A stretch of DNA of 64,000 nucleotides from Aliarcobacter lanthieri (GTDB taxonomy: Bacteria > Campylobacterota > Campylobacteria > Campylobacterales > Arcobacteraceae): the NCBI RefSeq assembly GCF_013201625.1, contig NZ_CP053839.1, positions 1,984,001-2,048,000 of the forward strand, written 5' to 3'. Every line of letters starts with the position of its first letter. Position 1 is the first letter of the stretch. The notes under the pieces were generated by a model. It ran no database searches. It worked only from the letters and a program-made list of their open reading frames with translations, and was not told where the DNA came from. A program made the translations under genes and the position numbers. Positions 1 through 64,000 of this stretch are shown here, in pieces.

Positions 1-791
1 GGTGCATCTTCACTATAAGCGATAGAAAACAGTGTTGAACCCGAACCTGATAATGTACTCATTAAAGAACCACTTCTTAAAGAAGTTTTTTGAACCTCAA
101 AAAGTTCTGGCATATGTTTCATTCTATATTTTTGATGAATTACATCTTGTGAAGCATATTTTAGCATATCCCAATTTTCACTCATAAATGCTGCTGTTAA
201 AAGTGATGAATGAGATATATTAAATACTGCATCTTCTTTTGAATATTTAAAAGGAAGTGTTTTTCTTGATAATTGGGTTGAAATAGGTCTATTTGGTACA
301 ACTATTACAGCTTTTAAACTTTTTGGTATAGATTTATTTATATATTTAACTTCATTTTCTTGAACACAAGCAACATTAAATCCACCCATAACTGCTGGAG
401 TAATATTATCTGGATGATTTTCATAAGCCAAAGATAAATTTAATAATTTACTTTTATCTACCTTTATACCTTCTATTGCATAAGCACTTGCTATTGCTGA
501 AACAATAACTGCTGATGAACTTCCTAATCCACGAGACAATGGAATTTCATTAAAAAATTCAAATCTAAAATGCCTTTTTTTCTGTGTTAAATTATAGTAA
601 AAATCATTAAAAATTGATATAAACATATTATTGTCTTTTAGTGCAGGATTATTAGAACCTTCACCTTTTAATGATACACTATGAAATTTTGAAGGCTTTA
701 TTATTACTTGATTTTTTAAACTTACTGCTAAACCTAAACAATCAAATCCTGGCCCTAAATTTGCACTTGTAGCTGGAACGCTTACTCTCAA
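1..791 (-). CDS. thrB: Homoserine kinase (3' part cut by window edge)
   Basis: Phosphorylates homoserine to O-phosphohomoserine in the cytosol, the step before threonine synthase. It is a GHMK-family kinase. The N-terminus reads [19 protein letters not shown], the typical homoserine kinase opening, and the ATP-binding loop [11 protein letters not shown] is visible near 480-545. The reading frame stays open to base 1, so the C-terminus lies outside the window. The start is TTG at 791, chosen because AGGAG sits 5 bases upstream and no ATG precedes the conserved N-terminus. It lies 12 bases after tsaB and is the last visible gene of the nadA operon. The same thrB-tsaB-lpxC order occurs in Campylobacter. 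Confidence 0.95.
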
Positions 792-803
792 ATATTCTCC
801 TTT

Positions 804-1256
804 TTATACTGCTGGAAGATTATAAATTGGTAATGTTTCTTTATTAAATTTATAATCTTCTATACTCTTTGGTAATTCAAAATCAGAGATTTTACACTCA
901 TTTGGCAAAAAATCTACTTTAATATCATTTTGATCCTTTATAAAGTATTTTTTACCTAAAGCTTTTATTGGAGAATTTTGATTAAATAAAAAACCATCTA
1001 TTGCTTCAAACTCTATATTTTTTATCATAGTAATTGTTTTTAAAAATATATATGCTATTTTTATAGACATAAATGAACCTGGAGTATTTACATAAACTAT
1101 TTTATTTATATTAAATTCTAATAATAATTTTTCAAAAAGTAAGGGTAGTTCATCAGAAGTTAATCCCTCTAATTTATATTCTTTAATAAGTTTTCTATCT
1201 TTATAAATTCCAATCAATAAAGGATTTGAAATAGTTATAACTAAAACTTCAATCAA
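804..1256 (-). CDS. tsaB: TsaB-like tRNA threonylcarbamoyladenosine protein
   Basis: A probable partner of TsaD in making the t6A base of ANN-decoding tRNAs. It shows the start of an ASKHA-type fold and the segment TPGSFMSIKIAY, which matches the GPGSFTGLR-like motif of TsaB. At 150 residues it is much shorter than the roughly 230-residue E. coli protein; from memory, short versions are usual in this class. The start is TTG at 1256, directly after the lpxC stop codon and in the same frame, with an AGAGAG stretch upstream. Translation is therefore probably coupled to lpxC. Family assignment rests on this one motif and on synteny (Campylobacter thrB-tsaB-lpxC). Confidence 0.72.
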   Translation of the reverse strand: MIEVLVITISNPLLIGIYKDRKLIKEYKLEGLTSDELPLLFEKLLLEFNINKIVYVNTPGSFMSIKIAYIFLKTITMIKNIEFEAIDGFLFNQNSPIKALGKKYFIKDQNDIKVDFLPNECKISDFELPKSIEDYKFNKETLPIYNLPAV

Positions 1257-2162
1257 TTAAACTCTCTCTTTTGCATATGCCATTTCAAAAATTACAGCTT
1301 CACTATTTGCTTCTTCTAAATCTATAATTTCATAGTTATCTTTGTCTTCATAAAGTTTTTTTGTTAAAAGGTGATTTAAATGATGACTACCAGCAATAGC
1401 ATCATATTCTCCAATGAGAGTATATTCTAAAAGAGCCATATCTCCAATAGCATCTAAAATTTTATGTCTTACGAACTCATCTTCATATCTTAAACCTTCT
1501 GGATTTAAAATCTTTGTTTCATCTAAAACAATAGCATTCTCCATACTTCCACCCAAAGCTAAACCTATACTTCTTAAATATTGTACTTCATGTAAAAATC
1601 CAAATGTTCTAGCTTTACTAATATTTTCTTTATACTCTTCTATTGAATAATCAAAATGAAATTTTTGTGTCCCAATAGCTGGATGATTAAATTTTATTTC
1701 AAAATCATAAACTATTCTATCTGATGGTTTTAGAGAAACTTTTTTACCATCTTCTGTCTCAACAATAACTTCTTTTTTTATTTTTATTGCTTTTTTAGTA
1801 GCTTCAAGTTCAGCAATTCCAGCTTCTTCTATGAGCATACAATATCCAGATGCACTTCCATCTAAAACTGGAATTTCATCATTATCAAGTACAATTCTTA
1901 AATTATCTATTCCATAAGCATAAATAGCACTTAAAAGATGTTCTATTGTAGATACGATAACTCCATCTTTACCTAAAACTGTTGCCATTTTAGTATCTAC
2001 TACATATTCTTTTTTTAATGGGATTGTAACTCCAACATCACTTCTATAAATTACTATTCCACTATTTTCTGGTAATGGTTCTAACCTCATTTTTACAGGG
2101 ACCCCTTTATGAAGCCCTATACCAACGATATCTACACTTTTTTTCAATGTTCTTTGTTTCAT
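1257..2162 (-). CDS. lpxC: UDP-3-O-acyl-N-acetylglucosamine deacetylase
   Basis: Zinc deacetylase for the committed step of lipid A synthesis, acting in the cytosol. Length (301 aa) is normal for the family. Zinc and catalytic residues can be placed: H75 in TIEHLLSA, H233 and D237 in [11 protein letters not shown], and H260 in AGSHHLN, corresponding to E. coli H79, H238, D242 and H265. The first codons overlap the stop of the upstream M23 peptidase gene by 4 bases, and the stop abuts the tsaB start. That makes it an internal gene of the nadA-thrB operon. Confidence 0.97.
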
Positions 2163-3541
2163 TTTTGATTTCCATCTATAATTTTAATCGCATCATTTAT
2201 AGTATTTGTAAGATTTAATTTCATCCAATTGCTATCTAACCATTCATTTGGATTAGCTTCAATTCCTTGAACTAAAATTCCAAAGTGTAAATGATCTCCA
2301 AATACTGCTCCTGTTGCTCCGGTATTTCCTATTTTTTGTCCAGCTTTTACAAAATCTCCAACTTCAACATCTTGACTACTTGTATGTGCATATAAAGATG
2401 CTAAACCTAAGCCATGGTCAACAATAATACTCTCTCCATAAATCCCTAAATAATCTCTGAAAATAACTTTTCCTGGATTTGAAACTACTATATCTGCTCT
2501 TCTAACACTTGCCCAATCCATACCTAAATGCCAAGCTTCATCAACTTTTTCACCATTGTAAAAGTAATGTCTTCTTTCTCCAAACATTGCAAAAGTTTTT
2601 GCATTTGACATTCTTATAAAAGTTTTTACTTCAAAAGGCATATTTTGACTATCTTGGAAATTTTTAACAACTATATTTTTAACTGTTTTTAAATTTTCTG
2701 CTCTTAAATCTTTATTTGCTTTTACAAAAATATCCACTGGATTAGTTGGTATATCCATATTGCTTAGTTCAAGAACATTTTTACTTACGCTATAAATAAA
2801 ATCATCACTAATATTTAAATTATCAACTTTTTCTTTAAAACTTTGAATATAATATGGAACTTTTGTAATAGATTTATTTCCAGCCATATCAACTGCTACT
2901 ATATTTACACCTTTCCACTCTTTGATATCAATAGGCCAAGTAATTATAGAAATATAGTAACCTGTTTTATAAAATGGGAATAATTCAAAAATTACCTCAT
3001 CATTAAAAGTTACATAATAATCTTTTAAATTTTCATCTTTTATTTCAGCTATTAAAATTCCACTTCCACCTTGTTTTAACATATAAGAGTTTGATAAAAC
3101 ACTTGTAATAGGACTTCTTCTATCAATTATAAGATTTGTATCTTCAATTGCTTCATTTCCACTAAAAAAGTTCCAATTACTATTATCTCTTGCTTTTATT
3201 CTAAGTATTACATTTGAAGATTTTACTTCATTAAATTTAAATGGTTTTAACTCATAAGTCAAAACTCCACTATTTTTATCTTCAGCTATAAGTTCACTCT
3301 CTATTGCAAATTCATTTTGTCCATCAATTATTATAGCTTCAAAAGATTTTATTTTATTTTTATCAGAAACTTCAACTTTTATAGGAGCTTGTAAATTCCA
3401 AAAAATATCTTTTTGATTTATCTCTTTTTGAATATAAACATTTGGTTTCTCTCTATCCATAGTCAAAATAACACCTAAAACTACAACCAAAATAACCATA
3501 ATAGCTATACTTATATATAATAATCCACTTTTTTTATCCAT
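2159..3541 (-). CDS. M23 family metallopeptidase, membrane anchored
   Basis: Predicted peptidoglycan endopeptidase. Residues about 7-27 form a single N-terminal membrane segment ([19 protein letters not shown]), so the enzyme domain should lie in the periplasm. The long middle region has no motif I recognise. The C-terminal LytM domain keeps the zinc ligands: HLGMD around residue 337, LYAH, and HLHFG around 416-418. It overlaps lpxC by 4 bases and the DHH gene by 8. The Campylobacter homologue sits beside lpxC in the same way. Activity on stem peptides or cross-links is inferred from the family; cleavage specificity cannot be read from sequence. Confidence 0.88.
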
Positions 3542-4520
3542 AAACTTTTATAACTTCCTTTAATATTAAATTTTTTGCTTCAACTACATCTTTTATTTCT
3601 AATGTACATCCAGAAGCATTGAAGTGACCTCCACCACCAAAAGCCATAGCAATTTTTGACACATCAATATTATCTTTTGAACGTAAAGAAACTCTACAAA
3701 AACCATCTATTGATCTTACAAAATATGCTAGTTTTACAACTGCCATACTCATAATCATATCTAAAGCATCTTCACAATCACGACTATGAGCACCAGTTTG
3801 TTTAAACCACTGTGGCAAAGCATATATAGTGGCTACTTCACCTTCTTTATGTAATTCTAAACTCTGTAAAACTTTTGGAATAATTCTGTATTTTGCCAAA
3901 CTATCCCTTCTTAAAAGCTTATTTGCGATATAAGAAGGACTTGCTCCACATTCAACCAAAAAGTTAATTTTTGTAAATGTTTGTTCATCACATCTACTTA
4001 AAGAAAAAGCCAATGTATCATCATAAATTCCTACATAAAGTGACATTGCACTAGCCTTTGTTATATTTAATCCATTATATTTAAAAAACTCAAATACAAG
4101 TTCTGCTGTTGAACTTTTATATGGGTCTACAATATTAACTGTACCAAAATTCTCATTTGAAGCATGATGATCAAAATTTATAAGAGGAATATTTTTAGGT
4201 AATTCAAAACCTAATCTTTTATATGTTCCACAATCAACACTAATTGCTAGATCATAAAATGGTGGTAAAATATGAGTAATTTTCTCGAATCTAGGAATAA
4301 AATCTAAATTTTGTGGTAAATCACTACTTACATTAAAAACTTTATGTTTTATCTTATTTTCTGCAAACAAGTTTGATAAAGCTAAAGCAGAACCAATAGA
4401 ATCTGGATCAGGATTTACATGAGTAATTATAAGTATATATCTACTCTTTTCTATAAGCTTTAATGCTTTTGAATACTCGTTTGTATCAACTTTATTATTT
4501 AAGATAAAATCTTTTTTCAT
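3534..4520 (-). CDS. DHH/DHHA1 family phosphoesterase (NrnA-like)
   Basis: Manganese-dependent phosphoesterase of the bifunctional oligoribonuclease/pAp phosphatase type. The N-terminal half carries THVNPDPDSIGSALAL and FDHHASN, the metal-binding DHH motifs. The C-terminal DHHA1 domain ends with GGGGHFNASG, the substrate-binding glycine loop. The length of 328 aa is typical for NrnA. It sits 5 bases downstream of nadC and overlaps the M23 gene. The substrate (short RNA, pAp or cyclic-dinucleotide breakdown products) cannot be settled from the sequence. Confidence 0.88.
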   Translation of the reverse strand: MKKDFILNNKVDTNEYSKALKLIEKSRYILIITHVNPDPDSIGSALALSNLFAENKIKHKVFNVSSDLPQNLDFIPRFEKITHILPPFYDLAISVDCGTYKRLGFELPKNIPLINFDHHASNENFGTVNIVDPYKSSTAELVFEFFKYNGLNITKASAMSLYVGIYDDTLAFSLSRCDEQTFTKINFLVECGASPSYIANKLLRRDSLAKYRIIPKVLQSLELHKEGEVATIYALPQWFKQTGAHSRDCEDALDMIMSMAVVKLAYFVRSIDGFCRVSLRSKDNIDVSKIAMAFGGGGHFNASGCTLEIKDVVEAKNLILKEVIKVYG

Positions 4521-4525
4521 AGTTT

Positions 4526-5347
4526 TTAATCGACTCTCATTGAAAAATCAAGCCAAGTTGCTTGGTGTATGATACTTCCACTACTAATAGCATCAACGCC
4601 TGTTTTTGCATAATCTCGAATTGTTTTTATATTTATATTTCCACTAGCTTCTAACATTATATGTGGATAATTTTCATTTCTATAAAGAACTACTTCTTTT
4701 ATTTGTTCTGGTACCATATTATCACACATTATAATATCTGCTCCAGCAGCCATAGCTTCAATAACTTGGGGAAGTGTTTCACACTCAATTTCTATTTTAG
4801 TAACCCAAGATATTCTTTTTCTAGCCTTTTTTACAAATTCTGCAAGATTGTCAATTGTTCTAAGGTGAGTATCTTTTAACATTAAACAATCATCAAGCCC
4901 GAGCCTATGATTGATAGCACCACCAATTCTTGATGCATATTTTTCAAAATCTCTTAATTGTGGTCTTGTTTTTCTTGTATCTAAAAGTACTACATCTATT
5001 CCATCAAGCATTGTTACATATTTATTTGCCATTGTTGCAATACCTGAAGCATGTTGTAACATATTTAACATAGTTCTTTCACAAGATAGTAACTTTGAAG
5101 CCTTACCTTCTAAAGTAGCTAGAATATCTCCAACTACAATTTTATCTCCATCTTGTTTTAAAAACTCTATTTTTATTTTTTCTGTTCTAGCTAAAATATC
5201 TACATATTTAACTCCAGCTAAAATACCATCACTTTTTGAAATTATCTTTGCAGTAAAATCTCCTTGTGGTGCTATATCGAAGAATAAATCTCCTCTTCCA
5301 TTATCTTCATTAATTGCATTTTTTACAAACTTTCGTATATTAATCAT
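4526..5347 (-). CDS. nadC: Nicotinate-nucleotide diphosphorylase (carboxylating)
   Basis: Converts quinolinate and PRPP to nicotinate mononucleotide, CO2 and diphosphate in de novo NAD synthesis. Family signatures are present: NAINEDNGRGD at the N-terminus, DTRKTRPQLRDFEKYA (the quinolinate/PRPP-binding TRKT segment), HRLGLDDCLMLKDTH, and a C-terminal LEASGNI strand. Length (273 aa) is standard. Its start overlaps the nadA stop by 4 bases, so the two consecutive steps of the pathway are translationally coupled. Confidence 0.96.
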   Translation of the reverse strand: MINIRKFVKNAINEDNGRGDLFFDIAPQGDFTAKIISKSDGILAGVKYVDILARTEKIKIEFLKQDGDKIVVGDILATLEGKASKLLSCERTMLNMLQHASGIATMANKYVTMLDGIDVVLLDTRKTRPQLRDFEKYASRIGGAINHRLGLDDCLMLKDTHLRTIDNLAEFVKKARKRISWVTKIEIECETLPQVIEAMAAGADIIMCDNMVPEQIKEVVLYRNENYPHIMLEASGNINIKTIRDYAKTGVDAISSGSIIHQATWLDFSMRVD

Positions 5348-6333
5348 ACTTCAAACATCCTTTCTAATGCTACTTTAGCCCATTTTGCTGTATTTTCATC
5401 TACAAAAATCTCACACTCTTTTGAGATATTATCATCTTTAATAGATTTCAATGTATTATAAACATGTTCCAAAGTTGTTTCATTCATTGTTGGACACTCT
5501 GGTTTTGTTGAACTTAAAATATATGTATTTTTATCTCTAAGTCTATTTACCATATTAAACTCTGTTCCAACAACAACTTTTTGCTCAATTGGTAGATTTT
5601 TTATATATGTTATTAATTGTGAAGTTGAACCAACAAAATCTGCTTTATCACATACTTTCGGATCACACTCTGGATGAACTGCAACCAAAATACCTGGATA
5701 TTTTTCTCTATAAAAATCTATATCATCAACTGAAAATTGTTGGTGAACGCTACAAAAACCATTATAACAAATGATATCAGCTTCATTTAAATTACTTCCA
5801 TCACCAACAACTGCTGATTTTAAATTCAATGATTTTGCAAAATTTTGTCCTAAACAACGATCTGGAACAAAAAATATTTTTTTACCACTTTTCAAACCTT
5901 TTTCTATTATTTTATAAGCATTTGAAGAAGTACAAACCATTCCACCCATCATTCCAACTCTTGCTTTTACTCTTGCACTAGAGTTAATATATGTAATTGG
6001 TAAAATATCCTCATTTTTAATTCCAGCTTCATTTATAATTTTTAAATTTTGCTCAAAATATCCTTCATCAATCATTCTAGCCATTGCACAACAGGCAATT
6101 CTTGGCATTAGAACTCTTTTTTGTGGACTCATTATTTTTACGCTCTCTCCCATAAATCCAACCCCACAAAATACTACAAACTCTGTATTTGTATTCATAA
6201 CTTTTTTTGCTAATTCTAAAGAATCACCAGTAATATCAGCTAATTCAAATACTTCATCCCTTTGATAGAAGTGTGCTACAAGCGTAACATCAAGTTCTTT
6301 TTTTAGTTTTAATATCTCTTCTTTTAAATTCAA
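5344..6333 (-). CDS. nadA: Quinolinate synthase
   Basis: Condenses iminoaspartate with dihydroxyacetone phosphate to quinolinate, using one 4Fe-4S cluster. Cys in VVFCGVGFMGESVK, in GGMVCTSSN and in KPECPTMNETTLEH are the expected cluster ligands. The N-terminal VAHFYQRDEVFELAD and DSLELAK motifs also fit. It is the first gene of the minus-strand operon that runs to thrB. The promoter should lie in the 91-base gap shared with the divergent plsY. No nadB (aspartate oxidase) is in the window, so the source of iminoaspartate is not shown here. Confidence 0.96.
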   Translation of the reverse strand: MNLKEEILKLKKELDVTLVAHFYQRDEVFELADITGDSLELAKKVMNTNTEFVVFCGVGFMGESVKIMSPQKRVLMPRIACCAMARMIDEGYFEQNLKIINEAGIKNEDILPITYINSSARVKARVGMMGGMVCTSSNAYKIIEKGLKSGKKIFFVPDRCLGQNFAKSLNLKSAVVGDGSNLNEADIICYNGFCSVHQQFSVDDIDFYREKYPGILVAVHPECDPKVCDKADFVGSTSQLITYIKNLPIEQKVVVGTEFNMVNRLRDKNTYILSSTKPECPTMNETTLEHVYNTLKSIKDDNISKECEIFVDENTAKWAKVALERMFEV

Positions 6334-6384
6334 AATAAAACCTTTTCATATTTTTATTAAGTGGGAATATAGCAAAATTTTAGT

Positions 6385-6390
6385 TATAAT
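6385..6390 (+). promoter_or_regulatory. Putative -10 box of plsY-folB
   Basis: A TATAAT hexamer lies 34 bases upstream of the plsY ATG, in an AT-rich divergent gap. No convincing -35 is visible, which is common in this class of bacteria. An AAAGG ribosome-binding site precedes the ATG by 6 bases. Confidence 0.5.
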
Positions 6391-6424
6391 CTCATTTATT
6401 TTACATAAAAACTAAAGGTTATAA

Positions 6425-7048
6425 ATGGATTTTTTTACAAATCAAAATATATTATTTTATCTTTTGGCTTATTTAGTAGGCTCTATTCCTTTTGGATTAA
6501 TTTTAGCAAAAACCTTTGCTGGAGTTGATATAAAATCGCAAGGAAGTAAAAGTATAGGTGCTACAAATGTGTTAAGAGTTGTAAAAGAAAAAGACCCAAA
6601 GCTAGCAAAAAAATTAGGTATCGCAACAGTAATACTTGATGCTCTAAAAGGAACTATTCTTTTACTAATTGGTCTTTACTTAAATCTTAGCTATGAAACT
6701 TTATGGGCAATGGCAGTTCTTAGTGTGTTAGGACATTGTTATTCAATATATTTGGGACTAGAAGGTGGTAAAGGAGTAGCTACAGGGCTTGGAGTTTATA
6801 TTGTTCTTATTCCATATGCTACATTAATTGGTGCAATAATTTGGCTATTTTTTGCAAAAGTTTTAAAAATATCATCTTTATCTTCACTTTTAGGACTAAT
6901 TGCTGTTATTATAAGTGCTTTATTTATCTATAATGGGTTAAATATTGGTTCTAATGTTCCTATGTTTTTAATTGCATTTATTATTCTTTATAAACATATT
7001 CCAAATATTATTAGAATAGTAAAAGGTGAAGAGAAAAAAGTGATATGA
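6425..7048 (+). CDS. plsY: Acyl-phosphate glycerol-3-phosphate acyltransferase
   Basis: Integral membrane enzyme that transfers an acyl group from acyl-phosphate to glycerol-3-phosphate, the first step of phospholipid synthesis. Family motifs are visible: LVGSIPFGLILAK near the N-terminus, GSKSIGATNVLR, and GHCYSIYLGLEGGKGVATGLG. Five hydrophobic segments fit the PlsY topology. The length of 207 aa is normal. The stop overlaps the folB start by 4 bases, so the two are co-translated. PlsC at 56663-57349 would supply the next acylation. Confidence 0.96.
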   Translation: MDFFTNQNILFYLLAYLVGSIPFGLILAKTFAGVDIKSQGSKSIGATNVLRVVKEKDPKLAKKLGIATVILDALKGTILLLIGLYLNLSYETLWAMAVLSVLGHCYSIYLGLEGGKGVATGLGVYIVLIPYATLIGAIIWLFFAKVLKISSLSSLLGLIAVIISALFIYNGLNIGSNVPMFLIAFIILYKHIPNIIRIVKGEEKKVI

Positions 7049-7356
7049 AAATAGAAATTGAAAATCTTCAATTCAAGTGTATTATTGGTATCTTAGATTT
7101 TGAAAGAGTAAAAAAACAAAGAGTAATTATAAATATATCTTTTGATTACGATTTTGTTGATAACTCTTTTATTGATTACAGTGAAGTTTCTAACTTAGTA
7201 AAAAAAACAATGAAAGAAAAAAAATTCAATCTTTTAGAAGATGCTATTAAAACTATTGAAAAAATTTTATATGAATCTTATGATATAAAAAACTTAAACC
7301 TAAAAATATCAAAGCCCGATATTCTAAAAGATTGTGTAGTAAGCTTATCTTCTTAA
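7045..7356 (+). CDS. folB: Dihydroneopterin aldolase family protein
   Basis: Small FolB-like protein (103 aa) of the tunnelling-fold family, predicted to cleave dihydroneopterin in folate synthesis. The N-terminus IEIENLQFKCIIGILDFERVKKQRVIIN matches the family opening (a FxxxIGIxxxER-QxV pattern), with YSEVSNLVKK and FNLLEDAIKTI following. The C-terminus keeps KISKPDIL. The protein is slightly short for the family. It overlaps plsY by 4 bases. The enzymatic role is inferred from family alone. Confidence 0.85.
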   Translation: MKIEIENLQFKCIIGILDFERVKKQRVIINISFDYDFVDNSFIDYSEVSNLVKKTMKEKKFNLLEDAIKTIEKILYESYDIKNLNLKISKPDILKDCVVSLSS

Positions 7357-7412
7357 AAAAAATTTAATCATATTATGGTAAAATCTTGCATTTTTAAAAA
7401 AAGGATTTTATC

Positions 7413-8015
7413 TTGAAAAAAGCTATTGTTTCTACACTAATACTTTTAGGAAGCTCTCTCTTAGCTGACACAACTATGTGTTTTAAAGAAAACCACCCAT
7501 CTATCGCAACTATTGAAAGTACTCCTTTAAATGGTGGTGCATGTGAAGGAAAATACTCTATTAATGATATGAAAAAAAAGGGATGGCTAGTTGATGATAT
7601 AAAAATCAATGGAAATAGCTATATTTATGTATTAAAAACTCCAGATAATGCAAAAGCTATAACTCCTTCAGGAATTAGCCAAGAACAAATGGAAGCAAAT
7701 ATAATGGCAAAACTTGAAGCTAAAAAAGAAGCTGAAGAAACTGCAAGAGTTGAAAAAGAGAATGAAGAATTAAGAGTTGATGCACAAAATTTATATGTAG
7801 CTCAATGTCAAAATTGTCATGGAGAAAAAGGTGAACTAAGAAAAGGTAACTCTCGAATTAAAGATTTAACTGTTGCTGATATGCAAGAAGCTTTAAGAGA
7901 GTACAAATTAGGGGTTGGAGAAAAAGCTAGTTCAGTTTATGCTCCTTCTCATATTAACTTCTTAAATGATAAAAATATTAAAGGTATAAAAGCTTATTTA
8001 GATAGTATTCAGTAG
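7413..8015 (+). CDS. Secreted c-type cytochrome, single heme
   Basis: A periplasmic protein of 200 aa. Residues 1-18 form a signal peptide (AIVSTLILLGSSLLA). Residues 19-85 form a small domain with two cysteines (C23 and C44) that I do not recognise. Residues 90-125 are charged, alanine/glutamate-rich and probably helical. The C-terminal cytochrome domain has the heme motif C132-x-x-C135-H136. The usual distal methionine is not where I would expect it: the segment before the last helix reads SVYAPSHINFL rather than a VMAP-like stretch. The start is TTG at 7413, with AAGGA 7 bases upstream and the signal peptide beginning there. A hairpin terminator follows. Redox partner unknown. Confidence 0.82.
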   Translation: MKKAIVSTLILLGSSLLADTTMCFKENHPSIATIESTPLNGGACEGKYSINDMKKKGWLVDDIKINGNSYIYVLKTPDNAKAITPSGISQEQMEANIMAKLEAKKEAEETARVEKENEELRVDAQNLYVAQCQNCHGEKGELRKGNSRIKDLTVADMQEALREYKLGVGEKASSVYAPSHINFLNDKNIKGIKAYLDSIQ

Positions 8016-8016
8016 C

Positions 8017-8043
8017 TTATAAAAGGCTTTTAGCCTTTTATAA
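8017..8043 (+). terminator. Rho-independent terminator of the cytochrome gene
   Basis: A perfect 11-bp stem (TTATAAAAGGC / GCCTTTTATAA) with a 5-base loop starts one base after the cytochrome stop codon. A short T run follows. It separates this gene from prfB. Confidence 0.8.
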
Positions 8044-8095
8044 TTTCTTCATTAAAAACTTCAAAAAATATACAAACTAAAAGGACAAAATCTAA

Positions 8096-9196
8096 ATGGA
8101 TGCTTACGAATATTCAGAACTTCTAAAACTTTTAAATACAAAATTAAAAAATATAAAAGGAATTTTAAAACCAGAAGAATTAAATAAAAGATTAGAAGAA
8201 ATAATAAATCTTGAAGCTAGTCAAGATTTCTGGAATGATGTTGAAAATGCTACAAAAATAGGTATAGAAAAAAATAGAATTTTAGGAAAATTAAATAAAT
8301 TTAACAAAGCGAATGAATCATTGCAAGGAACAAATGAACTATATGAAATGGCTTATGATGAAAATGATGAAGATACATTAGGTCTTTTATATGAAGAAGC
8401 ACAAGATTTAGAAGATTTGATAAAATCAACTGAGATATCTGTAATGTTATCAAATCCTGATGATGCTTTAAATGCTATTGTTACTATTCACCCAGGTGCT
8501 GGTGGAACAGAATCACAAGATTGGGCTTCAATTCTTTATAGAATGTATTTAAGATGGGCAGAGAGAAATGATTTTAAAGTGGAACTTCTTGATTATCAAG
8601 CAGGAGATGAAGCTGGAATAAAAGATGTAAGCTTTATCATAAGAGGTGAAAATGCTTATGGATATATGAAAACAGAAAATGGTATTCATAGACTAGTTCG
8701 TATTTCCCCTTTTGATTCAAATGCAAAAAGACATACATCTTTTACATCAGTTATGATAAGTCCTGAAATTGATGATAATATAGATATAGTTATTGAAGAT
8801 AAAGATATTAGAATAGATACATATAGAGCAAGTGGTGCTGGAGGGCAACACGTAAATAAAACGGAAAGTGCTATAAGAATTACTCATATTCCTAGTGGAA
8901 TTGTTGTGCAATGTCAAAATGATAGAAGTCAACATAAAAATAAAGATAGTGCTTTTAAAATGTTAAAATCAAAATTATATGAACTTGAACTAGAAAAACA
9001 AAGAGCATCTAAAGATAGTGGTGATAAAAGTGAGATTGGTTGGGGACATCAAATAAGATCTTATGTATTACAACCATATCAACAAGTAAAAGATAGTAGA
9101 AGTAATATAGGTTATTCTAATGTAGAAGCTATACTTGATGGTGATATAACAAAAATAATGGAAGATGTTTTAATAGCAACTAGTACAGAAAAGTAA
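8096..9196 (+). CDS. prfB: Peptide chain release factor 2
   Basis: Recognises UGA and UAA and triggers peptide release. The codon-recognition tripeptide SPF is at residues 204-206, which distinguishes RF2 from RF1, and the GGQ catalytic motif is at 249-251 ([14 protein letters not shown]). The 366 residues run in one continuous frame from an ATG. The programmed +1 frameshift with an early in-frame UGA, common in prfB of other bacteria, is absent. RF2 autoregulation by frameshifting is therefore not expected here. AAAAGGA precedes the start. Confidence 0.97.
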
Positions 9197-9207
9197 TTTA
9201 TTAAAAA

Positions 9208-9243
9208 ATGTTACAAAAAACTACTCAAGATTTTTTGTAACAT
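9208..9243. terminator. Bidirectional hairpin between prfB and the PAP2 gene
   Basis: A 13-bp inverted repeat (ATGTTACAAAAAA / TTTTTTGTAACAT) with a 10-base loop lies between the convergent prfB and PAP2 genes. The A and T runs inside the arms mean it can act on either strand. Confidence 0.7.
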
Positions 9244-9264
9244 CATAGAAATTTATGTAAAAAG

Positions 9265-10032
9265 TTAAACTTCTTTTTCCTTATTACCTTGAAAAAAATT
9301 TATTATCCAAATAAAAAATAAAACTGTGAAAAAAGATATACAACAAGATATCAATATATCATGCCAAAAATGCATTCCAAGAAGTAACCTGCTAATCTCA
9401 ATAAAAAAGGCTAAAAAATATATAAAAAAAGCTAAAAAATATCTTCTTTTTTCAATCAATAAACAAAAAAGCAAAATTGTCCATGTAGCTATAAAAACTG
9501 TATGCCCTGATGGGAAAGAATAACCAATTTCTTTTGTGAAATATTTTTGTTGCCAAGAAGGAATATTTATGTCTTTCAAATTTATATTTTCTATAAATTC
9601 TATTCGTTTATTCTTATCTAATAAATAAAATTCATCACTGCTATTTATATAATTATTTTCAACAAGTAAATGTACATAAGGACGAGGTTCTTTTACAATA
9701 TTTTTTGTAAAATAAACAATACCTTGAGAACTCAAAACAACTAAATTTACAAATATTGATAATATAATCATATTCTTTAAATTTGATCTATAAATAAAAA
9801 GTAAGATTATTGTAAAAAATAGTGATGTAATAATAGTAAAAGGAACATTTGCAATATTTGTAATTAAAAATAAATAATATATATAAAAATAGTCATTAAT
9901 TTTAGTAGAGTATTTAAAGTCGATAATAGCAAAGAATATTGGAGTTAAAATAAGTAATAAAAAAATAAATAACACTCTTTTAAATTTAAAAATATAAATA
10001 TTTGAATACAAGTTTTTACATGTTTTAATCAA
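9265..10032 (-). CDS. PAP2 family membrane phosphatase
   Basis: Integral membrane lipid or polyprenyl phosphatase of the PAP2 superfamily. The three active-site motifs are intact: K110-x5-R116-P, P174-SGH177 and S214-R215-x5-H221-x3-D225. Several hydrophobic segments surround them. Family members dephosphorylate undecaprenyl diphosphate, phosphatidylglycerol phosphate or lipid A; which one applies cannot be told. It lies 32 bases downstream of addB on the same strand, where Campylobacter has addA as I recall. It may be read through from the cco-addB transcript. Confidence 0.85.
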   Translation of the reverse strand: MIKTCKNLYSNIYIFKFKRVLFIFLLLILTPIFFAIIDFKYSTKINDYFYIYYLFLITNIANVPFTIITSLFFTIILLFIYRSNLKNMIILSIFVNLVVLSSQGIVYFTKNIVKEPRPYVHLLVENNYINSSDEFYLLDKNKRIEFIENINLKDINIPSWQQKYFTKEIGYSFPSGHTVFIATWTILLFCLLIEKRRYFLAFFIYFLAFFIEISRLLLGMHFWHDILISCCISFFTVLFFIWIINFFQGNKEKEV

Positions 10033-10064
10033 AATTAATCCTTATAAGAAATTTTATTAACTCT

Positions 10065-12419
10065 TTAATCTCTATTACAAATAGTTTTATAAGTACAATA
10101 CTCACAATTTATTTTATCTTCGGTTTTACAGAAATTTATAATCTCTTTACTTTGTTCTTTTAGACTATCAAAAATAGTTTTTAAAAGTTCTAATTTTTGC
10201 TCTAGGACAACTTCTTCTTTTAAAGAGTTTTCAAATAAATCACAATAGAATGCTCTAATATTTGATACTTTATATAAATCTTTTATAGCTAAAAAATAAA
10301 ACTCTAACTGAAAATCACAAGATTTTTCATAAGTATTTATAGTATCGATTTTTAAGTTCCTTGAAGTCTTATAATCTATTAATTCATAAGTATCTCCAAA
10401 TTTATCAACTCTATCTATCACTCCAGTTATTTTAAAATCATTAAAGTTTGTATTAAATTTTTTCTCTATTTCTATAATTTCGCGATTTTTCAATCTCTCT
10501 TTATCAAATTTTATAAAAGCTTCAATTTTTTGCTTATAAACTTCTAAATCAAGTATTAAAAATGGATTATCACTTTTATATTTTAAAAATAATTCATCAA
10601 TATTTTTTAAATCTCTTTGTGAATTTTTATAGAACTCTTCCAAAATCTTATGAATAATATTACCTAATTCAAATGGTTTTGGTAATCTTGATATAGTATG
10701 TTCTTTTAATTTTAGTATATATTTTAAATACCATCTTCTTTTACACTCTAAAAAAGTTTTTAAACTACTTGCAGACCAAACTTGTTTTGTTAAATCTATA
10801 TATAACAATATCTCTTGTTCACTATATTCTAATTTTTTACTTTTATATAAAATATCTTTATATACTTCATCGCTTATTGAAATTTTAATATCTGTAAATA
10901 ATTCATAAGCAAACTTTGATATCTCATCTTCATTTGAATTAACGTATGATATATAAAGATTTTTAGTGTTATCTATCAATCTTTTATAATAATATTTTTG
11001 TAAATTCTCTCTATCATTTTTTGTTGGCAAATTTGCCAAATATTTTACTTTAGTAGATAAGAACTTATCTTTTATAGATATTTTTGGAATATATGAGTTG
11101 TTAAAATCACAAATTATAACTGCATCAAAGTTTATTGCTCTTGTTTCAAGTAAACCCATAACTGTAATTTTACCAGCATGAGCATCATCTAATTTTATTT
11201 CATCTAATTTTTGTAAAAAGATTTTATAAGCATCTTTAAGACGTAAATTATTGTGATTTGTAAAAAATATGATATTTAACCTATATATTAACTCATCAAA
11301 CTTTTCCAATAGTTCCTTATTTTCTTCATCTTTTTTTATAAATTCACAAATCTTTCCAAAAACTTCTTTTGAGGTATGTTTATCCCAAATTGATTTTATA
11401 TTTTCATCTACATATTTTTTATCTATATCAAAATATTTTAAAGCCTCAATAGTTTCAATTTCATTAGAGTTTATATATAAAAATATACTATTTGCTCTTT
11501 GATATAGTATTTGATTTTGTATATTTTTGCCCATAGCAAAGTTAAAATATTCTTCACTATCATTTAGTTCCAAAATTTGTGCAAAACTTTCATTTGGTAA
11601 AACGACAGCTATATTTTGTGGATTTATACCTTTATTTATCAAATTTACAATACTTGATTTTATATATGCAACTTGATTAAATCTAGTAGAAAATCCTTTT
11701 ATTTCAAATATTTCTAATTTCTTCTGTGAAATAACTTCTTCTAGTATTTCAAAAGATGATAAATTTATCAAATATTCAAAATCTACTTTAAAATCATAAT
11801 TAAAACCTTTAAAAAGTTCTATCGATTTTCTATTATATAAATTTGAATAAAATTTTATAAAAACTTTTGTTTCCTTTGATATTTTTTTAATTATGTCATA
11901 TTCTTGTTTTGTAAAATAACCTTCATAAACTATTATAATTTCATCAAATCTTTTTATAAAATTTTCATTTATGGTATAAAATTTATCTAAATTTACTCTA
12001 TCAACATATAAATTCTGTTCCAAAATTTCTAAATATTTTTTATAAATTTGATTTAATATTTCTAAATGTTCACTATAAAATTCATATGTATCAGCTATTT
12101 GCAAATTTATTATTTCAATTTTCTCACTACTTAATTCCAAAAAAAATCTATATATGTACTCACTTTGTTTTAAAAATTTAACAAAACTATTTGATATCCC
12201 CAATTTTTTTATATCAATATTTTTTATAGCTTCATGTAAAAAAATAACTCTTTGTTCATCTTGAGTATATCTATAACCATTTAAAGATATAGATTTTTTT
12301 AAAAATTCATCAATTGTTAATGTTGAAGGGAGAAGAGTATCTTTTGATTTAAAATCAAAAAGATACTCTTTTATAGCTCTTGAAGTAGGAAATACAAAAA
12401 GAGACTTTTTATTTAGCAT
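10065..12419 (-). CDS. addB: AddB-like helicase/nuclease subunit
   Basis: Probable AddB subunit of the AddAB double-strand-break repair complex. The C-terminal RecB-type nuclease domain is clear: SASSLKTFLECKRRWYLKY, LGNIIHKILEEF, ITGVIDRVDK and YELIDYKTS (catalytic D and K). It is bracketed by cysteines at about 559, 772, 775 and 781, the 4Fe-4S cluster pattern of AddB. The N-terminal part looks like an inactivated helicase: it opens FVFPTSRAIKEYLF without a Walker A lysine loop. It overlaps the FixH-like gene by 11 bases. The addA partner gene is not adjacent, unlike in Campylobacter. Confidence 0.86.
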   Translation of the reverse strand: MLNKKSLFVFPTSRAIKEYLFDFKSKDTLLPSTLTIDEFLKKSISLNGYRYTQDEQRVIFLHEAIKNIDIKKLGISNSFVKFLKQSEYIYRFFLELSSEKIEIINLQIADTYEFYSEHLEILNQIYKKYLEILEQNLYVDRVNLDKFYTINENFIKRFDEIIIVYEGYFTKQEYDIIKKISKETKVFIKFYSNLYNRKSIELFKGFNYDFKVDFEYLINLSSFEILEEVISQKKLEIFEIKGFSTRFNQVAYIKSSIVNLINKGINPQNIAVVLPNESFAQILELNDSEEYFNFAMGKNIQNQILYQRANSIFLYINSNEIETIEALKYFDIDKKYVDENIKSIWDKHTSKEVFGKICEFIKKDEENKELLEKFDELIYRLNIIFFTNHNNLRLKDAYKIFLQKLDEIKLDDAHAGKITVMGLLETRAINFDAVIICDFNNSYIPKISIKDKFLSTKVKYLANLPTKNDRENLQKYYYKRLIDNTKNLYISYVNSNEDEISKFAYELFTDIKISISDEVYKDILYKSKKLEYSEQEILLYIDLTKQVWSASSLKTFLECKRRWYLKYILKLKEHTISRLPKPFELGNIIHKILEEFYKNSQRDLKNIDELFLKYKSDNPFLILDLEVYKQKIEAFIKFDKERLKNREIIEIEKKFNTNFNDFKITGVIDRVDKFGDTYELIDYKTSRNLKIDTINTYEKSCDFQLEFYFLAIKDLYKVSNIRAFYCDLFENSLKEEVVLEQKLELLKTIFDSLKEQSKEIINFCKTEDKINCEYCTYKTICNRD

Positions 12420-12969
12420 TTGTCTTTATAAAGATATAAGCAATACTATCATTTACTTTGAAACTACCTGTTATATTCCAGTTTGTTTCTTCATTTACTT
12501 CAAATATTGAGATATATTCACCATCTGTATTTTCAAAATTATTAGTTTTAAAAACTATATCATGATCATTAGTCATTGTTTTTGTAATAACTAAGTCTAT
12601 ATCAAGGTTTTGTTTTTCATTGCTATCTTTTGAAGTAATAAAAACTTTTAAAGTGTTATTACCTAATTTTAATGTATCTCTATGTCCTGAATATTTTTCA
12701 ATAACTCTTTGTCCATATTTAATATCTTCTGTTGTAAGACCAAACTCTCTATCATTTAAAACAAAAGATAGATTGTATTTTGATAAAAACTCTATATTAG
12801 CTTCCATTATTTTATTATAATTTTCATCTACGTCTTGGTATTTTAATAAAAAACTTCTATCTTCAATAACAGGAACCGTTATAGCACTTCTTATAGTCCA
12901 AATTATCATTATTAATGTAAATCCAAAAATTCCTATAAAAAATAAAGGCCAATAATTTCTTTTTCTCAT
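12409..12969 (-). CDS. FixH-like membrane protein of the cco operon
   Basis: A 186-aa protein with one N-terminal membrane segment (YWPLFFIGIFGFTLIMIIWTI) followed by a soluble, mostly beta-type domain outside the membrane. The WP pair before the membrane segment and the position downstream of ccoNOQP fit FixH/CcoG-operon proteins, which assist cbb3 oxidase assembly and copper handling in other bacteria. No cysteine or histidine metal motif is visible. It overlaps addB by 11 bases and follows the TPM-like gene by one base. Assignment depends mainly on context and topology. Confidence 0.6.
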   Translation of the reverse strand: MRKRNYWPLFFIGIFGFTLIMIIWTIRSAITVPVIEDRSFLLKYQDVDENYNKIMEANIEFLSKYNLSFVLNDREFGLTTEDIKYGQRVIEKYSGHRDTLKLGNNTLKVFITSKDSNEKQNLDIDLVITKTMTNDHDIVFKTNNFENTDGEYISIFEVNEETNWNITGSFKVNDSIAYIFIKTNAK

Positions 12970-12970
12970 A

Positions 12971-13600
12971 TTATTTTCTCTTTCTTAATACTGCATAAGT
13001 ATATGCTAAAAGTCCACTAATGATTAAAAAATACATAAATACTCTCCAAATTGTACTAGATATTTTTCCTTGACTTCCAATACTACTTTCAAGTTTTACA
13101 TTTTGTTCTTCAGCTAGTGTATCAGCGATTGCGGCATAACCATTTAAAGTTGCAGCACTTACTTTTGCATAAAGTGTATTTTTATCTTTTGATGCAAGTA
13201 ATGGTACTACATATCCATTTAAAATATCATTCTTATCAATTATATTTTTTAGACTCTCACTAAAACTTAAATTTACCATATTTTCTTCAACATAAATTGT
13301 TAGTAATACATAAGGATTTTGTAAATCCTTTATAAGCCCGCTCTCATGTAATTTTACTTCTTCAATTTTATCTTTTGTTTTAGTATCTTGTTCTAAACCT
13401 AAATTAGATTTTGCATAAACATATATATTAATACCTAGCTTAGATTTAACTTCCGATCCCATTTGGCTAATTTTATCTTTCGCTCTATCATCAATTAAAC
13501 CATCATCATTTAAAATATAAGTTTGTGCAAAGCTGTTTGTATATAAAAAAAGTAGAAGTGAAAAAATCACCCCTACTTTTATAAATTTTAAATTTTTCAT
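12971..13600 (-). CDS. TPM-domain-like secreted, C-terminally anchored protein
   Basis: A 209-aa protein with a signal peptide (residues about 7-25, ending SFAQ), a central domain beginning YILNDDGLIDDRAKDKISQMG, and a C-terminal membrane helix (VFMYFLIISGLLAYTYAVL) ending in RKRK. The opening of the central domain and the LGINIYVYAKS strand resemble TPM (YgcG-type) domains. The start codon touches the stop codon of the 30-aa ORF. Its position in the cbb3 operon suggests a role in oxidase assembly or envelope quality control; that is inference only. Confidence 0.6.
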   Translation of the reverse strand: MKNLKFIKVGVIFSLLLFLYTNSFAQTYILNDDGLIDDRAKDKISQMGSEVKSKLGINIYVYAKSNLGLEQDTKTKDKIEEVKLHESGLIKDLQNPYVLLTIYVEENMVNLSFSESLKNIIDKNDILNGYVVPLLASKDKNTLYAKVSAATLNGYAAIADTLAEEQNVKLESSIGSQGKISSTIWRVFMYFLIISGLLAYTYAVLRKRK

Positions 13601-13693
13601 TTAACCAACATATACTCTTGCTGCATCAAAGTATGCATAGTATGCAGTTATAACAGCAGAAATTAAAAGTAAAATACCAATAATTTTTTCCAT
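13601..13693 (-). CDS. Small membrane peptide (30 aa) in the cbb3 operon
   Basis: An ATG-started ORF encoding MEKIIGILLLISAVITAYYA followed by YFDAARVYVG. AAGGAG lies about 6 bases before the ATG. Its start is 3 bases after the DUF4006 stop, and its stop is immediately followed by the ATG of the TPM-like gene, so the spacing leaves no gap unexplained. About 20 residues form one membrane helix. Oxidases of this superfamily often carry tiny single-helix subunits, and this could be one, or an assembly peptide. I do not recognise the sequence. Confidence 0.7.
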   Translation of the reverse strand: MEKIIGILLLISAVITAYYAYFDAARVYVG

Positions 13694-13696
13694 ACC

Positions 13697-13945
13697 TTAC
13701 TCCTTATTTTCAGAACCAATTAATTGGTAATGTTTATGATTTTCAGGGCTATTAGCTTTTAATCCATGTAAATCTTGATTAATAGTATAAATATTTGTAG
13801 CCTCTCGTTGTTGAACTAAAACAGCATTTGTAACTAAAGTTGCAAGAATTGTAAGTAGTAAAACAACTGCTATCAGCATACCTGTAACCCCATTTAACTT
13901 AAAGATTCCTCTTTCGTTTTCATTCATTTGTGTATTATTTGCCAT
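13697..13945 (-). CDS. DUF4006 family small membrane protein
   Basis: An 82-aa protein with one membrane helix (residues about 20-45, GMLIAVVLLLTILATLVTNAVLV) between short polar ends. The opening ERGIFKLNGVTG and the position after ccoP match DUF4006 proteins found next to ccoP in Campylobacterota, as I remember them. Its start overlaps the ccoP stop by one base. Function is unknown; association with the cbb3 oxidase is inferred from the fixed location. Confidence 0.72.
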   Translation of the reverse strand: MANNTQMNENERGIFKLNGVTGMLIAVVLLLTILATLVTNAVLVQQREATNIYTINQDLHGLKANSPENHKHYQLIGSENKE

Positions 13946-14838
13946 TACTTATCTCCTAAACTTCTGATATATGAAGCTAAAGCTTTTTCTTGAGTTTCAT
14001 TTAATCTCTCATTAAAGCTTGGCATTTGACCTAAAAGTCCTTTTTTACCTTCTTTTAATACTGCAAAAACAATTGAATCGTCATAATCTTTAATATTTGG
14101 ACCTACAAAAGGCATACCTTCACCATTTTCACCATGACAAGCTGCACAAGTTGCATAAGCTGCTGGTTGTTCACCTTTAAATCCACTTGCAACATATGTA
14201 GCTACTACATCAATATCAGCATCCTCTGTTAACATCATTGGAGGCATCCCAGCAGGGAAAGATTGAGTTAAATGATTTGAACCATTTTTAATTGTATAAA
14301 CAACTTGTTCTTTAGTCATTCTATGAGTTAAATTTTGAGCTTTACCTTCAATTCCTTCAGCATCAACACCATGACAAGGAGCACATTGAACTAAGAAAAT
14401 AGATTGTCCCATAGCATTTAATGTTGATTCATTAGCATTAACCCATTTTTGTTCAAATTTAGTGTTATATTCATTTGTCTCTTCATTCCATTGTCCAATT
14501 TGAGAAAACCCATTAACTGGATAACCGATTGTTAGATACCAAAACATCCAAAGAATTGCTCCAATAAATGCTAAGGCCCAACCAGTTGGAACAGGGTTTT
14601 TATATTCACCAATACCATCCCAATTTTCATTAGCAAGTTCCCCACTTGCTGTATCATTTTTAATTTGATTAACATATTTTAAAACAACAAATGTACTAAT
14701 CGTAATAATTGCTGCTGCACCTAAAAATGTTAATGCATTAATATAATCATCACTAATAAAAGCATCACCTGCAAAAAAGTAAGTTCCTGCCATTAATGCG
14801 ATGATAAGAATTATTCCACCTATTACCATAGATTTCAT
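13945..14838 (-). CDS. ccoP: cbb3 cytochrome oxidase diheme subunit III
   Basis: Membrane-anchored diheme cytochrome c that passes electrons to CcoO and CcoN. It has two hydrophobic segments in the first 55 residues and another near 87-105 (GWALAFIGAILWMFWYL). Heme motifs are C152-x-x-C155-H156 and C231-x-x-C234-H235. Distal methionine candidates lie in SFPAGMPPM and GLLGQMPSF. Length (297 aa) is usual for the family. The two-base gap after ccoQ and the one-base overlap with DUF4006 place it in the middle of the operon. Confidence 0.96.
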   Translation of the reverse strand: MKSMVIGGIILIIALMAGTYFFAGDAFISDDYINALTFLGAAAIITISTFVVLKYVNQIKNDTASGELANENWDGIGEYKNPVPTGWALAFIGAILWMFWYLTIGYPVNGFSQIGQWNEETNEYNTKFEQKWVNANESTLNAMGQSIFLVQCAPCHGVDAEGIEGKAQNLTHRMTKEQVVYTIKNGSNHLTQSFPAGMPPMMLTEDADIDVVATYVASGFKGEQPAAYATCAACHGENGEGMPFVGPNIKDYDDSIVFAVLKEGKKGLLGQMPSFNERLNETQEKALASYIRSLGDK

Positions 14839-14839
14839 C

Positions 14840-15064
14840 TTATTTCTCCTTATTTCCTATATCTTTTTCTCTTTTTATCTCTTCAAGAGGAGCTGAAACA
14901 CTTGAATCATCATGTACAAGCTTTGAGTATTTTTCAAAATCTCTTTCTCCTCTTTTGTCTCTTCTATAAATAGAAAAAGCATATGAATAAAATAGAATGA
15001 ATACAACCAAAACTAAAAAGAATTTAGTATAACCTTGTACTGTTAAAAGTGTTTCGTAATCCAT
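14840..15064 (-). CDS. ccoQ: cbb3 oxidase small subunit CcoQ
   Basis: A 74-aa protein with one membrane helix (FFLVLVVFILFYSYAFSIY) and a charged C-terminal tail. CcoQ stabilises the core oxidase complex in other bacteria. Identity comes from size, topology and position between ccoO and ccoP; the sequence itself is poorly conserved in this family. Confidence 0.88.
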   Translation of the reverse strand: MDYETLLTVQGYTKFFLVLVVFILFYSYAFSIYRRDKRGERDFEKYSKLVHDDSSVSAPLEEIKREKDIGNKEK

Positions 15065-15073
15065 AACTAACCT

Positions 15074-15739
15074 CTATTTTAAAGAATTTAAATATGCAAT
15101 TAATGCAACTATTTCAGGAACTTCACCATTTTCAACAGCTTGTTTAACACTCTCATTTTTCATATTAGCTGCAATAAGTTTAGCTTCTTCTAAAGCTGCT
15201 GCTTTTGCATCTTCCCAAGTACCAAGTTTTGGCATATCTTCTTGATCATAAGGAGTATTAAATACTGCTTTTACTGTTACTGCTTCTGCATAAGCTGTTT
15301 CAATATCAGCTTTATTTGTAAATTGGTGTTTGTATGCTGGCATAATACTACCAGGAACAACTGCTTTTGGATCCCACATATGGTTTTCATGCCAATCTGT
15401 AGTTCTATAATTTCCAACTCTTAACAAGTCTGGTCCAGTTCTTTTTGAACCCCATAAAAATGGTCTATCATAAGCATACTCACCAGATAATGAATACATA
15501 CCATATCTATCAGTTTCTGATTTAAATGGTCTAACTAATTGTGAGTGACAAGCATTACATGAATCTTTAATATAAACATGTCTTCCTGCTAACTCTAAAA
15601 TACTATAAGGCTTTGTACCAACTGTTGGTCTTGATTGTTTTGCAAAGTCTGGAATTACTTCAATAATCCCTGCAAATGCAACGAATATAAATACTAGTAC
15701 CGCAAAGAAAAACGGTCTTTGTTCAAACCAATGAAACAT
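15074..15739 (-). CDS. ccoO: cbb3 cytochrome oxidase monoheme subunit II
   Basis: Monoheme cytochrome c subunit anchored by an N-terminal helix (FFFAVLVFIFVAFAGIIEVIP). The heme motif is C61-x-x-C64-H65 in DSCNACHSQLVRPF, followed by the family segments RYGMYSLSGEYAYDRPFLWGSKRTGPDL and GSIMPAYKH (distal Met). Length 221 aa is normal. It follows ccoN by 14 bases. Confidence 0.97.
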   Translation of the reverse strand: MFHWFEQRPFFFAVLVFIFVAFAGIIEVIPDFAKQSRPTVGTKPYSILELAGRHVYIKDSCNACHSQLVRPFKSETDRYGMYSLSGEYAYDRPFLWGSKRTGPDLLRVGNYRTTDWHENHMWDPKAVVPGSIMPAYKHQFTNKADIETAYAEAVTVKAVFNTPYDQEDMPKLGTWEDAKAAALEEAKLIAANMKNESVKQAVENGEVPEIVALIAYLNSLK

Positions 15740-15753
15740 AATCTCTCCTTTTC

Positions 15754-17223
15754 TTAAGCAGCTACTGGAGTTGCATTTACTGGTTCTTTATCAAGAACTC
15801 TTCCACATCTAATTGTTTTGTAAATGTTATAAGTAAATATAAAGAATCCTATTAGGTATAATAAACCACCAACTGCTCTAATTGTATAGTATGGATGTAA
15901 TACAGTAACTGTATCAATAAATGAATAAACTAATGAACCATACTCGTCATAAGCTCTCCACATCATACCTTGAGTAATACCTGCAATCCACATAGATGTA
16001 AAGTATAAAACAATTCCAACCGTTTGTAACCAGAATTGAGTTTCCATTAAAGATTTAGAGTATAACTCTCTTTTGAACATTCTTGGAACCATATGGAATA
16101 AAGCTGCCATAACCATAAATACAACCCATCCTAAAACTCCATCATGAACGTGTCCTGGAATCCAATCTGTAAAGTGTGCAATCGCATTAACAGATTTAAT
16201 AGATTGAATTGGTCCTTCAATTGTAGATAACATATAGAATGTTGAAGCTAAAACCATAAATTTAATTAAAGTATTTGTTTGTAACTGATTCCACTCACCT
16301 TTCATAGTTAAAAGCATATTAATTGCAGATCCCCATGATGGTAAAATAAGAACAACAGACATAACAGAACCCATAGTTTGCATCCAATCTGGAACAGTTG
16401 AATAAATCAAGTGGTGTCCACCAGCCCATAAGTAAACAAATAATAATCCCCAGAATGCTAAGATTGATAATTTATAAGAATAAACATTTTGTCCAGATTC
16501 TTTTGGTAAGAAATAGTAAATTAATGCAATAATTGGAGCAGTAAATACGAATGCAACAGCATTGTGTCCATACCACCATTGAACTAAAGCATCATTAGTA
16601 CCTGAATACATAGAAACAGAGTGTAGCCATGAACCATAACCAGAAACTAAATATGTTGGAACTGCCATGTTATTAAATAAATATAGCATAGCAATAGCAA
16701 TAAATGTAGCAATAAAATACCAAATAGAGATATATAATGTTCTTTCTCTTCTGATTCCGATTATTCCAAAAATAGAAATACCCCATAAAACCCAGAAAAC
16801 AACAACTAAAATGTCTAATGGCCACTCTAGCTCAGCATATTCTTTCGAAGTTGTAAATCCCATAAATAGTGTAACAACAGCTAAAAGAATTGTAATGAAA
16901 TATATCCAAAAGTGTATTTTAGCAATTGCCATTAAAAAAGGTGACTCTTTTAATGAAACTTTTAAAACTCTTTGTGATATATAATACCATCCAGCAAAAA
17001 CTCCACTTAGTGTAAATCCAAACGCAACACCATTTGTGTGTAGCGGTCTTAATCTACTAAATGTACCATATTCTCCTGCTAAATAATTTAGCTCTGGAAA
17101 AGCCAATTGAAAAGCAAGCACAACACCAATTGTCATACCAATGATACCGAACAATATTGTTGCAAATGTAAAACACTTAGCAACTGAGTAGTCATACTCA
17201 ATTTGTGCACCGTTTTGCATCAA
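15754..17223 (-). CDS. ccoN: cbb3 cytochrome oxidase catalytic subunit I
   Basis: The heme-copper catalytic subunit that reduces O2 at low oxygen tension. It has about twelve membrane helices. Histidine-bearing family segments are seen: RPLHTNGVAFGF (low-spin heme), WWYGHNAVAFVFTAPI (CuB His and cross-linked Tyr region), GGHHLIYS (CuB pair), and IPGHVHDGVLGW (heme ligands). Length 489 aa. It is the first gene of the operon; an AGGAGGAAATTG ribosome site precedes the ATG. The leader between smpB and ccoN (17224-17378) is the likely promoter region. Confidence 0.97.
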   Translation of the reverse strand: MMQNGAQIEYDYSVAKCFTFATILFGIIGMTIGVVLAFQLAFPELNYLAGEYGTFSRLRPLHTNGVAFGFTLSGVFAGWYYISQRVLKVSLKESPFLMAIAKIHFWIYFITILLAVVTLFMGFTTSKEYAELEWPLDILVVVFWVLWGISIFGIIGIRRERTLYISIWYFIATFIAIAMLYLFNNMAVPTYLVSGYGSWLHSVSMYSGTNDALVQWWYGHNAVAFVFTAPIIALIYYFLPKESGQNVYSYKLSILAFWGLLFVYLWAGGHHLIYSTVPDWMQTMGSVMSVVLILPSWGSAINMLLTMKGEWNQLQTNTLIKFMVLASTFYMLSTIEGPIQSIKSVNAIAHFTDWIPGHVHDGVLGWVVFMVMAALFHMVPRMFKRELYSKSLMETQFWLQTVGIVLYFTSMWIAGITQGMMWRAYDEYGSLVYSFIDTVTVLHPYYTIRAVGGLLYLIGFFIFTYNIYKTIRCGRVLDKEPVNATPVAA

Positions 17224-17378
17224 TTTCCTCCTACAAAATTTATATACAAGTCACAAAATGTCACTCATTAGCTAAAATAATAGCCAAGAAAAACTTAAAC
17301 TAAACAAAAAAATTAACAATTAATTAACGATTATTTACTGTTTTGAGCATATTTTTTAAAAAAAAATTAAGATAAAAA
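17224..17378 (-). promoter_or_regulatory. Leader and promoter region of the cco operon
   Basis: A 155-base AT-rich gap upstream of ccoN. It holds a GCTA-N6-TAGC palindrome at 17271-17284, two GTCAC copies 10 bases apart at 17250-17264, and a TTAATTAA-centred stretch near 17310-17330. No FNR box (TTGAT-N4-ATCAA) was found by eye. No single promoter is convincing. Confidence 0.35.
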
Positions 17379-17861
17379 TTATCCTAATTTATAATTTTTT
17401 AGAGCAATCTGAGTATCTCTTTTCATACTTTTTTCTTTTAAATCTTCTCTTTTATCATATAGCTTTTTACCTTGAGCGTTAGCTACTTCAACTTTTATCA
17501 TATTTTTATTATTAAAATATAATTTTGTACATATTAAAGTTATCCCATCTTTAGTAACTTTTTCATACATTTTATTTATTTGTTTAGTATGAAGCAATAA
17601 CTTTCTTGCTCTTCTTTCATCAGGTCTATAAGTACTATGAGTTGTACTTAAATGTGAAATATGTGCATTTAATAAAAAAACTTCACCTTTGATTATTCTT
17701 ACAAAGCTATCTTTTAAATTTACTCTTCCTTCTCTTATAGCTTTTACTTCACTACCTTCAAGAACTATTCCAGCTTCTAAACTATCTAAAATAGTAAAAT
17801 CATGAAATGCTTTTTTATTCCTAAATACTAAATTTTTTTTTGTATCTTTTTTATTTGCCAT
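17379..17861 (-). CDS. smpB: tmRNA-binding protein SmpB
   Basis: Partner of tmRNA in rescuing stalled ribosomes. Family motifs include [44 protein letters not shown] and [10 protein letters not shown], with a basic C-terminal tail. Length 160 aa. Its start overlaps the ispE stop by 11 bases. It ends the pcrA-truB-ispE-smpB run. The tmRNA gene itself is not in the window. Confidence 0.97.
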
Positions 17862-18615
17862 TGTTTATCCTAAAAAATGAACTTCCACTTCCACTAAAAA
17901 ACCAACCTTTATTTGCAAAATTTTCTAAGCTTGGATATATACTTTTAGCTGGTTCATATAAATCATTCGCACTTTTTATATCAAAATTGCTTAAAATATC
18001 TTTTGATGATTGTAAGAATAATTTTTTACTATCTTCATAACTAATCTCTTTATAAAAACTTTCTCTAAATATTTTAAATATTTCTCCTGTATTACACTCT
18101 ATTTTAGGAGTAAAAATTTCAATATCTAGTATATCTTCATCAAATTTTTCTACAATCTCACCAATTCCACTAACATTTGCACTATCATAATCATATATAA
18201 AAAAAGGAACATCAGCTCCAATTTTTTCTCCTATTTTTGATAAATTATCTTTATTTAAACCTAAATTACAATAGTTATTTACCATATTTAAAAAAACTGC
18301 TGCATTTGAACTTCCACCACCAAGACCTGCAAACTCTGGAATATTTTTCTCTATTTTCACAATATGATTTTTAAAAAACTCTTCAACGCCATTAAATCTT
18401 TTAATCTCTAAATATGCTTTATAAATTGTGTTTTTCTCTAAAGTACAAGAAAAATTACCAATTACTGTAAAACTATCAACTTTCGATTTTTCAAAAATTA
18501 TAGTGTCATACAAATTATAAACTTTTACAAACCGTGAAACTAGTTCATGATAATTCCCTCTTAAACCAGCAATTTTTAAAAAAATATTTACTTTAGCATA
18601 AGATTTTTCAATCAA
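17851..18615 (-). CDS. ispE: 4-diphosphocytidyl-2-C-methyl-D-erythritol kinase
   Basis: GHMP kinase of the MEP isoprenoid pathway. The N-terminus [11 protein letters not shown] and the ATP loop [19 protein letters not shown] are diagnostic, and [11 protein letters not shown] follows. The C-terminal GSGSSFF loop is present. At 254 aa it is a little shorter than the E. coli enzyme. It overlaps truB by 8 bases and smpB by 11. Campylobacter has csrA between truB and ispE, as I recall; there is no room for it here. Confidence 0.95.
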
Positions 18616-19474
18616 TTTTAGCCTTTAATTTTGGTATTTTATTTAAAAGATATTTTACATCACAATTTTCTATTTCTATTATAGAAAAAAAATCTTCACA
18701 AATTATTAAATATTTTCCATCTTCTTTATTTTCTAAATACTCAACTGATACTCTTTTCCCATCCTCTAGCCATTTTTGTGTACCAAAATATTTATTTTTT
18801 GGTAAGTTTATAAAATCAAGAGGATTTAACTCTTTTTCATTTTCATAAAAGAACTTTCCTTCTCTTACTCGTTCTAAATAAGAAAGAGTTCCTTTTAATT
18901 CTAGTTTTTCAAGTAAAATTTGTGCTAAAGAACGAATATAACTTCCCTCACTAACCGTTGCTTCAAAACTTATAAAAGGATGATTGTATTTTAAAAGCTT
19001 AATATCAAAAATATTCATAGTTGATTTTTTAAGTTCAAAATCTAAACCCTCTCTTGCTAGTTCATAAGCTTTTGCCCCATTTATTCTTTTTGCTGAGAAC
19101 TTTGGAGGGATATATTCAATCTCTCCTTTTAAATTATTGATTTGATTACGTAAAATATCTTCATTTACTTTTTTCTCAAAATCTATTTTTTCAACTCTTT
19201 CTATGTCAAAAGATTGAGATTGAACGCCCAACCAAATAACAGCTTTATATGTTTTTGGAGCTTTTTCTAAGTATTTAAAAAGTTTTGCATATTGACCAAA
19301 AGCAACTATTAAACAACCCTTTGCAAAAGGATCAAGTGTTCCACTAAATCCAGCTTTTTTATTTTTATATTTTCTTTTTATCTTATTTAAATAAAAATTA
19401 GAACTTATAAAAATAGGCTTATTTATCACTAAAAGTTTATTTACTTCACCTTTTTCATAAAACCTTTTTTGCAA
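18608..19474 (-). CDS. truB: tRNA pseudouridine-55 synthase
   Basis: Makes pseudouridine 55 in the T loop of tRNAs. The catalytic aspartate lies in AGFSGTLDPFAKGCLIVAFG, and the later family segments YIPPKFSAKRINGAKAYELAREG and SEGSYIRSLAQ are present. Length is 288 aa. It is separated from the helicase gene by 9 bases and overlaps ispE by 8, so it is an internal gene of a four-gene operon. Confidence 0.96.
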   Translation of the reverse strand: MQKRFYEKGEVNKLLVINKPIFISSNFYLNKIKRKYKNKKAGFSGTLDPFAKGCLIVAFGQYAKLFKYLEKAPKTYKAVIWLGVQSQSFDIERVEKIDFEKKVNEDILRNQINNLKGEIEYIPPKFSAKRINGAKAYELAREGLDFELKKSTMNIFDIKLLKYNHPFISFEATVSEGSYIRSLAQILLEKLELKGTLSYLERVREGKFFYENEKELNPLDFINLPKNKYFGTQKWLEDGKRVSVEYLENKEDGKYLIICEDFFSIIEIENCDVKYLLNKIPKLKAKID

Positions 19475-19483
19475 AACTAAAAC

Positions 19484-21538
19484 CTAAACTTTTTCTACAA
19501 ATGATGATAAAATATCTCTTTTTTGTCCACCAAAGTTTATAGTAAGTTTACAATCTTTACCAGCATTTACAACTTTTTCAACTCTTCCTGAACCAAAAAT
19601 TTTATGAGTTACCATATCACCTTTTTTAAATCCAGACTGTTTTTCTATAACCAAACTACCTTTTACTAAACCACTTTCAACCAAAAATCTACTTTTATTT
19701 AATTGAGTTCGTTTCCCTTTATAAAATCTTGAGTGCACAAAAGATAAAGTAAGATTATCCATAGCTCTTGTAAGTGCTACATATCCTAATCTTCGTTCTT
19801 CTTCTAAATCTGTTCCATCTCCAATTATGGGGAAAAACCCTTCCTCTAAACCTATAATAAATAGATGTTTAAATTCTAAACCTTTACTTGCATGAATACT
19901 CATCATAGATACAGCTTCTCCACTATATTCATCATTTTGACTTTCTAGCACTATTTCATTTAAAAAATCTTTTAAATCCAAATGAGGGTTTTGAATAAAA
20001 AAGTCTCTTATATATCCATAAAATTCATCAATATTTGCCTGTCTTTCAAATCCATCTGGAAGATTATCATAAGAAGCTCTATAATCAAATGTTTCTTCAA
20101 AACTATCTAATAATCTCATTTTAGAAGCATTCATCATCTCTCTTAAATCTAAAATAGATGCTTCAAAAACTTTTAATGTTCTTGCATTTTTTTTACCAAC
20201 AACTGCACTTAATTCATCAGCACTTAAATCTTGAATTAAATCAAATATTGATTTATTTAATTCATTTGATTTTTCTTCAAGTTTTTCTATTGTAGTTGCT
20301 CCAATACCTCTTTTTGGCTTATTTATAACTCTTTTAATAGAAAAATTATCACTTAAATTTATCAAAATTCTAAAATATGCTATTAAATCTTTTATCTCTG
20401 TTCTTTCGTAGAATTTCATTCCACCAACAAGTTTATAATTAAGTCCTGTTTTATTAAATCCTTCTTCTAAAGAACGGCTCAGTGCATTTACTCTAAATAA
20501 AATTGCTATATCTTTTGCACTTTCCCCACTTGCCATTAAAGATTTTATATCTTCTAATATTTTTCTTGTTTCATCATTTTCATCATTTGATTCATAAACT
20601 TTTATAGAGTTACCTTTTTGTCTAGTTCCTACAAGTATTTTACCTAATCTATCACGATTATGCTCTATTAAAGCATTTGCATGATGAAGTATTGTATCAG
20701 TTGAACGATAGTTATCTTCTAATTTTACAACAACTGCATTTTGAAAATATTCAGAAAAATTTAAAATATTTTTTATAGTTGCTCCACGCCATCCATAAAT
20801 ACTTTGATCATCATCACCAACTACACATAGATTATTATGATTTGTGCAAAGAAGCTTTAAAAGTCTATATTGTAACTCATTTGTATCTTGATATTCATCT
20901 ACCATTATGTATTGGTATTTATGGCTAGTATCTTTTGCTATTTTTTCATTATTTTTTAGAATCTTATATGGTAACAGTAACAAATCATCAAAATCAACAA
21001 GATTATTTTTCAATATATGTTCTTCATATAAAGCATAAATATCTGCAATTTCCGTATATAATTTACCTTGTGCTTGAGCTTTTACTTCAGTTGGAGATAA
21101 AATAGAGTTTTTATATCTTGAAATCTCAGAAGATAATAATGCAGAAGGGATATCTTTATTTATACTTTTCAAAATTCTTTTTTTATCATCACTATCAATA
21201 ATTATAAAGTTATTCTTTCTTTCTAATTCACTAATATAAAATTTTAAAAATAGTAACCCAAACTTATGAAAAGTACAAAGAAGTGGTGGAGTATTTATTG
21301 TAGAGTTGTCAAGTAAAGAGAAAGCTCTATCTCGCATCTCTGTCGCAGCTTTATTTGTAAACGTAAGAGTTAAAATAGATTTTGGATCTATTCCAATAGA
21401 GATTAAATAAGCCAATCTAGTTGTGATAGTTTTTGTTTTACCACTTCCAGCTCCAGCTAAAATAAGTAGTGGACCATCTATATGTTCTGCTGCAATTTTT
21501 TGCGATTTGTTTAATGTTTGTAATAAATTCTCAGACAT
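19484..21538 (-). CDS. UvrD/PcrA/Rep family DNA helicase
   Basis: Superfamily 1A 3'-5' helicase. Motif I (GAGSGKT) is at residues 29-35, motif II reads VDEYQDTN, motif III GDDDQSIYGWRGA, motif IV NYRST, motif V MSIHASKGLEFKHLFIIG, and motif VI GYVALTRA. Length 684 aa is typical. Which of UvrD, PcrA or Rep it corresponds to cannot be settled by eye. The Campylobacter equivalent next to truB is annotated Rep. It leads the minus-strand run through smpB and is divergent from the LysR gene. Confidence 0.93.
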   Translation of the reverse strand: MSENLLQTLNKSQKIAAEHIDGPLLILAGAGSGKTKTITTRLAYLISIGIDPKSILTLTFTNKAATEMRDRAFSLLDNSTINTPPLLCTFHKFGLLFLKFYISELERKNNFIIIDSDDKKRILKSINKDIPSALLSSEISRYKNSILSPTEVKAQAQGKLYTEIADIYALYEEHILKNNLVDFDDLLLLPYKILKNNEKIAKDTSHKYQYIMVDEYQDTNELQYRLLKLLCTNHNNLCVVGDDDQSIYGWRGATIKNILNFSEYFQNAVVVKLEDNYRSTDTILHHANALIEHNRDRLGKILVGTRQKGNSIKVYESNDENDETRKILEDIKSLMASGESAKDIAILFRVNALSRSLEEGFNKTGLNYKLVGGMKFYERTEIKDLIAYFRILINLSDNFSIKRVINKPKRGIGATTIEKLEEKSNELNKSIFDLIQDLSADELSAVVGKKNARTLKVFEASILDLREMMNASKMRLLDSFEETFDYRASYDNLPDGFERQANIDEFYGYIRDFFIQNPHLDLKDFLNEIVLESQNDEYSGEAVSMMSIHASKGLEFKHLFIIGLEEGFFPIIGDGTDLEEERRLGYVALTRAMDNLTLSFVHSRFYKGKRTQLNKSRFLVESGLVKGSLVIEKQSGFKKGDMVTHKIFGSGRVEKVVNAGKDCKLTINFGGQKRDILSSFVEKV

Positions 21539-21559
21539 CTCTTCTCCAATAGTTAAGAT

Positions 21560-21565
21560 ATTATA
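21560..21565 (-). promoter_or_regulatory. Putative -10 box of the helicase operon
   Basis: On the minus strand TATAAT lies 21 bases before the helicase ATG, followed by a GGAGA ribosome site. It sits in the 116-base divergent gap shared with the LysR gene. Confidence 0.45.
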
Positions 21566-21654
21566 TCATAAATATTATAAATAAATTATTTCTCTTAATT
21601 ATTCTATACATAAATAAATGTTATGATTTAGATAATTTATTTTTGGAGAACTTA

Positions 21655-22551
21655 ATGCTTACTGATTTTGCTAAATTAGAGACTTTTTTAACTGTTGTAA
21701 GAGAGAAGTCTTTCTCAAAAGCATCCGCAAAGCTAGGTATTTCACAACCAGCTGTAACACAACAAATGAAGTTTATAGAAGATTATTTAGATGTTCAAAT
21801 AGTTGATAGAAAGAAAAATGGTATAAAACTAACTAAAGAAGGTCAAATCTTATATGGAATTGCTCTTAAAATAGAGAAATGTATAAGTAATGCTGAAAAA
21901 GATTTATTAAAAATTATGAATAAAAATATAACTTTTGTATTTGGTGCTTCTTTTATAATAGGAAACTATATTCTTCCAAGATTTTTGAATAATTTAAAAG
22001 AAAATATACATAATGATGTATCTATAAATGTATCAGTTTCTCATGAAGCAATACAAGATTTACTTGACAAAAAAATTGATATAGCTCTTGTAGAAAACTA
22101 TATTGCAAATGATGAAATTATTTATAGAGAATGGATGGAAGATGAGATTGTAATATTCTCTAATCAAAAACTTCCAGCAAAAGCAAAGCCTGAAGATTTA
22201 TTATCTTATAAATGGATTTGTAGAAATCCTGAATCAAATACTGGTTCAATATTTAAAGAGAGTTTAGAAAAAGCAAATTATCCTGATTGTGACACATTTG
22301 AAGTAACAAGTGAAGTAACAAGTGCGACAACTATTGTTCAAACTGTTTTACACTCTGATAAAAACTCAACTCCTGCTGTCTCTATTGTATCAAGAAATGC
22401 TATTGAATCTTTACTTAAATCTGGTGCTTTATATGAATCACGAATTGGTAACCAAAAGATGTTAAGAAAACTATATATTGCATATAGAAAAGATAGAAAA
22501 CATGATGCATTTATAGAAAATGTTGTAGATTACTTATTAAAAATTAAATAG
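21655..22551 (+). CDS. LysR family transcriptional regulator
   Basis: A 298-aa regulator. The N-terminal winged helix-turn-helix is clear: residues about 3-60, LETFLTVVREKSFSKASAKL then ISQPAVTQQMKFIE, followed by the linker IVDRKKNGIKLTKEG. The C-terminal half is the periplasmic-binding-protein-like effector domain. The ATG at 21655 was chosen because TTTGGAGAA lies 4 bases upstream; an in-frame TTG at 21643 overlaps that ribosome site and is unlikely. Divergent from the helicase operon. Target and effector are unknown: no metabolic gene is paired with it. Confidence 0.93.
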   Translation: MLTDFAKLETFLTVVREKSFSKASAKLGISQPAVTQQMKFIEDYLDVQIVDRKKNGIKLTKEGQILYGIALKIEKCISNAEKDLLKIMNKNITFVFGASFIIGNYILPRFLNNLKENIHNDVSINVSVSHEAIQDLLDKKIDIALVENYIANDEIIYREWMEDEIVIFSNQKLPAKAKPEDLLSYKWICRNPESNTGSIFKESLEKANYPDCDTFEVTSEVTSATTIVQTVLHSDKNSTPAVSIVSRNAIESLLKSGALYESRIGNQKMLRKLYIAYRKDRKHDAFIENVVDYLLKIK

Positions 22552-22569
22552 CAAATACGCTATTTAATT
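22542..22569. terminator. Hairpin between the LysR and radical SAM genes
   Basis: An 11-bp perfect inverted repeat (AATTAAATAGC / GCTATTTAATT) with a 6-base loop contains the LysR stop codon. It lies between two convergent genes and probably ends both transcripts. Confidence 0.65.
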
Positions 22570-22584
22570 CATTATCCTTACAAA

Positions 22585-23550
22585 TCAATAATTAAAGCCT
22601 TTTTCTTCTAAAGCAATCCTAATATTTTTCATCTGTTGATGCTTATTTTTACACCACATTGGAGATAAAAGTGTATCATCATCTATTCCAGCAGTTATTC
22701 GCTGAACAGAAATATTAGAAGGTAAATCTACAATAGATTTTACAACTGTATCAATATATAATTCTTCAGTTATTGGTATAAATCTACCTTTTCTATACTC
22801 ATTTGTTAGAAGAGTATGTTTTACAACATAAAGTGGATGAAATTTGATACTATCAACTTTCAAATCAATAGTTTGTTTAAAAGTTTCTAGCATCATTTCT
22901 TGATTTTCATCTGGTAAACCATAAATTAAATGCCCACAAACCTTTAAGCCTTTATCTTTTGTTCTTTTTATCCAGTACTTCATATTTTCAACATCATCTG
23001 CACGATTTATTTTATCTAGTGTTTTTTGAAAAAAGCTTTGTATTCCATACTCTATCCATACTTCTTTATCTTTAGATTTTTCATATAAAAAATCTAAAAT
23101 TTCATCTGTTACACAATCTGTTCTTGTACCTATACTAAGTCCTATTACATCGTCAAAACTAAGTGCTTTTTCATATAAAGTTTTTAAGGTATAAAAAGGG
23201 GCATAAGTATTTGTAAAAGATTGAAAATATACTATAAATTTTTTCGCTTTAAATTTATTTTGAAGTCTTTTTTTAGTAGCCAAGAATTGCATTTCTAATT
23301 GCTTTAGCTGATTTTCTAAAAATGGATTAGATTCTACATTTGGATTTAATTTAAACTTTGTTTTTTTTTCTTGTAAGTTTGGACTGAAAGAGTCATTTTC
23401 ACAAAAAGAGCAACCTCCTTTTGCTTTTGTTCCATCAATATTTGGACATGTAAATCCAGATATTGATATAGGAACTTTATAAACTTTTTCACCAAATTTA
23501 TTTTTAAAATATCTTCCGATAGTTAAAACATCTTTCAAATCATTACTCAT
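22585..23550 (-). CDS. TIGR01212-type radical SAM protein (YhcC-like)
   Basis: Radical SAM enzyme of 321 aa with the variant cluster motif of the YhcC family: a Cys in FTCPNIDGTKAKGGC followed by CSFC. Other family segments are YFQSFTNTYAP, GLSIGTRTDC, WIEYGIQSFF and HLIYGLPDE. The family has no settled reaction as far as I know. It overlaps the purF stop by one base and ends the purF transcript. Confident on family, not on role. Confidence 0.88.
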   Translation of the reverse strand: MSNDLKDVLTIGRYFKNKFGEKVYKVPISISGFTCPNIDGTKAKGGCSFCENDSFSPNLQEKKTKFKLNPNVESNPFLENQLKQLEMQFLATKKRLQNKFKAKKFIVYFQSFTNTYAPFYTLKTLYEKALSFDDVIGLSIGTRTDCVTDEILDFLYEKSKDKEVWIEYGIQSFFQKTLDKINRADDVENMKYWIKRTKDKGLKVCGHLIYGLPDENQEMMLETFKQTIDLKVDSIKFHPLYVVKHTLLTNEYRKGRFIPITEELYIDTVVKSIVDLPSNISVQRITAGIDDDTLLSPMWCKNKHQQMKNIRIALEEKGFNY

Positions 23551-24896
23551 TATGCTTTTACGAAGTAATCTCCATCAAAACTCTCTAGTGCATAGTGTCT
23601 ATCATCTCCTATAGCACCTATTAAATCATCTATTGAAAGATATTCTAAACTATCAGCTTCAATATATTTACAAACCTCATCTTTTGTCATTTGAGTAGAA
23701 ATTAACTCTTCTTTTGTTGGAGTATCTATTCCATAAAAACAAGGAAATTTTATTTCTGGACTTGCAACTCTAAAGTGAACCTCTTTTGCTCCAGCTTCTT
23801 TTAACATTCTTACTATTCTTTTTGATGTAGTTCCTCTTACAATTGAATCATCAATAACAAGTAATGTTTTACCTTGGATAATTGATCCCATAGGACTTAA
23901 TTTCATTCTAACTTTTAAATTTCTCATCTCTTGTGTTGGCTCAATAAATGTTCTTCCAACATAGTGATTTCTTATGATTCCATATTTAAAAGGAACTCCA
24001 CTTTGCGCAGAATATCCTAAAGCTGCTGGAACTCCACTATCAGGAACTGGTACAACCATATCAAATTTAATTTTATTATTTATATCATTTTTTGCTAGTG
24101 CTTTACCCATGTTTTCTCTAGTTGTATATACATTTTTACCATCAATTACAGAATCTGGTCTAGCAAAATATACATATTCAAATGCACAAGGTCTAAATTC
24201 TGGCTCATAAAGTTGTATTGATTCAGGTTCATCAGATTCACCAAAAATCAACATTTCTCCTGGCCTTACATCTCTTATAAACTCTGCTCCAACTAAATCA
24301 AACGCACATGTTTCACTAGCAACTATATATCCACCACTCTTTAATTTTCCTAAAGACAGAGGTCTAATTCCGTATTTATCTCTAATTACAAACTGTTTAC
24401 TTCTACTTTGAACAATAAAACAATAAGCTCCAATAGTTCTAGTTAGTGCTTCAATAATTCTATCTTTTAAATGATCTTTTGTATTTTTTGCAATTAAATG
24501 TATTAAGTTTTCTGTATCCATTCCAGTTTGGAAAATAGCACCTTTATCTATTAAATCTTGTCTAACTTCATCTTTATTTATAAGATTTCCATTGTGAACG
24601 ATTGATATTTCACCTAATTTATATTTTGCATAAATTGGCTGTGCATCTAAAACTGAATCTCTTCCAGCTGTTGCATATCTATTGTGACCTATTGCCATGT
24701 CACCTTTTAGATATGATAATGCTTCTTCTTTGAAAACTTCAGAAACCAAACCTCTATCTTTTTTAGTATATATTTTTCCATCGCATGATGATGAAATTCC
24801 AGTTGCCTCTTGACCTCTATGTTGCATTGCAAAAAGGGCTATTGAAGCTAGTCTTGCAGCATTATCATTTCCATAAATTCCTACTATTGCACACAT
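23550..24896 (-). CDS. purF: Amidophosphoribosyltransferase
   Basis: First committed enzyme of purine synthesis (PRPP plus glutamine to phosphoribosylamine). The nucleophile is Cys2 in MCAIVGIYGN, so no propeptide needs removal beyond the initiator Met. The glutaminase domain has MQHRGQEATGI and GHNRYATAG; the PRPP loop is LLVIDDSIVRGTTSKRIV. Length is 448 aa. The protein has no C-terminal CxxC region typical of Bacillus Fe-S types. It is 15 bases downstream of dapB. Other purine genes (purC, purS, purQ) are at 53664-55583. Confidence 0.97.
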   Translation of the reverse strand: MCAIVGIYGNDNAARLASIALFAMQHRGQEATGISSSCDGKIYTKKDRGLVSEVFKEEALSYLKGDMAIGHNRYATAGRDSVLDAQPIYAKYKLGEISIVHNGNLINKDEVRQDLIDKGAIFQTGMDTENLIHLIAKNTKDHLKDRIIEALTRTIGAYCFIVQSRSKQFVIRDKYGIRPLSLGKLKSGGYIVASETCAFDLVGAEFIRDVRPGEMLIFGESDEPESIQLYEPEFRPCAFEYVYFARPDSVIDGKNVYTTRENMGKALAKNDINNKIKFDMVVPVPDSGVPAALGYSAQSGVPFKYGIIRNHYVGRTFIEPTQEMRNLKVRMKLSPMGSIIQGKTLLVIDDSIVRGTTSKRIVRMLKEAGAKEVHFRVASPEIKFPCFYGIDTPTKEELISTQMTKDEVCKYIEADSLEYLSIDDLIGAIGDDRHYALESFDGDYFVKA

Positions 24897-24911
24897 TGTT
24901 GATTTTCCTTA

Positions 24912-25685
24912 TTATAGCCCTAAAGCATCATTGATTGAGTAAAGATTTGCATCTTTTCTTACTATCCATTTTGCAACTTTAATTGCACCTTTTGAGAAAG
25001 TATTTCTTGCAGTTGCTGTATGATTTAACTCTAAAAATTCTCCATCATTATAAAAACCAACTGTATGTCGTCCAACAATATCTCCACCTCTTAAAGCCAT
25101 AACTGCAATTTCATCTTTTGTTCTAGCTCCAATTTGTCCATCTCTTCCAGATATTCTAACTTCATCTAAATTCAAATCTCTTGAATTTGCTGCATGTTCA
25201 GCCAAAGTTAAAGCAGTTCCTGAAGGAGAATCAACTTTATGTCTATGATGTTGTTCTACAATTTCTATATCAAAATCTCTTAATGTTTTTGAGGCAAGTG
25301 CAACAAGTTTATTTAAAACTGCTACACCTAAACTCATATTTGTTGCGTATAAAATAGGTACAAGCTTACTAGCTTCTAGAAGTAAATTTTGCTGGTGTTT
25401 ATTCAATCCAGTTGTAGCAATAACTAAAGCTTTTCTTTTCCCACCTTCAACAATAGCATTCAAAAGCTCTTCTGTTCCAGTAGGACTTGAAAAATCAATA
25501 ATTACATCACTTTCATCAAATAATACATTGATATCATTTGTTACAACTGTATTTTCAGGTAAAACTTTTTCTAATTTCTTTAGAACATGAACGCAAGATA
25601 ATACTGCTTCTTTATCATTTTTTAAGTCATCAATTAAAAGTGAACCAACTCTTCCTGTACTTCCTAAAATACCTATTTTAACCAT
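24912..25685 (-). CDS. dapB: 4-hydroxy-tetrahydrodipicolinate reductase
   Basis: NAD(P)H reductase of lysine and diaminopimelate synthesis. Signatures: [11 protein letters not shown] (nucleotide loop), [20 protein letters not shown] (catalytic His and substrate lysine), and HTVGFY. The start ATG at 25685 gives 257 aa and begins MVKIGILG, with AAGGA 8 bases upstream. An in-frame upstream start at 25754 would add a meaningless tail overlapping trxB and is rejected. It lies 11 bases after trxB. Confidence 0.96.
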
Positions 25686-25696
25686 TAAAATATTCC

Positions 25697-26626
25697 TTAT
25701 CCTAAATATTCGATTATATCGACTGCTGCCGTTGCACCATCTCCTGCTGCACAAACTACTTGTTTAGCTGCATCAATTCTTATGTCACCAGCTGCCCAAA
25801 GTCCTTTTACACTTGTTCTCATTTTTAAATCAACAACAACTTCACCAGTATCTCTTACATCACATAAGAATGTTCCATCTACTTGTTTTAAAGGAGCATT
25901 TAACACATTTCTACCAACAAATACAAAAACACCTGGTGTTGGTAAATCTCGGATTTCACCTGTTTTATTACATTTTACTTTTAGTCCAGTTACACCACTA
26001 GCATCTCCAAAAACTTCTTCAACACTTACATTTGTAACTTCTTCTATATTTTCAGTTTTTTTAACATGTTCAATTGTACTTGGTGCTGCTCTATATGTAT
26101 CTCTTCTATGTACTAAATATACTTTGCTGCACATTTTTGATAAGTAATAAGCTTCTTCTAAAGCAGAATCTCCTCCACCAATTACAGCAACTTCTTTACC
26201 TCTATAAAAGAATCCATCACAAGTAGCACAAGTAGAAACACCTCTTCCAAAGAATTCATCTTCACCTTTAAAACCTGCTCTTCTTGGAACTGAACCAGTA
26301 GCTATTAAAACTGATCTTGCTTCAAATTCTCTATTATCATTTGTTAAAATTTTAAAAGTATCTCCAGTTTTTGTGATAGTATCAACTTGAGCCATTTCAT
26401 GTTTTAATCCAAATTTTTGGCATTGTTCAGGCCAAGATGCCATTAAATCCATACCAGTCATAACAGCACCTTGTCCTGGATAGTTTTCAATTTCTGATGA
26501 ACCTGTGATTTGTCCTCCTGGCATACCCATTTCGAACATAACAACATCTTTCAATCCACCTCTAGTAGCATATAATCCAGCAGTTAATCCAGCTGGTCCT
26601 CCACCGATAATCGCTAAATCTAACAT
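25697..26626 (-). CDS. trxB: Thioredoxin reductase
   Basis: FAD/NADPH flavoenzyme that reduces thioredoxin. FAD loop [15 protein letters not shown] is at the N-terminus, the redox pair is C133-A-T-C136-D, the NADPH loop is [15 protein letters not shown], and the C-terminal GLWAAGDIR closes the FAD site. Length 309 aa is normal. The thioredoxin gene lies 202 bases upstream on the same strand, each with its own signals. It heads a trxB-dapB-purF-radical SAM run. Confidence 0.97.
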
Positions 26627-26693
26627 CTTAACTCCTTATTTCGTTAGTATAAATGCACCATATTTGAAATGGTACTAAAAAATTTTGTAAGCT

Positions 26694-26699
26694 ATTATA
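26694..26699 (-). promoter_or_regulatory. Putative -10 box of trxB
   Basis: TATAAT on the minus strand, about 68 bases before the trxB ATG. A short inverted repeat (ACCAT / ATGGT, 7-base spacer, near 26657-26673) lies between it and the start and could be a regulator site or a leader hairpin. Confidence 0.35.
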
Positions 26700-26770
26700 A
26701 AAGAACAAACAAAACTGAGGAAAAATTTTATCATTTAATATTTTATGTCTGTCTTAAATAGTTTTTCTAA

Positions 26771-26803
26771 TAAAAAAAAGGAAGATGAAAAACACCTTCC
26801 TTT
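26771..26803 (-). terminator. Rho-independent terminator of trxA
   Basis: On the minus strand an 8-bp stem (AAAGGAAG / CTTCCTTT) with an 11-base loop is followed by a run of T. It is 25 bases after the trxA stop and separates trxA from trxB. Confidence 0.8.
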
Positions 26804-26828
26804 AAACTTCATATAATTAATTTTCAAA

Positions 26829-27146
26829 TTATAATAAAGAGTTAATTTTATCTGTTAATGCTTGTTTTGAAGTAGCACCAATTAGTTGATCTACAACCTC
26901 TCCATTTTTCATAAAAATAATTGTAGGGATAGATCTAATTCCATATTTTACTGCTAGGTCTTGTTCTTCATCTGTATTTACTTTGCAAATATTTGCTTTT
27001 CCTTCAAAGTCACCAGCTAATTCGTCAATAACTGGAGCAATCATTCTACAAGGTCCACACCATGGAGCCCAGAAATCCACTAAAGATACACCGTTATTTG
27101 TTACTTCTGCAAAATTTGAAGCCGTTAATTCAATATATTTTCCCAT
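26829..27146 (-). CDS. trxA: Thioredoxin
   Basis: A 105-aa cytosolic disulfide reductase. The active site is W29-C30-G-P-C33 in VDFWAPWCGPCRMIAP; the cis-proline loop IRSIPTIIFMKNGE is intact. It is probably monocistronic, with a terminator following. The reductase gene trxB lies just downstream. The 191-base gap to the divergent alaS should hold both promoters. Confidence 0.98.
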   Translation of the reverse strand: MGKYIELTASNFAEVTNNGVSLVDFWAPWCGPCRMIAPVIDELAGDFEGKANICKVNTDEEQDLAVKYGIRSIPTIIFMKNGEVVDQLIGATSKQALTDKINSLL

Positions 27147-27337
27147 TTTATTTCCTTTTATTAGATTTTTATAAACATAAGTTCTAATTATATTTGTATG
27201 ATTAAAACAAAAATATTATATCTTTAGATAACTTAAATTTTGTTTTTGTAGTCTAATATTTTTATAAATTTTATAAACAAAGCTAAATGATTTTTTGGAT
27301 ACTATATTAGAAAAATATTTATATATGGAAAAAATTA

Positions 27338-29893
27338 ATGGATATTAGAAAAGAGTTTTTAGAGTTTTTTAAAAGTAAAGGTCATGAAGTAGTATCTTCA
27401 ATGCCTTTAGTACCAGATGATCCAACTTTGATGTTTACAAATGCAGGAATGGTTCAATTTAAAGATATATTTACAGGAAATGTGCCTGCTCCAGAAAATA
27501 GAAGAGCAACATCTTGCCAACTTTGTGTAAGAGCTGGTGGTAAGCATAATGACTTAGAAAATGTAGGTTACACTGCAAGACACCACACACTTTTTGAAAT
27601 GTTAGGAAACTTCTCTTTTGGAGATTATTTCAAAGAAGATGCAATAGCTTATGCATGGGAATTTATTACAAAAAATTTAGCTCTTCCAGTTGAAAAATTA
27701 TGGGTTACAATTCATGATAACGATGATGAAGCTTTTGATATTTGGAAAAAATATATAAGCCAAGATAGAATTATGAGATTTGGTGATAAAGACAATTTTT
27801 GGTCTATGGGAGACACTGGTGCATGTGGTCCTTGTAGTGAAATTTTTTATGATCAAGGTGCAGAATATTTTAATTCTCCTGAAGATAAAATGGGTGGAGA
27901 AGGTGATAGATTCTTAGAAATTTGGAATTTAGTTTTTATGCAATATGAAAGAACTGCAAGTGGAGAACTTATACCTCTTCCAAAACCATCTATTGATACA
28001 GGAATGGGACTTGAAAGAGTTATTGCAATAAAAGAAGGTGTATTTAATAACTTTGATTCTTCAAATTTTAAACCAATTATAGAAAAAATAGAAGAATTAG
28101 CAAATAAAAAAGCAACAAAAGAAAATATTGGTTCATACAGAGTTATTGCTGACCATTTAAGAGCAACTTCATTTATGTTAAGTCAAGGTATTTTATTTGG
28201 TAATGAAGGTCGTCCTTATGTTTTAAGAAGAATTCTTAGAAGAGCTATAAGACATGGATATTTAATAGGATTTAGAAAACCATTTATGGCAAAATTAGTA
28301 GATACCTTGATAAAAATCATGGGTGGACACTATGTAGAATTAGTTGAAAATCAAAATTTTATAAAAGAGCAATTAACACTAGAAGAAGAGAGATTTTTCA
28401 AAACTATTGATTTAGGAATGAACTTATTTAGTGAAGAACTAGCAAATACAAAAGAAATATTTAGTGGAGAAATCGCATTTAAACTATATGATACTTATGG
28501 ATTTCCATTAGACTTAACAGAAGATATGTTAAAAGATAAAGGTATCAAAGTAGATTTAGAAAAATTTGATGAACTTATGGCAAATCAAAAGTCTATGGCA
28601 AAAGCTGCTTGGAAAGGTAGTGGAGATGCTGCTAATGATGGAGATTTCAAAGAACTGTTAGAAAAATATGGCTTAAATGAATTTGTAGGATATACTCACG
28701 TTACATATAAATCTAAAATTGTAGCATTACTTGATGAAAACTTTAAAGAAGTTACATCTTTACAAAACCAAAGCGGTTGGGCGATGTTAGATAAAACTCC
28801 ATTTTATGCTACAAGTGGTGGACAAAATGGTGATATTGGAGCTTTAGAACTTCAAAATGGAAATATTATAGTTGAAGAAACTTCAAAATTCCATGGATTA
28901 AATCTATCAAAAATTAGTGTAAGAGATGCACAAATATCTCAAAATGATACAGTTGATGCTGTTGTTATACATAGATATGAAGTTGCAAAACATCATAGTG
29001 CAACTCACTTACTTCAAAGTGCTTTAAAAATGGTTTTAGGAGATAGTGTTTCTCAAGCTGGTTCATATAACGATAATCTAAAACTTAGATTTGACTTTAC
29101 ATATCCAAAAGCTATGACAACTGAACAAATCAATGAAGTTGAAGATTTAGTAAATTCTATGGTAACAAGAGCCTTAAATGGTGTTGTAGAAGAGTTACCA
29201 TTAGATGAAGCTAAAAATAAAGGTGCTATTGCTATGTTTGGAGAAAAATATGGTGATATTGTAAGAGTTGTAAGCTTTGGAGAAGATGTATCTATCGAGT
29301 TTTGTGGTGGAACACACGTAAGAAATACAGCTGATATTGGAAGTTTTTATATAGTAAAAGAGTCTGGTGTAAGTGCAGGAATTAGAAGAATAGAAGCTGT
29401 TGTTGGAGCAAGTGCTATAAAATATGCTAAAGATATTATAAATAAATTTGGTGAAGTTCAATCTGAACTTAAAACAAATGATATGATAGCAGGGATTAAA
29501 AAACTTAAAAATGAAATAAAAGAGCTTAAAAAAGAGCTACAAAATGCACAAAATCAAACTTCATCACCTATTGAAGAAACTATGATAAATAATACAAAAG
29601 TTATAGTTTCAATAGTAGAAAATGGTGATTTGAAAAAAATTGTAGATGATTGTAAAAATGCAAATGAAAAAGTTGCAATATTACTTCTTCAAGTAAAAGA
29701 TGACAAAGTTTTATTAGCTGCAGGAAGTAAAAATACAAATATAAAAGCTGGTGATTGGGTAAAAAATATAGCTATTATTGTTGGTGGAAATGGTGGTGGA
29801 AGACCAGATTTTGCTACTGCTGGTGGAAAAGATAGCTCAAAAATACAAGAAGCTAAAACAAAAGCTTTAGAATACGCAAAAGAAAACTTATAA
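27338..29893 (+). CDS. alaS: Alanine-tRNA ligase
   Basis: Charges tRNA-Ala. The class II catalytic core starts at the N-terminus ([39 protein letters not shown]). The editing domain has [12 protein letters not shown] and [13 protein letters not shown], whose His and Cys bind zinc. The C-terminal coiled coil ([20 protein letters not shown]) and the DHHA1-type domain with [13 protein letters not shown] complete the normal 851-aa layout. A terminator follows directly. Confidence 0.98.
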
Positions 29894-29896
29894 TTT

Positions 29897-29924
29897 AAGA
29901 GATAGTTAAAACTATCTCTTTTTT
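29897..29924 (+). terminator. Rho-independent terminator of alaS
   Basis: An 11-bp stem (AAGAGATAGTT / AACTATCTCTT) with a very small loop, 3 bases after the alaS stop and followed by TTTT. It also ends the convergent SIMPL gene. Confidence 0.8.
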
Positions 29925-30639
29925 AATCATTTAAATAATACTCAACAGTAGATACAATTCTAACTTTTTTGATATGTTCGCTATTTTTATCTCTACTATT
30001 TATCTCAAATTGACCTTGAGTAGCTCTTTTGATTTTTCCTAATTTACTTTTTGAATCTTGAGCAAATTTTTGTGCAACTTCTCTAGCATTTGCTGTTGCT
30101 TCTTCTATCATTGTTGGTTTTATATCATTTAATTTTGTGTATAAATACTCGATTTTTGAATCCCAATCATCAACTCTAAATAAAATACCTTGTTGTGAAA
30201 GTTCAAAAAGTTTTCCGCTTACTTCTCTTACTTTTTCAACATCTTGAGAATAAACATTAATAGTTCTATTTGCTAAATATCTTAAAGTGTAATCTTTAGT
30301 TGAATACTCATTTGCCATTTTATCAACAATAGATGGAGAATTTACAGTAATATCTTCTTTATTGATTCCATATTTATTTAAAAATTCTAATATTTTATTT
30401 GTATCACTTTCAACTTTTTTTGATAACTCATCTAAAGTTTCAGTTGTACTACTAAATCTTATAGGCCATAAAACAATATTAGCATTTACCTCTTTTTCAG
30501 ATAATCCTTTTACAACAACAGTTCTTTCTAATTCTTTTGATTTTATAAAACTTGTTGATAAAAAGTACCCTAAACTTGTTAATCCAATAAATATAAAGAA
30601 ACCTAAAATAAAGGCTGATTTAAAACTTATTCTTTCCAT
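29923..30639 (-). CDS. SIMPL (DUF541) domain protein
   Basis: A 238-aa envelope protein with one N-terminal membrane segment (FILGFFIFIGLTSLGYFL) and a SIMPL domain: RTVVVKGLSEKEVNANI at the start, then YRYLANRTINVYSQDVEKVREV-like and EEATANAREVAQKFAQDS segments that are typical. Family members are periplasmic or outer-membrane associated and poorly understood. It converges on alaS and is 32 bases after the MFS gene, so it is probably co-transcribed with it. Confidence 0.85.
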   Translation of the reverse strand: MERISFKSAFILGFFIFIGLTSLGYFLSTSFIKSKELERTVVVKGLSEKEVNANIVLWPIRFSSTTETLDELSKKVESDTNKILEFLNKYGINKEDITVNSPSIVDKMANEYSTKDYTLRYLANRTINVYSQDVEKVREVSGKLFELSQQGILFRVDDWDSKIEYLYTKLNDIKPTMIEEATANAREVAQKFAQDSKSKLGKIKRATQGQFEINSRDKNSEHIKKVRIVSTVEYYLND

Positions 30640-30671
30640 ATTTTTTCCTTTTTATAATTTAAAATATTATA

Positions 30672-31805
30672 TCAAAACAATCTTTTATTTAAAAATACTA
30701 CTAAAACAACAATAAAAGATATAACTCCAAATACATAAAGCATCATATCCCAACCAAAACTTTTATAAATAATAGAGGGAATAAAAGAGCCTAAAGCACC
30801 TCCCAAATAGTAAAAAGTCAGATACATACCAGAAGTCAAAGATTTTTGTGAAGCTTTCATAGAGTTTGCTAATTGTGTGCTAACTGTATGAGCAGTAAAC
30901 ATTCCAATACAAAGTAAAAATAGAAGTAAAAATAAATATATGATATTTTCATTTGTTAAAATAACTATTATAAATGTAAAAAAGGCAACTGCTACTAAAA
31001 TAGTATTTACTTCACCTTTAAAAAATTTAATTATTTTTTTTGCAGTTAAAGATACTAAAATCCCCATACCATATCCTAAATAAAGTAAAGATATTTGAAA
31101 CTCAGAGAAATTTTCTGATATATCTTTTACTCTAAATGGTAATACATTTAAAACTCCAGCAAATACAAAAAATACACAAAACATTACAAAATAAACGATA
31201 ACAAACCTTTTATCTTTTAAGATATTTACAATATCATTTATTTTTGGTTTTATCATAGTTGCATCACCACTATAATCTAACTTTCTAATTAAAGTAATAG
31301 ACAATAAAATAGCTAAAGACAAAGAATAAAATACATACTGATATGCAAAAGTTGTAGCTATAAATCCTGAAAATATACGCCCTACAAGTCCACCAAAAAC
31401 AGTAGCTGCTACATATATTGACATATTGAATTTTACATTTTCTTTATCTATATTTGCCAAAATACTCATCAAAGAAGTCAATATTGCAGGGATTACCAAA
31501 GCTTCACAAATTCTAAAAAATAAAAACATCTCATAACTTGTAGATAATCCCAAACATATATTCGTTACAAGTAAAATAAAAGAAGCATTTATAAGCATTT
31601 TCTTAGCACACATTTTTTCTAAAATATATCCATATATGATTGGAGAAATTGCCATAAAAAGTAGTATTACAGCAGTAAACCAAGAAGCCTGAATAACAGT
31701 AATATCAAATTCTTTTGCTAAAAGTGGTTGTAATGGCTGTGTAGCATACATCACAGACATTACAACTATAATACAATAAATAATAATTAGAAGATTAATT
31801 CGCAA
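30672..31805 (-). CDS. MFS transporter, YnfM-like
   Basis: An inner-membrane carrier of 377 aa with about twelve hydrophobic helices. The segment YATQPLQPLLAKEF after helix 1, and SLMSILANIDKENV, resemble the arabinose-efflux/YnfM branch of the major facilitator superfamily. Substrate cannot be read. The start is TTG at 31805, overlapping the end of the upstream lipoprotein gene by 11 bases; a later ATG would remove most of helix 1. Translational coupling with the lipoprotein is likely. Confidence 0.82.
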   Translation of the reverse strand: MRINLLIIIYCIIVVMSVMYATQPLQPLLAKEFDITVIQASWFTAVILLFMAISPIIYGYILEKMCAKKMLINASFILLVTNICLGLSTSYEMFLFFRICEALVIPAILTSLMSILANIDKENVKFNMSIYVAATVFGGLVGRIFSGFIATTFAYQYVFYSLSLAILLSITLIRKLDYSGDATMIKPKINDIVNILKDKRFVIVYFVMFCVFFVFAGVLNVLPFRVKDISENFSEFQISLLYLGYGMGILVSLTAKKIIKFFKGEVNTILVAVAFFTFIIVILTNENIIYLFLLLFLLCIGMFTAHTVSTQLANSMKASQKSLTSGMYLTFYYLGGALGSFIPSIIYKSFGWDMMLYVFGVISFIVVLVVFLNKRLF

Positions 31806-32355
31806 AAGATTGGCTCTCTTTTACAAAATAGTAGTTGATAAAATTCATTCTTACCAAACTTTTAAAATAGTCTGTATCAAGTCTAGATTTATCCAAGTAT
31901 TTATTTACATAAGAAGGATCAAATTGTTTTATAAGATTTGTAGAGTAAATTCCTTTATAATCAATAATTAATAAATCTTCATAAACTTTATACTTACTTA
32001 TAATATTCACATAAGAATTATCATTTACTAAATATGTACTTACTTCAACATTATCAAATTCTACTCTTTCTACAAGTTTAAAGTTTGATTTTATCGTATC
32101 TTTAAACAACTCTACAAAATACCCTCTTGCAAGGCCATTCCATTTACATGAACTATCAAGGCTTATATATTCACTAAATATTTTTCCATAATTTTCATCA
32201 TCACTTAAACTAATATATGAAAAATTTGTACAACTATCAAAAGTATTCTGTTTTTTTATGTTTGAAAATTCACTTTCTTTTAAACTTAAGTTAGTTGTTG
32301 AACAGGCTGTAAAAAAAAGAAAAACTAAAAGAATTAGAATATTTTTTATATACAT
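31795..32355 (-). CDS. Lipoprotein of unknown function
   Basis: A 186-aa protein with a lipoprotein signal: hydrophobic ILILLVFLFFTAC with the lipobox FTAC at about residues 15-18. The rest has no motif I recognise; it is rich in aromatic and charged residues with two further cysteines (CTNF and SSCKW) that could form a disulfide. Its end overlaps the MFS transporter start. It is divergent from the Cys-rich gene with only 57 bases between. Confidence 0.75.
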   Translation of the reverse strand: MYIKNILILLVFLFFTACSTTNLSLKESEFSNIKKQNTFDSCTNFSYISLSDDENYGKIFSEYISLDSSCKWNGLARGYFVELFKDTIKSNFKLVERVEFDNVEVSTYLVNDNSYVNIISKYKVYEDLLIIDYKGIYSTNLIKQFDPSYVNKYLDKSRLDTDYFKSLVRMNFINYYFVKESQSFAN

Positions 32356-32380
32356 TTTTATCCTTTCAAAATTATTTGAT

Positions 32381-32386
32381 TATAAT
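32381..32386 (+). promoter_or_regulatory. Putative -10 box of the Cys-rich gene
   Basis: TATAAT 26 bases before the ATG at 32413, in a 57-base divergent gap. AAAGAGAAG precedes the ATG as ribosome site. Confidence 0.5.
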
Positions 32387-32412
32387 AAGGCAATTTAGTT
32401 TAAAGAGAAGTT

Positions 32413-32832
32413 ATGACATATAAAGAGTGGTTTTTACAACATTCTATAAAACATCAAAATATTTTAAAAAAGCTTGAATACAAAACTAAAAGTGATATTA
32501 TAGAGTACTTTAAATTTGAAAATATGATCAAAAACGAACAAAATTTCTGTCTTTTGTATAAAGAAAATAAAAAATGCCACAATATAGATGATTTGAATTG
32601 TTATTTATGTGCTTGTCCATATTTTAGATTTAATGATTTTGGAATAAAAAAAGAGAACAGTAAAACTATATATTCATTTTGTAATATAAACTCAAAAAAA
32701 GGTTCAGTTTTTGAAACAGAAGAGTATATTCATCAAGATTGTTCAAACTGTATTATCCCACATAAAAAGAATTTTATAGAAAAAAACTTTGATAAAAGCT
32801 GGTTAAATATTATGAGAAATGTTGAAATATAA
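32413..32832 (+). CDS. Cysteine-rich small domain protein (PF04071-like)
   Basis: A 139-aa cytosolic protein with a metal-binding look. It has KKCHNIDDLNCYLCACPYFRF in the middle, and CNINSKKG and HQDCSNCIIPHKKNF further on. This order (CH, C-x-x-C-x-C-P, then DCSxCxxPH) matches my memory of the cysteine-rich small domain PF04071, which in other bacteria is found beside cobalamin genes. No cobalamin gene is seen nearby. It probably binds zinc or an Fe-S cluster; the role is unknown. Confidence 0.75.
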   Translation: MTYKEWFLQHSIKHQNILKKLEYKTKSDIIEYFKFENMIKNEQNFCLLYKENKKCHNIDDLNCYLCACPYFRFNDFGIKKENSKTIYSFCNINSKKGSVFETEEYIHQDCSNCIIPHKKNFIEKNFDKSWLNIMRNVEI

Positions 32833-32840
32833 TTTAAAAA

Positions 32841-32954
32841 AGTTATATCTAAATACCTTTAAGTATGAGTTTCAAAGTAAAGGAAAAGGAGAAAATCTAT
32901 TTACTATCAAATTTTTAATCAAAACTAGCGAAATAAAACTACCTTGAAACTCAT
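32841..32954. other. Gene-free stretch with long-range inverted repeat
   Basis: A 114-base segment between two convergent genes. A perfect 11-bp inverted repeat (ATGAGTTTCAA at 32865-32875 and TTGAAACTCAT at 32944-32954) encloses 68 bases that include an AAAGGAAAAGGAG purine run. The plus strand also reads a 17-codon ORF starting at the left arm (MSFKVKEKEKIYLLSNF). No family recognised. Confidence 0.4.
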
Positions 32955-32959
32955 GCCTA

Positions 32960-32995
32960 AAAGTACAAAGAGAGTAAGAACTCTCTTTATACTTT
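32960..32995. terminator. Hairpin after the TonB receptor gene
   Basis: A two-part stem (AAAGTA plus AAAGAGAG, pairing with CTCTCTTT plus TACTTT) with a 6-base loop, directly after the receptor stop codon on the minus strand and followed on the plus strand by T residues. It can end transcripts from both sides. Confidence 0.75.
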
Positions 32996-35353
32996 TTAGA
33001 ATTTATACTTTAAACTAACCAGAGCATTAACAGGTTCACCATAAGCATATGCATCACTTGAGTATCCAGCATAATATGTTTTATCAAATAAATTATTTAT
33101 ATTTAACTGTCCAGATAAATTTTTACTAAAGTTATAAGATGCCATCAAATCAACAGTTGCATAAGCATCTTGAGTAACTTCTTTTGTCCCAGATTTCATA
33201 AATCCTTTACTTTTCCAGTTTACTCCAGCACCTACACTAAAGTCATTCATACTATATTTTGTAAAAATATTTATATTATTTCTTGGTGCACTTGTATTTA
33301 CTTTTTCTTTTTTCGCATCTTTTGCTTCGAAGTTTGTAAATCCTAAACTTAAATCCCAATTATCAGTAAGTTTTCCAGAGATTTCAAGTTCAACTCCTTT
33401 TGAAGTTACACCATCTTTTGTTTTATAAATACTAGTTCCAGTAGTAGGATTTTTATTTCCAGTATATTCAGCAACATTGTCTTGTTCTATTCTAAATAAT
33501 GTTATTCCAGCATTTAATCTTTTATCAAAATACTCTCCTTTTACTCCAACTTCATAGTTTTTACCTACAACTGGGTCTAAAAGATTGTCATTTTCATCTT
33601 TAAAATTTTGTGGTTTAAAAATATCTGTATAACTAGCATATGCAGAGTGATTTTCATCTATATCATAAACTAAACCTACAAAAGGTGTAAATTCATTCTT
33701 TACATCATATTTTGTTGTTTTATTATTACTATAAGTATACATTTCATATTCCCAATTTGTTAATCTTCCACCAAGAATAAGTTTTAAATCATCAACTATC
33801 TCAAATTTACCAGTAAGATAAAATGCTGTTTGTTGTGTATCAGTATCTTCATATTTTGGTTTAGGATTAGGAGTTCCTATGAAAGGCATTTCACTTCCAT
33901 TTTGAGTAAAAAAATTACTTATTTTAGTATATTTAGATAGAGTTGCACGACTATAATCTGTTTTTTGTTTATTGTATTGGAATCCTGCAATGATTTCATG
34001 CTCTCTATTAAAAATCTTTAAAGGAATAGAACTATAAATATCTAAATTATCCTCTTTTATATTTTGTAACCAATTTCCAAACTCTCTATATTCTAATCCT
34101 GAACCATCTTTATTAAGTCCTGGGTCAAAATCTAAATATCCATAGTTATTGTCTGTTTTTATATCATTATGTGTATAAATTACATTTAATAATATATCAT
34201 TTGGTAAATATTGTTTAACATCTAAAAAATATGATTTTCTCTCCGTATCCCAATATGACCAATCAGGTGAGTAGTTTTTTGACCTATCAAAGTTTGTTTT
34301 TGTTCCATCTCTATAAAAAGCTGGTAAATTATTTGAATCACCATCTAACTTTTCTTTTTCATAACTAGCACCTGCTGAAATTGTAGTAGTATCTGTAATA
34401 TCAGCATCAACTACTGCATAAACTAAATCATTTTCATTATGTACTCTATCTTTAAAAGTATCTGTTTCTTTATGACTTGCTACTAATCTTGCTCTTACAC
34501 TTCCATCACTATTTAATGGTGTAGATATATCTGTTTTGATTTTATATGTATCCCATGAACCTGCACTTGCATCTATACTTCCAGTGAATACTTTACTATT
34601 TGCATGTTTTCGTACCATATTTATAGCACCACCTGGATTTCCAGCTCCTGATTTGAGTCCATTTGAACCTTTTACTATTTCAACTCTATCAAACTTATCT
34701 AAATTGTAGTTACTTATTGAATAACCATAAATTATCATTGGAATACCATCCATTTGATAGTAATCTAAATTAAAACCTCTTAATGAATAAGAAGCTCTAT
34801 TATCAAAAAGACCTTTATCACTTCCTACACCAGTTACATTTTTCATTAAAGTATCAAAATCATCTATTTTTTTATCTTCAATAATTTGTTGTGTTATTAC
34901 GGATACTGATTGTGGAGTTTCTCTTATAGATAAATCAAGTTTTGTAGCAGTTCTCATACTTCCAGTTGTATATGAATTACTCCCCTCTGTTGTACTTCCT
35001 AAAGCACTTTTTACTGAAACATCATCAAGTATATATGTTCCATTTATTATTTTATATGAAGGTATCTCTTTGATAATAATAGTGTTATTTTCAATAGTCG
35101 CATTAAGTCCAGAACCTTCTAAGACTTTAGTAAGAGCTTCTTTTAAATCTTGTACATTTTCAATATTTGTTGCTTTTTTACCATCAATTAGACTTTCATC
35201 AACAATAAATGATAGCTTAGATTCTTTAGAGATTTTTTCTAAGGCTTGCTTTAAACTCATATTCTTTATAGTATAAGCTTCTTGTCCCAATAAAGCACTA
35301 CAAAGTAAGATTGCACTAGCAGAAGTTATAAACTTTGCTTTTAACTGTTCCAT
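32996..35353 (-). CDS. TonB-dependent siderophore receptor with signalling domain
   Basis: Outer-membrane receptor of 785 aa. Residues 1-25 form a signal peptide. Residues about 28-95 form an STN/SMN signalling domain (MSLKQALEKISKESKLSF, IENVQDLKEALTKVLEGSG, ENNTIIIKE). The plug domain follows (RETPQSVSVITQQIIEDKK, YQMDGIP, VEIVKGSNG, NPGGAINMVRK), then the 22-strand barrel, ending in the outer-membrane aromatic terminus LKYKF. The signalling domain should contact the FecR protein encoded upstream, giving FecIR-type surface signalling. The plug style is that of ferric siderophore receptors; the ligand is unknown. Confidence 0.93.
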   Translation of the reverse strand: MEQLKAKFITSASAILLCSALLGQEAYTIKNMSLKQALEKISKESKLSFIVDESLIDGKKATNIENVQDLKEALTKVLEGSGLNATIENNTIIIKEIPSYKIINGTYILDDVSVKSALGSTTEGSNSYTTGSMRTATKLDLSIRETPQSVSVITQQIIEDKKIDDFDTLMKNVTGVGSDKGLFDNRASYSLRGFNLDYYQMDGIPMIIYGYSISNYNLDKFDRVEIVKGSNGLKSGAGNPGGAINMVRKHANSKVFTGSIDASAGSWDTYKIKTDISTPLNSDGSVRARLVASHKETDTFKDRVHNENDLVYAVVDADITDTTTISAGASYEKEKLDGDSNNLPAFYRDGTKTNFDRSKNYSPDWSYWDTERKSYFLDVKQYLPNDILLNVIYTHNDIKTDNNYGYLDFDPGLNKDGSGLEYREFGNWLQNIKEDNLDIYSSIPLKIFNREHEIIAGFQYNKQKTDYSRATLSKYTKISNFFTQNGSEMPFIGTPNPKPKYEDTDTQQTAFYLTGKFEIVDDLKLILGGRLTNWEYEMYTYSNNKTTKYDVKNEFTPFVGLVYDIDENHSAYASYTDIFKPQNFKDENDNLLDPVVGKNYEVGVKGEYFDKRLNAGITLFRIEQDNVAEYTGNKNPTTGTSIYKTKDGVTSKGVELEISGKLTDNWDLSLGFTNFEAKDAKKEKVNTSAPRNNINIFTKYSMNDFSVGAGVNWKSKGFMKSGTKEVTQDAYATVDLMASYNFSKNLSGQLNINNLFDKTYYAGYSSDAYAYGEPVNALVSLKYKF

Positions 35354-35375
35354 TTTCCATCCTTTTGTTTAATTA

Positions 35376-35390
35376 TAAGAATAATTCTTA
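35376..35390. promoter_or_regulatory. 15-base palindrome upstream of the TonB receptor
   Basis: TAAGAATAATTCTTA, a perfect palindrome around a central base, lies 22 bases before the receptor start in the 151-base gap after fecR. Its position and AT-rich inverted-repeat form would suit a Fur-type site, but it does not match the GATAAT-based consensus well. Confidence 0.35.
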
Positions 35391-35504
35391 GTACATTAAA
35401 ACGAAATAGGAATCAAAAATCGGACACATTTTTTTACAAATTTTGAAATTCGTTGAGATTTTATAAATTATAGATATAAAATAGAGAATATTTATATATA
35501 AAAA

Positions 35505-36461
35505 TTAATTTATTTCTACTTTATTTCCATTCTTTATAACTTTTATAGGATAGATTTTTTGAATAGCAAAAATAAATCTATCAACTTCTAAAGTATTGAA
35601 TTTTCCACTAAAAAGTTTATCTTCAAATTTCTTATTTTTAAAATCTATTTCTAGGTTTTGATATCTTGAAAAGCTTTTAAATGCTTCTTTTAGAGTAGTT
35701 TTACTAAATATTATCTCATCATGTTCCCAAGGAGCAATCTCTTCAAGAGGTGTTTTACCTATATATTGTAGAACACCTATATCACTTATGATTACTTTAT
35801 CCCCTTGTTTTAGAATAGATATCTCTTTATTTGGTCGTATAGTGCTTGTATCAAAACTTACTTTTACTGCACCTTCTTTTACATTTACAGTTGTTATGTT
35901 ATCCAAGTTTCTAACTTCAAATTTTGTACCTACTACTTCTATCTTAGTTTTTCCAGAGTCAATTATAAATGGTTTATTTTCATCTTTTGCAACTTCAAAA
36001 AAAGCTTGTCCATTTTCTAAAAGGACTTTTCTTCTATTATTAAAATAACTTACACTTAGTTTTGTATTTGTATCTACTGATATTTTTGTACCGTCTGGAA
36101 GCAAATCATTTTTTACTGTATTAAAAGCTGTATGATAACTTTGAGTATAGTTTGGTATAAAAAACTTATACCCTATAAATAAACAGGCTAAAATAGCAGC
36201 AAAACCTATAAGAGGTTTTACAGTTCTATCTATAAATTTCATTTTTCTGATACTTTTATGTGCTTGTTTACTTAAAAATTCAGATTGCTCTTTTGGAATA
36301 CTATTAAAGATACTATAAATAACATTTGCTTCATTGAAAGCTTTTTTATGTAAATCACTTTTTTCTAGCCATAATTCAAACTCTTTTTCTTGACTTTGAG
36401 AGAAACCTTCTTTTCTTAAAGTTGCCCAATGTATAGCTTCATCTTTTATTTGTTCTTTCAA
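35505..36461 (-). CDS. FecR-type anti-sigma factor/signal transducer
   Basis: A 318-aa inner-membrane regulator. The cytosolic N-terminal part has the DUF4880-like segment IHWATLRKEGFSQSQEKEFELWLEKS; one membrane helix (LIGFAAILACLFIGYKFF) is at about 83-102; the periplasmic FecR domain follows (DLLPDGTKISVDTNTKLSV, RKVLLENGQAFFEVAKDENKPFII, VEVVGTKFEVR-like strand, TVNVKEGAVKV). It starts 2 bases after the sigma gene stop, so the pair is co-translated. It would relay occupancy of the TonB receptor to the sigma factor. Confidence 0.93.
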   Translation of the reverse strand: MKEQIKDEAIHWATLRKEGFSQSQEKEFELWLEKSDLHKKAFNEANVIYSIFNSIPKEQSEFLSKQAHKSIRKMKFIDRTVKPLIGFAAILACLFIGYKFFIPNYTQSYHTAFNTVKNDLLPDGTKISVDTNTKLSVSYFNNRRKVLLENGQAFFEVAKDENKPFIIDSGKTKIEVVGTKFEVRNLDNITTVNVKEGAVKVSFDTSTIRPNKEISILKQGDKVIISDIGVLQYIGKTPLEEIAPWEHDEIIFSKTTLKEAFKSFSRYQNLEIDFKNKKFEDKLFSGKFNTLEVDRFIFAIQKIYPIKVIKNGNKVEIN

Positions 36462-36463
36462 AT

Positions 36464-36931
36464 TTATTCCTGATCTATTATTAAATGTTCTTGTAATTTT
36501 TTTATAGCTCTATTGATATGTTTTTCAACAGCATTTTGAGTAATTCCCATAATTTCAGCTATCTCTTTTCTTGTATATCCATCTATTGAGTGTAAAAGAA
36601 AAGCTTCTTTACTCCTTTTTGGCAAAGTATCTACGATTTTTAAAAGATTTTTATATTGATTGTCTGATATTGTAACTTCATCAGGTTGCTCATATTTTGG
36701 ACTTACAAAGATTTCTTCTTGAAATTCTATTTGAAGTTTTTGTTTATTTTTTCTTGCATAATCAATTACAATATTTTTTGCAATTTTATATAAGAAAGAG
36801 CGATTCACCTCTTTATCTTGTTCAACAGTAATAGCTCGTAGATATGTTTCTTGAGTAACATCTTTGGCTCTTTCTTTATCACCAATTAGTTTTGAAACAT
36901 AATTTAATATTTCTTTATAGTGTTCTAACAT
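36464..36931 (-). CDS. FecI-type ECF sigma factor
   Basis: A 155-aa extracytoplasmic-function sigma factor. Region 2 (YVSKLIGDKERAKDVTQETYLRAI, FLYKIAKNIVIDYARKNK) and region 4 (LPKRSKEAFLLHSIDGYTRKEIAEIMGITQNAVEKHINRAIKKL) are clear; regions 1 and 3 are absent as expected. First gene of the sigma-FecR-receptor set. Target promoters probably include that of the receptor, which has its own 151-base upstream gap. Such systems are unusual among Campylobacterota but reported in Arcobacter, as I recall. Confidence 0.94.
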   Translation of the reverse strand: MLEHYKEILNYVSKLIGDKERAKDVTQETYLRAITVEQDKEVNRSFLYKIAKNIVIDYARKNKQKLQIEFQEEIFVSPKYEQPDEVTISDNQYKNLLKIVDTLPKRSKEAFLLHSIDGYTRKEIAEIMGITQNAVEKHINRAIKKLQEHLIIDQE

Positions 36932-37024
36932 GTCTTTTTTATATAGTAATTTTGAGTTATATTATTAAATAAATACTTAAAATTATCTTTAAATAAGATT
37001 TCTATTTAAAAAATAATCATAGAA

Positions 37025-37050
37025 AGTGGGAGCTTAAAAGCTTTCCCACT
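37025..37050 (-). terminator. Terminator of the first MCP gene
   Basis: A hairpin with arms AGTGGGA and TCCCACT (a longer GCTT/AAGC inner part) spans the MCP stop codon, followed on the minus strand by TTTC. It separates this gene from the sigma-factor operon. Confidence 0.55.
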
Positions 37051-39448
37051 CATCATCATCTTTTGTACTACTTTTTATGATAGTTGGTTGTGAAGTTTTT
37101 TCTATTTGTTTTGGTTTTGAGTTTATCTCTACTTTTCTTTTTACTATCTCTATCTCTTCTTTTTTCACTGAGTTATACAATGTTTTAGCTTTTACTTCAT
37201 TCTTACCATTAAACTCTTTTGCGTTTGCATCTTCTACTATTAGTTTTGCTATCTCATCTGCGTTCAATGCTATCTCATTTGTTTGACTTGCTACCATCGC
37301 ATTTTGTTGTGTTTGTCTATCTAGTTCATTTACTGCATCATTTATTTGTTCTATTCCAGAAAGTTGCTCTTTACTTGACATCTCTATATCTGATATTAGG
37401 TTTATTGTTTGAGAAATACTCTCATTCAATTCTTTATATCCATCTATCATTGTTGTTGCTATATTTTTACCTTCATTTGCTTTTACTGTTGCTTTCTCTA
37501 CTATATCTTTTATCTCTTTTGCTGCTTCTGCTGAACGAGATGCCAAATTTCGCACTTCTTGTGCAACTACAGCGAACCCTTTTCCTGCTTCTCCTGCTGT
37601 TGCTGCTTCTACTGCTGCATTTAAGCTTAGGATATTTGTTTGGAATGCTATATTATCTATTACACTTATTGCTTCATTTACTAGATTTACTTGTACATTT
37701 ATTTCATCCATTGCAACTGTTGTTTTATTTGCTAGTACTTCTCCATCTTTTGCGCTAGAAGTTACATTTGATGAGATTTTTGACATCTTTGCGATACTCT
37801 CTGTATTATTCCTAATATTTGAAGTAATCTCTTCTAAGGCTGCTGCTGTTTCTTCTAGAGATGCTGCTGCTTCATTTGAAGATAAATTTAATTTATCTAC
37901 ATTCTCTAGTAGCAATTTTGAGCTTTGTTCTAAAGTCAATCCATTAGCTTTATTCTCTTTTAGCATATCATTTATAATTGTTGCTAGGTTATTTATTCCT
38001 TTAGCTACTTTTCCATTATCATTCTCTATTTTTACTCTAAAGTCTAGTTTACTAAATTTATCTAATACTTCTACTACTTTATTTACATCTGTACAAATAT
38101 TATTCATACTATTCTCTAGCATCTCATTAAAGTTATTCTTTAATTCTTCTAGTCCTGTATTTACTGTTGTTTTCTCTATCCTTTTATTTAGGTACCCTGC
38201 TTTTACTTCATCTACTACTCTTTTTACATCATTTATCAATATTTCATCTTGTTTTATTAATTCTTGTGTTTTTACTATATTTTCATTGATGACTTTTGCC
38301 ATTGTTCCAAATTCATCTGTTGATTTTATATTGATTGCTGTTGTATTTCCTGATTCTTTATTTAAAAATGCAAAAAATCCTAATAATCCGCTACTTATTG
38401 TTGTTAAGTTCTTACTTAATATTCGCATATTAAACATTATTATTAAAGCAATAATTACGATGATAACAACTGCAAATATAATACTAAAATTTCTATTTTC
38501 ATAAGCACTTTCTAAATATACATGTTCAGGAACAGATCCCATTATAAGCCAATAAACTCCAGTATTTCCAAATTCAAATGGATAAGTAACAAAATAAGAG
38601 TTTTCACCTGTAGCTTTTGCAACAGAGAAAAATTCATAAGATTTACCCTCTTTTTGATTTGCTATTGCTTGTAATCTATCTTTATCTCCATTTGCTAAAG
38701 GGGAAAAAGCTTTACCAATTCTAGCTTTGTCTTTATGAGCTACGATAATATCGTGATTTTCAATTAAGTTAAAATATCCTGCACCTAAAATAGTCAATTT
38801 ACCAATTTCTTCATCTATTTGTGCAAGTTCAAAATCAACTCCAACTACACCAATAATTTTATCATTTATAATAAGTGGTTGAGAAACAGATACCATTAAA
38901 ATACCTTTAGTGCTATCGTTATAAGGTTTTGTAACTGAAACTCTTCTATTTTCAATAGCTGGTTTTATATGCTCTGCATTTTTATCATAATTAGATAGAT
39001 GATTTATATCAAAACCATTCTTTTCTCTTATTACATATGGTGCAAAAACTCCATTTGGAGCGTAGTAATCACTCTTACTTGTACCATCATTTTTAGCAAA
39101 TAAATATGAATCATCTTCAAAAGCTACCCAACTTGAATATAAAAGTGAATTATGTCTTAACATATCTTTTTGAAACTCAACCATTCCCTCTTTTGTTAGA
39201 ATCTCATTATGCTCTATAGCAACTTTGATTCTTGACTCTAAAGAATTAACAGAACTAATAGATAAATCTAATTTAGATTTTATCTCTTCACCCCATCTTT
39301 CAACATCACTTTTAACATAAACTTTTGCTTGTTCTTCAATTGCATTATAAGTTACGCTACTTGTTATTGTAATCATAAGCCCTAGTGATACAATAACCGT
39401 TATCAATAAGATTATAAGTAACTTTGTACCAAAATTTAATTTCCCCAT
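37034..39448 (-). CDS. Methyl-accepting chemotaxis protein with dCache sensor
   Basis: A membrane receptor of 804 aa. TM1 is at about residues 8-30. A large periplasmic dCache-type domain follows, with [41 protein letters not shown] and [13 protein letters not shown]2 lies near 320-340. A HAMP-like linker precedes the signalling hairpin, whose tip contains [20 protein letters not shown] and [16 protein letters not shown]. The C-terminus ends EWESF, which fits the CheR/CheB tether pentapeptide. ATG at 39448 was chosen because GGAGAA lies 3 bases upstream and the membrane segment follows; an in-frame ATG 33 bases upstream lacks a ribosome site. Ligand unknown. Confidence 0.92.
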
Positions 39449-39662
39449 GTGTTCTCCAAATTTGATTTTTAACATATACATTTTACTTGATTATATTTAT
39501 ACATAATTTAATTTTATAAATAATTTTTTACTTTCTTAAATTGTATAGTATAGAAATTACTCATTTGTTCTAATAACACCATATAATTATTATCTCATTA
39601 GAATTATTTTTTAATAATATTTATCTAATAATATATTAAATTGAAGATTTATTTAAGTTTAT

Positions 39663-39708
39663 TATAAAGCTAAAATAAAAAATTATTCTATTTTTTACTA
39701 GCTTTATA
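39663..39708 (-). terminator. Hairpin downstream of the second MCP gene
   Basis: Outer 10-bp arms TATAAAGCTA / TAGCTTTATA and an inner 8-bp stem (TAAAAAAT / ATTTTTTA) form one long AT-rich hairpin 24 bases after the MCP stop. The rest of the 284-base gap 39449-39732 is AT-rich with no gene that I can support; it should hold the promoter of the first MCP. Confidence 0.6.
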
Positions 39709-39732
39709 GAGATTTATTTGATTTTTAAAATA

Positions 39733-41697
39733 TTAAAAACTCTCCCACTCTTCATCTTTACTATTGTCTTTTATAACTGTTGGTTTTGAAGATTGAGGAG
39801 TTGATAATTTTTTATTATTTGTTGTTTGTAACTCTTTTGTAATTTTTACTTGATTTCCTATCTCTTTTGCTTTTACTTGATTTTTACCAATAAAATCTTT
39901 ATTGTCTACATCTGTAACTATAAGTTTTGCAATATCATCTGTTAATATTGCTATATCATGTGCTTGAGATGCAACCATAGCATTTTGTTGTGTTTGTTGG
40001 TCTAGTTGATTTACAGCATCATTTATTTGTTCTATTCCTAAGAGTTGTTCATTTGAAGCATTTTGAATATCAGATATTAAATTCATAGTTTGAGATATAC
40101 TATTATTTAAATCTTTATACCCTTCTATCATACTATTTGCAATACTTTTCCCATCATTTGCTTTTCTTGTAGCAAGTTCTACTATATCTTTTATCTCTTT
40201 TGCTGCTTCTGCACTTCTTGATGCTAGATTTCGCACTTCTTGTGCTACTACTGCAAATCCTTTTCCTGCTTCTCCTGCTGTTGCTGCTTCTACTGCTGCA
40301 TTTAAACTTAAAATATTTGTCTGGAATGCTATATTATCAATAACACCAATAGCCTCACTTATAGCTGCTACTTGTGCATTTATCTCATCCATTGAAAGAT
40401 TTGTTTGATTTGCTAGTTCTTCACCTGAATTTGCTGAATTTGTAACATTTTTTGAGAAATTTGCCATTTTCTGAATACTCTCAGTATTATTTCTAATATT
40501 TGAAGTAATCTCTTCTAATGCTGCTGCTGTTTCTTCTAAAGATGCTGCTGCTTCATTTGAAGATAGATTTAACTTATCAACATTTGCTAAAAGAAGATTC
40601 GAACTTTTATCTAATGTTAAACCATTTGATTTATTATCTATCAACATTTGTGTTATTGAATCACCTAAATGATTTACACCAGTTGCTAGTTTTAATAAAT
40701 GCTCTTTTAAACCTTTTTGATCTATTTTATTCAAATAGCTATAAGTTGAATACTGTTCTAGTATATTTAATACATTATCTATATTATGTTCTAAATTATC
40801 AGCCATTTTATTTAATACTGATTTTAGTTCCATTAATACTGGATTATTTACACTTTGATTTAATCTTTGACATAAATCTCCTTGTTCAAATTCTCCTAAA
40901 ACTTCTATCGTCTCATCTATTAATCTTCTATCTTCTTCTATACCTTTTTTTGTCTTTGTAATATTTGCATTTACAATTTTTGCCATTTCACCAAATTCAT
41001 CTTTTGCAGTATCATTTAGTAACATAACGTCTTTTTGTTCTAAATTTAAGTATCCAAAAAATCCAAGAAGACCATTTTTAAATTGATTTATAGAATTTAC
41101 TATCGAGTTTGAAATAAGAATAGAAAAACTTATAAATACCAAGATAGAAACAACAGCTATTTCAATAAGTCCAATATTCAAAGAAGAATACGCTTCATCT
41201 CTTAATTCTAACGCACTATGATTAATCTCATCTATTTTTTTTGCTGCTTCTACACCTGTACTTGCCATTTTTGTGATAGTTTGTAGCATTTCTTTACTAT
41301 CTTGGGTATTTGTTTTTAGATTTTCTATCTTTTCATTTGCTAAGTTTTCAAAAGATTTTAAATAAGCATCGATCAAAGCAAGGGCTTCATCACTTAAATC
41401 TTGATTCTTTTTAAGTGTAAATAACTTTTTAACTTCAACGATTTTATTTTCTAAATCTTTCATAGCAGTAACAGCTTTTTGTTTGCTATCTTCATTGGCA
41501 TCTCTTAAAAATGCTGCCACAACCAATCTTGTTTCTAAGATACTTTGTATCAATTTTTCAGTAACAAATGCAGCATTACTTCTCATATTTGCTACGTTAC
41601 TATAGTAATTATACATGAATCCTGAACCTATAATAATTAAAAGAAATATCATAGGAAATAAGATTAACTTCGATTTTGTACTAATTTTATTTAACAT
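39733..41697 (-). CDS. Methyl-accepting chemotaxis protein, 4-helix-bundle type
   Basis: A membrane receptor of 654 aa. TM1 is at about 12-31, TM2 at about 182-205, and the roughly 150-residue periplasmic part is all-helical, as in 4HB_MCP sensors. A HAMP-like region ([18 protein letters not shown]) and a second helical linker precede the signalling hairpin. From about [20 protein letters not shown] to the C-terminus it closely matches the other MCP, including a terminal EWESF tether motif. The two are tandem paralogues that differ in sensor domain. Ligand unknown. Confidence 0.92.
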
Positions 41698-41725
41698 TCT
41701 CTGCCCCTTTTTTTATGTTAGATTT

Positions 41726-41902
41726 TCACTTTAGTTGTTCTACAACTCTTCTCATTTCATGAAGCTGTGCTATGACATCTTTTAAGAAAAACTTTTTTGA
41801 TATATCATCAAAATCGTAGTTATATTTACTATTTTCATTTTCAACATACTCTAACAACTTCAAAATCATATTGTAAAGCTCTAAATTTTTTTTGTTCGTC
41901 AT
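41726..41902 (-). CDS. Small hypothetical protein (58 aa) upstream of an MCP gene
   Basis: An ATG-started ORF beginning MTNKKNLELYNMILKLLEYV and ending in a helical QLHEMRRVVEQLK segment. AAGGA lies 8 bases before the ATG, and the stop is 28 bases upstream of the MCP start. The product is charged and should be all helix, with no membrane segment or signal. No family recognised. Co-transcription with the MCP suggests a chemotaxis-related accessory protein, but it could equally be independent. Confidence 0.6.
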   Translation of the reverse strand: MTNKKNLELYNMILKLLEYVENENSKYNYDFDDISKKFFLKDVIAQLHEMRRVVEQLK

Positions 41903-41920
41903 TCTGCTAATCCTTATTAA

Positions 41921-41953
41921 GAAAGATAAAAATCTTATCTTATCTTATCTTTC
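41921..41953. promoter_or_regulatory. Hairpin and TTATC repeats in the MCP/GIY-YIG divergent gap
   Basis: GAAAGATAA at 41921-41929 pairs with TTATCTTTC at 41945-41953, and the bases between contain tandem TTATC copies. It lies just upstream of the 58-aa ORF, in the 109-base gap shared with the divergent GIY-YIG gene. This may be a regulator site. Confidence 0.35.
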
Positions 41954-42011
41954 AATTATAAGACCAAATTAATTTATAAGTAAATCTTAATATTTTGCTA
42001 CAATTCGATTT

Positions 42012-43091
42012 ATGAAGAATATCTCATTTTATTTAATTATGAATAAGCTATATGTTATGACACTCGATAAATACATACAATACATAAAAGAGCAAATTTT
42101 AAATACACAATGGTTTAAAAAAGCTTGTAAAGAAAGAAAAATAGTCATTAAGTATTTATCAAAAGATTATTTTAAAAGTATATCTTATAATATTTACTTT
42201 AAATACGAGAATACAAAATATTATTTTTATAAATTACTTTTATTAAGATTTGAATATATAGAAGAATTAGAAAATAGTAATCACTTAAAACTTTTAAATA
42301 TAAATATTATCAACGAAACAAGATTTAATGTAGTAAAACTTTTATTGTCTTTACAAAAAAACTTTTTAAATACAAACCATTTTTTAAATATGTCAATTAT
42401 TAAAAGAGCTGATTTTATAAATAAGTATATAAAGATTTATGATAAGTACTTAGATACTTCACTATTATCAAAAATACTAAATAATACTTATTTTTTATTT
42501 AATACATATATACATAAATTAGATTATTTGGTACCTAAAGAAAGGTTTATATACTCAATATATATAAAAGATATTATAAATACTCATATAAATATTTTAA
42601 AAAGTGATGAACAAATCTCAAAATTAATATACAAAAAATACAATATTAAATTGTCAAGAAGAGTTATATGTGATATCAGAAATAAATATTTGATAGCAAG
42701 AGTTAGGAAAATAGATAAATGTGATTCAGTTTTACCTGATACAAATTTTTTTTCAAATAAAAAACTATTAAATAAAAAAAATATATCCTTACTTCCAGAT
42801 AATATAAAAGGAGTTTATGAACTGTCTTCTAATAAAATTGAATTTTATCCATTTTTAAAAAATAAAGTTTTATATATAGGATCTTCGAAAAATATAAAAA
42901 AACGCCTTAGAGCATATACTACACAATATGCTCATACAAAAGAGATACAAGATTTTATTAGAAATGGAAATGACTTATATTTTAGATTTATTAGAATTTT
43001 AGAATATAGAGAATTTGAAAGGAAGTTTATTAACAATTTTATATATACTCATGGAAAATTACCAAGATTAAATACTCAAAGAGTTTTATAG
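42012..43091 (+). CDS. Sigma-54-like C-terminal half fused to GIY-YIG nuclease domain
   Basis: A 359-aa protein with two parts. Residues about 103-235 resemble the core-binding and DNA-binding regions of sigma-54 (RpoN). LLSLQKNFLNT aligns with IVEQQQAFFEQ, and DTSLLSKILNNTYFLFNT with HESTISRVTTQKYLHSP. DEQISKLIYKKYNIKLSRRV then ICDIRNKYLI aligns with the segment ending in the RpoN box ARRTVAKYRE, which is degenerate here. The glutamine-rich activator-binding N-terminus is missing. Residues 265-359 form a GIY-YIG domain: G267-V-Y269, Y288-I-G290, R298, E336 and N354 are all placed as in active nucleases. The start is uncertain: no clear ribosome site precedes the ATG at 42012 or later ATGs (codons 10 and 16). 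It overlaps cprS tail to tail by 6 bases. Confidence 0.7.
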   Translation: MKNISFYLIMNKLYVMTLDKYIQYIKEQILNTQWFKKACKERKIVIKYLSKDYFKSISYNIYFKYENTKYYFYKLLLLRFEYIEELENSNHLKLLNINIINETRFNVVKLLLSLQKNFLNTNHFLNMSIIKRADFINKYIKIYDKYLDTSLLSKILNNTYFLFNTYIHKLDYLVPKERFIYSIYIKDIINTHINILKSDEQISKLIYKKYNIKLSRRVICDIRNKYLIARVRKIDKCDSVLPDTNFFSNKKLLNKKNISLLPDNIKGVYELSSNKIEFYPFLKNKVLYIGSSKNIKKRLRAYTTQYAHTKEIQDFIRNGNDLYFRFIRILEYREFERKFINNFIYTHGKLPRLNTQRVL

Positions 43092-44303
43092 ATTAATTAT
43101 AAAATAGTTTTTACCATCTTTATGTTCATAAGATAAAGTAAATTTATGTAAATTTGCAATAGTTTTTACTATATAAAGACCTAAACCAAAACCATTACTT
43201 CTTTTTTCTTCTTGATAAAAAGCATCTGTATAAAAAGATAACTTATTCTTAAGAGGTTCTCCTATAGAACCTATTTTTATAAAATCTTTATTTGCTTCTA
43301 CACTTGCTTTTTTGTCTTCACCAAATTTTATAGCATTATCTATTAAATTTTTTAATGCTATTGACATCATATAAATATCTACTTCAAAATTAAAATCTTC
43401 AATTTGAGTTTCTATACTTTGTGGAGATATAAGCATCAAATCAATAGTTTTATCAAAAATAGTTAAAAAATTTACTCCTTCTCTATAAATCATAGTATTT
43501 TTTGAAGTTAATTTTTCAACAGTAGCTAACTCTTTAATAATATCATCCATTCTTTTAAAAGCTCTTTGTAAATTGTTTCTTGCTTTTTCATCTTCTAAAG
43601 TTTCAGCAATAAACATAGCTTTTGTAATAGGTGTTTTTAACTCATGCATCATATTTCTCATAAATAAATCTTTTGATTTAGATTGATTATTTATAATATT
43701 TATAGCTTCATTAAAATTTTTCGCAATAGTTCCTACCTCATCACGACTCTTATAGTTTAATTTTACATCTTTATTTCCATTTGAAAACTCTATAATTTGT
43801 CTGTTTAAAGTTTTTAAAGGTCTCAATTTACGATTTAAAATTTCATATAGAAGTAAGAAAGTTGTTAACGCAATCACAAATCCAGCTACAATAAATGCAA
43901 CATTATAATTGTGTGATTTTATATCTCTTAGCATAATATTATAACCATATTGTTGTACATAGATATAATATGCTTCATTATATTTATAAACCCTATAAGT
44001 TCCTAAATAATTTTGATTTATTGTAAGTTCTTGAGCATATTTTATAATTTCAAGTTTTCTATTTCTATCTTCAATAGGTTTTACACTAAATTTTTTATAA
44101 AGTTCAGTTAATCTTGTAGAAGTGGGATGATCTTGAAAAAGTATTAAAAAATTTTCTGCTATGAGCTCATATCTATTTTGTATATTAAGTTCATGTCTTT
44201 GCTTATCATAACTAATAAAAGTTGCAAATGTTAGGAAAATCCCCATAAAAGCAAAGAAGAAAATAATATTTACAAAAGTAGATATAGAGATATTTTTTAT
44301 CAT
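43086..44303 (-). CDS. cprS: Sensor histidine kinase, CprS-like
   Basis: Membrane histidine kinase of 405 aa. TM1 is at about 9-31 and TM2 at about 134-154, bracketing a periplasmic sensor of roughly 100 residues. HAMP follows, then the phosphoacceptor H220 in MHELKTPITKAMF, the N box LKNLIDNAIKFGED, and the G2 box SNGFGLGLYIVKTI. The kinase overlaps its regulator gene by 4 bases. The name rests on the htrA-cprR-cprS order known from C. jejuni, where this pair controls biofilm and envelope behaviour; the ArsS-type kinases are the nearest alternative. Confidence 0.82.
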   Translation of the reverse strand: MIKNISISTFVNIIFFFAFMGIFLTFATFISYDKQRHELNIQNRYELIAENFLILFQDHPTSTRLTELYKKFSVKPIEDRNRKLEIIKYAQELTINQNYLGTYRVYKYNEAYYIYVQQYGYNIMLRDIKSHNYNVAFIVAGFVIALTTFLLLYEILNRKLRPLKTLNRQIIEFSNGNKDVKLNYKSRDEVGTIAKNFNEAINIINNQSKSKDLFMRNMMHELKTPITKAMFIAETLEDEKARNNLQRAFKRMDDIIKELATVEKLTSKNTMIYREGVNFLTIFDKTIDLMLISPQSIETQIEDFNFEVDIYMMSIALKNLIDNAIKFGEDKKASVEANKDFIKIGSIGEPLKNKLSFYTDAFYQEEKRSNGFGLGLYIVKTIANLHKFTLSYEHKDGKNYFIINL

Positions 44304-44977
44304 ATTAGTTGATAACCAATACCTCTAACTGATTTTATATATTGTCTGCTATTATCAATTTTTGATAGTTTTGTTCTAATTCTTGAAATAATAACATCAA
44401 TATTTTTTAAAGATGAATCATCTTCAATATTGTCACTTGTATAAATAAAGTCTTCTCTTGATACAACACCATGATTTCTTTGAATCAGTAGTTTTAAAAT
44501 GTCATACTCAGCTAAAGTCAATACTAAAGAAACACCTTTAAAAATTATTTGTAAATCACTTTCTCTAATTTCAAAAATTGTATCTTCTTGATCTTTTTTA
44601 GAGTCATATTGATTATCTACTCTTTTTAGTATAGTTTTAATTCTTGCTTGAAGTTCTCTTGGGTTATATGGTTTTGGTAAATAATCATCAGCCCCACGTT
44701 CTAACCCCATAACTTTATCTAAAATATCATCTCTTGCTGAACTAATAATAATTGGTATTTGAGATTTTTCTCTAATTTTTGGAATTAGTTCTAAACCATC
44801 AATTTCAGGTAAAGTTAAATCTAGAATAATTAATTGATAATCTTTACTTAGGTTCAACATTGATAGTCCATTATAAGGACTATCTGTTGTAGTAACTTCT
44901 ATATCAAATGACTTTAAATAATCCGCGATGATTTGTGCTAATTCTAAATCATCTTCAATCATAAGTATCTTAATAAT
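44300..44977 (-). CDS. cprR: OmpR-type response regulator, CprR-like, probable ATT start
   Basis: DNA-binding response regulator. Receiver domain: acidic pocket E8-D9-D10, phosphoacceptor D53 in IILDLTLPEIDG, K in YLPKPYNPREL; the C-terminal winged helix includes LTLAEYDILKLLIQRNHGVVSREDF and RTKLSKIDNSRQYIKSVRGIGYQL. The only ATG (44962) would remove the first beta strand. Starting at ATT 44977, with AAGGA about 6 bases upstream, gives MIKILMIEDD and puts every key residue at its usual number; a TAA closes the frame just before. It lies 12 bases after htrA and overlaps cprS. An ATG-44962 start is the alternative. Confidence 0.8.
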   Translation of the reverse strand: MIKILMIEDDLELAQIIADYLKSFDIEVTTTDSPYNGLSMLNLSKDYQLIILDLTLPEIDGLELIPKIREKSQIPIIISSARDDILDKVMGLERGADDYLPKPYNPRELQARIKTILKRVDNQYDSKKDQEDTIFEIRESDLQIIFKGVSLVLTLAEYDILKLLIQRNHGVVSREDFIYTSDNIEDDSSLKNIDVIISRIRTKLSKIDNSRQYIKSVRGIGYQLI

Positions 44978-44989
44978 GGTATATCCTTT

Positions 44990-46411
44990 TTATTGAATTA
45001 CAAACATTATAGTTTGTCCATATCTATTGACATATACTCTTTTATGTTCATTATTATATCTTTTTAAAGCTGTTTCTATATCTGTAAAGTTTTTAACTTC
45101 AATATCTTCTATTTGAATAATAACATCTCCTGCTTGGAAACCAGATTTTTCAGCTTTTGATTTTGGGTCAACAGAAGTTATCAAAATACCAGCAACATCT
45201 AAAGGCAATCTATATTGATTTATAACCTCATTAGTTATAATACTTACTTTTAATCCACCTAAAATAGTTTTATTATCAGCTTCAGCTCCTAAAATAGAAG
45301 ATCTATCTCCTAAAACTATATCTAAAGTCATATCTTTTTTATCTCTTTCTAACTCTACTTTTATTTTATCATTTGGTTTAAAAGAGGCAATTGCATTTTG
45401 TAATGATGTTCTATCTTTTACATCTTTACCATTTATTTTATATACTAAGTCTCCTCTTTTTAAACCATATTTAAATGCTGGTGTATCATTTGAAATATCT
45501 AAAATTATAGCACCGTCTTTTCTTTTATAAACTTGTTTTGAGTCTTTACCTAAATCAGCTATTACAACACCTAAATAACCTCTTACAACTTTACCATCAC
45601 TTACAAGTTTACTTACTACATCTTTTACCATTTCAACTGGAATGGCAAATCCAATTCCATCATTACCTCCACTTTTAGACAAAATTGCAGTATTTATTCC
45701 TATCAATGCTCCTCGGCTATCTACTAATGCACCACCACTATTTCCAGGATTTATAGAAGCATCAGTTTGTATATAGTTTTCATATTTATTTATACCAACT
45801 TTATTTTTATTAAGAGCAGAAATTATACCCATAGTTACAGTATTTCCAACTCCAAATGGATTTCCTATTGCAAAAGTTAAGTCTCCAATTAAAAGAGAAT
45901 TTGAATCTCCTAATTTTATAGGATTTAAAGTTTTATCTGATTCTATTTTTATAACAGCAATATCACTATCACCATCTTTTCCAATAAGTTTTGCACTATA
46001 TTCTGTTGGATCCTCTCCTATAGTTACCGTTATCTCTTCAGCATTTTCAACAACATGGTTATTAGTAACTATATAACCATCTTTTGTTACAATAACACCT
46101 GAGCCTAAAGATCTTTGAACTCTACTTTGTTTAAATTGATTTGAAAAATCTTCTCCAAAAAACCTTTTGAAAAATGGATCATCGAACATTTGTAATGGAA
46201 GATTATTCATATTTGTATTGACATTTCGTTTTGCAGAAATATTTACAATAGAGTTAATTGAGGATTTAAGACTATTGTTAAAAGATAAAACTTGATGCAT
46301 AGAGTTTGGAGTTATCCTATCTGGGTTTTTATCCATTTCCTCAAAATCAATACTTTTAGCAACCATAGTTGTTACAGTTAAAGTAAAAATCAATAAAATT
46401 TTTTTATACAC
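44990..46411 (-). CDS. htrA: Periplasmic serine protease/chaperone HtrA
   Basis: A DegP/DegQ-type protease of 473 aa. It has a signal peptide of about 18 residues (ending MVAKS), then the trypsin-like domain with H119 in NNHVVENAEE, D150 in DSDIAVIKI and S225 in NPGNSGGALV. Two PDZ domains follow (GYLGVVIADLG, LKRGDLVYKINGKDVKDRTSL; and AEKSGFQAGDVIIQIEDIEVK). It handles misfolded envelope proteins and is secreted in Campylobacter. First gene of the htrA-cprR-cprS operon, with a possible regulator site at 46486-46502. Confidence 0.95.
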   Translation of the reverse strand: MYKKILLIFTLTVTTMVAKSIDFEEMDKNPDRITPNSMHQVLSFNNSLKSSINSIVNISAKRNVNTNMNNLPLQMFDDPFFKRFFGEDFSNQFKQSRVQRSLGSGVIVTKDGYIVTNNHVVENAEEITVTIGEDPTEYSAKLIGKDGDSDIAVIKIESDKTLNPIKLGDSNSLLIGDLTFAIGNPFGVGNTVTMGIISALNKNKVGINKYENYIQTDASINPGNSGGALVDSRGALIGINTAILSKSGGNDGIGFAIPVEMVKDVVSKLVSDGKVVRGYLGVVIADLGKDSKQVYKRKDGAIILDISNDTPAFKYGLKRGDLVYKINGKDVKDRTSLQNAIASFKPNDKIKVELERDKKDMTLDIVLGDRSSILGAEADNKTILGGLKVSIITNEVINQYRLPLDVAGILITSVDPKSKAEKSGFQAGDVIIQIEDIEVKNFTDIETALKRYNNEHKRVYVNRYGQTIMFVIQ

Positions 46412-46485
46412 TTTTTATCCTTATTTATGAGTTTATATTATTTTAAAACAATATCTATTTTATGTAAACTATTTTCCAATATAAG

Positions 46486-46502
46486 GTTAATACAAAGTTA
46501 AT
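46486..46502. promoter_or_regulatory. GTTAAT direct repeat upstream of htrA-cprRS
   Basis: Two GTTAAT copies, 11 bases apart start to start (ATTAAC-N5-ATTAAC on the coding strand), 75-91 bases before the htrA ATG. The one-turn spacing is typical of OmpR/PhoB-type regulator operators. A plausible -10 (ATAAAAT) lies about 22 bases downstream, so the repeat would cover the -35 region. Confidence 0.4.
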
Positions 46503-46520
46503 ATTTGCTTAAATTTAGAA

Positions 46521-46539
46521 ATCCCTTAAATTAAAGGGA
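46521..46539 (-). terminator. Possible terminator of ilvD
   Basis: A short inverted repeat (TCCCTT / AAGGGA) lies 9 bases after the ilvD stop on the minus strand, followed by TTTC. Weak but well placed. Confidence 0.4.
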
Positions 46540-46547
46540 ATTCTATT

Positions 46548-48239
46548 TTAATATAAATCTGTTTTTAAAACAGCTCCACTACTTGCATTTGTTACCAAAC
46601 TTCTATATTGTCCAAGCCAAGAAGATGTAATAGGTTTTTTTATAGGTTTAAAATCTGCTTTTCTTTTTGCAATTTCTTCATCAGTTAAATTTACAGACAA
46701 AATATATTGGTCAACATCTATATGTATTTCATCTCCATCTTTAAGTAAACCTATCATCCCACCTTCAGCAGCTTCAGGACTAACATGTCCAATACTTGCT
46801 CCTCTTGTTGCTCCACTAAATCTTCCATCAGTAATTAAGGCAACTTTATCTCCTAATCCCATACCCATAATTAGTGACGTTGGTGCTAACATCTCTTGCA
46901 TTCCAGGACCTCCTTTTGGTCCTTCGTATCTTATTACTACAACATCACCAGCTTTTACTTTTCCTCCAACTATACCTTTTATAGCTTCTGCTTGTCCATC
47001 AAAACAAACAGCTTTTCCTGTTAATGCTCTAGCACCAGTAATACCAGCAGTTTTTATAACTGCTCCTTGCTGTGCTAAATTTCCATATAAAATAGCTAAA
47101 CCACCAACTTCAGAATAAGGATTATCAATAGTATGAATAATATTTGTATCTTTTATATAAGCATCTTTTATTCTTTCTAATAATGTTTCACCTGTAACTG
47201 TAAGATTATCTAAAAGGATATCATCTCCTCTTTTTGTCATCTCTTTCATAACAGCACTTACACCACCAGCTTTATTTATATCTTCCATATGAACTGTTGT
47301 TAGAGATGGAGATATTTTTGCAATATGTGAAACTCTTTTTGAAATAGCATTTATATCTTTTAATTCAAAATTAACTCCAGCTTCTTTTGCAATAGCAAGC
47401 ATATGTAAAACAGTATTTGAACTTCCTCCCATTGCCATATCAACTGCAAAAGCATTTCTAACAGCTTTTTCATTTAAAATATTTCTAACTTTGAATTTTT
47501 CAAGAGAAGCTTTGTCAAGTGCAATTTCACAAATTCTTTTTGCTGCTTTTCTATATAGTTCTTCTCTTTCTTTTGTTAAAGCTAATATTGTTCCATTTCC
47601 AGGTAAAGCAATTCCCATTGCTTCCATAAGAGTATTCATAGAGTTTGCAGTAAACATTCCAGAACATGAACCACCACTAGGACAGGCATTACACTCGATA
47701 TCCTTTAACTCTTCTTCACTAATATCTCCAGCTTCAAACTTTCCAACAGCTTCAAACGCAGTTGCTAAATCAATAGGAGTTCCTTCTTTTGTATAACCTT
47801 TTTGCATTGCTCCACCACTTACAAAAACAGTTGGTACATTTACTCTTAATGCACCCATTATCATACCTGGAACTATTTTATCACAGTTTGGAATAGCAAT
47901 CATAGCATCTAGTTTATGTGCATTCATAACTGTTTCAATAGAGTTTGCTATTAGTTCTCTACTTGGAAGAGAAAAAAGCATCCCATCATGTCCCATAGCA
48001 ATACCATCATCAACACCAATAGTATTAAACTCAAAAGGAACACAACCATTTTTTCTAATTTCATCTTTTATAATTGCTGAAACTTCATCTAAAAAAAAGT
48101 GTCCTGGTATCAACTCAATAAATGAGTTTGCTACTCCAATGAATGGTTTATTAAAATCTTCATCTTTTAATCCAGTTGCTCTTAATAGAGACCTATGTGG
48201 TGTTCTATCAAAGCCTTTCTTTATCTCATCACTTCTCAT
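46548..48239 (-). CDS. ilvD: Dihydroxy-acid dehydratase
   Basis: Fe-S dehydratase of isoleucine, valine and pantothenate synthesis. Family segments are complete: [35 protein letters not shown] (two cluster cysteines), [30 protein letters not shown] and [24 protein letters not shown]. Length 563 aa. Apparently monocistronic: hairpin downstream, tRNA genes divergent upstream. Confidence 0.98.
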
Positions 48240-48352
48240 ATTTATCCTTATAAAAATCTAAAAAAATATACTTTGATTATACAAATATTACTTTTCAAAT
48301 TTCATTAAATATTATATTTTTTTACAAATTATAAAAATTTTTCAAAAACCTC

Positions 48353-48381
48353 TTGACAAATAAAAAAAAACCTATTATAAT
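48353..48381 (+). promoter_or_regulatory. Consensus sigma-70 promoter of the tRNA cluster
   Basis: TTGACA at 48353-48358 and TATAAT at 48376-48381 with exactly 17 bases between, both perfect consensus hexamers. The first tRNA starts 49 bases after the -10. Such a full -35 stands out in a window where other promoters show only a -10. Confidence 0.85.
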
Positions 48382-48429
48382 TCCAGTCCATTTTAAGTAG
48401 AAGCTTAAAATTGAGTTCTAAAATTTTGT

Positions 48430-48516
48430 GCGAGTGTGGCGGAATAGGTAGACGCGCGGGACTTAAAATCCCGTTCCGGTTTCGGAGTGTGAGTTCGATT
48501 CTCACCATTCGCACCA
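48430..48516 (+). tRNA. tRNA-Leu (anticodon TAA)
   Basis: 87 bases with a long variable arm. Acceptor GCGAGTG pairs with CATTCGC (one G-T); the anticodon arm is GGGA-CT-TAA-AA-TCCC; the T loop reads TTCGATT. The discriminator A and the CCA end (48514-48516) are encoded. First of three tRNAs behind one promoter. Confidence 0.97.
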
Positions 48517-48527
48517 TTTTTATTTAT

Positions 48528-48613
48528 AGAGAGTTGACAGAGTTGGTCGAATGTACCGGTTTTGAAAACCGGCGAGGTGCAAGCCTCCGAGGGTTCGAAT
48601 CCCTCACTCTCTG
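48528..48613 (+). tRNA. tRNA-Ser (anticodon TGA)
   Basis: 86 bases with a long variable arm. Acceptor AGAGAGT pairs with ACTCTCT, discriminator G (usual for Ser); anticodon arm CCGGT-TT-TGA-AA-ACCGG; T loop TTCGAAT. The first pair is A-T rather than the common G-C. CCA is not encoded, unlike its two neighbours, and must be added. Confidence 0.96.
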
Positions 48614-48661
48614 TTGTTTTCAAAATCTATCACAAAAATCATGATATATTTATTCTTAAAT

Positions 48662-48737
48662 GGAGCTATAGCAAAGCTGGTAATGCCTCGGATTGCAAAT
48701 CCGACATGCGTTGGTTCGAGTCCGACTAGCTCCTCCA
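48662..48737 (+). tRNA. tRNA-Cys (anticodon GCA)
   Basis: 76 bases. Acceptor GGAGCTA pairs with TAGCTCC, discriminator T (U73, the known cysteine identity base), CCA encoded. Anticodon arm CGGAT-T-GCA-A-ATCCG; T loop TTCGAGT. Last of the Leu-Ser-Cys cluster. Confidence 0.97.
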
Positions 48738-48837
48738 AATCTATATAATTCTTTTTTTATTAAAAATAAATTTTATACACAATTATTCCACAGTTAATTT
48801 GATAATATTCCGAAATTTATTTAACAAAAGGATTAAA

Positions 48838-49158
48838 ATGAAAAAAGTATTATTAGCAACAACAGTAGCATTAGCATTATTTACAGGTTGTAACGAAGAT
48901 AAAAAACCTGAGGCTCAAGCTGAAGCTCCTAAATCAGAAGTAACAAAAACAGTAGAAGATGTAAAAGCAACTACTGAAGAAGTAAAAAACAATACAAATG
49001 AAGCAGTTGAAGCTACAAAAGAAGTAGTAGATGAATCAGCAAAAAATGTAGAAGAAAAAACTGAAGAATTAAAAGATGCAGCTTCTGAAAAAATTGAAGA
49101 TACAAAAGAAGCAATTGAAGATGCTAAAGAAGAAGTACATAACCACGAAAAAAATTAA
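48838..49158 (+). CDS. Small helical lipoprotein with repeat-rich tail
   Basis: A 106-aa protein. Residues 1-18 form a lipoprotein signal ending LFTGC. The remainder is almost entirely charged and alanine-rich (VTKTVEDVKATTEEVKNNTN, then EAVEATKEVVDESAKNVEEK and similar), with a loose 11-residue period like LEA or apolipoprotein repeats, so it should form one long amphipathic helix. ATG at 48838 was chosen: AAAAGGA is 5 bases upstream and the signal starts there. Probably an envelope spacer or stress protein; no family certain. A terminator follows. Confidence 0.85.
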   Translation: MKKVLLATTVALALFTGCNEDKKPEAQAEAPKSEVTKTVEDVKATTEEVKNNTNEAVEATKEVVDESAKNVEEKTEELKDAASEKIEDTKEAIEDAKEEVHNHEKN

Positions 49159-49166
49159 CTTTTTAT

Positions 49167-49195
49167 ATGTAAATCCGTTATATACGGGTTTACAT
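49167..49195 (+). terminator. Terminator of the small lipoprotein gene
   Basis: A 12-bp stem (ATGTAAATCCGT / ACGGGTTTACAT, one G-T pair) with loop TATAT, 8 bases after the stop codon. The T run after it is weak. Confidence 0.65.
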
Positions 49196-49248
49196 AAAAT
49201 ATTTCCTACCAAAATAAAACTTTAAGTTAACTAACTAATAAAAATAGA

Positions 49249-49254
49249 TATAAT
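49249..49254 (+). promoter_or_regulatory. Putative -10 box of dksA-truD
   Basis: TATAAT 24 bases before the dksA ATG, with AAGGAGAG as ribosome site. Confidence 0.55.
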
Positions 49255-49278
49255 CTCGATTTTACATAAGGAGAGATT

Positions 49279-49650
49279 ATGGCCAATAAGACTCAAATAG
49301 ATGAATTAAAATCAACTTTATTAACTAGAAAAGAGACTATTCTAAACAATGTTAGAAATAGTAGAGAAAATATTGATCAATTAAAAGATCAAGATATAAG
49401 TGATGAACTTGATTATGCAGATTTTGTAAGTGACTCATTTACAGAAGGGATGATTGCTAATCATCAATTAGATGAATTAAATCAAATAGAGACAGCTTTA
49501 AAGAAAATAAATGCTGGAACATATGGAATCTGTGATATGTGTGGAATCAATATACCTATTGGAAGATTAAAAGCGAAACCTTTTGCAAGATATTGTACTG
49601 AATGTAGAACAGTTTATGAGCAAGAGCAATTAAAAAGAGCTTCTCATTGA
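49279..49650 (+). CDS. dksA: DksA/TraR family zinc-finger protein
   Basis: A 123-aa RNA polymerase secondary-channel regulator. It has an N-terminal coiled coil with acidic DISDELDYADF at the tip region, then a four-cysteine zinc finger: CDMCG and CTEC either side of INIPIGRLKAKPFARY. DksA acts with ppGpp in the stringent response; in C. jejuni a similar protein represses stable RNA genes. Its stop overlaps the truD start. Confidence 0.9.
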   Translation: MANKTQIDELKSTLLTRKETILNNVRNSRENIDQLKDQDISDELDYADFVSDSFTEGMIANHQLDELNQIETALKKINAGTYGICDMCGINIPIGRLKAKPFARYCTECRTVYEQEQLKRASH

Positions 49651-50645
49651 TAAGAAGATTTTATCCACTAAATGATAAAACTCTAAATTTTAAATTTTTA
49701 CAAAATGAAGAGGATTTTATAGTTGAGGAAGATCCTATAAAATTCTCTAATAATGGTAATTTTTTAGTTTTAAAAGTAAAAAAAAGAAATTGTGATACTT
49801 GGGAATTAATAGATAGATTCTCAAAATTCTTAGGTATATATTCTAACGAAATAGGTTATGCTGGACTAAAAGATAAAAGAGCTACAACAACTCAATATAT
49901 AACTATTCCTAAAAAATACTCAAAAGATATAAATAACTTCAAATCAAAAAAAATAGAAATTTTAGATAGTTGCTTACATAATAAAAAACTAAATATTGGT
50001 GATTTAAAAGCAAATCGGTTTAAGATAAATTTACATGAAGTTGAAATACAAGAACTTTTCCATATAGAAAAAATTTTAAAAATTATATCAAAAGATGGAA
50101 TGCCTAATTATTTTGGTTATCAAAGATTTGGAAAAGAGATAAAAGAAAACCTTTCAAAAGCTAAAGAATTGTTATTTGGAGAATCTAAGATAAAAGATAA
50201 GAAACTAGCAAAAATGTTAATTCTTGCATATCAAAGTTCATTTTTTAATGCTTGGCTTGTAGAAAGACTAAAATTAGATAAAAATACTTTTAAGCTTTTA
50301 GATGGAGATATTTTCTTCACTATTGAAGATCAAAAATATTTCACTTCAAAAATAATAAATGAAAAGATATTAAATGATTTTAAATCACAAATAATAACTC
50401 CAACAGGTCTTTTACCTGGTCGTGATGTTTTTAGATCAAGAGATAAATCATTAAAAATTGAACAAAAATATGATGATAGTGAAATATATGAAAAAGGCTA
50501 TAGAAGAGAAGCTATAGTATTTCCAAAAAACATTACTTGTAAATATAATAAAGAAACAAAAGTTTGTAGTTTAGATTTCGTTTTACCTAAAGGATCTTAT
50601 GCTACAGTTTTAATAGAGTTTTTAGCAAATAGAAATTTATCTTAA
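49647..50645 (+). CDS. truD: tRNA pseudouridine-13 synthase
   Basis: Makes pseudouridine 13 in tRNA-Glu. The catalytic aspartate lies in IGYAGLKDKRATTTQYITIP; NYFGYQRFG and YQSSFFNAWLV also fit the family. At 332 aa it is near normal length. The start is TTG at 49647, overlapping the dksA TGA (TTGA), so translation is probably coupled. A bidirectional hairpin follows. Confidence 0.94.
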   Translation: MIRRFYPLNDKTLNFKFLQNEEDFIVEEDPIKFSNNGNFLVLKVKKRNCDTWELIDRFSKFLGIYSNEIGYAGLKDKRATTTQYITIPKKYSKDINNFKSKKIEILDSCLHNKKLNIGDLKANRFKINLHEVEIQELFHIEKILKIISKDGMPNYFGYQRFGKEIKENLSKAKELLFGESKIKDKKLAKMLILAYQSSFFNAWLVERLKLDKNTFKLLDGDIFFTIEDQKYFTSKIINEKILNDFKSQIITPTGLLPGRDVFRSRDKSLKIEQKYDDSEIYEKGYRREAIVFPKNITCKYNKETKVCSLDFVLPKGSYATVLIEFLANRNLS

Positions 50646-50666
50646 TAGAGGAATTCCCTCTATTAA
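50642..50666. terminator. Bidirectional terminator between truD and the lipoprotein gene
   Basis: A 10-bp perfect stem (TTAATAGAGG / CCTCTATTAA) with a 5-base loop spans the truD stop and ends 3 bases before the convergent gene's stop. Confidence 0.7.
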
Positions 50667-50668
50667 AA

Positions 50669-51652
50669 TTAAGGAAGAGTTATATAATCTGAGTTAAAAT
50701 ATATTTTATTATCTATTGCAATAAGTCTTTTCTCATTATCAAAGCTAAACTCATAAACTGTATCACTTGTAAAATCATCATTAATATTTATTAAAAAGCC
50801 TTGAGATTCAACTGCATATAATGAATCACTATATGCTAAAGCATGAAATTTTGCATATTTGTATTTTCTTTTTTCAAGTTCTTCTAGTCTAGTATTAAGT
50901 TTAATAATATGTCCATCAACAGTTGCAATGTACACATATCCATTTTTTACAATAACATCTCTTAATTCATAATCTTTACTTGAAACTTCTCTTGCTGAAA
51001 CAGATACTAGTTTATTTGGACTTGCAATAATTAATGTTTCACTATCTCTTTCTACTTCTAAATTTATAATATTATTAAATTCACCATCTGGATCAACAGC
51101 TATATTTCTAACAGCTTCATTTGTAACCAAAGATACAATAATAACTTTACCATTCAAAGTTGGAAAAAGAACCAAACTTCCCATAAAAACTGGATTAGCA
51201 ATTCTTGTATCATTTGCTAAAGAAAGTGTTGAATACTCTTTAAATAATGTTTTCGATGAATTATCATCTATAAGTTCAACTGTATTATTTGAGTATAATA
51301 ATGCTAATCTATCACCTCTTTTAGAAGCTCCAACAACTACATCACTCACACTTCTTTCTTGATCACCAATTAAGATTTTATCAATATAGTTTGTAGCAAT
51401 TATTTCACCTTCTTCACTAAAATTTATAAATTCAAATCCTTCTGGAAGTTTGTTTTGAGATACACCTTGTTTTGTTACAACTTGATTATCGTTAAGTGTA
51501 GCACCAACTCTATTCATAGATTTGATAGAAGAAGACATAGATTTTTTATTTAACTCTATATTATCACTTGTATTTTCTGGTTCATAATATTTTTTACCAG
51601 AACAAGCTGTAAAAAGAGCAACTGCAAGAATTGAAAATATAATAGATTTCAT
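50669..51652 (-). CDS. Lipoprotein, possible BamB-like beta-propeller
   Basis: A 327-aa lipoprotein: signal ending LFTAC at about residues 13-17. The rest is made of short beta-type repeats (DRLALLYSNNTVELID, LVLFPTLNGKVIIVSLVTN, YIATVDGHIIKLNTRLEELE, LYAVESQGFLININ), as in PQQ-type propellers. It follows the YfgM-like gene by 9 bases, and yfgM-bamB adjacency is known from E. coli. That suggests a BamB-like outer-membrane assembly role. Sequence match alone is not decisive. Confidence 0.6.
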   Translation of the reverse strand: MKSIIFSILAVALFTACSGKKYYEPENTSDNIELNKKSMSSSIKSMNRVGATLNDNQVVTKQGVSQNKLPEGFEFINFSEEGEIIATNYIDKILIGDQERSVSDVVVGASKRGDRLALLYSNNTVELIDDNSSKTLFKEYSTLSLANDTRIANPVFMGSLVLFPTLNGKVIIVSLVTNEAVRNIAVDPDGEFNNIINLEVERDSETLIIASPNKLVSVSAREVSSKDYELRDVIVKNGYVYIATVDGHIIKLNTRLEELEKRKYKYAKFHALAYSDSLYAVESQGFLININDDFTSDTVYEFSFDNEKRLIAIDNKIYFNSDYITLP

Positions 51653-51661
51653 TTTTATTCC

Positions 51662-52240
51662 TTATTTTGTAACTAGATAATGTTTTAAAAGATTAGATAA
51701 TTCAGCTGCTCTTGATTCTGGTGATATTTGATTTAATAATTCTTTTGCTTCTGAATATTTTTCATTATTTACTAAAATAAGTGCTCTATTAAAAATAGCA
51801 TAGTCTTTTAATAAAAAATCACCTTTTTTTGATAATAAATTTAAATCAGTTTCACTCGAATTTAAAACTGCAACTTGATAATCAAGTATATCTTTTAAAT
51901 ATTTTAAAGATATATCAGCACTTTTTAGCTCTTTTTTAGCTTCTAAATATAAAGCAACTTCATAAAGATTCTTATTTTTTTCTTTTAAAATATCTAAAGC
52001 TTCTTTATCACCACTTTCTAAATAACTATTTAAAGCAACATTTGCATCATACAAGTTTGCCTTATCAATACTATTTTTTACAAAATATCCAATAGTTCCA
52101 ACTACAAGAATTATAACTAAAGCCAAAATAACAATCTTGTATTTTTTTAAAAATCTTTCAGTTTTTACAAAACTCTCTAAAAATTTCTCTTCATTACTCA
52201 GTTCATTTTTGATGTAATTTACATCATCTTTTATACTCAT
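51662..52240 (-). CDS. YfgM-like tetratricopeptide membrane protein
   Basis: A 192-aa protein with one membrane helix (KIVILALVIILVVGTIGYFV, about 34-53) and a periplasmic helical part with TPR-like spacing (YDANVALNSYLESGDKEALD, LKDYAIFNRALILVNNEKYSEAKELLNQI). The size, topology and position upstream of a BamB-like lipoprotein fit YfgM, an ancillary SecYEG/periplasmic chaperone protein. Divergent from ctpA. Confidence 0.6.
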   Translation of the reverse strand: MSIKDDVNYIKNELSNEEKFLESFVKTERFLKKYKIVILALVIILVVGTIGYFVKNSIDKANLYDANVALNSYLESGDKEALDILKEKNKNLYEVALYLEAKKELKSADISLKYLKDILDYQVAVLNSSETDLNLLSKKGDFLLKDYAIFNRALILVNNEKYSEAKELLNQISPESRAAELSNLLKHYLVTK

Positions 52241-52315
52241 TTGTCTAACCTTTTTTAAAAGTAGTTGATATATTACAAAATTTTTAATAAAATATTACTT
52301 TTATAATCTTTTTTG

Positions 52316-52321
52316 TATAAT
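52316..52321 (+). promoter_or_regulatory. Putative -10 box of ctpA-pur operon
   Basis: TATAAT 32 bases before the ctpA ATG. A second TATAAT at 52302-52307 is an alternative. Confidence 0.45.
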
Positions 52322-52353
52322 TGTCACCTATAAATTTTAAGGATTATTGTACA

Positions 52354-53655
52354 ATGAATAAACTATTAATAGCTTCTACTATTGCACTTGTGCTATCACA
52401 AAATATATTTGCAAAAGATACTCAAAAGAAGGAAACTGAACAAACAAGATTTGAATCTTTATCAAAATTAACAAAGGTTATTGGTACTGTTGAGAAATAT
52501 TATGTTGATGACATCAAATTACAAGAGATCATTGACAAAGCATTAAAAGGGTTAATGCAAGAACTAGATGCCCACTCAAGCTATTTAGATAAAAAAGCAT
52601 CAAAAGAGATGAGTATTGCTACTTCTGGAGAATTTGGAGGTTTAGGAATAACTGTTGGAATGAGAGATGGGGCATTAACTGTTATATCTCCAATAGATGA
52701 TACACCAGCATTTAAAGCAGGAATTAAATCACTTGATATCATTTTAAAAATAAATGATACTTCAACTATTGGGATGACTTTAGATGAAGCAGTAAATATG
52801 ATGAGAGGTGAACCAAAAACTGATATCACTATAACTGTTGTAAGAAAAGGTGAATTAAAACCACTTGAATTTAAACTTCAAAGAGATATTATAAAAGTTC
52901 AATCAGTTTTTGCTAAAAAAATAGAAAGTGAAGATATCTTATATCTTAGAATTTCTAGCTTTGATACAAAAGTTTCAACAGAATTAGAAAAAGCAATAAA
53001 AGAAAATAAAAATGCAAAAGGAATTATTTTAGATTTAAGAAATAATCCTGGTGGTTTATTAAATCAAGCTATTGGTGTTGTTGATATGTTTGTAAAAAGT
53101 GGAGTAATTGTTTCTCAAAAAGGAAGAGATGCCTCTGATGAAGAAAAATTTGAAGCTTCAAAATTTGGAACAAAAACAGATTTACCTTTAGTTGTTTTAG
53201 TAAATGAAGGTTCTGCTTCTGCTTCAGAAATTGTAAGTGGTTCTCTACAAGATCACAAAAGAGCAGTTGTAGTTGGAGAAAAAACTTTTGGAAAAGGTTC
53301 AGTTCAAGCAGTATTACCAATAGACAATGATAAAACAGAAAATATAAAATTAACTATTGCAAAATACTACTTACCAAGTGGAAGAACTATTCAAGCACTA
53401 GGAGTAACTCCTGATATTATAGTAAGTTCTGGAAAAGTAGTACAAAATGATGATAACTCTTTAAGAATTAAAGAAGCAGATTTGAAAAAACATCTTGAAG
53501 GTGAACTTGAAAAAGTTGATGAAGATATCAAAAAAGAAGAAAAATCTATAAAAGATGAAAGTAAAACGACTATTTCAAAAGAAGATTTACTTGAAGACAA
53601 TCAATTAAATACATCTTTAGCAATTTTAAAAAGTTTAATTATAATGAATAAATAG
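52354..53655 (+). CDS. ctpA: Carboxyl-terminal processing protease (S41)
   Basis: A periplasmic serine protease of 433 aa. Signal peptide residues 1-20 (MNKLLIASTIALVLSQNIFA); PDZ domain around 85-170 (GGLGITVGMRDGALTVISP, AGIKSLDIILKIN); catalytic Ser near 287 in NEGSASASEIVSGSL and Lys near 310 in VGEKTFGKGSVQ. The C-terminal tail is charged. ATG at 52354 was chosen for the signal peptide and the AAGGA 10 bases upstream; an in-frame TTG at 52321 is rejected. It heads the ctpA-purC-purS-purQ-plsC-crcB run seen in Campylobacter. Confidence 0.95.
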   Translation: MNKLLIASTIALVLSQNIFAKDTQKKETEQTRFESLSKLTKVIGTVEKYYVDDIKLQEIIDKALKGLMQELDAHSSYLDKKASKEMSIATSGEFGGLGITVGMRDGALTVISPIDDTPAFKAGIKSLDIILKINDTSTIGMTLDEAVNMMRGEPKTDITITVVRKGELKPLEFKLQRDIIKVQSVFAKKIESEDILYLRISSFDTKVSTELEKAIKENKNAKGIILDLRNNPGGLLNQAIGVVDMFVKSGVIVSQKGRDASDEEKFEASKFGTKTDLPLVVLVNEGSASASEIVSGSLQDHKRAVVVGEKTFGKGSVQAVLPIDNDKTENIKLTIAKYYLPSGRTIQALGVTPDIIVSSGKVVQNDDNSLRIKEADLKKHLEGELEKVDEDIKKEEKSIKDESKTTISKEDLLEDNQLNTSLAILKSLIIMNK

Positions 53656-53663
53656 GAAGTTTA

Positions 53664-54617
53664 ATGGAAATTGAAATTATTAAAAAACTTGGTCTTTGGC
53701 CAGAATCAAAAAAAACAACAACTAAAAAAGGGATAGATGAACTAGAAAATATTGGTTATAATCTATTTTATATAGGTAAAAACGCAGATTTATACACTTG
53801 CCCTACTAATGAAGCAAAAGTTTTACTTGTAAGAAGTGATAGAACTTCTGTTTTTGATATACCTTTAAATTTAGAAATTGAAGGAAAAGGTATAATTCAA
53901 ACTTCAATTTCAAATTTTGGAGCAGAATTTGCAAAAAAATCTGGTATAAAAACTGCAATTTTATCTCAAAACGTTGATAAAACTCTACAAATTTACCCAA
54001 GATGTCAGATGATGGAACTTTGTAAACCTTTAGAAGCAAATATTGATGGAGAAGTTGTACAATTTGAATTAATATTTAGAAATTACCTAACTGGTTCTTT
54101 ATATGATGCTTGTCAAAATGGAATAGACCCTTATGGATTAAATTTACCATCAAATTTAAAACAATGGCATAAATTTGAAACTCCATTATTTACTCCAACT
54201 ACAAAGGGATTAAAAGATATTCCATTAAATTCACAAAAAGTAAAAGATACTTTCCCTGAAATAATCTCAAGTTTAGAAAAACTATTCCAAAATTTTACTA
54301 AATTTGCTTATGAACGTGGAATAGTTGTAGTTGATACAAAATTTGAAATCTTTGTAAATGATAAAGGAGAATGGGTTTTAGGAGATGAAGTCCTAACTCC
54401 TGAAAGTTCAAGATTTATTGCTAGAGAAGATTTTGAAGAAAATAACTTTACTTCTATGGATAAACAAATTTTAAGAGATTTTGGAAAAGCAAGTAATTGG
54501 AAAGAGCAATCAAAATCTTTAAAAATTGGAGAGAAACTTCAAGTTAATGTACCAAAAGAGATAAAAGATAAAATCTTAAATGGTTATAACACTATTTTAG
54601 AAAGATTAAGCAAATAA
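53664..54617 (+). CDS. purC: SAICAR synthase
   Basis: Joins aspartate to CAIR in purine synthesis. Recognisable segments: VLLVRSDRTSVFD, RNYLTGSLYDA, PLFTPTTKG, and LGDEVLTPESSRFI (the DEVLTPDSSR signature). At 317 aa it is longer than the roughly 237-aa E. coli type, closer in size to long-form enzymes. It lies 8 bases after ctpA. Confidence 0.93.
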   Translation: MEIEIIKKLGLWPESKKTTTKKGIDELENIGYNLFYIGKNADLYTCPTNEAKVLLVRSDRTSVFDIPLNLEIEGKGIIQTSISNFGAEFAKKSGIKTAILSQNVDKTLQIYPRCQMMELCKPLEANIDGEVVQFELIFRNYLTGSLYDACQNGIDPYGLNLPSNLKQWHKFETPLFTPTTKGLKDIPLNSQKVKDTFPEIISSLEKLFQNFTKFAYERGIVVVDTKFEIFVNDKGEWVLGDEVLTPESSRFIAREDFEENNFTSMDKQILRDFGKASNWKEQSKSLKIGEKLQVNVPKEIKDKILNGYNTILERLSK

Positions 54618-54626
54618 AAAATTAGA

Positions 54627-54632
54627 TATAAT
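54627..54632 (+). promoter_or_regulatory. Putative -10 box of purS-purQ
   Basis: TATAAT in the 46-base gap between purC and purS, 31 bases before the purS ATG. It could give a separate transcript inside the run. Confidence 0.45.
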
Positions 54633-54663
54633 CCAAAAAAACAAGACAAAAGGTAATAAAAGA

Positions 54664-54909
54664 ATGAAAGCAATAGTAAATGTAGGTTTAAAAAAAGGTG
54701 TTTTAGACGATCAAGGAAAAGCTATTAATCACGCTTTAGGAACATTAGGTTTTAAAGAATTAATAAATGATGTTAGAGTAGGAAAACAAATTATTATTGA
54801 ATTAAATTCAACAGATAAAGAAAAAGCTAAAGAGGAAGTTACACAAATGTGTGAAAAACTTTTAGCAAATACTGTAATTGAAGATTACACAATCGAAATA
54901 GTAGGTTAA
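54664..54909 (+). CDS. purS: FGAM synthase subunit PurS
   Basis: An 81-aa structural subunit that bridges PurQ and PurL in formylglycinamidine synthase. It reads VNVGLKKGVLDDQGKAINHA and FKELINDVRVGKQI, both typical. AAAGGTAATAAAAG precedes the ATG. Two bases separate it from purQ. The large subunit purL is not in the window. Confidence 0.95.
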   Translation: MKAIVNVGLKKGVLDDQGKAINHALGTLGFKELINDVRVGKQIIIELNSTDKEKAKEEVTQMCEKLLANTVIEDYTIEIVG

Positions 54910-54911
54910 TT

Positions 54912-55583
54912 ATGAAAGTAGCAGTTCTACAATTTCCAGGAACAAACTGTGAATTCGATGCAAAATACGCTTTTGAGAAATTAGGTTGTGAAGTTTTTGT
55001 TATTTGGCATAAAGAGACAAAACTTCCAGAAAATATTGACTTAGTAGTAGTTCCAGGTGGTTTTTCTTATGGTGACTATTTAAGAAGTGGAGCAATTGCT
55101 AGATTTGCAAATATTATGGAAGATGTTAAAAAATTTGCACAAAATGGTGGAAAAGTTTTAGGAATTTGTAATGGTTTTCAAATATTACTTGAAGCTGGAT
55201 TATTACCTGGAGCAATGAAAAGAAATGATACTTTACATTTTATCTCTAAACATCATAATTTAAAAGTAATAGACAATAATAATACATTTTTAAAATTGTT
55301 AAATGTAAATGATGTTGTAAATATACCTGTTGCACATCATGATGGAAACTATTATATTGATGAAGTTGGATTAAAAGAGTTAGAAAAGAATAATCAAATT
55401 TTATTAAAATATTGTGATAAAAATGGGAATTTAGTAAATATGAATGGTTCTGTTTCAAATATTGCTGGAATTTGTAATAAAGAGAGAAATATTTTTGGAC
55501 TTATGCCACACCCTGAAAGAGCTATTGAAGAAATTTTAGGTTCAACAGATGGTGTAAATATGCTGAAAGGCTTTTTAAAATAG
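54912..55583 (+). CDS. purQ: FGAM synthase glutaminase subunit PurQ
   Basis: Class I glutaminase subunit that supplies ammonia for FGAM synthesis. Catalytic Cys lies in GGKVLGICNGFQIL, and the His/Glu pair in LMPHPERAIEE. The N-terminus VAVLQFPGTNCEFD and the GGFSYGDYLRSGAIA oxyanion segment are diagnostic. 223 aa. A small hairpin covers its stop codon. Confidence 0.97.
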   Translation: MKVAVLQFPGTNCEFDAKYAFEKLGCEVFVIWHKETKLPENIDLVVVPGGFSYGDYLRSGAIARFANIMEDVKKFAQNGGKVLGICNGFQILLEAGLLPGAMKRNDTLHFISKHHNLKVIDNNNTFLKLLNVNDVVNIPVAHHDGNYYIDEVGLKELEKNNQILLKYCDKNGNLVNMNGSVSNIAGICNKERNIFGLMPHPERAIEEILGSTDGVNMLKGFLK

Positions 55584-55600
55584 AGTAATTTCTCTATTTT
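55577..55600 (+). terminator. Possible attenuator or terminator after purQ
   Basis: A 9-bp stem (AAAATAGAG / CTCTATTTT) with a 6-base loop contains the purQ stop codon. The next gene starts 8 bases later on the same strand, so it may only reduce read-through. Confidence 0.5.
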
Positions 55601-55608
55601 AATCAATT

Positions 55609-56676
55609 ATGAAAAAAATACTTTTACTCCTAACAGTTTTTTCTATCTTTGCTATAAATTTATTTGGAGCAAAAAATTTATATTTATCTTACACAAAAAT
55701 TCCAACTAATATACATAAAAATCAGAAATTTGAAATAAAAATTGAAGCATTAGTAACTACAAATAATTTTACTGATTTGAAAACAAATTTTTCTAACTCT
55801 TCAAATATTGAAATTTTAAATCCAGATTCAAAATGGAAAGCAATTTCAAATGATAGATATACAAATAGCTACTATTTTAAAGTTAAATCTCCAAAATTTT
55901 CATTGCCTACATTTAATGTTAGTTTACTAAACTTAGATGATACTATTGATTCAAGTGCATTAGAAGTTCCAACTATTAAATTTTCAAATATTGGAAAAAG
56001 TGATGAAAGATATGCAAATATAATCGCTGAAAATATTATTGTAAAAGCATATAAAACAAGACAATATAACAATAATGATGCTCTTACAATTATTGATATT
56101 GATGCAATTAACTCCAATTTAGCTGATTTTTCTTTAAATAATATTGAAGAACAAGGAGTTTCAAGTTTAAAGGAATGGGAAAACATAGAAAATCTTGTTT
56201 ATTATTTCGTAACTCCAATTTATCAAAAGAATTTGGTTTTCACATATTTTAACTCTGTTTCAAATAGCTTTAAAGAAATAAAAATACCACTTGTTTTACA
56301 GAATGAATTAGTAAGTACACAAACTGATTTAAATCCAAATGATTCAACTTTTGAAAAATATAAAAAAATAGCAGCAATTGTTGTTTTTGTAATTTTCCTA
56401 ATTTTATTTATTTGGAAGAGATGGAAAATTTTATTAATTCTTACTTTAATTTCATTAATTTTTGCTGTTCTTTATAATTTACCAAATCAAGTTGGTATGA
56501 TAAAAAAAGATTCTCTTGTATATATTTTGCCAACAAAAAATTCAACTGTTTTTTTTAAAGCAGATAATGATATGAAAGTAGAAATTTTAGAGAAAAAAGA
56601 GCATTTTATAAAAGTTTTATGTACTGAAAATGGCTTTATTGGTTGGATAAAGGAGGATAGTTTTGAAAAAAATTAG
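55609..56676 (+). CDS. Membrane protein with C-terminal SH3-like domain
   Basis: A 355-aa envelope protein. Signal peptide (LLLLTVFSIFAINLFGA, residues 4-20), a beta-rich domain of about 220 residues, then two membrane helices at roughly 250-268 and 272-292 (AAIVVFVIFLILFIWKRW; ILLILTLISLIFAVLY). The C-terminal 60 residues look like an SH3b fold (DSLVYILPTKNSTVFF, FIKVLCTENGFIGWIKEDSF). The layout recalls BatD-like proteins. A similar gene sits between purQ and plsC in C. jejuni, from memory. Overlaps plsC by 14 bases. Function unknown. Confidence 0.7.
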   Translation: MKKILLLLTVFSIFAINLFGAKNLYLSYTKIPTNIHKNQKFEIKIEALVTTNNFTDLKTNFSNSSNIEILNPDSKWKAISNDRYTNSYYFKVKSPKFSLPTFNVSLLNLDDTIDSSALEVPTIKFSNIGKSDERYANIIAENIIVKAYKTRQYNNNDALTIIDIDAINSNLADFSLNNIEEQGVSSLKEWENIENLVYYFVTPIYQKNLVFTYFNSVSNSFKEIKIPLVLQNELVSTQTDLNPNDSTFEKYKKIAAIVVFVIFLILFIWKRWKILLILTLISLIFAVLYNLPNQVGMIKKDSLVYILPTKNSTVFFKADNDMKVEILEKKEHFIKVLCTENGFIGWIKEDSFEKN

Positions 56677-57349
56677 AGGTTTAATTGTTTTTATTCAATT
56701 TTCTATAAGTGTTGCTATTGTTGTATTATTTATGTATATTCTTAGAAATCACACACATAAAGTAATTAAGATTTGGATGAAAGTTCAAATGTTTTTCTTA
56801 GGAATCAAACTAGTACAAGAAGGCACACTAGATGAGAGTTGTGATTTAATAATTATAAATCATCAATCTATGCTAGATATTATAGTAATGGAACATATTC
56901 ATAGTAGACACATTGCATGGGTTGCTAAAAAAGAGATTACAGATTTATTCTTTTTTGGACATATAATTAAAGCACCTAAAATGATAAGTGTTGATAGAGA
57001 AAACAAAGCTGGACTTATACATCTTTTAAGTGAAGTAAAAGATAGATTAGAAAAAGGACGACCTATAGCTATGTTTCCTGAAGGGACAAGAAGTGATGGA
57101 ACTTTTATGGGAGAATTCAAAGCTGGAGCAAAAATGGTTGGAAATAAATATAATTTAAAAGTTCAACCAGTCGTTATGTTTAATACTAGAAACATTATAA
57201 ACTCTCAAAAAATGGAAGCATCTCCAGGAGTTGTAAAAGTTATATATTTAGATCCAGTTATTGCTAGTAAAGATAGCTCTTGGTATGAAGATACTGAAGT
57301 TAAAATGAGAGAAGTTTTTGAAAAAGAGTATAAAAACTATGTTTCCTAA
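56663..57349 (+). CDS. plsC: Lysophospholipid acyltransferase (PlsC)
   Basis: Acylates lysophosphatidic acid to phosphatidic acid at the inner membrane. The catalytic NHQSMLD (H-x4-D) motif, HIAWVAKKEI, ISVDRENK and FPEGTRSDG (the EGTR phosphate site) are all present. One N-terminal membrane segment. 228 aa. The TTG start at 56663 has a full AGGAGG six bases upstream, inside the end of the previous gene. It works downstream of PlsY in the same pathway. Confidence 0.94.
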   Translation: MKKIRGLIVFIQFSISVAIVVLFMYILRNHTHKVIKIWMKVQMFFLGIKLVQEGTLDESCDLIIINHQSMLDIIVMEHIHSRHIAWVAKKEITDLFFFGHIIKAPKMISVDRENKAGLIHLLSEVKDRLEKGRPIAMFPEGTRSDGTFMGEFKAGAKMVGNKYNLKVQPVVMFNTRNIINSQKMEASPGVVKVIYLDPVIASKDSSWYEDTEVKMREVFEKEYKNYVS

Positions 57350-57725
57350 TTATCAAATCATCCTTGCCGTTGGAGTTGGTGGAGCATTAGGCTCTATTTT
57401 GAGATATTTTACAGTATTTTTTCAACAAAAGTATTATCCCGTTGATTTTCCTCTAGGAATTTTAATTGTAAATTTATTTGGTTCATTAATAATTGGATTT
57501 TTGTACATATATTTCTCATCTTACATTGTTTCAGACAATATCAGATTTCTTCTAATAACTGGTTTTCTAGGTGGTTTGACAACTTTTTCCACATTTGCAT
57601 TAGATAATTATCTACTATATCAAACTTCATTGAACCTTGCAATATTAAATATTTTAAGTAATTTATTTGGTTCAATTTTTGCTGTTTTTATAGGTGTTAA
57701 ATTAGCACAAATAATCTTTAAATAG
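57339..57725 (+). CDS. crcB: Fluoride exporter CrcB/Fluc
   Basis: Small four-helix membrane channel of 128 aa that exports fluoride as a dual-topology dimer. Signatures: GGALGSILRYF, IVNLFGSLIIGFLY and GFLGGLTTFSTFALD (with the Phe-box phenylalanines). The ATG at 57339 overlaps the plsC stop by 11 bases; an in-frame TTG at 57318 would only add seven residues of plsC-overlapping sequence. No fluoride riboswitch can precede it, since plsC occupies that space. Confidence 0.93.
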   Translation: MFPNYQIILAVGVGGALGSILRYFTVFFQQKYYPVDFPLGILIVNLFGSLIIGFLYIYFSSYIVSDNIRFLLITGFLGGLTTFSTFALDNYLLYQTSLNLAILNILSNLFGSIFAVFIGVKLAQIIFK

Positions 57726-57749
57726 AAAATTTTTTAAGCAATATGAAGT

Positions 57750-57755
57750 TATAAT
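57750..57755 (+). promoter_or_regulatory. Putative -10 box of tatA-argS
   Basis: TATAAT 30 bases before the tatA ATG in the 60-base gap after crcB; AAAGGA is the ribosome site. Confidence 0.5.
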
Positions 57756-57785
57756 ATTTGCTATATCAAAAATAAAGGATAAATT

Positions 57786-58025
57786 ATGGGTATGCCAAGT
57801 GGAATGCAATTGTTAGTAATTGTTTTAATAGTACTAATTTTATTTGGTGGTAAAAAAATACCAGAACTAGCTAAAGGTTTAGGTAGTGGAATTAAAAACT
57901 TTAAGAAAGCTGTAAAAGAAGATGACGATGAAGTTGCTACAGCTACAAAAGTAGATGAAGTTGAGAAAAAAGCTGAAGTGAAACCAACTTCAACAGAAGC
58001 TAAACCAGAATCTAAAGAAGCGTAA
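57786..58025 (+). CDS. tatA: Twin-arginine translocase subunit TatA
   Basis: A 79-aa pore-forming subunit of the Tat export system. N-terminal helix [27 protein letters not shown] followed by the amphipathic helix [15 protein letters not shown] and a charged tail; the FGGKKIPEL hinge is diagnostic. It lies 10 bases before argS, as in Campylobacter. TatB and TatC are not in the window. Confidence 0.96.
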
Positions 58026-58035
58026 GAGAACAACA

Positions 58036-59625
58036 TTGCAAAATTTAGTAAAAGAGTATATAGAAAATATTTTACAAACAAATATTGTTTTAGAAAAGCC
58101 AAAAGATATTTCTTTAGGGCATTATGCAACTCCTATAGCTTTTAGTTTAGCTAAAGAGTTAAAAAAATCTCCTATGCAAATTGCTGATGAGATAGTTGTA
58201 AAACTTGAAAATAAAGATTTATTTGAAAAAATTGAATCTGTAAAAGGTTTTATTAACTTTACACTATCAACAAAGTTTTTACAATCTTTAGTTGATATTG
58301 CATTAAAAGATGGTAGTTCTTTTGCAAAAGAAGATAAAAAGAATGAAAAAATATTGCTTGAATATGTTTCAGCAAATCCAACTGGACCATTACATATAGG
58401 ACATGCAAGAGGAGCTATATTTGGTGATTCTTTAGCTAGAGTTGGAAAATATTTAGGATATGATATTACAACGGAATATTATATAAATGATGCTGGAGCA
58501 CAAATGGACTTACTTGGGATTTCAGTAAGTTTAGCAGCAAGAGATTTTATCTTTAAAGAAACTGTAGAATACCCTGAAAGCTACTACCGAGGAGAATACT
58601 TAGTTGATATTGCACACCAAATTATCGAGAAATTTGGAAAAGATATTATCTATGATAAAAGTAGATTTAAAGAATTAGCAATATTTGCTAAAGATATTGT
58701 AATGCAAATAATTATTAAAGACTTAAAAGATTTAGGTGTTGAATTTGAAAATTTTGTATCTGAAAAATCTTTATATAGCTCTTGGGATAATACAAAAGAT
58801 GTTTTAGAGAAAAATGGTTCTTTATATACAAAAGATGAAAAAGTATATCTTCAATCAACAAAATATGGTGATGATAGTGATAGAGTTGTTGTAAGAGAAA
58901 ATGGAATTCCTACATATCTTGCAGGAGATATAATATACCATAAAAATAAATTTGATAGAAATTTTGATAAATATATAAATATTTGGGGCGCTGATCACCA
59001 CGGATATATCACAAGAGTAAAAGCTGCTATTGAATTTTTAGGGAATGACTCTTCAAAATTAGAAGTTATTTTATCTCAAATGGTACAACTTTTAAAAGGT
59101 GGTGAACCTTATAAGATGAGTAAAAGAGCAGGAAATGTGATCCTTATGTCAGATGTACTTGAAGAAATTGGTAGTGATGCTTTAAGATTTGTATTTTTAA
59201 CTAAAAAAAGTGATACTCACTTAGAGTTTGATATTGATATGTTAAAAAATCAAGATTCATCAAATCCAATTTTTTATATAAACTATGCACATGCAAGAAT
59301 AAACCAAGTTTTTGTAAAATCTGGTATCTCAAGTGATGATATAAAAAATATAAGTTTTGAAAACTTAAATAATGATGCTTTGAATTTAGTGTATGAAGCC
59401 CTACTTTTACAATCGATTTTAGTTGAAAGTTTTAATAAAAGAGATATACAAAAAATTACTGAATATCTATACAACTTAGCTTCAAGTGTACATAAATTTT
59501 ACAATGAACACAAAATCATAGGAAGCGATGATGAAAAAACATACTTAAAAGTTTTAAGTATGGCAAAACTAAGCCTAAATGTAGGATTGGAACTACTTGG
59601 AATAAAAGCAAAAGAGATTATGTAA
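58036..59625 (+). CDS. argS: Arginine-tRNA ligase
   Basis: Class I synthetase that charges tRNA-Arg. HIGH motif in NPTGPLHIGHARGAIFGD and KMSK-type loop in YKMSKRAGNVI; DALRFVFLTKKSDTHLEFD and the C-terminal helical anticodon domain follow. 529 aa. The start is TTG at 58036, 10 bases after tatA, with an AAGAGA ribosome site; no ATG lies ahead of the conserved N-terminal VKEYIENIL segment. Confidence 0.97.
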   Translation: MQNLVKEYIENILQTNIVLEKPKDISLGHYATPIAFSLAKELKKSPMQIADEIVVKLENKDLFEKIESVKGFINFTLSTKFLQSLVDIALKDGSSFAKEDKKNEKILLEYVSANPTGPLHIGHARGAIFGDSLARVGKYLGYDITTEYYINDAGAQMDLLGISVSLAARDFIFKETVEYPESYYRGEYLVDIAHQIIEKFGKDIIYDKSRFKELAIFAKDIVMQIIIKDLKDLGVEFENFVSEKSLYSSWDNTKDVLEKNGSLYTKDEKVYLQSTKYGDDSDRVVVRENGIPTYLAGDIIYHKNKFDRNFDKYINIWGADHHGYITRVKAAIEFLGNDSSKLEVILSQMVQLLKGGEPYKMSKRAGNVILMSDVLEEIGSDALRFVFLTKKSDTHLEFDIDMLKNQDSSNPIFYINYAHARINQVFVKSGISSDDIKNISFENLNNDALNLVYEALLLQSILVESFNKRDIQKITEYLYNLASSVHKFYNEHKIIGSDDEKTYLKVLSMAKLSLNVGLELLGIKAKEIM

Positions 59626-59640
59626 TCTTTTTTGTTTTTT
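59615..59640 (+). terminator. Possible terminator of argS
   Basis: A short AGATTA / TAATCT stem spanning the argS stop, followed by long T runs. It separates argS from a convergent gene. Confidence 0.45.
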
Positions 59641-60980
59641 TATTTTTTTATCTCTTTATATTTTTCTAAAAGTTCAAATATTTTATATGTAAATTCATCA
59701 TCTTTTCCTAAAAAATATCTTTGCATAAGAAGTGATTTTAAAAAATCAAAGTTATTTACATATTTTTTAGTATCATTTTTCATAAATTCTTCAATTTCAA
59801 GATTATGTTTCAAAGCAAATAAATCAGCTTCTCTTTTTTCTTTGTCTTTTTTTTCTGATAGTTCATCTGTTTTATGTATTTCTTTGTAAGTTTGTGTTGT
59901 TGAAGTTTCCAAATTATCTATCCAATCTCTTTTTTCTAAACCAAAATTTTCTTCTTGCCCTATATCATAAAAACTTCCATTTTTATAATCAATTGAAAGT
60001 ATCATATCAGAAACACTATCAAATCCATTTTTTGCTAGATTTGATAATTTATCTCCAAAGAAGTCTATTACAAGTCCTTTATGCTCATCAGGAATACTAT
60101 TATCACTGAATATTCCTTGCTTATATATTTCAAAAACATCTATCCCCTCAGGAGTTAAAAACTTTCCATTCGAATTTTCTAAATCTCTTAAATCATAAGA
60201 TGTTATTTTTTTAACTTCATGAAAAACTGACTGCTTATCAAAGTTTTCATTATTTAACTGTTCATTTTTATATGGAGAATAACTTTGATAAATATGAAAA
60301 AATAACTCTTTTGAATTATTAGCTGTATTAAGTGTATCTTCTATTAGATTAGTTAAATTTATATCATCTAAACCACTAACACTTACTTTATAATTGTAAG
60401 GCTCAATAGTAAAATTTATATTAACATCTTTTGGAATTTCTATACCATATCTATTTAGTAAATTTTGAAATTGATCATTTACTCTATCTCGATCAAACTC
60501 TTTTTTTCTTGCTTGATCTACCATTGCATTTATTGATTTCATATCTTTAATAACATAATCTTTTAAAGAGTAGGTAACATTTTTTCCATCCAAATAGTTT
60601 GTTTCTTGTTTATAAGCAATTTCCTTTTCTATCGTATTCATATGTTTTGCATAATATTCATATTTTGGATTATTATATTTATTCCATATATGTTCTTTTG
60701 GATTTGAGAATTTTTTGTTATCTTCATTTGTTTTTTTATAATGCTCTTCTAATACTATATTTGTAGCTTTTTTTTCTGGATGTATATAACTATTGTCATA
60801 AGCTTTTATAAATGTAGTTTCTTCCAAAGATGATAGTTTATCTAAAGTATTTAGTGTATTTTTGTTGATATTTAAAGATATAGATTCTGAGTTCTTAATT
60901 TGTTGTACATCATTTTGAGATACTTTTATTCCACTATTTAATGAACTAAATTGTTGTATTTGATTTGTATTTATTTTCAT
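59640..60980 (-). CDS. Orphan 446-aa protein, possibly DUF4885-like
   Basis: A soluble, mostly helical protein of 446 aa with no signal peptide or membrane segment. The opening MKINTNQIQQFSSLNS and a low-complexity polar N-terminal 100 residues precede a segment NPKYEYYAKHMNTIEKEIAYK, then KVSVSGLDDINLTNLIEDTL and FKQGIFSDNS-like regions. This weakly recalls DUF4885 proteins of Campylobacter, whose function is unknown; I am not sure of the match. It has its own promoter region (60981-61065) and stands alone between argS and a broken gene, in what looks like a variable spot. Confidence 0.7.
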   Translation of the reverse strand: MKINTNQIQQFSSLNSGIKVSQNDVQQIKNSESISLNINKNTLNTLDKLSSLEETTFIKAYDNSYIHPEKKATNIVLEEHYKKTNEDNKKFSNPKEHIWNKYNNPKYEYYAKHMNTIEKEIAYKQETNYLDGKNVTYSLKDYVIKDMKSINAMVDQARKKEFDRDRVNDQFQNLLNRYGIEIPKDVNINFTIEPYNYKVSVSGLDDINLTNLIEDTLNTANNSKELFFHIYQSYSPYKNEQLNNENFDKQSVFHEVKKITSYDLRDLENSNGKFLTPEGIDVFEIYKQGIFSDNSIPDEHKGLVIDFFGDKLSNLAKNGFDSVSDMILSIDYKNGSFYDIGQEENFGLEKRDWIDNLETSTTQTYKEIHKTDELSEKKDKEKREADLFALKHNLEIEEFMKNDTKKYVNNFDFLKSLLMQRYFLGKDDEFTYKIFELLEKYKEIKK

Positions 60981-61032
60981 AAATCCCCCAATATTTCTTA
61001 AAATAATATTATATGATTATTATGTTTAAGAT

Positions 61033-61038
61033 TATAAT
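61033..61038 (+). promoter_or_regulatory. Putative -10 box of the broken secreted-protein gene
   Basis: TATAAT 27 bases before the ATG at 61066. Confidence 0.4.
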
Positions 61039-61065
61039 AAGAATAATCATATATAAGAAGTTATT

Positions 61066-61903
61066 ATGTTTAAATTAAAATGTTTTCAAAAATCTATTTT
61101 GGCTATTTTATTTGTTTTTTTAATTACAACAAAGCTTATGGTGTAATTGAAAATAATACAACTTTTGATACTGCTTATCCATTTGGATATTGGTTTATGA
61201 ATCCTTCTGGAACAACATTAATGAAAGATGGAGTAACAGATGCTTATTACAAATTTACAATAAATAAAAATGATAAAGTATTTATTAAATTAGGATTTAA
61301 CCCAGAATATTTAAATAGCGGTTTTAGTATTCAATTAATTAGATATGATAGAGTTGAAAAAACAGGTCTAAAATCAGATATCAAGGATTCAAATACCAAT
61401 TATCCATTTATTTATGATAAATTAGATGAAAAAACAAATGAAGAAACATTTTTTATAAAAGTGAGTAGGACAAATCCAAATGGAATAGCAATTTTTTCTA
61501 TAGGAATTGATGAGAGAATAAAATCTTCTAGTGGCACATATTTTTTTACTGGAACAGCATCAAATCTTGGGAGTCAGGATATTTATAATCAAAGATATGT
61601 TGAATCATCTACTATTTCTATCAATTTAAGAGAGAACAGATATTATTATAAAGACTATATTTATACATCAAGTGATAATACTAATGCGCAGGTGCCAGAG
61701 CAATTCATTATTTATCTTCAAATCAAAATTATACTTGGTATTCTGGTGCAGGTGGTAATTTTTATCCTATAGAATTAAATAATAATTTAGCTTTTAAAAG
61801 TATTTGGAATTTTAAATATAGTAACAATTCACCTTTTTCTAATTATAGGAGGAATTTTAAAGCTACTATTTTTTATCAGTATGATTTAACAGATGGGTTC
61901 TGA
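61066..61903 (+). pseudogene. Secreted protein gene with two frameshifts
   Basis: Three consecutive reading frames make one plausible protein. Frame 1 from ATG 61066 gives a signal peptide (MFKLKCFQKSILAILFVFLI then TTK) and stops at 61146. Frame 2 continues AYGVIENNTTFDTAYPFGYW and runs to 61772. Frame 3 picks up near 61688 with GARAIHYLSSNQNYTWYSGA and ends TIFYQYDLTDGF at 61903. Both shifts are in the same direction and each would be repaired by one added base, the first probably in the AAA run at 61131-61133. The product would be a periplasmic or secreted protein of about 275 residues with no family I recognise. Real decay and sequencing error are both possible. Confidence 0.65.
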
Positions 61904-61907
61904 TTAA

Positions 61908-61946
61908 AATAAAGAAGGATAAAATAGTTTATCCTTCTTTATTTTT
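61908..61946. terminator. Strong bidirectional terminator before rsfS
   Basis: A 16-bp perfect stem (AATAAAGAAGGATAAA / TTTATCCTTCTTTATT) with loop ATAG, followed by TTT. It lies between the broken gene and the convergent rsfS stop at 61948. Confidence 0.85.
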
Positions 61947-61947
61947 C

Positions 61948-62274
61948 TTAATTTTTAGGTTTTTGAAAATCTTTTAAAAAGTCTTCTATATTATATTTTT
62001 CTCTATATTTTTCACTCATTAAATGAATAAAAATATCCCCCATATCAACAACTGTCCAATTTTCATCTTCATCAACTCTTAAAAACTCTTCACCTTTTGG
62101 TTTTAACTCTGTTTTTAAATTATCCAAAAGTGCAGATCCATGTCTTGGATTTAGTGTTGTTGCAATAACAACATAATCAACTAAATATTCTTTGTCAGTT
62201 AAATCAAAAACTTCAATATCGACTGCTTTTTTATCATCTAAAATATTTTTAATATTTTCTACTCTACTACTCAA
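61948..62274 (-). CDS. rsfS: Ribosomal silencing factor RsfS
   Basis: A 108-aa protein that binds uL14 and blocks subunit joining during starvation. IEVFDLTDKEYLVDYVVIAT, the GEEFLRVDEDENWTVVDMGDIFIHLM strand-helix and YREKYNIEDFL are all typical (DUF143). Its start overlaps the nadD stop by 8 bases; rsfS-nadD pairing is widespread in bacteria. Confidence 0.96.
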   Translation of the reverse strand: MSSRVENIKNILDDKKAVDIEVFDLTDKEYLVDYVVIATTLNPRHGSALLDNLKTELKPKGEEFLRVDEDENWTVVDMGDIFIHLMSEKYREKYNIEDFLKDFQKPKN

Positions 62275-62815
62275 TTTTTCTACCTTTTTGTAAATTTAAT
62301 ATATCTTCTTGTATTACTTCTGGAACAAAATTTAAATCAATTTGCTCTCTTAAATTTGTTGAACTAATATCAATATTTATATCTAAAATTTTAAAATCTT
62401 CTATATTTTGATTAAATCCAACTCTTGTAACAACAACAAACTCTAACTCTCTTTTTAACTCTTCTATTTTATACCATTTATGAAGATTTCTTACATTATC
62501 TTCACCAATTATAAAATATATTTTTGAAGGTTTATATAAAGATTTTATATAGTTAACTGTATCATAAGTATAACTTACTTTATCTCTTTTTATTTCATAG
62601 TCACAAATTTCTACCTTCGTAAAATCTGCAAAAACCTTTTTTAATAATTCAAACCTAATTTTAGGTTCTAAATAAAAACTACTTTTAAAAGGATTCAAAT
62701 ATGTTGGAACAACTATTAGTTTATCAATATCCAACTTTTTCAATGCAACTTCAACGATAGTTTTATGTGCTATATGAACGGGGTCAAAACTGCCACCAAA
62801 AATTGCAATTCTCAA
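62267..62815 (-). CDS. nadD: Nicotinate-nucleotide adenylyltransferase
   Basis: Adenylates nicotinate mononucleotide, the step after NadC. Nucleotidyltransferase loop IAIFGGSFDPVHIAHKTIV (GGxFDPxHxxH), VPTYLNPFK, ICDYEIKRDKVSYTYDTV and the C-terminal IDISSTNLREQID (ISST-x-IR) motifs are present. 182 aa. First gene of the nadD-rsfS pair; transcribed from a 49-base gap before the flavin oxidase gene's end. Confidence 0.96.
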   Translation of the reverse strand: MRIAIFGGSFDPVHIAHKTIVEVALKKLDIDKLIVVPTYLNPFKSSFYLEPKIRFELLKKVFADFTKVEICDYEIKRDKVSYTYDTVNYIKSLYKPSKIYFIIGEDNVRNLHKWYKIEELKRELEFVVVTRVGFNQNIEDFKILDINIDISSTNLREQIDLNFVPEVIQEDILNLQKGRKIE

Positions 62816-62864
62816 TTATTTAAAACCTTATATTTTATAATTAAATATTATATCATTATTTAAT

Positions 62865-64000
62865 TTAGTCTTTTATTTCATTAACAGCTCTATGAGCTTG
62901 GTCTATTGCTGCATGCATATAAGCTTGCCAATCTGAATCTGAATTTGCAATAGTTATATTTCCAAAAGGCTTTCTAGCCTTTTTAATAATTTTTTCACTT
63001 TCTTCTTCATCATCAAATAAAGAATTTTCTGAATAAGCATAACAATGTCCCCATCTGTTTAATACTATTCCTAAAATATCTTTTTCGTGATTAAATCCAC
63101 TATCTCCTAACATATCTTGAAGTTGTTTTCTTATAATTTTTTCATGTTCTTCAAAACTCATAGTATATAATTTACTTCTACCTACTCTAGCTATTGATCT
63201 AGCATCCATTCCTTCAAAATCCAATCCATCTTGTGCTGCAAAAACTAAAGGAGAACAAGACATATGCAAACAAATTGGTTTATTTGGATCTCTTGGATGT
63301 CTATATACCCCAATATCTACTGGATAATCAAGTTTAACTCTAGCATAAGGCATCTTTGGTGAATAAAACTCATGAATTCCTAATTTCTTAAAAGTTTGCC
63401 AATTTTTTATAATAACTTTTGTATGAATTAAAGATGTTTTAACATTTTGAGATAAAGCATCTTTTTGTTCTGTAGGTAGTGTTGGGATGATATATGGAAT
63501 CATACTATTATAATTTGCCATAATAACATTTTTTGAATCTACTCGGTACATCTTCTGATCTACAGCATTCATATAAATAACTTTTGCACCTTTTTGTGTA
63601 TTTTCAACATTTATAACAGTACTTCTCAATCTTAATCTTACATTATTTGAATCAATATCTAATTTTGAATAATCAAATTTAGTATTTATAATACTATTCA
63701 TATCAGACATTCCACCAGCAGCAATATTTGGGATTAGTTTTTTTACCATTAATCTTGCTACACTAGAATTTCCATCAGGGAAATGATAAATATATGGTTC
63801 TTCCATTTCAGCTAAATCATCCCCCTCTATTGGATCTAATCCCATATTATCAAATCCTGGTAAATAACACATTCTAGCATCACTACAAGAAGTTGCATCT
63901 ATACCTAGAGCTAAGAAATCATCTGTTGAACCTTCAAAATATTTTATAGCTTCATCTGATAATTTAACTTTTTCTCTTAAAAAAGATTTATAATTTGTTT
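62865..64000 (-). CDS. FAD-dependent amine oxidase-type protein (5' end outside window)
   Basis: The C-terminal 378 or so residues of a flavoprotein; the frame stays open to the right edge, so the start and the FAD-binding N-terminus are missing. Recognisable stretches: GIDATSCSDARMCYLPGFDN, YHFPDGNSSVARLMVKKLIP, VIMANYNSMIPYIIPTLP, and a C-terminal GNITIANSDSDWQAYMHAAI followed by AHRAV, the usual FAD-domain ending. The HFPDGN-SVARL segment recalls the spermidine dehydrogenase branch of flavin amine oxidases. The substrate is not established. Confidence 0.7.
   Translation of the reverse strand, partial: TNYKSFLREKVKLSDEAIKYFEGSTDDFLALGIDATSCSDARMCYLPGFDNMGLDPIEGDDLAEMEEPYIYHFPDGNSSVARLMVKKLIPNIAAGGMSDMNSIINTKFDYSKLDIDSNNVRLRLRSTVINVENTQKGAKVIYMNAVDQKMYRVDSKNVIMANYNSMIPYIIPTLPTEQKDALSQNVKTSLIHTKVIIKNWQTFKKLGIHEFYSPKMPYARVKLDYPVDIGVYRHPRDPNKPICLHMSCSPLVFAAQDGLDFEGMDARSIARVGRSKLYTMSFEEHEKIIRKQLQDMLGDSGFNHEKDILGIVLNRWGHCYAYSENSLFDDEEESEKIIKKARKPFGNITIANSDSDWQAYMHAAIDQAHRAVNEIKD

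Follow-up and report, generated by a model that had tools for sequence, protein, structure and literature searches.

The 30-residue membrane peptide CcoY and a terminator-like hairpin at the start of ccoZ in the cbb3 oxidase operon of Aliarcobacter lanthieri and its relatives

The window, a 64,000-nt stretch of the Aliarcobacter lanthieri contig NZ_CP053839.1, contains the operon of a cbb3 oxidase, a high-affinity respiratory enzyme that consumes oxygen; the operon reads on the minus strand in the order ccoN, ccoO, ccoQ, ccoP, ccoX, ccoY, ccoZ and ccoH, followed by a 784-residue ORF that we take to be AddB-like. Across the operon and this last ORF the gaps range from -11 to 14 nt. The gene for the catalytic subunit, ccoN (positions 15754–17223), is listed from a TTG at 17223, with an ATG at 17220, and its product is 78% identical to CcoN of L134, a locus labelled Campylobacter jejuni. 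The products of ccoO (15074–15739) and ccoP (13945–14838) are 71% and 43% identical to L134 ORFs, the latter with the Pfam domains FixP_N and Cytochrome_CBB3. For ccoQ (14840–15064), Pfam FixQ scores 29.2 bits (cut-off 29) and TIGR02736 scores 47.9 bits, under its cut-off of 61.55; the gene is also assigned by its best match in L134. The DUF4006 gene ccoX (13697–13945) matches PF13179 with an E-value of 8.6e-28 and an L134 ORF with 1.5e-11. The L134 counterparts of ccoQ, ccoX, ccoZ, ccoH and the AddB-like ORF each reach an E-value of 2e-9 or better (2.3e-9 for ccoH).

Downstream of the peptide gene lie ccoZ (12971–13600), predicted to encode a membrane-anchored TPM-fold protein, and ccoH (12409–12969), which is weakly FixH-like. 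The Pfam TPM match of ccoZ is below the cut-off, as is the FixH match of ccoH (E 0.15); their L134 counterparts are found at 1.9e-18 and 2.3e-9. In a Foldseek search of the PDB, CcoZ matches TPM structures with E-values of 4.6e-5 to 7.6e-4 and the Mycobacterium smegmatis supercomplex subunit 6hwh_O with 4.1e-3. The modelled protein thus has a TPM fold like that of the mycobacterial subunit, in agreement with the account of Cj1484 in the available portion of the C. jejuni study (PMC8267372).

The peptide gene ccoY (13601–13693, minus strand) encodes 30 residues, MEKIIGILLLISAVITAYYAYFDAARVYVG; the plus strand at these positions contains stop codons, and the ORF is its complement. The sequence-only reading had placed a single-helix ORF, preceded by AAGGAG, almost exactly in the gap between the DUF4006 gene and the TPM-like gene, and each of these features holds. 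The ATG lies 3 nt past the ccoX stop, no nucleotides separate the ccoY stop from the ATG of ccoZ, and the AAGGAG ribosome-binding site with its spacer (13694–13709, minus strand) stands 6 nt ahead of the start codon. AlphaFold2, run on the single sequence, predicts one helix spanning residues 2–29 with a mean pLDDT of 94.6, and the best 19-residue stretch has a hydropathy of 2.13. When the 96-nt gap is shuffled, an ATG ORF of at least 30 residues arises in 19 of 20,000 sequences. No Pfam or NCBIfam model covers the peptide.

Within the family the ORF is conserved and under purifying selection, and it is a real gene. Of 100 relatives drawn, 61 belong to the same family, and 57 of these contain the peptide (E 0.0022 or better) with no internal stops, the frameshifts and stops that were to be looked for in close relatives being absent. 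A pattern script recovers a 30-codon frame at 47 of the 49 family loci, and the two that it missed (L213 and L220) also encode 30 residues when inspected by eye. Across 22 disjoint nearest pairs there are 147 synonymous and 121 non-synonymous differences, corresponding to a pN/pS of 0.24 (binomial p 1.8e-29). This is the synonymous-versus-non-synonymous comparison proposed for the peptide, which proves to be conserved and selected, with a single predicted helix, within the cbb3 operon. Mean entropy is highest at the third codon position and lowest at the second (1.01, 0.64 and 0.35 for positions 3, 1 and 2), and the alternative reading frames contain stops in 36 to 45 of the 45 distinct sequences. 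The same single-sequence query gives two weak matches (E 0.30 and 0.49) among the 39 genomes of other families; nothing solid is found outside the family in this way, and profiles are therefore needed.

A peptide in this position already has a name in C. jejuni, so the suggestion that the window peptide is unrecognised does not stand. According to the available portion of PMC8267372, cj1486c is ccoX, a DUF4006 gene essential to oxidase activity; cj1485c is ccoY, encoding 33 residues with one helix, deletion of which significantly lowers oxidase activity and does not abolish it; cj1484c is ccoZ (TPM) and cj1483c is ccoH. In L134 and in L143, a second locus labelled C. jejuni, the sites of the cj1485c primers printed in that portion flank a 33-residue ORF, MNKALEYLIVIGLVVAAAITAWSVLTVNHLHIG, with 0–1 mismatch, except for one screening primer that has 2 mismatches in L143. 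The printed cj1484c primer 1484_F1R has no site in L134 at up to 2 mismatches; set against L134:4331-4352, it points to a hairpin loop whose T tract is longer in strain NCTC 11168 than the T5 of L134. This mismatch could be a matter of primer typing or a variable tract.

The connection between the window peptide and CcoY of C. jejuni was followed through DUF4006 neighbourhoods fetched across the order, which comprise 167 loci of other families with 26,867 ORFs. Searched against these ORFs, a profile built from the window family alone has its first 87 matches at the ccoY position without exception, while match 88 is also a ccoY, passed over by the position rule; five column-shuffled profiles yield 0, 0, 0, 1 and 2 positional matches. 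The reverse search used a profile made by position only, from the first ATG ORF of 26–45 codons that follows ccoX, taken irrespective of similarity (155 of the 167 loci). Of the 1,429 ORFs in the window, this profile scores the peptide best, with an E-value of 3.3e-7, the next being 0.36. A profile of 12 Campylobacter sequences likewise places the window peptide first (E 0.013, next 0.9), and phmmer with the window peptide places ccoY first among the L134 ORFs (E 0.012). The family profile finds C. jejuni ccoY at rank 119 of 155 with an E-value of 1.6, hhalign of that profile against the 12 Campylobacter peptides gives a probability of 58% over 18 columns, and pairwise BLAST of the window peptide against the L134 ORFs does not find ccoY. 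Direct similarity between the window and Campylobacter is weak, and the case for homology therefore rests on the intermediates and on position. Judged on these sequence comparisons, the window peptide shares both ancestry and operon position with ccoY (cj1485c) of C. jejuni, and is thus another CcoY; the name and the mutant effect in C. jejuni were known before.

Like its C. jejuni counterpart, the window peptide sits between ccoX (DUF4006) and ccoZ (TPM) in a ccoNOQP operon, and the two share one helix and profile-detectable homology at lengths of 30 and 33 residues. The two ends of the peptide are characteristic of the window family, which begins directly with M-D/E-K/R and closes with FD-x-x-x-V-Y/F-V-G, whereas most other families have a C-terminal NHL motif in the form TPNHL-F/Y-V/I-G. 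Among the 155 ORFs chosen by position, G is found at the C-terminal end in 142 and an ending of the type H-L/A-x-V/I-G/N/S in 120. The CcoY of L195, which is labelled Arcobacteraceae bacterium, has the NHLFVG end typical of the other families; a wrong label or a deep branch may account for this.

In the order as a whole, CcoY follows the catalytic subunit closely. Profiles match CcoY in 210, DUF4006 in 206 and CcoN in 214 of 248 genomes, the CcoN set being 209 after removal of five weak matches (G062, G100, G126, G252 and G259). CcoY is present in 202 of the 209 genomes with CcoN versus 8 of the 39 without it; 7 genomes have CcoN alone and 31 have neither (Fisher p 2e-25). Several of the eight genomes with CcoY alone are fragmented assemblies of one family (f4). 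Among those with CcoN alone, three (G209, G218 and G248) have ccoX about 300 nt or less from a contig end, and G067 holds a 29-residue ORF at the ccoY place that the profile missed. The literature that was searched describes CcoY for C. jejuni only, and the present survey extends it to nearly every cbb3-bearing genome sampled in the order. This reach argues for CcoX and CcoY being constant components of this branch of oxidases.

The arrangement around ccoY varies in ways that separate it from the genes that follow. In the f4 loci and several f18 loci that were read, a 1.4-kb ORF of about 480 residues, presumably CcoG-like (L062, L063, L096, L097 and L100), lies between ccoX and ccoY, and ccoY still adjoins ccoZ. 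All five loci of family f23 have ccoY directly after ccoX, and ccoZ was not found in the stretches fetched for them. Two members of the window family have a second oxidase operon, which in G029 consists of N-O-P-X-Y only and in G021 reads N-O-Q-P-X-Y; neither includes ccoZ or ccoH. The genes ccoX and ccoY thus accompany the core genes of the oxidase, which ccoZ and ccoH need not do. The second cbb3 operons, at L201:673-5673 and L202:2412-7637, have ccoX and ccoY of their own and are followed by a 524-residue ORF; that of L201 is also without ccoQ.

A scan for terminator-like elements flags a hairpin with a T run (13548–13580, minus strand) that occupies the opening codons of ccoZ, directly downstream of ccoY. 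It is predicted to form 14 pairs around a loop of 5, with a stability of -16.2 kcal/mol and the tail TTTATATA. Within 120 nt past ccoY, 140 of the 209 loci with a placed ccoY (67%) have a hairpin that reaches -8 kcal/mol and is followed by a T-rich tail, a count of related loci with partly overlapping species and not of independent events, compared with 6.7% of dinucleotide shuffles, 6.2% at the ccoX/ccoY junction and 5.3% inside ccoZ. In 183 of 196 loci the hairpin begins no earlier than the start codon chosen for ccoZ. Synonymous resampling, which keeps the protein fixed, was applied to 200 of the 209 loci, the other nine having no long ccoZ frame by the rule used; hairpin and tail are present in 67.5% of these loci versus 10.6% of resampled sequences, and the hairpin with no tail required in 195 of 200 versus 21%. 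In a map of 79 named loci, terminator-like hairpins form a single sharp peak directly after ccoY (47 of 79), and every other 120-nt bin of the operon holds 0–33%.

The stem also covaries within the family, 10 of its 14 pairs changing on both sides. The covariation score is 0.360, where shuffles give 0.237 and slid versions no more than 0.211, as obtained from an alignment (A4) of 36 of the 45 distinct family sequences that omits the near-duplicates L013, L015, L023, L025, L026, L027, L030, L204 and L210; rows whose loops differ in length fall out of register and lower the paired share (89%). Among 374 gene starts in a sample of the genome from which the window comes, the ccoZ hairpin ranks second. 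The start of ccoP (13945–14838, minus strand) ranks fourth of the 374 for a hairpin with a T-rich tail, at -11.4 kcal/mol. The tail is not constant: family f16 has a T-tailed hairpin in 0 of 11 loci, although 10 of the 11 have a hairpin that reaches -8 kcal/mol, and several named Sulfuricurvum and Sulfurimonas loci have a hairpin without a T tail, which may there be an mRNA-stabilising or processing element. The two second operons that have no ccoZ show no such hairpin. Rfam gives two matches over 12300–17500, both under the gathering score; one of them, L20_leader, overlies the hairpin with an E-value of 0.31 and is taken as chance.

By sequence criteria the hairpin resembles an intrinsic terminator, with a predicted stable stem and a T-rich run. 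In the literature searched, in part by title, no description of it was found. One reading, which we put forward tentatively and regard as doubtful, is that the Campylobacterales cbb3 operon is split by a terminator within the signal-peptide codons of ccoZ into a core (ccoNOQP-X-Y) and an accessory part (ccoZ-H), with CcoY as the last core subunit and a switch for CcoZ and CcoH. Purine-rich codons for basic residues would then supply one arm; the second arm, together with the U tract, would come from pyrimidine-rich codons for hydrophobic residues. Ribosomes that finish ccoY at its stop and pass on to the adjoining start of ccoZ would set the amount of read-through.

For the peptide itself, the reading that we consider rather probable is that CcoY is a small structural subunit that packs on the core and stabilises it, with the hairpin setting the amounts of the core relative to ccoZH. 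CcoY would be what we call the fifth product of the ccoNOQP-X-Y-Z-H operon, a single-span inner-membrane protein made alongside the core enzyme, and its helix would pack against the CcoNO(Q)P core much as the CcoM helix does in the Pseudomonas stutzeri cbb3 oxidase and the CydX helix in cytochrome bd. At the hairpin, some transcripts would stop just past ccoY, or have their 3' ends protected, which would give core-level synthesis of N, O, Q, P, X and Y and a lower output of the TPM-fold CcoZ and of CcoH. The conserved hairpin would offer a simple, testable route to unequal core and accessory levels within one operon. The co-occurrence of CcoY with CcoN and its retention in second operons without ccoZ and ccoH favour such a subunit; the one helix, the restriction of those operons to core genes and the position of ccoY on the core side of the hairpin point the same way. 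The sequence-only reading had proposed a subunit or an assembly factor, and one or the other remains likely, although not as an unrecognised component.

The assembly factor is the runner-up, a minority possibility in which CcoY would be absent from the finished enzyme and would help CcoX, CcoH or CcoZ to assemble the complex or to couple it to Qcr (bc). The neighbours of ccoY, namely ccoX, ccoZ and ccoH, agree with this, as does the mutant phenotype in the available portion of PMC8267372, where deletion merely lowers activity, as with ccoZ. Mass spectrometry in C. jejuni, as listed in the same portion, detected nine proteins of the oxidase and Qcr, and CcoY is not among them; peptides this small are, however, easily missed by the method. 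Against an assembly role, ccoY is kept in second operons that have neither ccoZ nor ccoH and in the f23 loci in which no ccoZ was found, and the conserved hairpin leaves it grouped with the core genes. The phenotype itself may be indirect. The cassette used for the C. jejuni mutants has a promoter and no terminator, according to the authors, and genetic complementation of the ccoY mutant was not found in the available portion of their report, so an effect of the ccoY deletion through ccoZ and ccoH expression is possible.

A more remote alternative, which we consider improbable, is that ccoY is mainly a leader-type ORF whose translation and touching or overlapping handover govern the hairpin at the ccoZ start and thereby the level of ccoZH. 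The ccoY stop does touch or overlap the ccoZ start, and the hairpin begins a median of about 20 nt past that stop. A pure leader, however, would not need the amino-acid sequence that is conserved and selected here, and the peptide is retained in second operons that have neither the hairpin nor ccoZ. That ccoY is a functionless chance ORF, for which its small size alone speaks, is contradicted by its conservation, its selection and its co-occurrence with CcoN, and is refuted for the conserved gene to the point of being negligible.

As a structural subunit, CcoY would have its closest working analogue in CcoM, a tiny single-helix protein of the P. stutzeri cbb3 oxidase that has 36–37 residues (36 in the available portion of PMC10433244) and a role as quoted in that of PMC8267372. 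A search of PDB sequences with the CcoY profile finds no homologous chain in any solved cbb3 structure; at E-values up to 10, profile A1 gives 3 matches, none of them a cbb3 chain and none similar to CcoM, and CcoX profiles find no relative. CioY of C. jejuni and CydX of Escherichia coli are single-helix terminal-oxidase partners of about 34 residues encoded just after the large subunits, as described in the accessible part of PMC11955535. Their partner is a bd-type oxidase, whereas CcoY belongs to a cbb3 operon. Membership of the window peptide in the CydX, CioY or CydP families was considered and rejected, as it is encoded in a cbb3 operon and matches no family model; the NCBIfam CydP model is touched by one of 41 CcoY members, with an E-value of 0.0046.

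The nearest parallel to the hairpin is the HRC-8-4 RNA motif of Rhodobacterales, a terminator-like stem between ccoNOQP and the maturation genes ccoGHIS, according to the accessible part of PMC8632094. As described there, HRC-8-4 and the ccoZ hairpin have in common a terminator-like stem that follows the oxidase structural genes; HRC-8-4 is a noncoding motif with conserved loop nucleotides, whereas the ccoZ hairpin lies within codons and varies in sequence.
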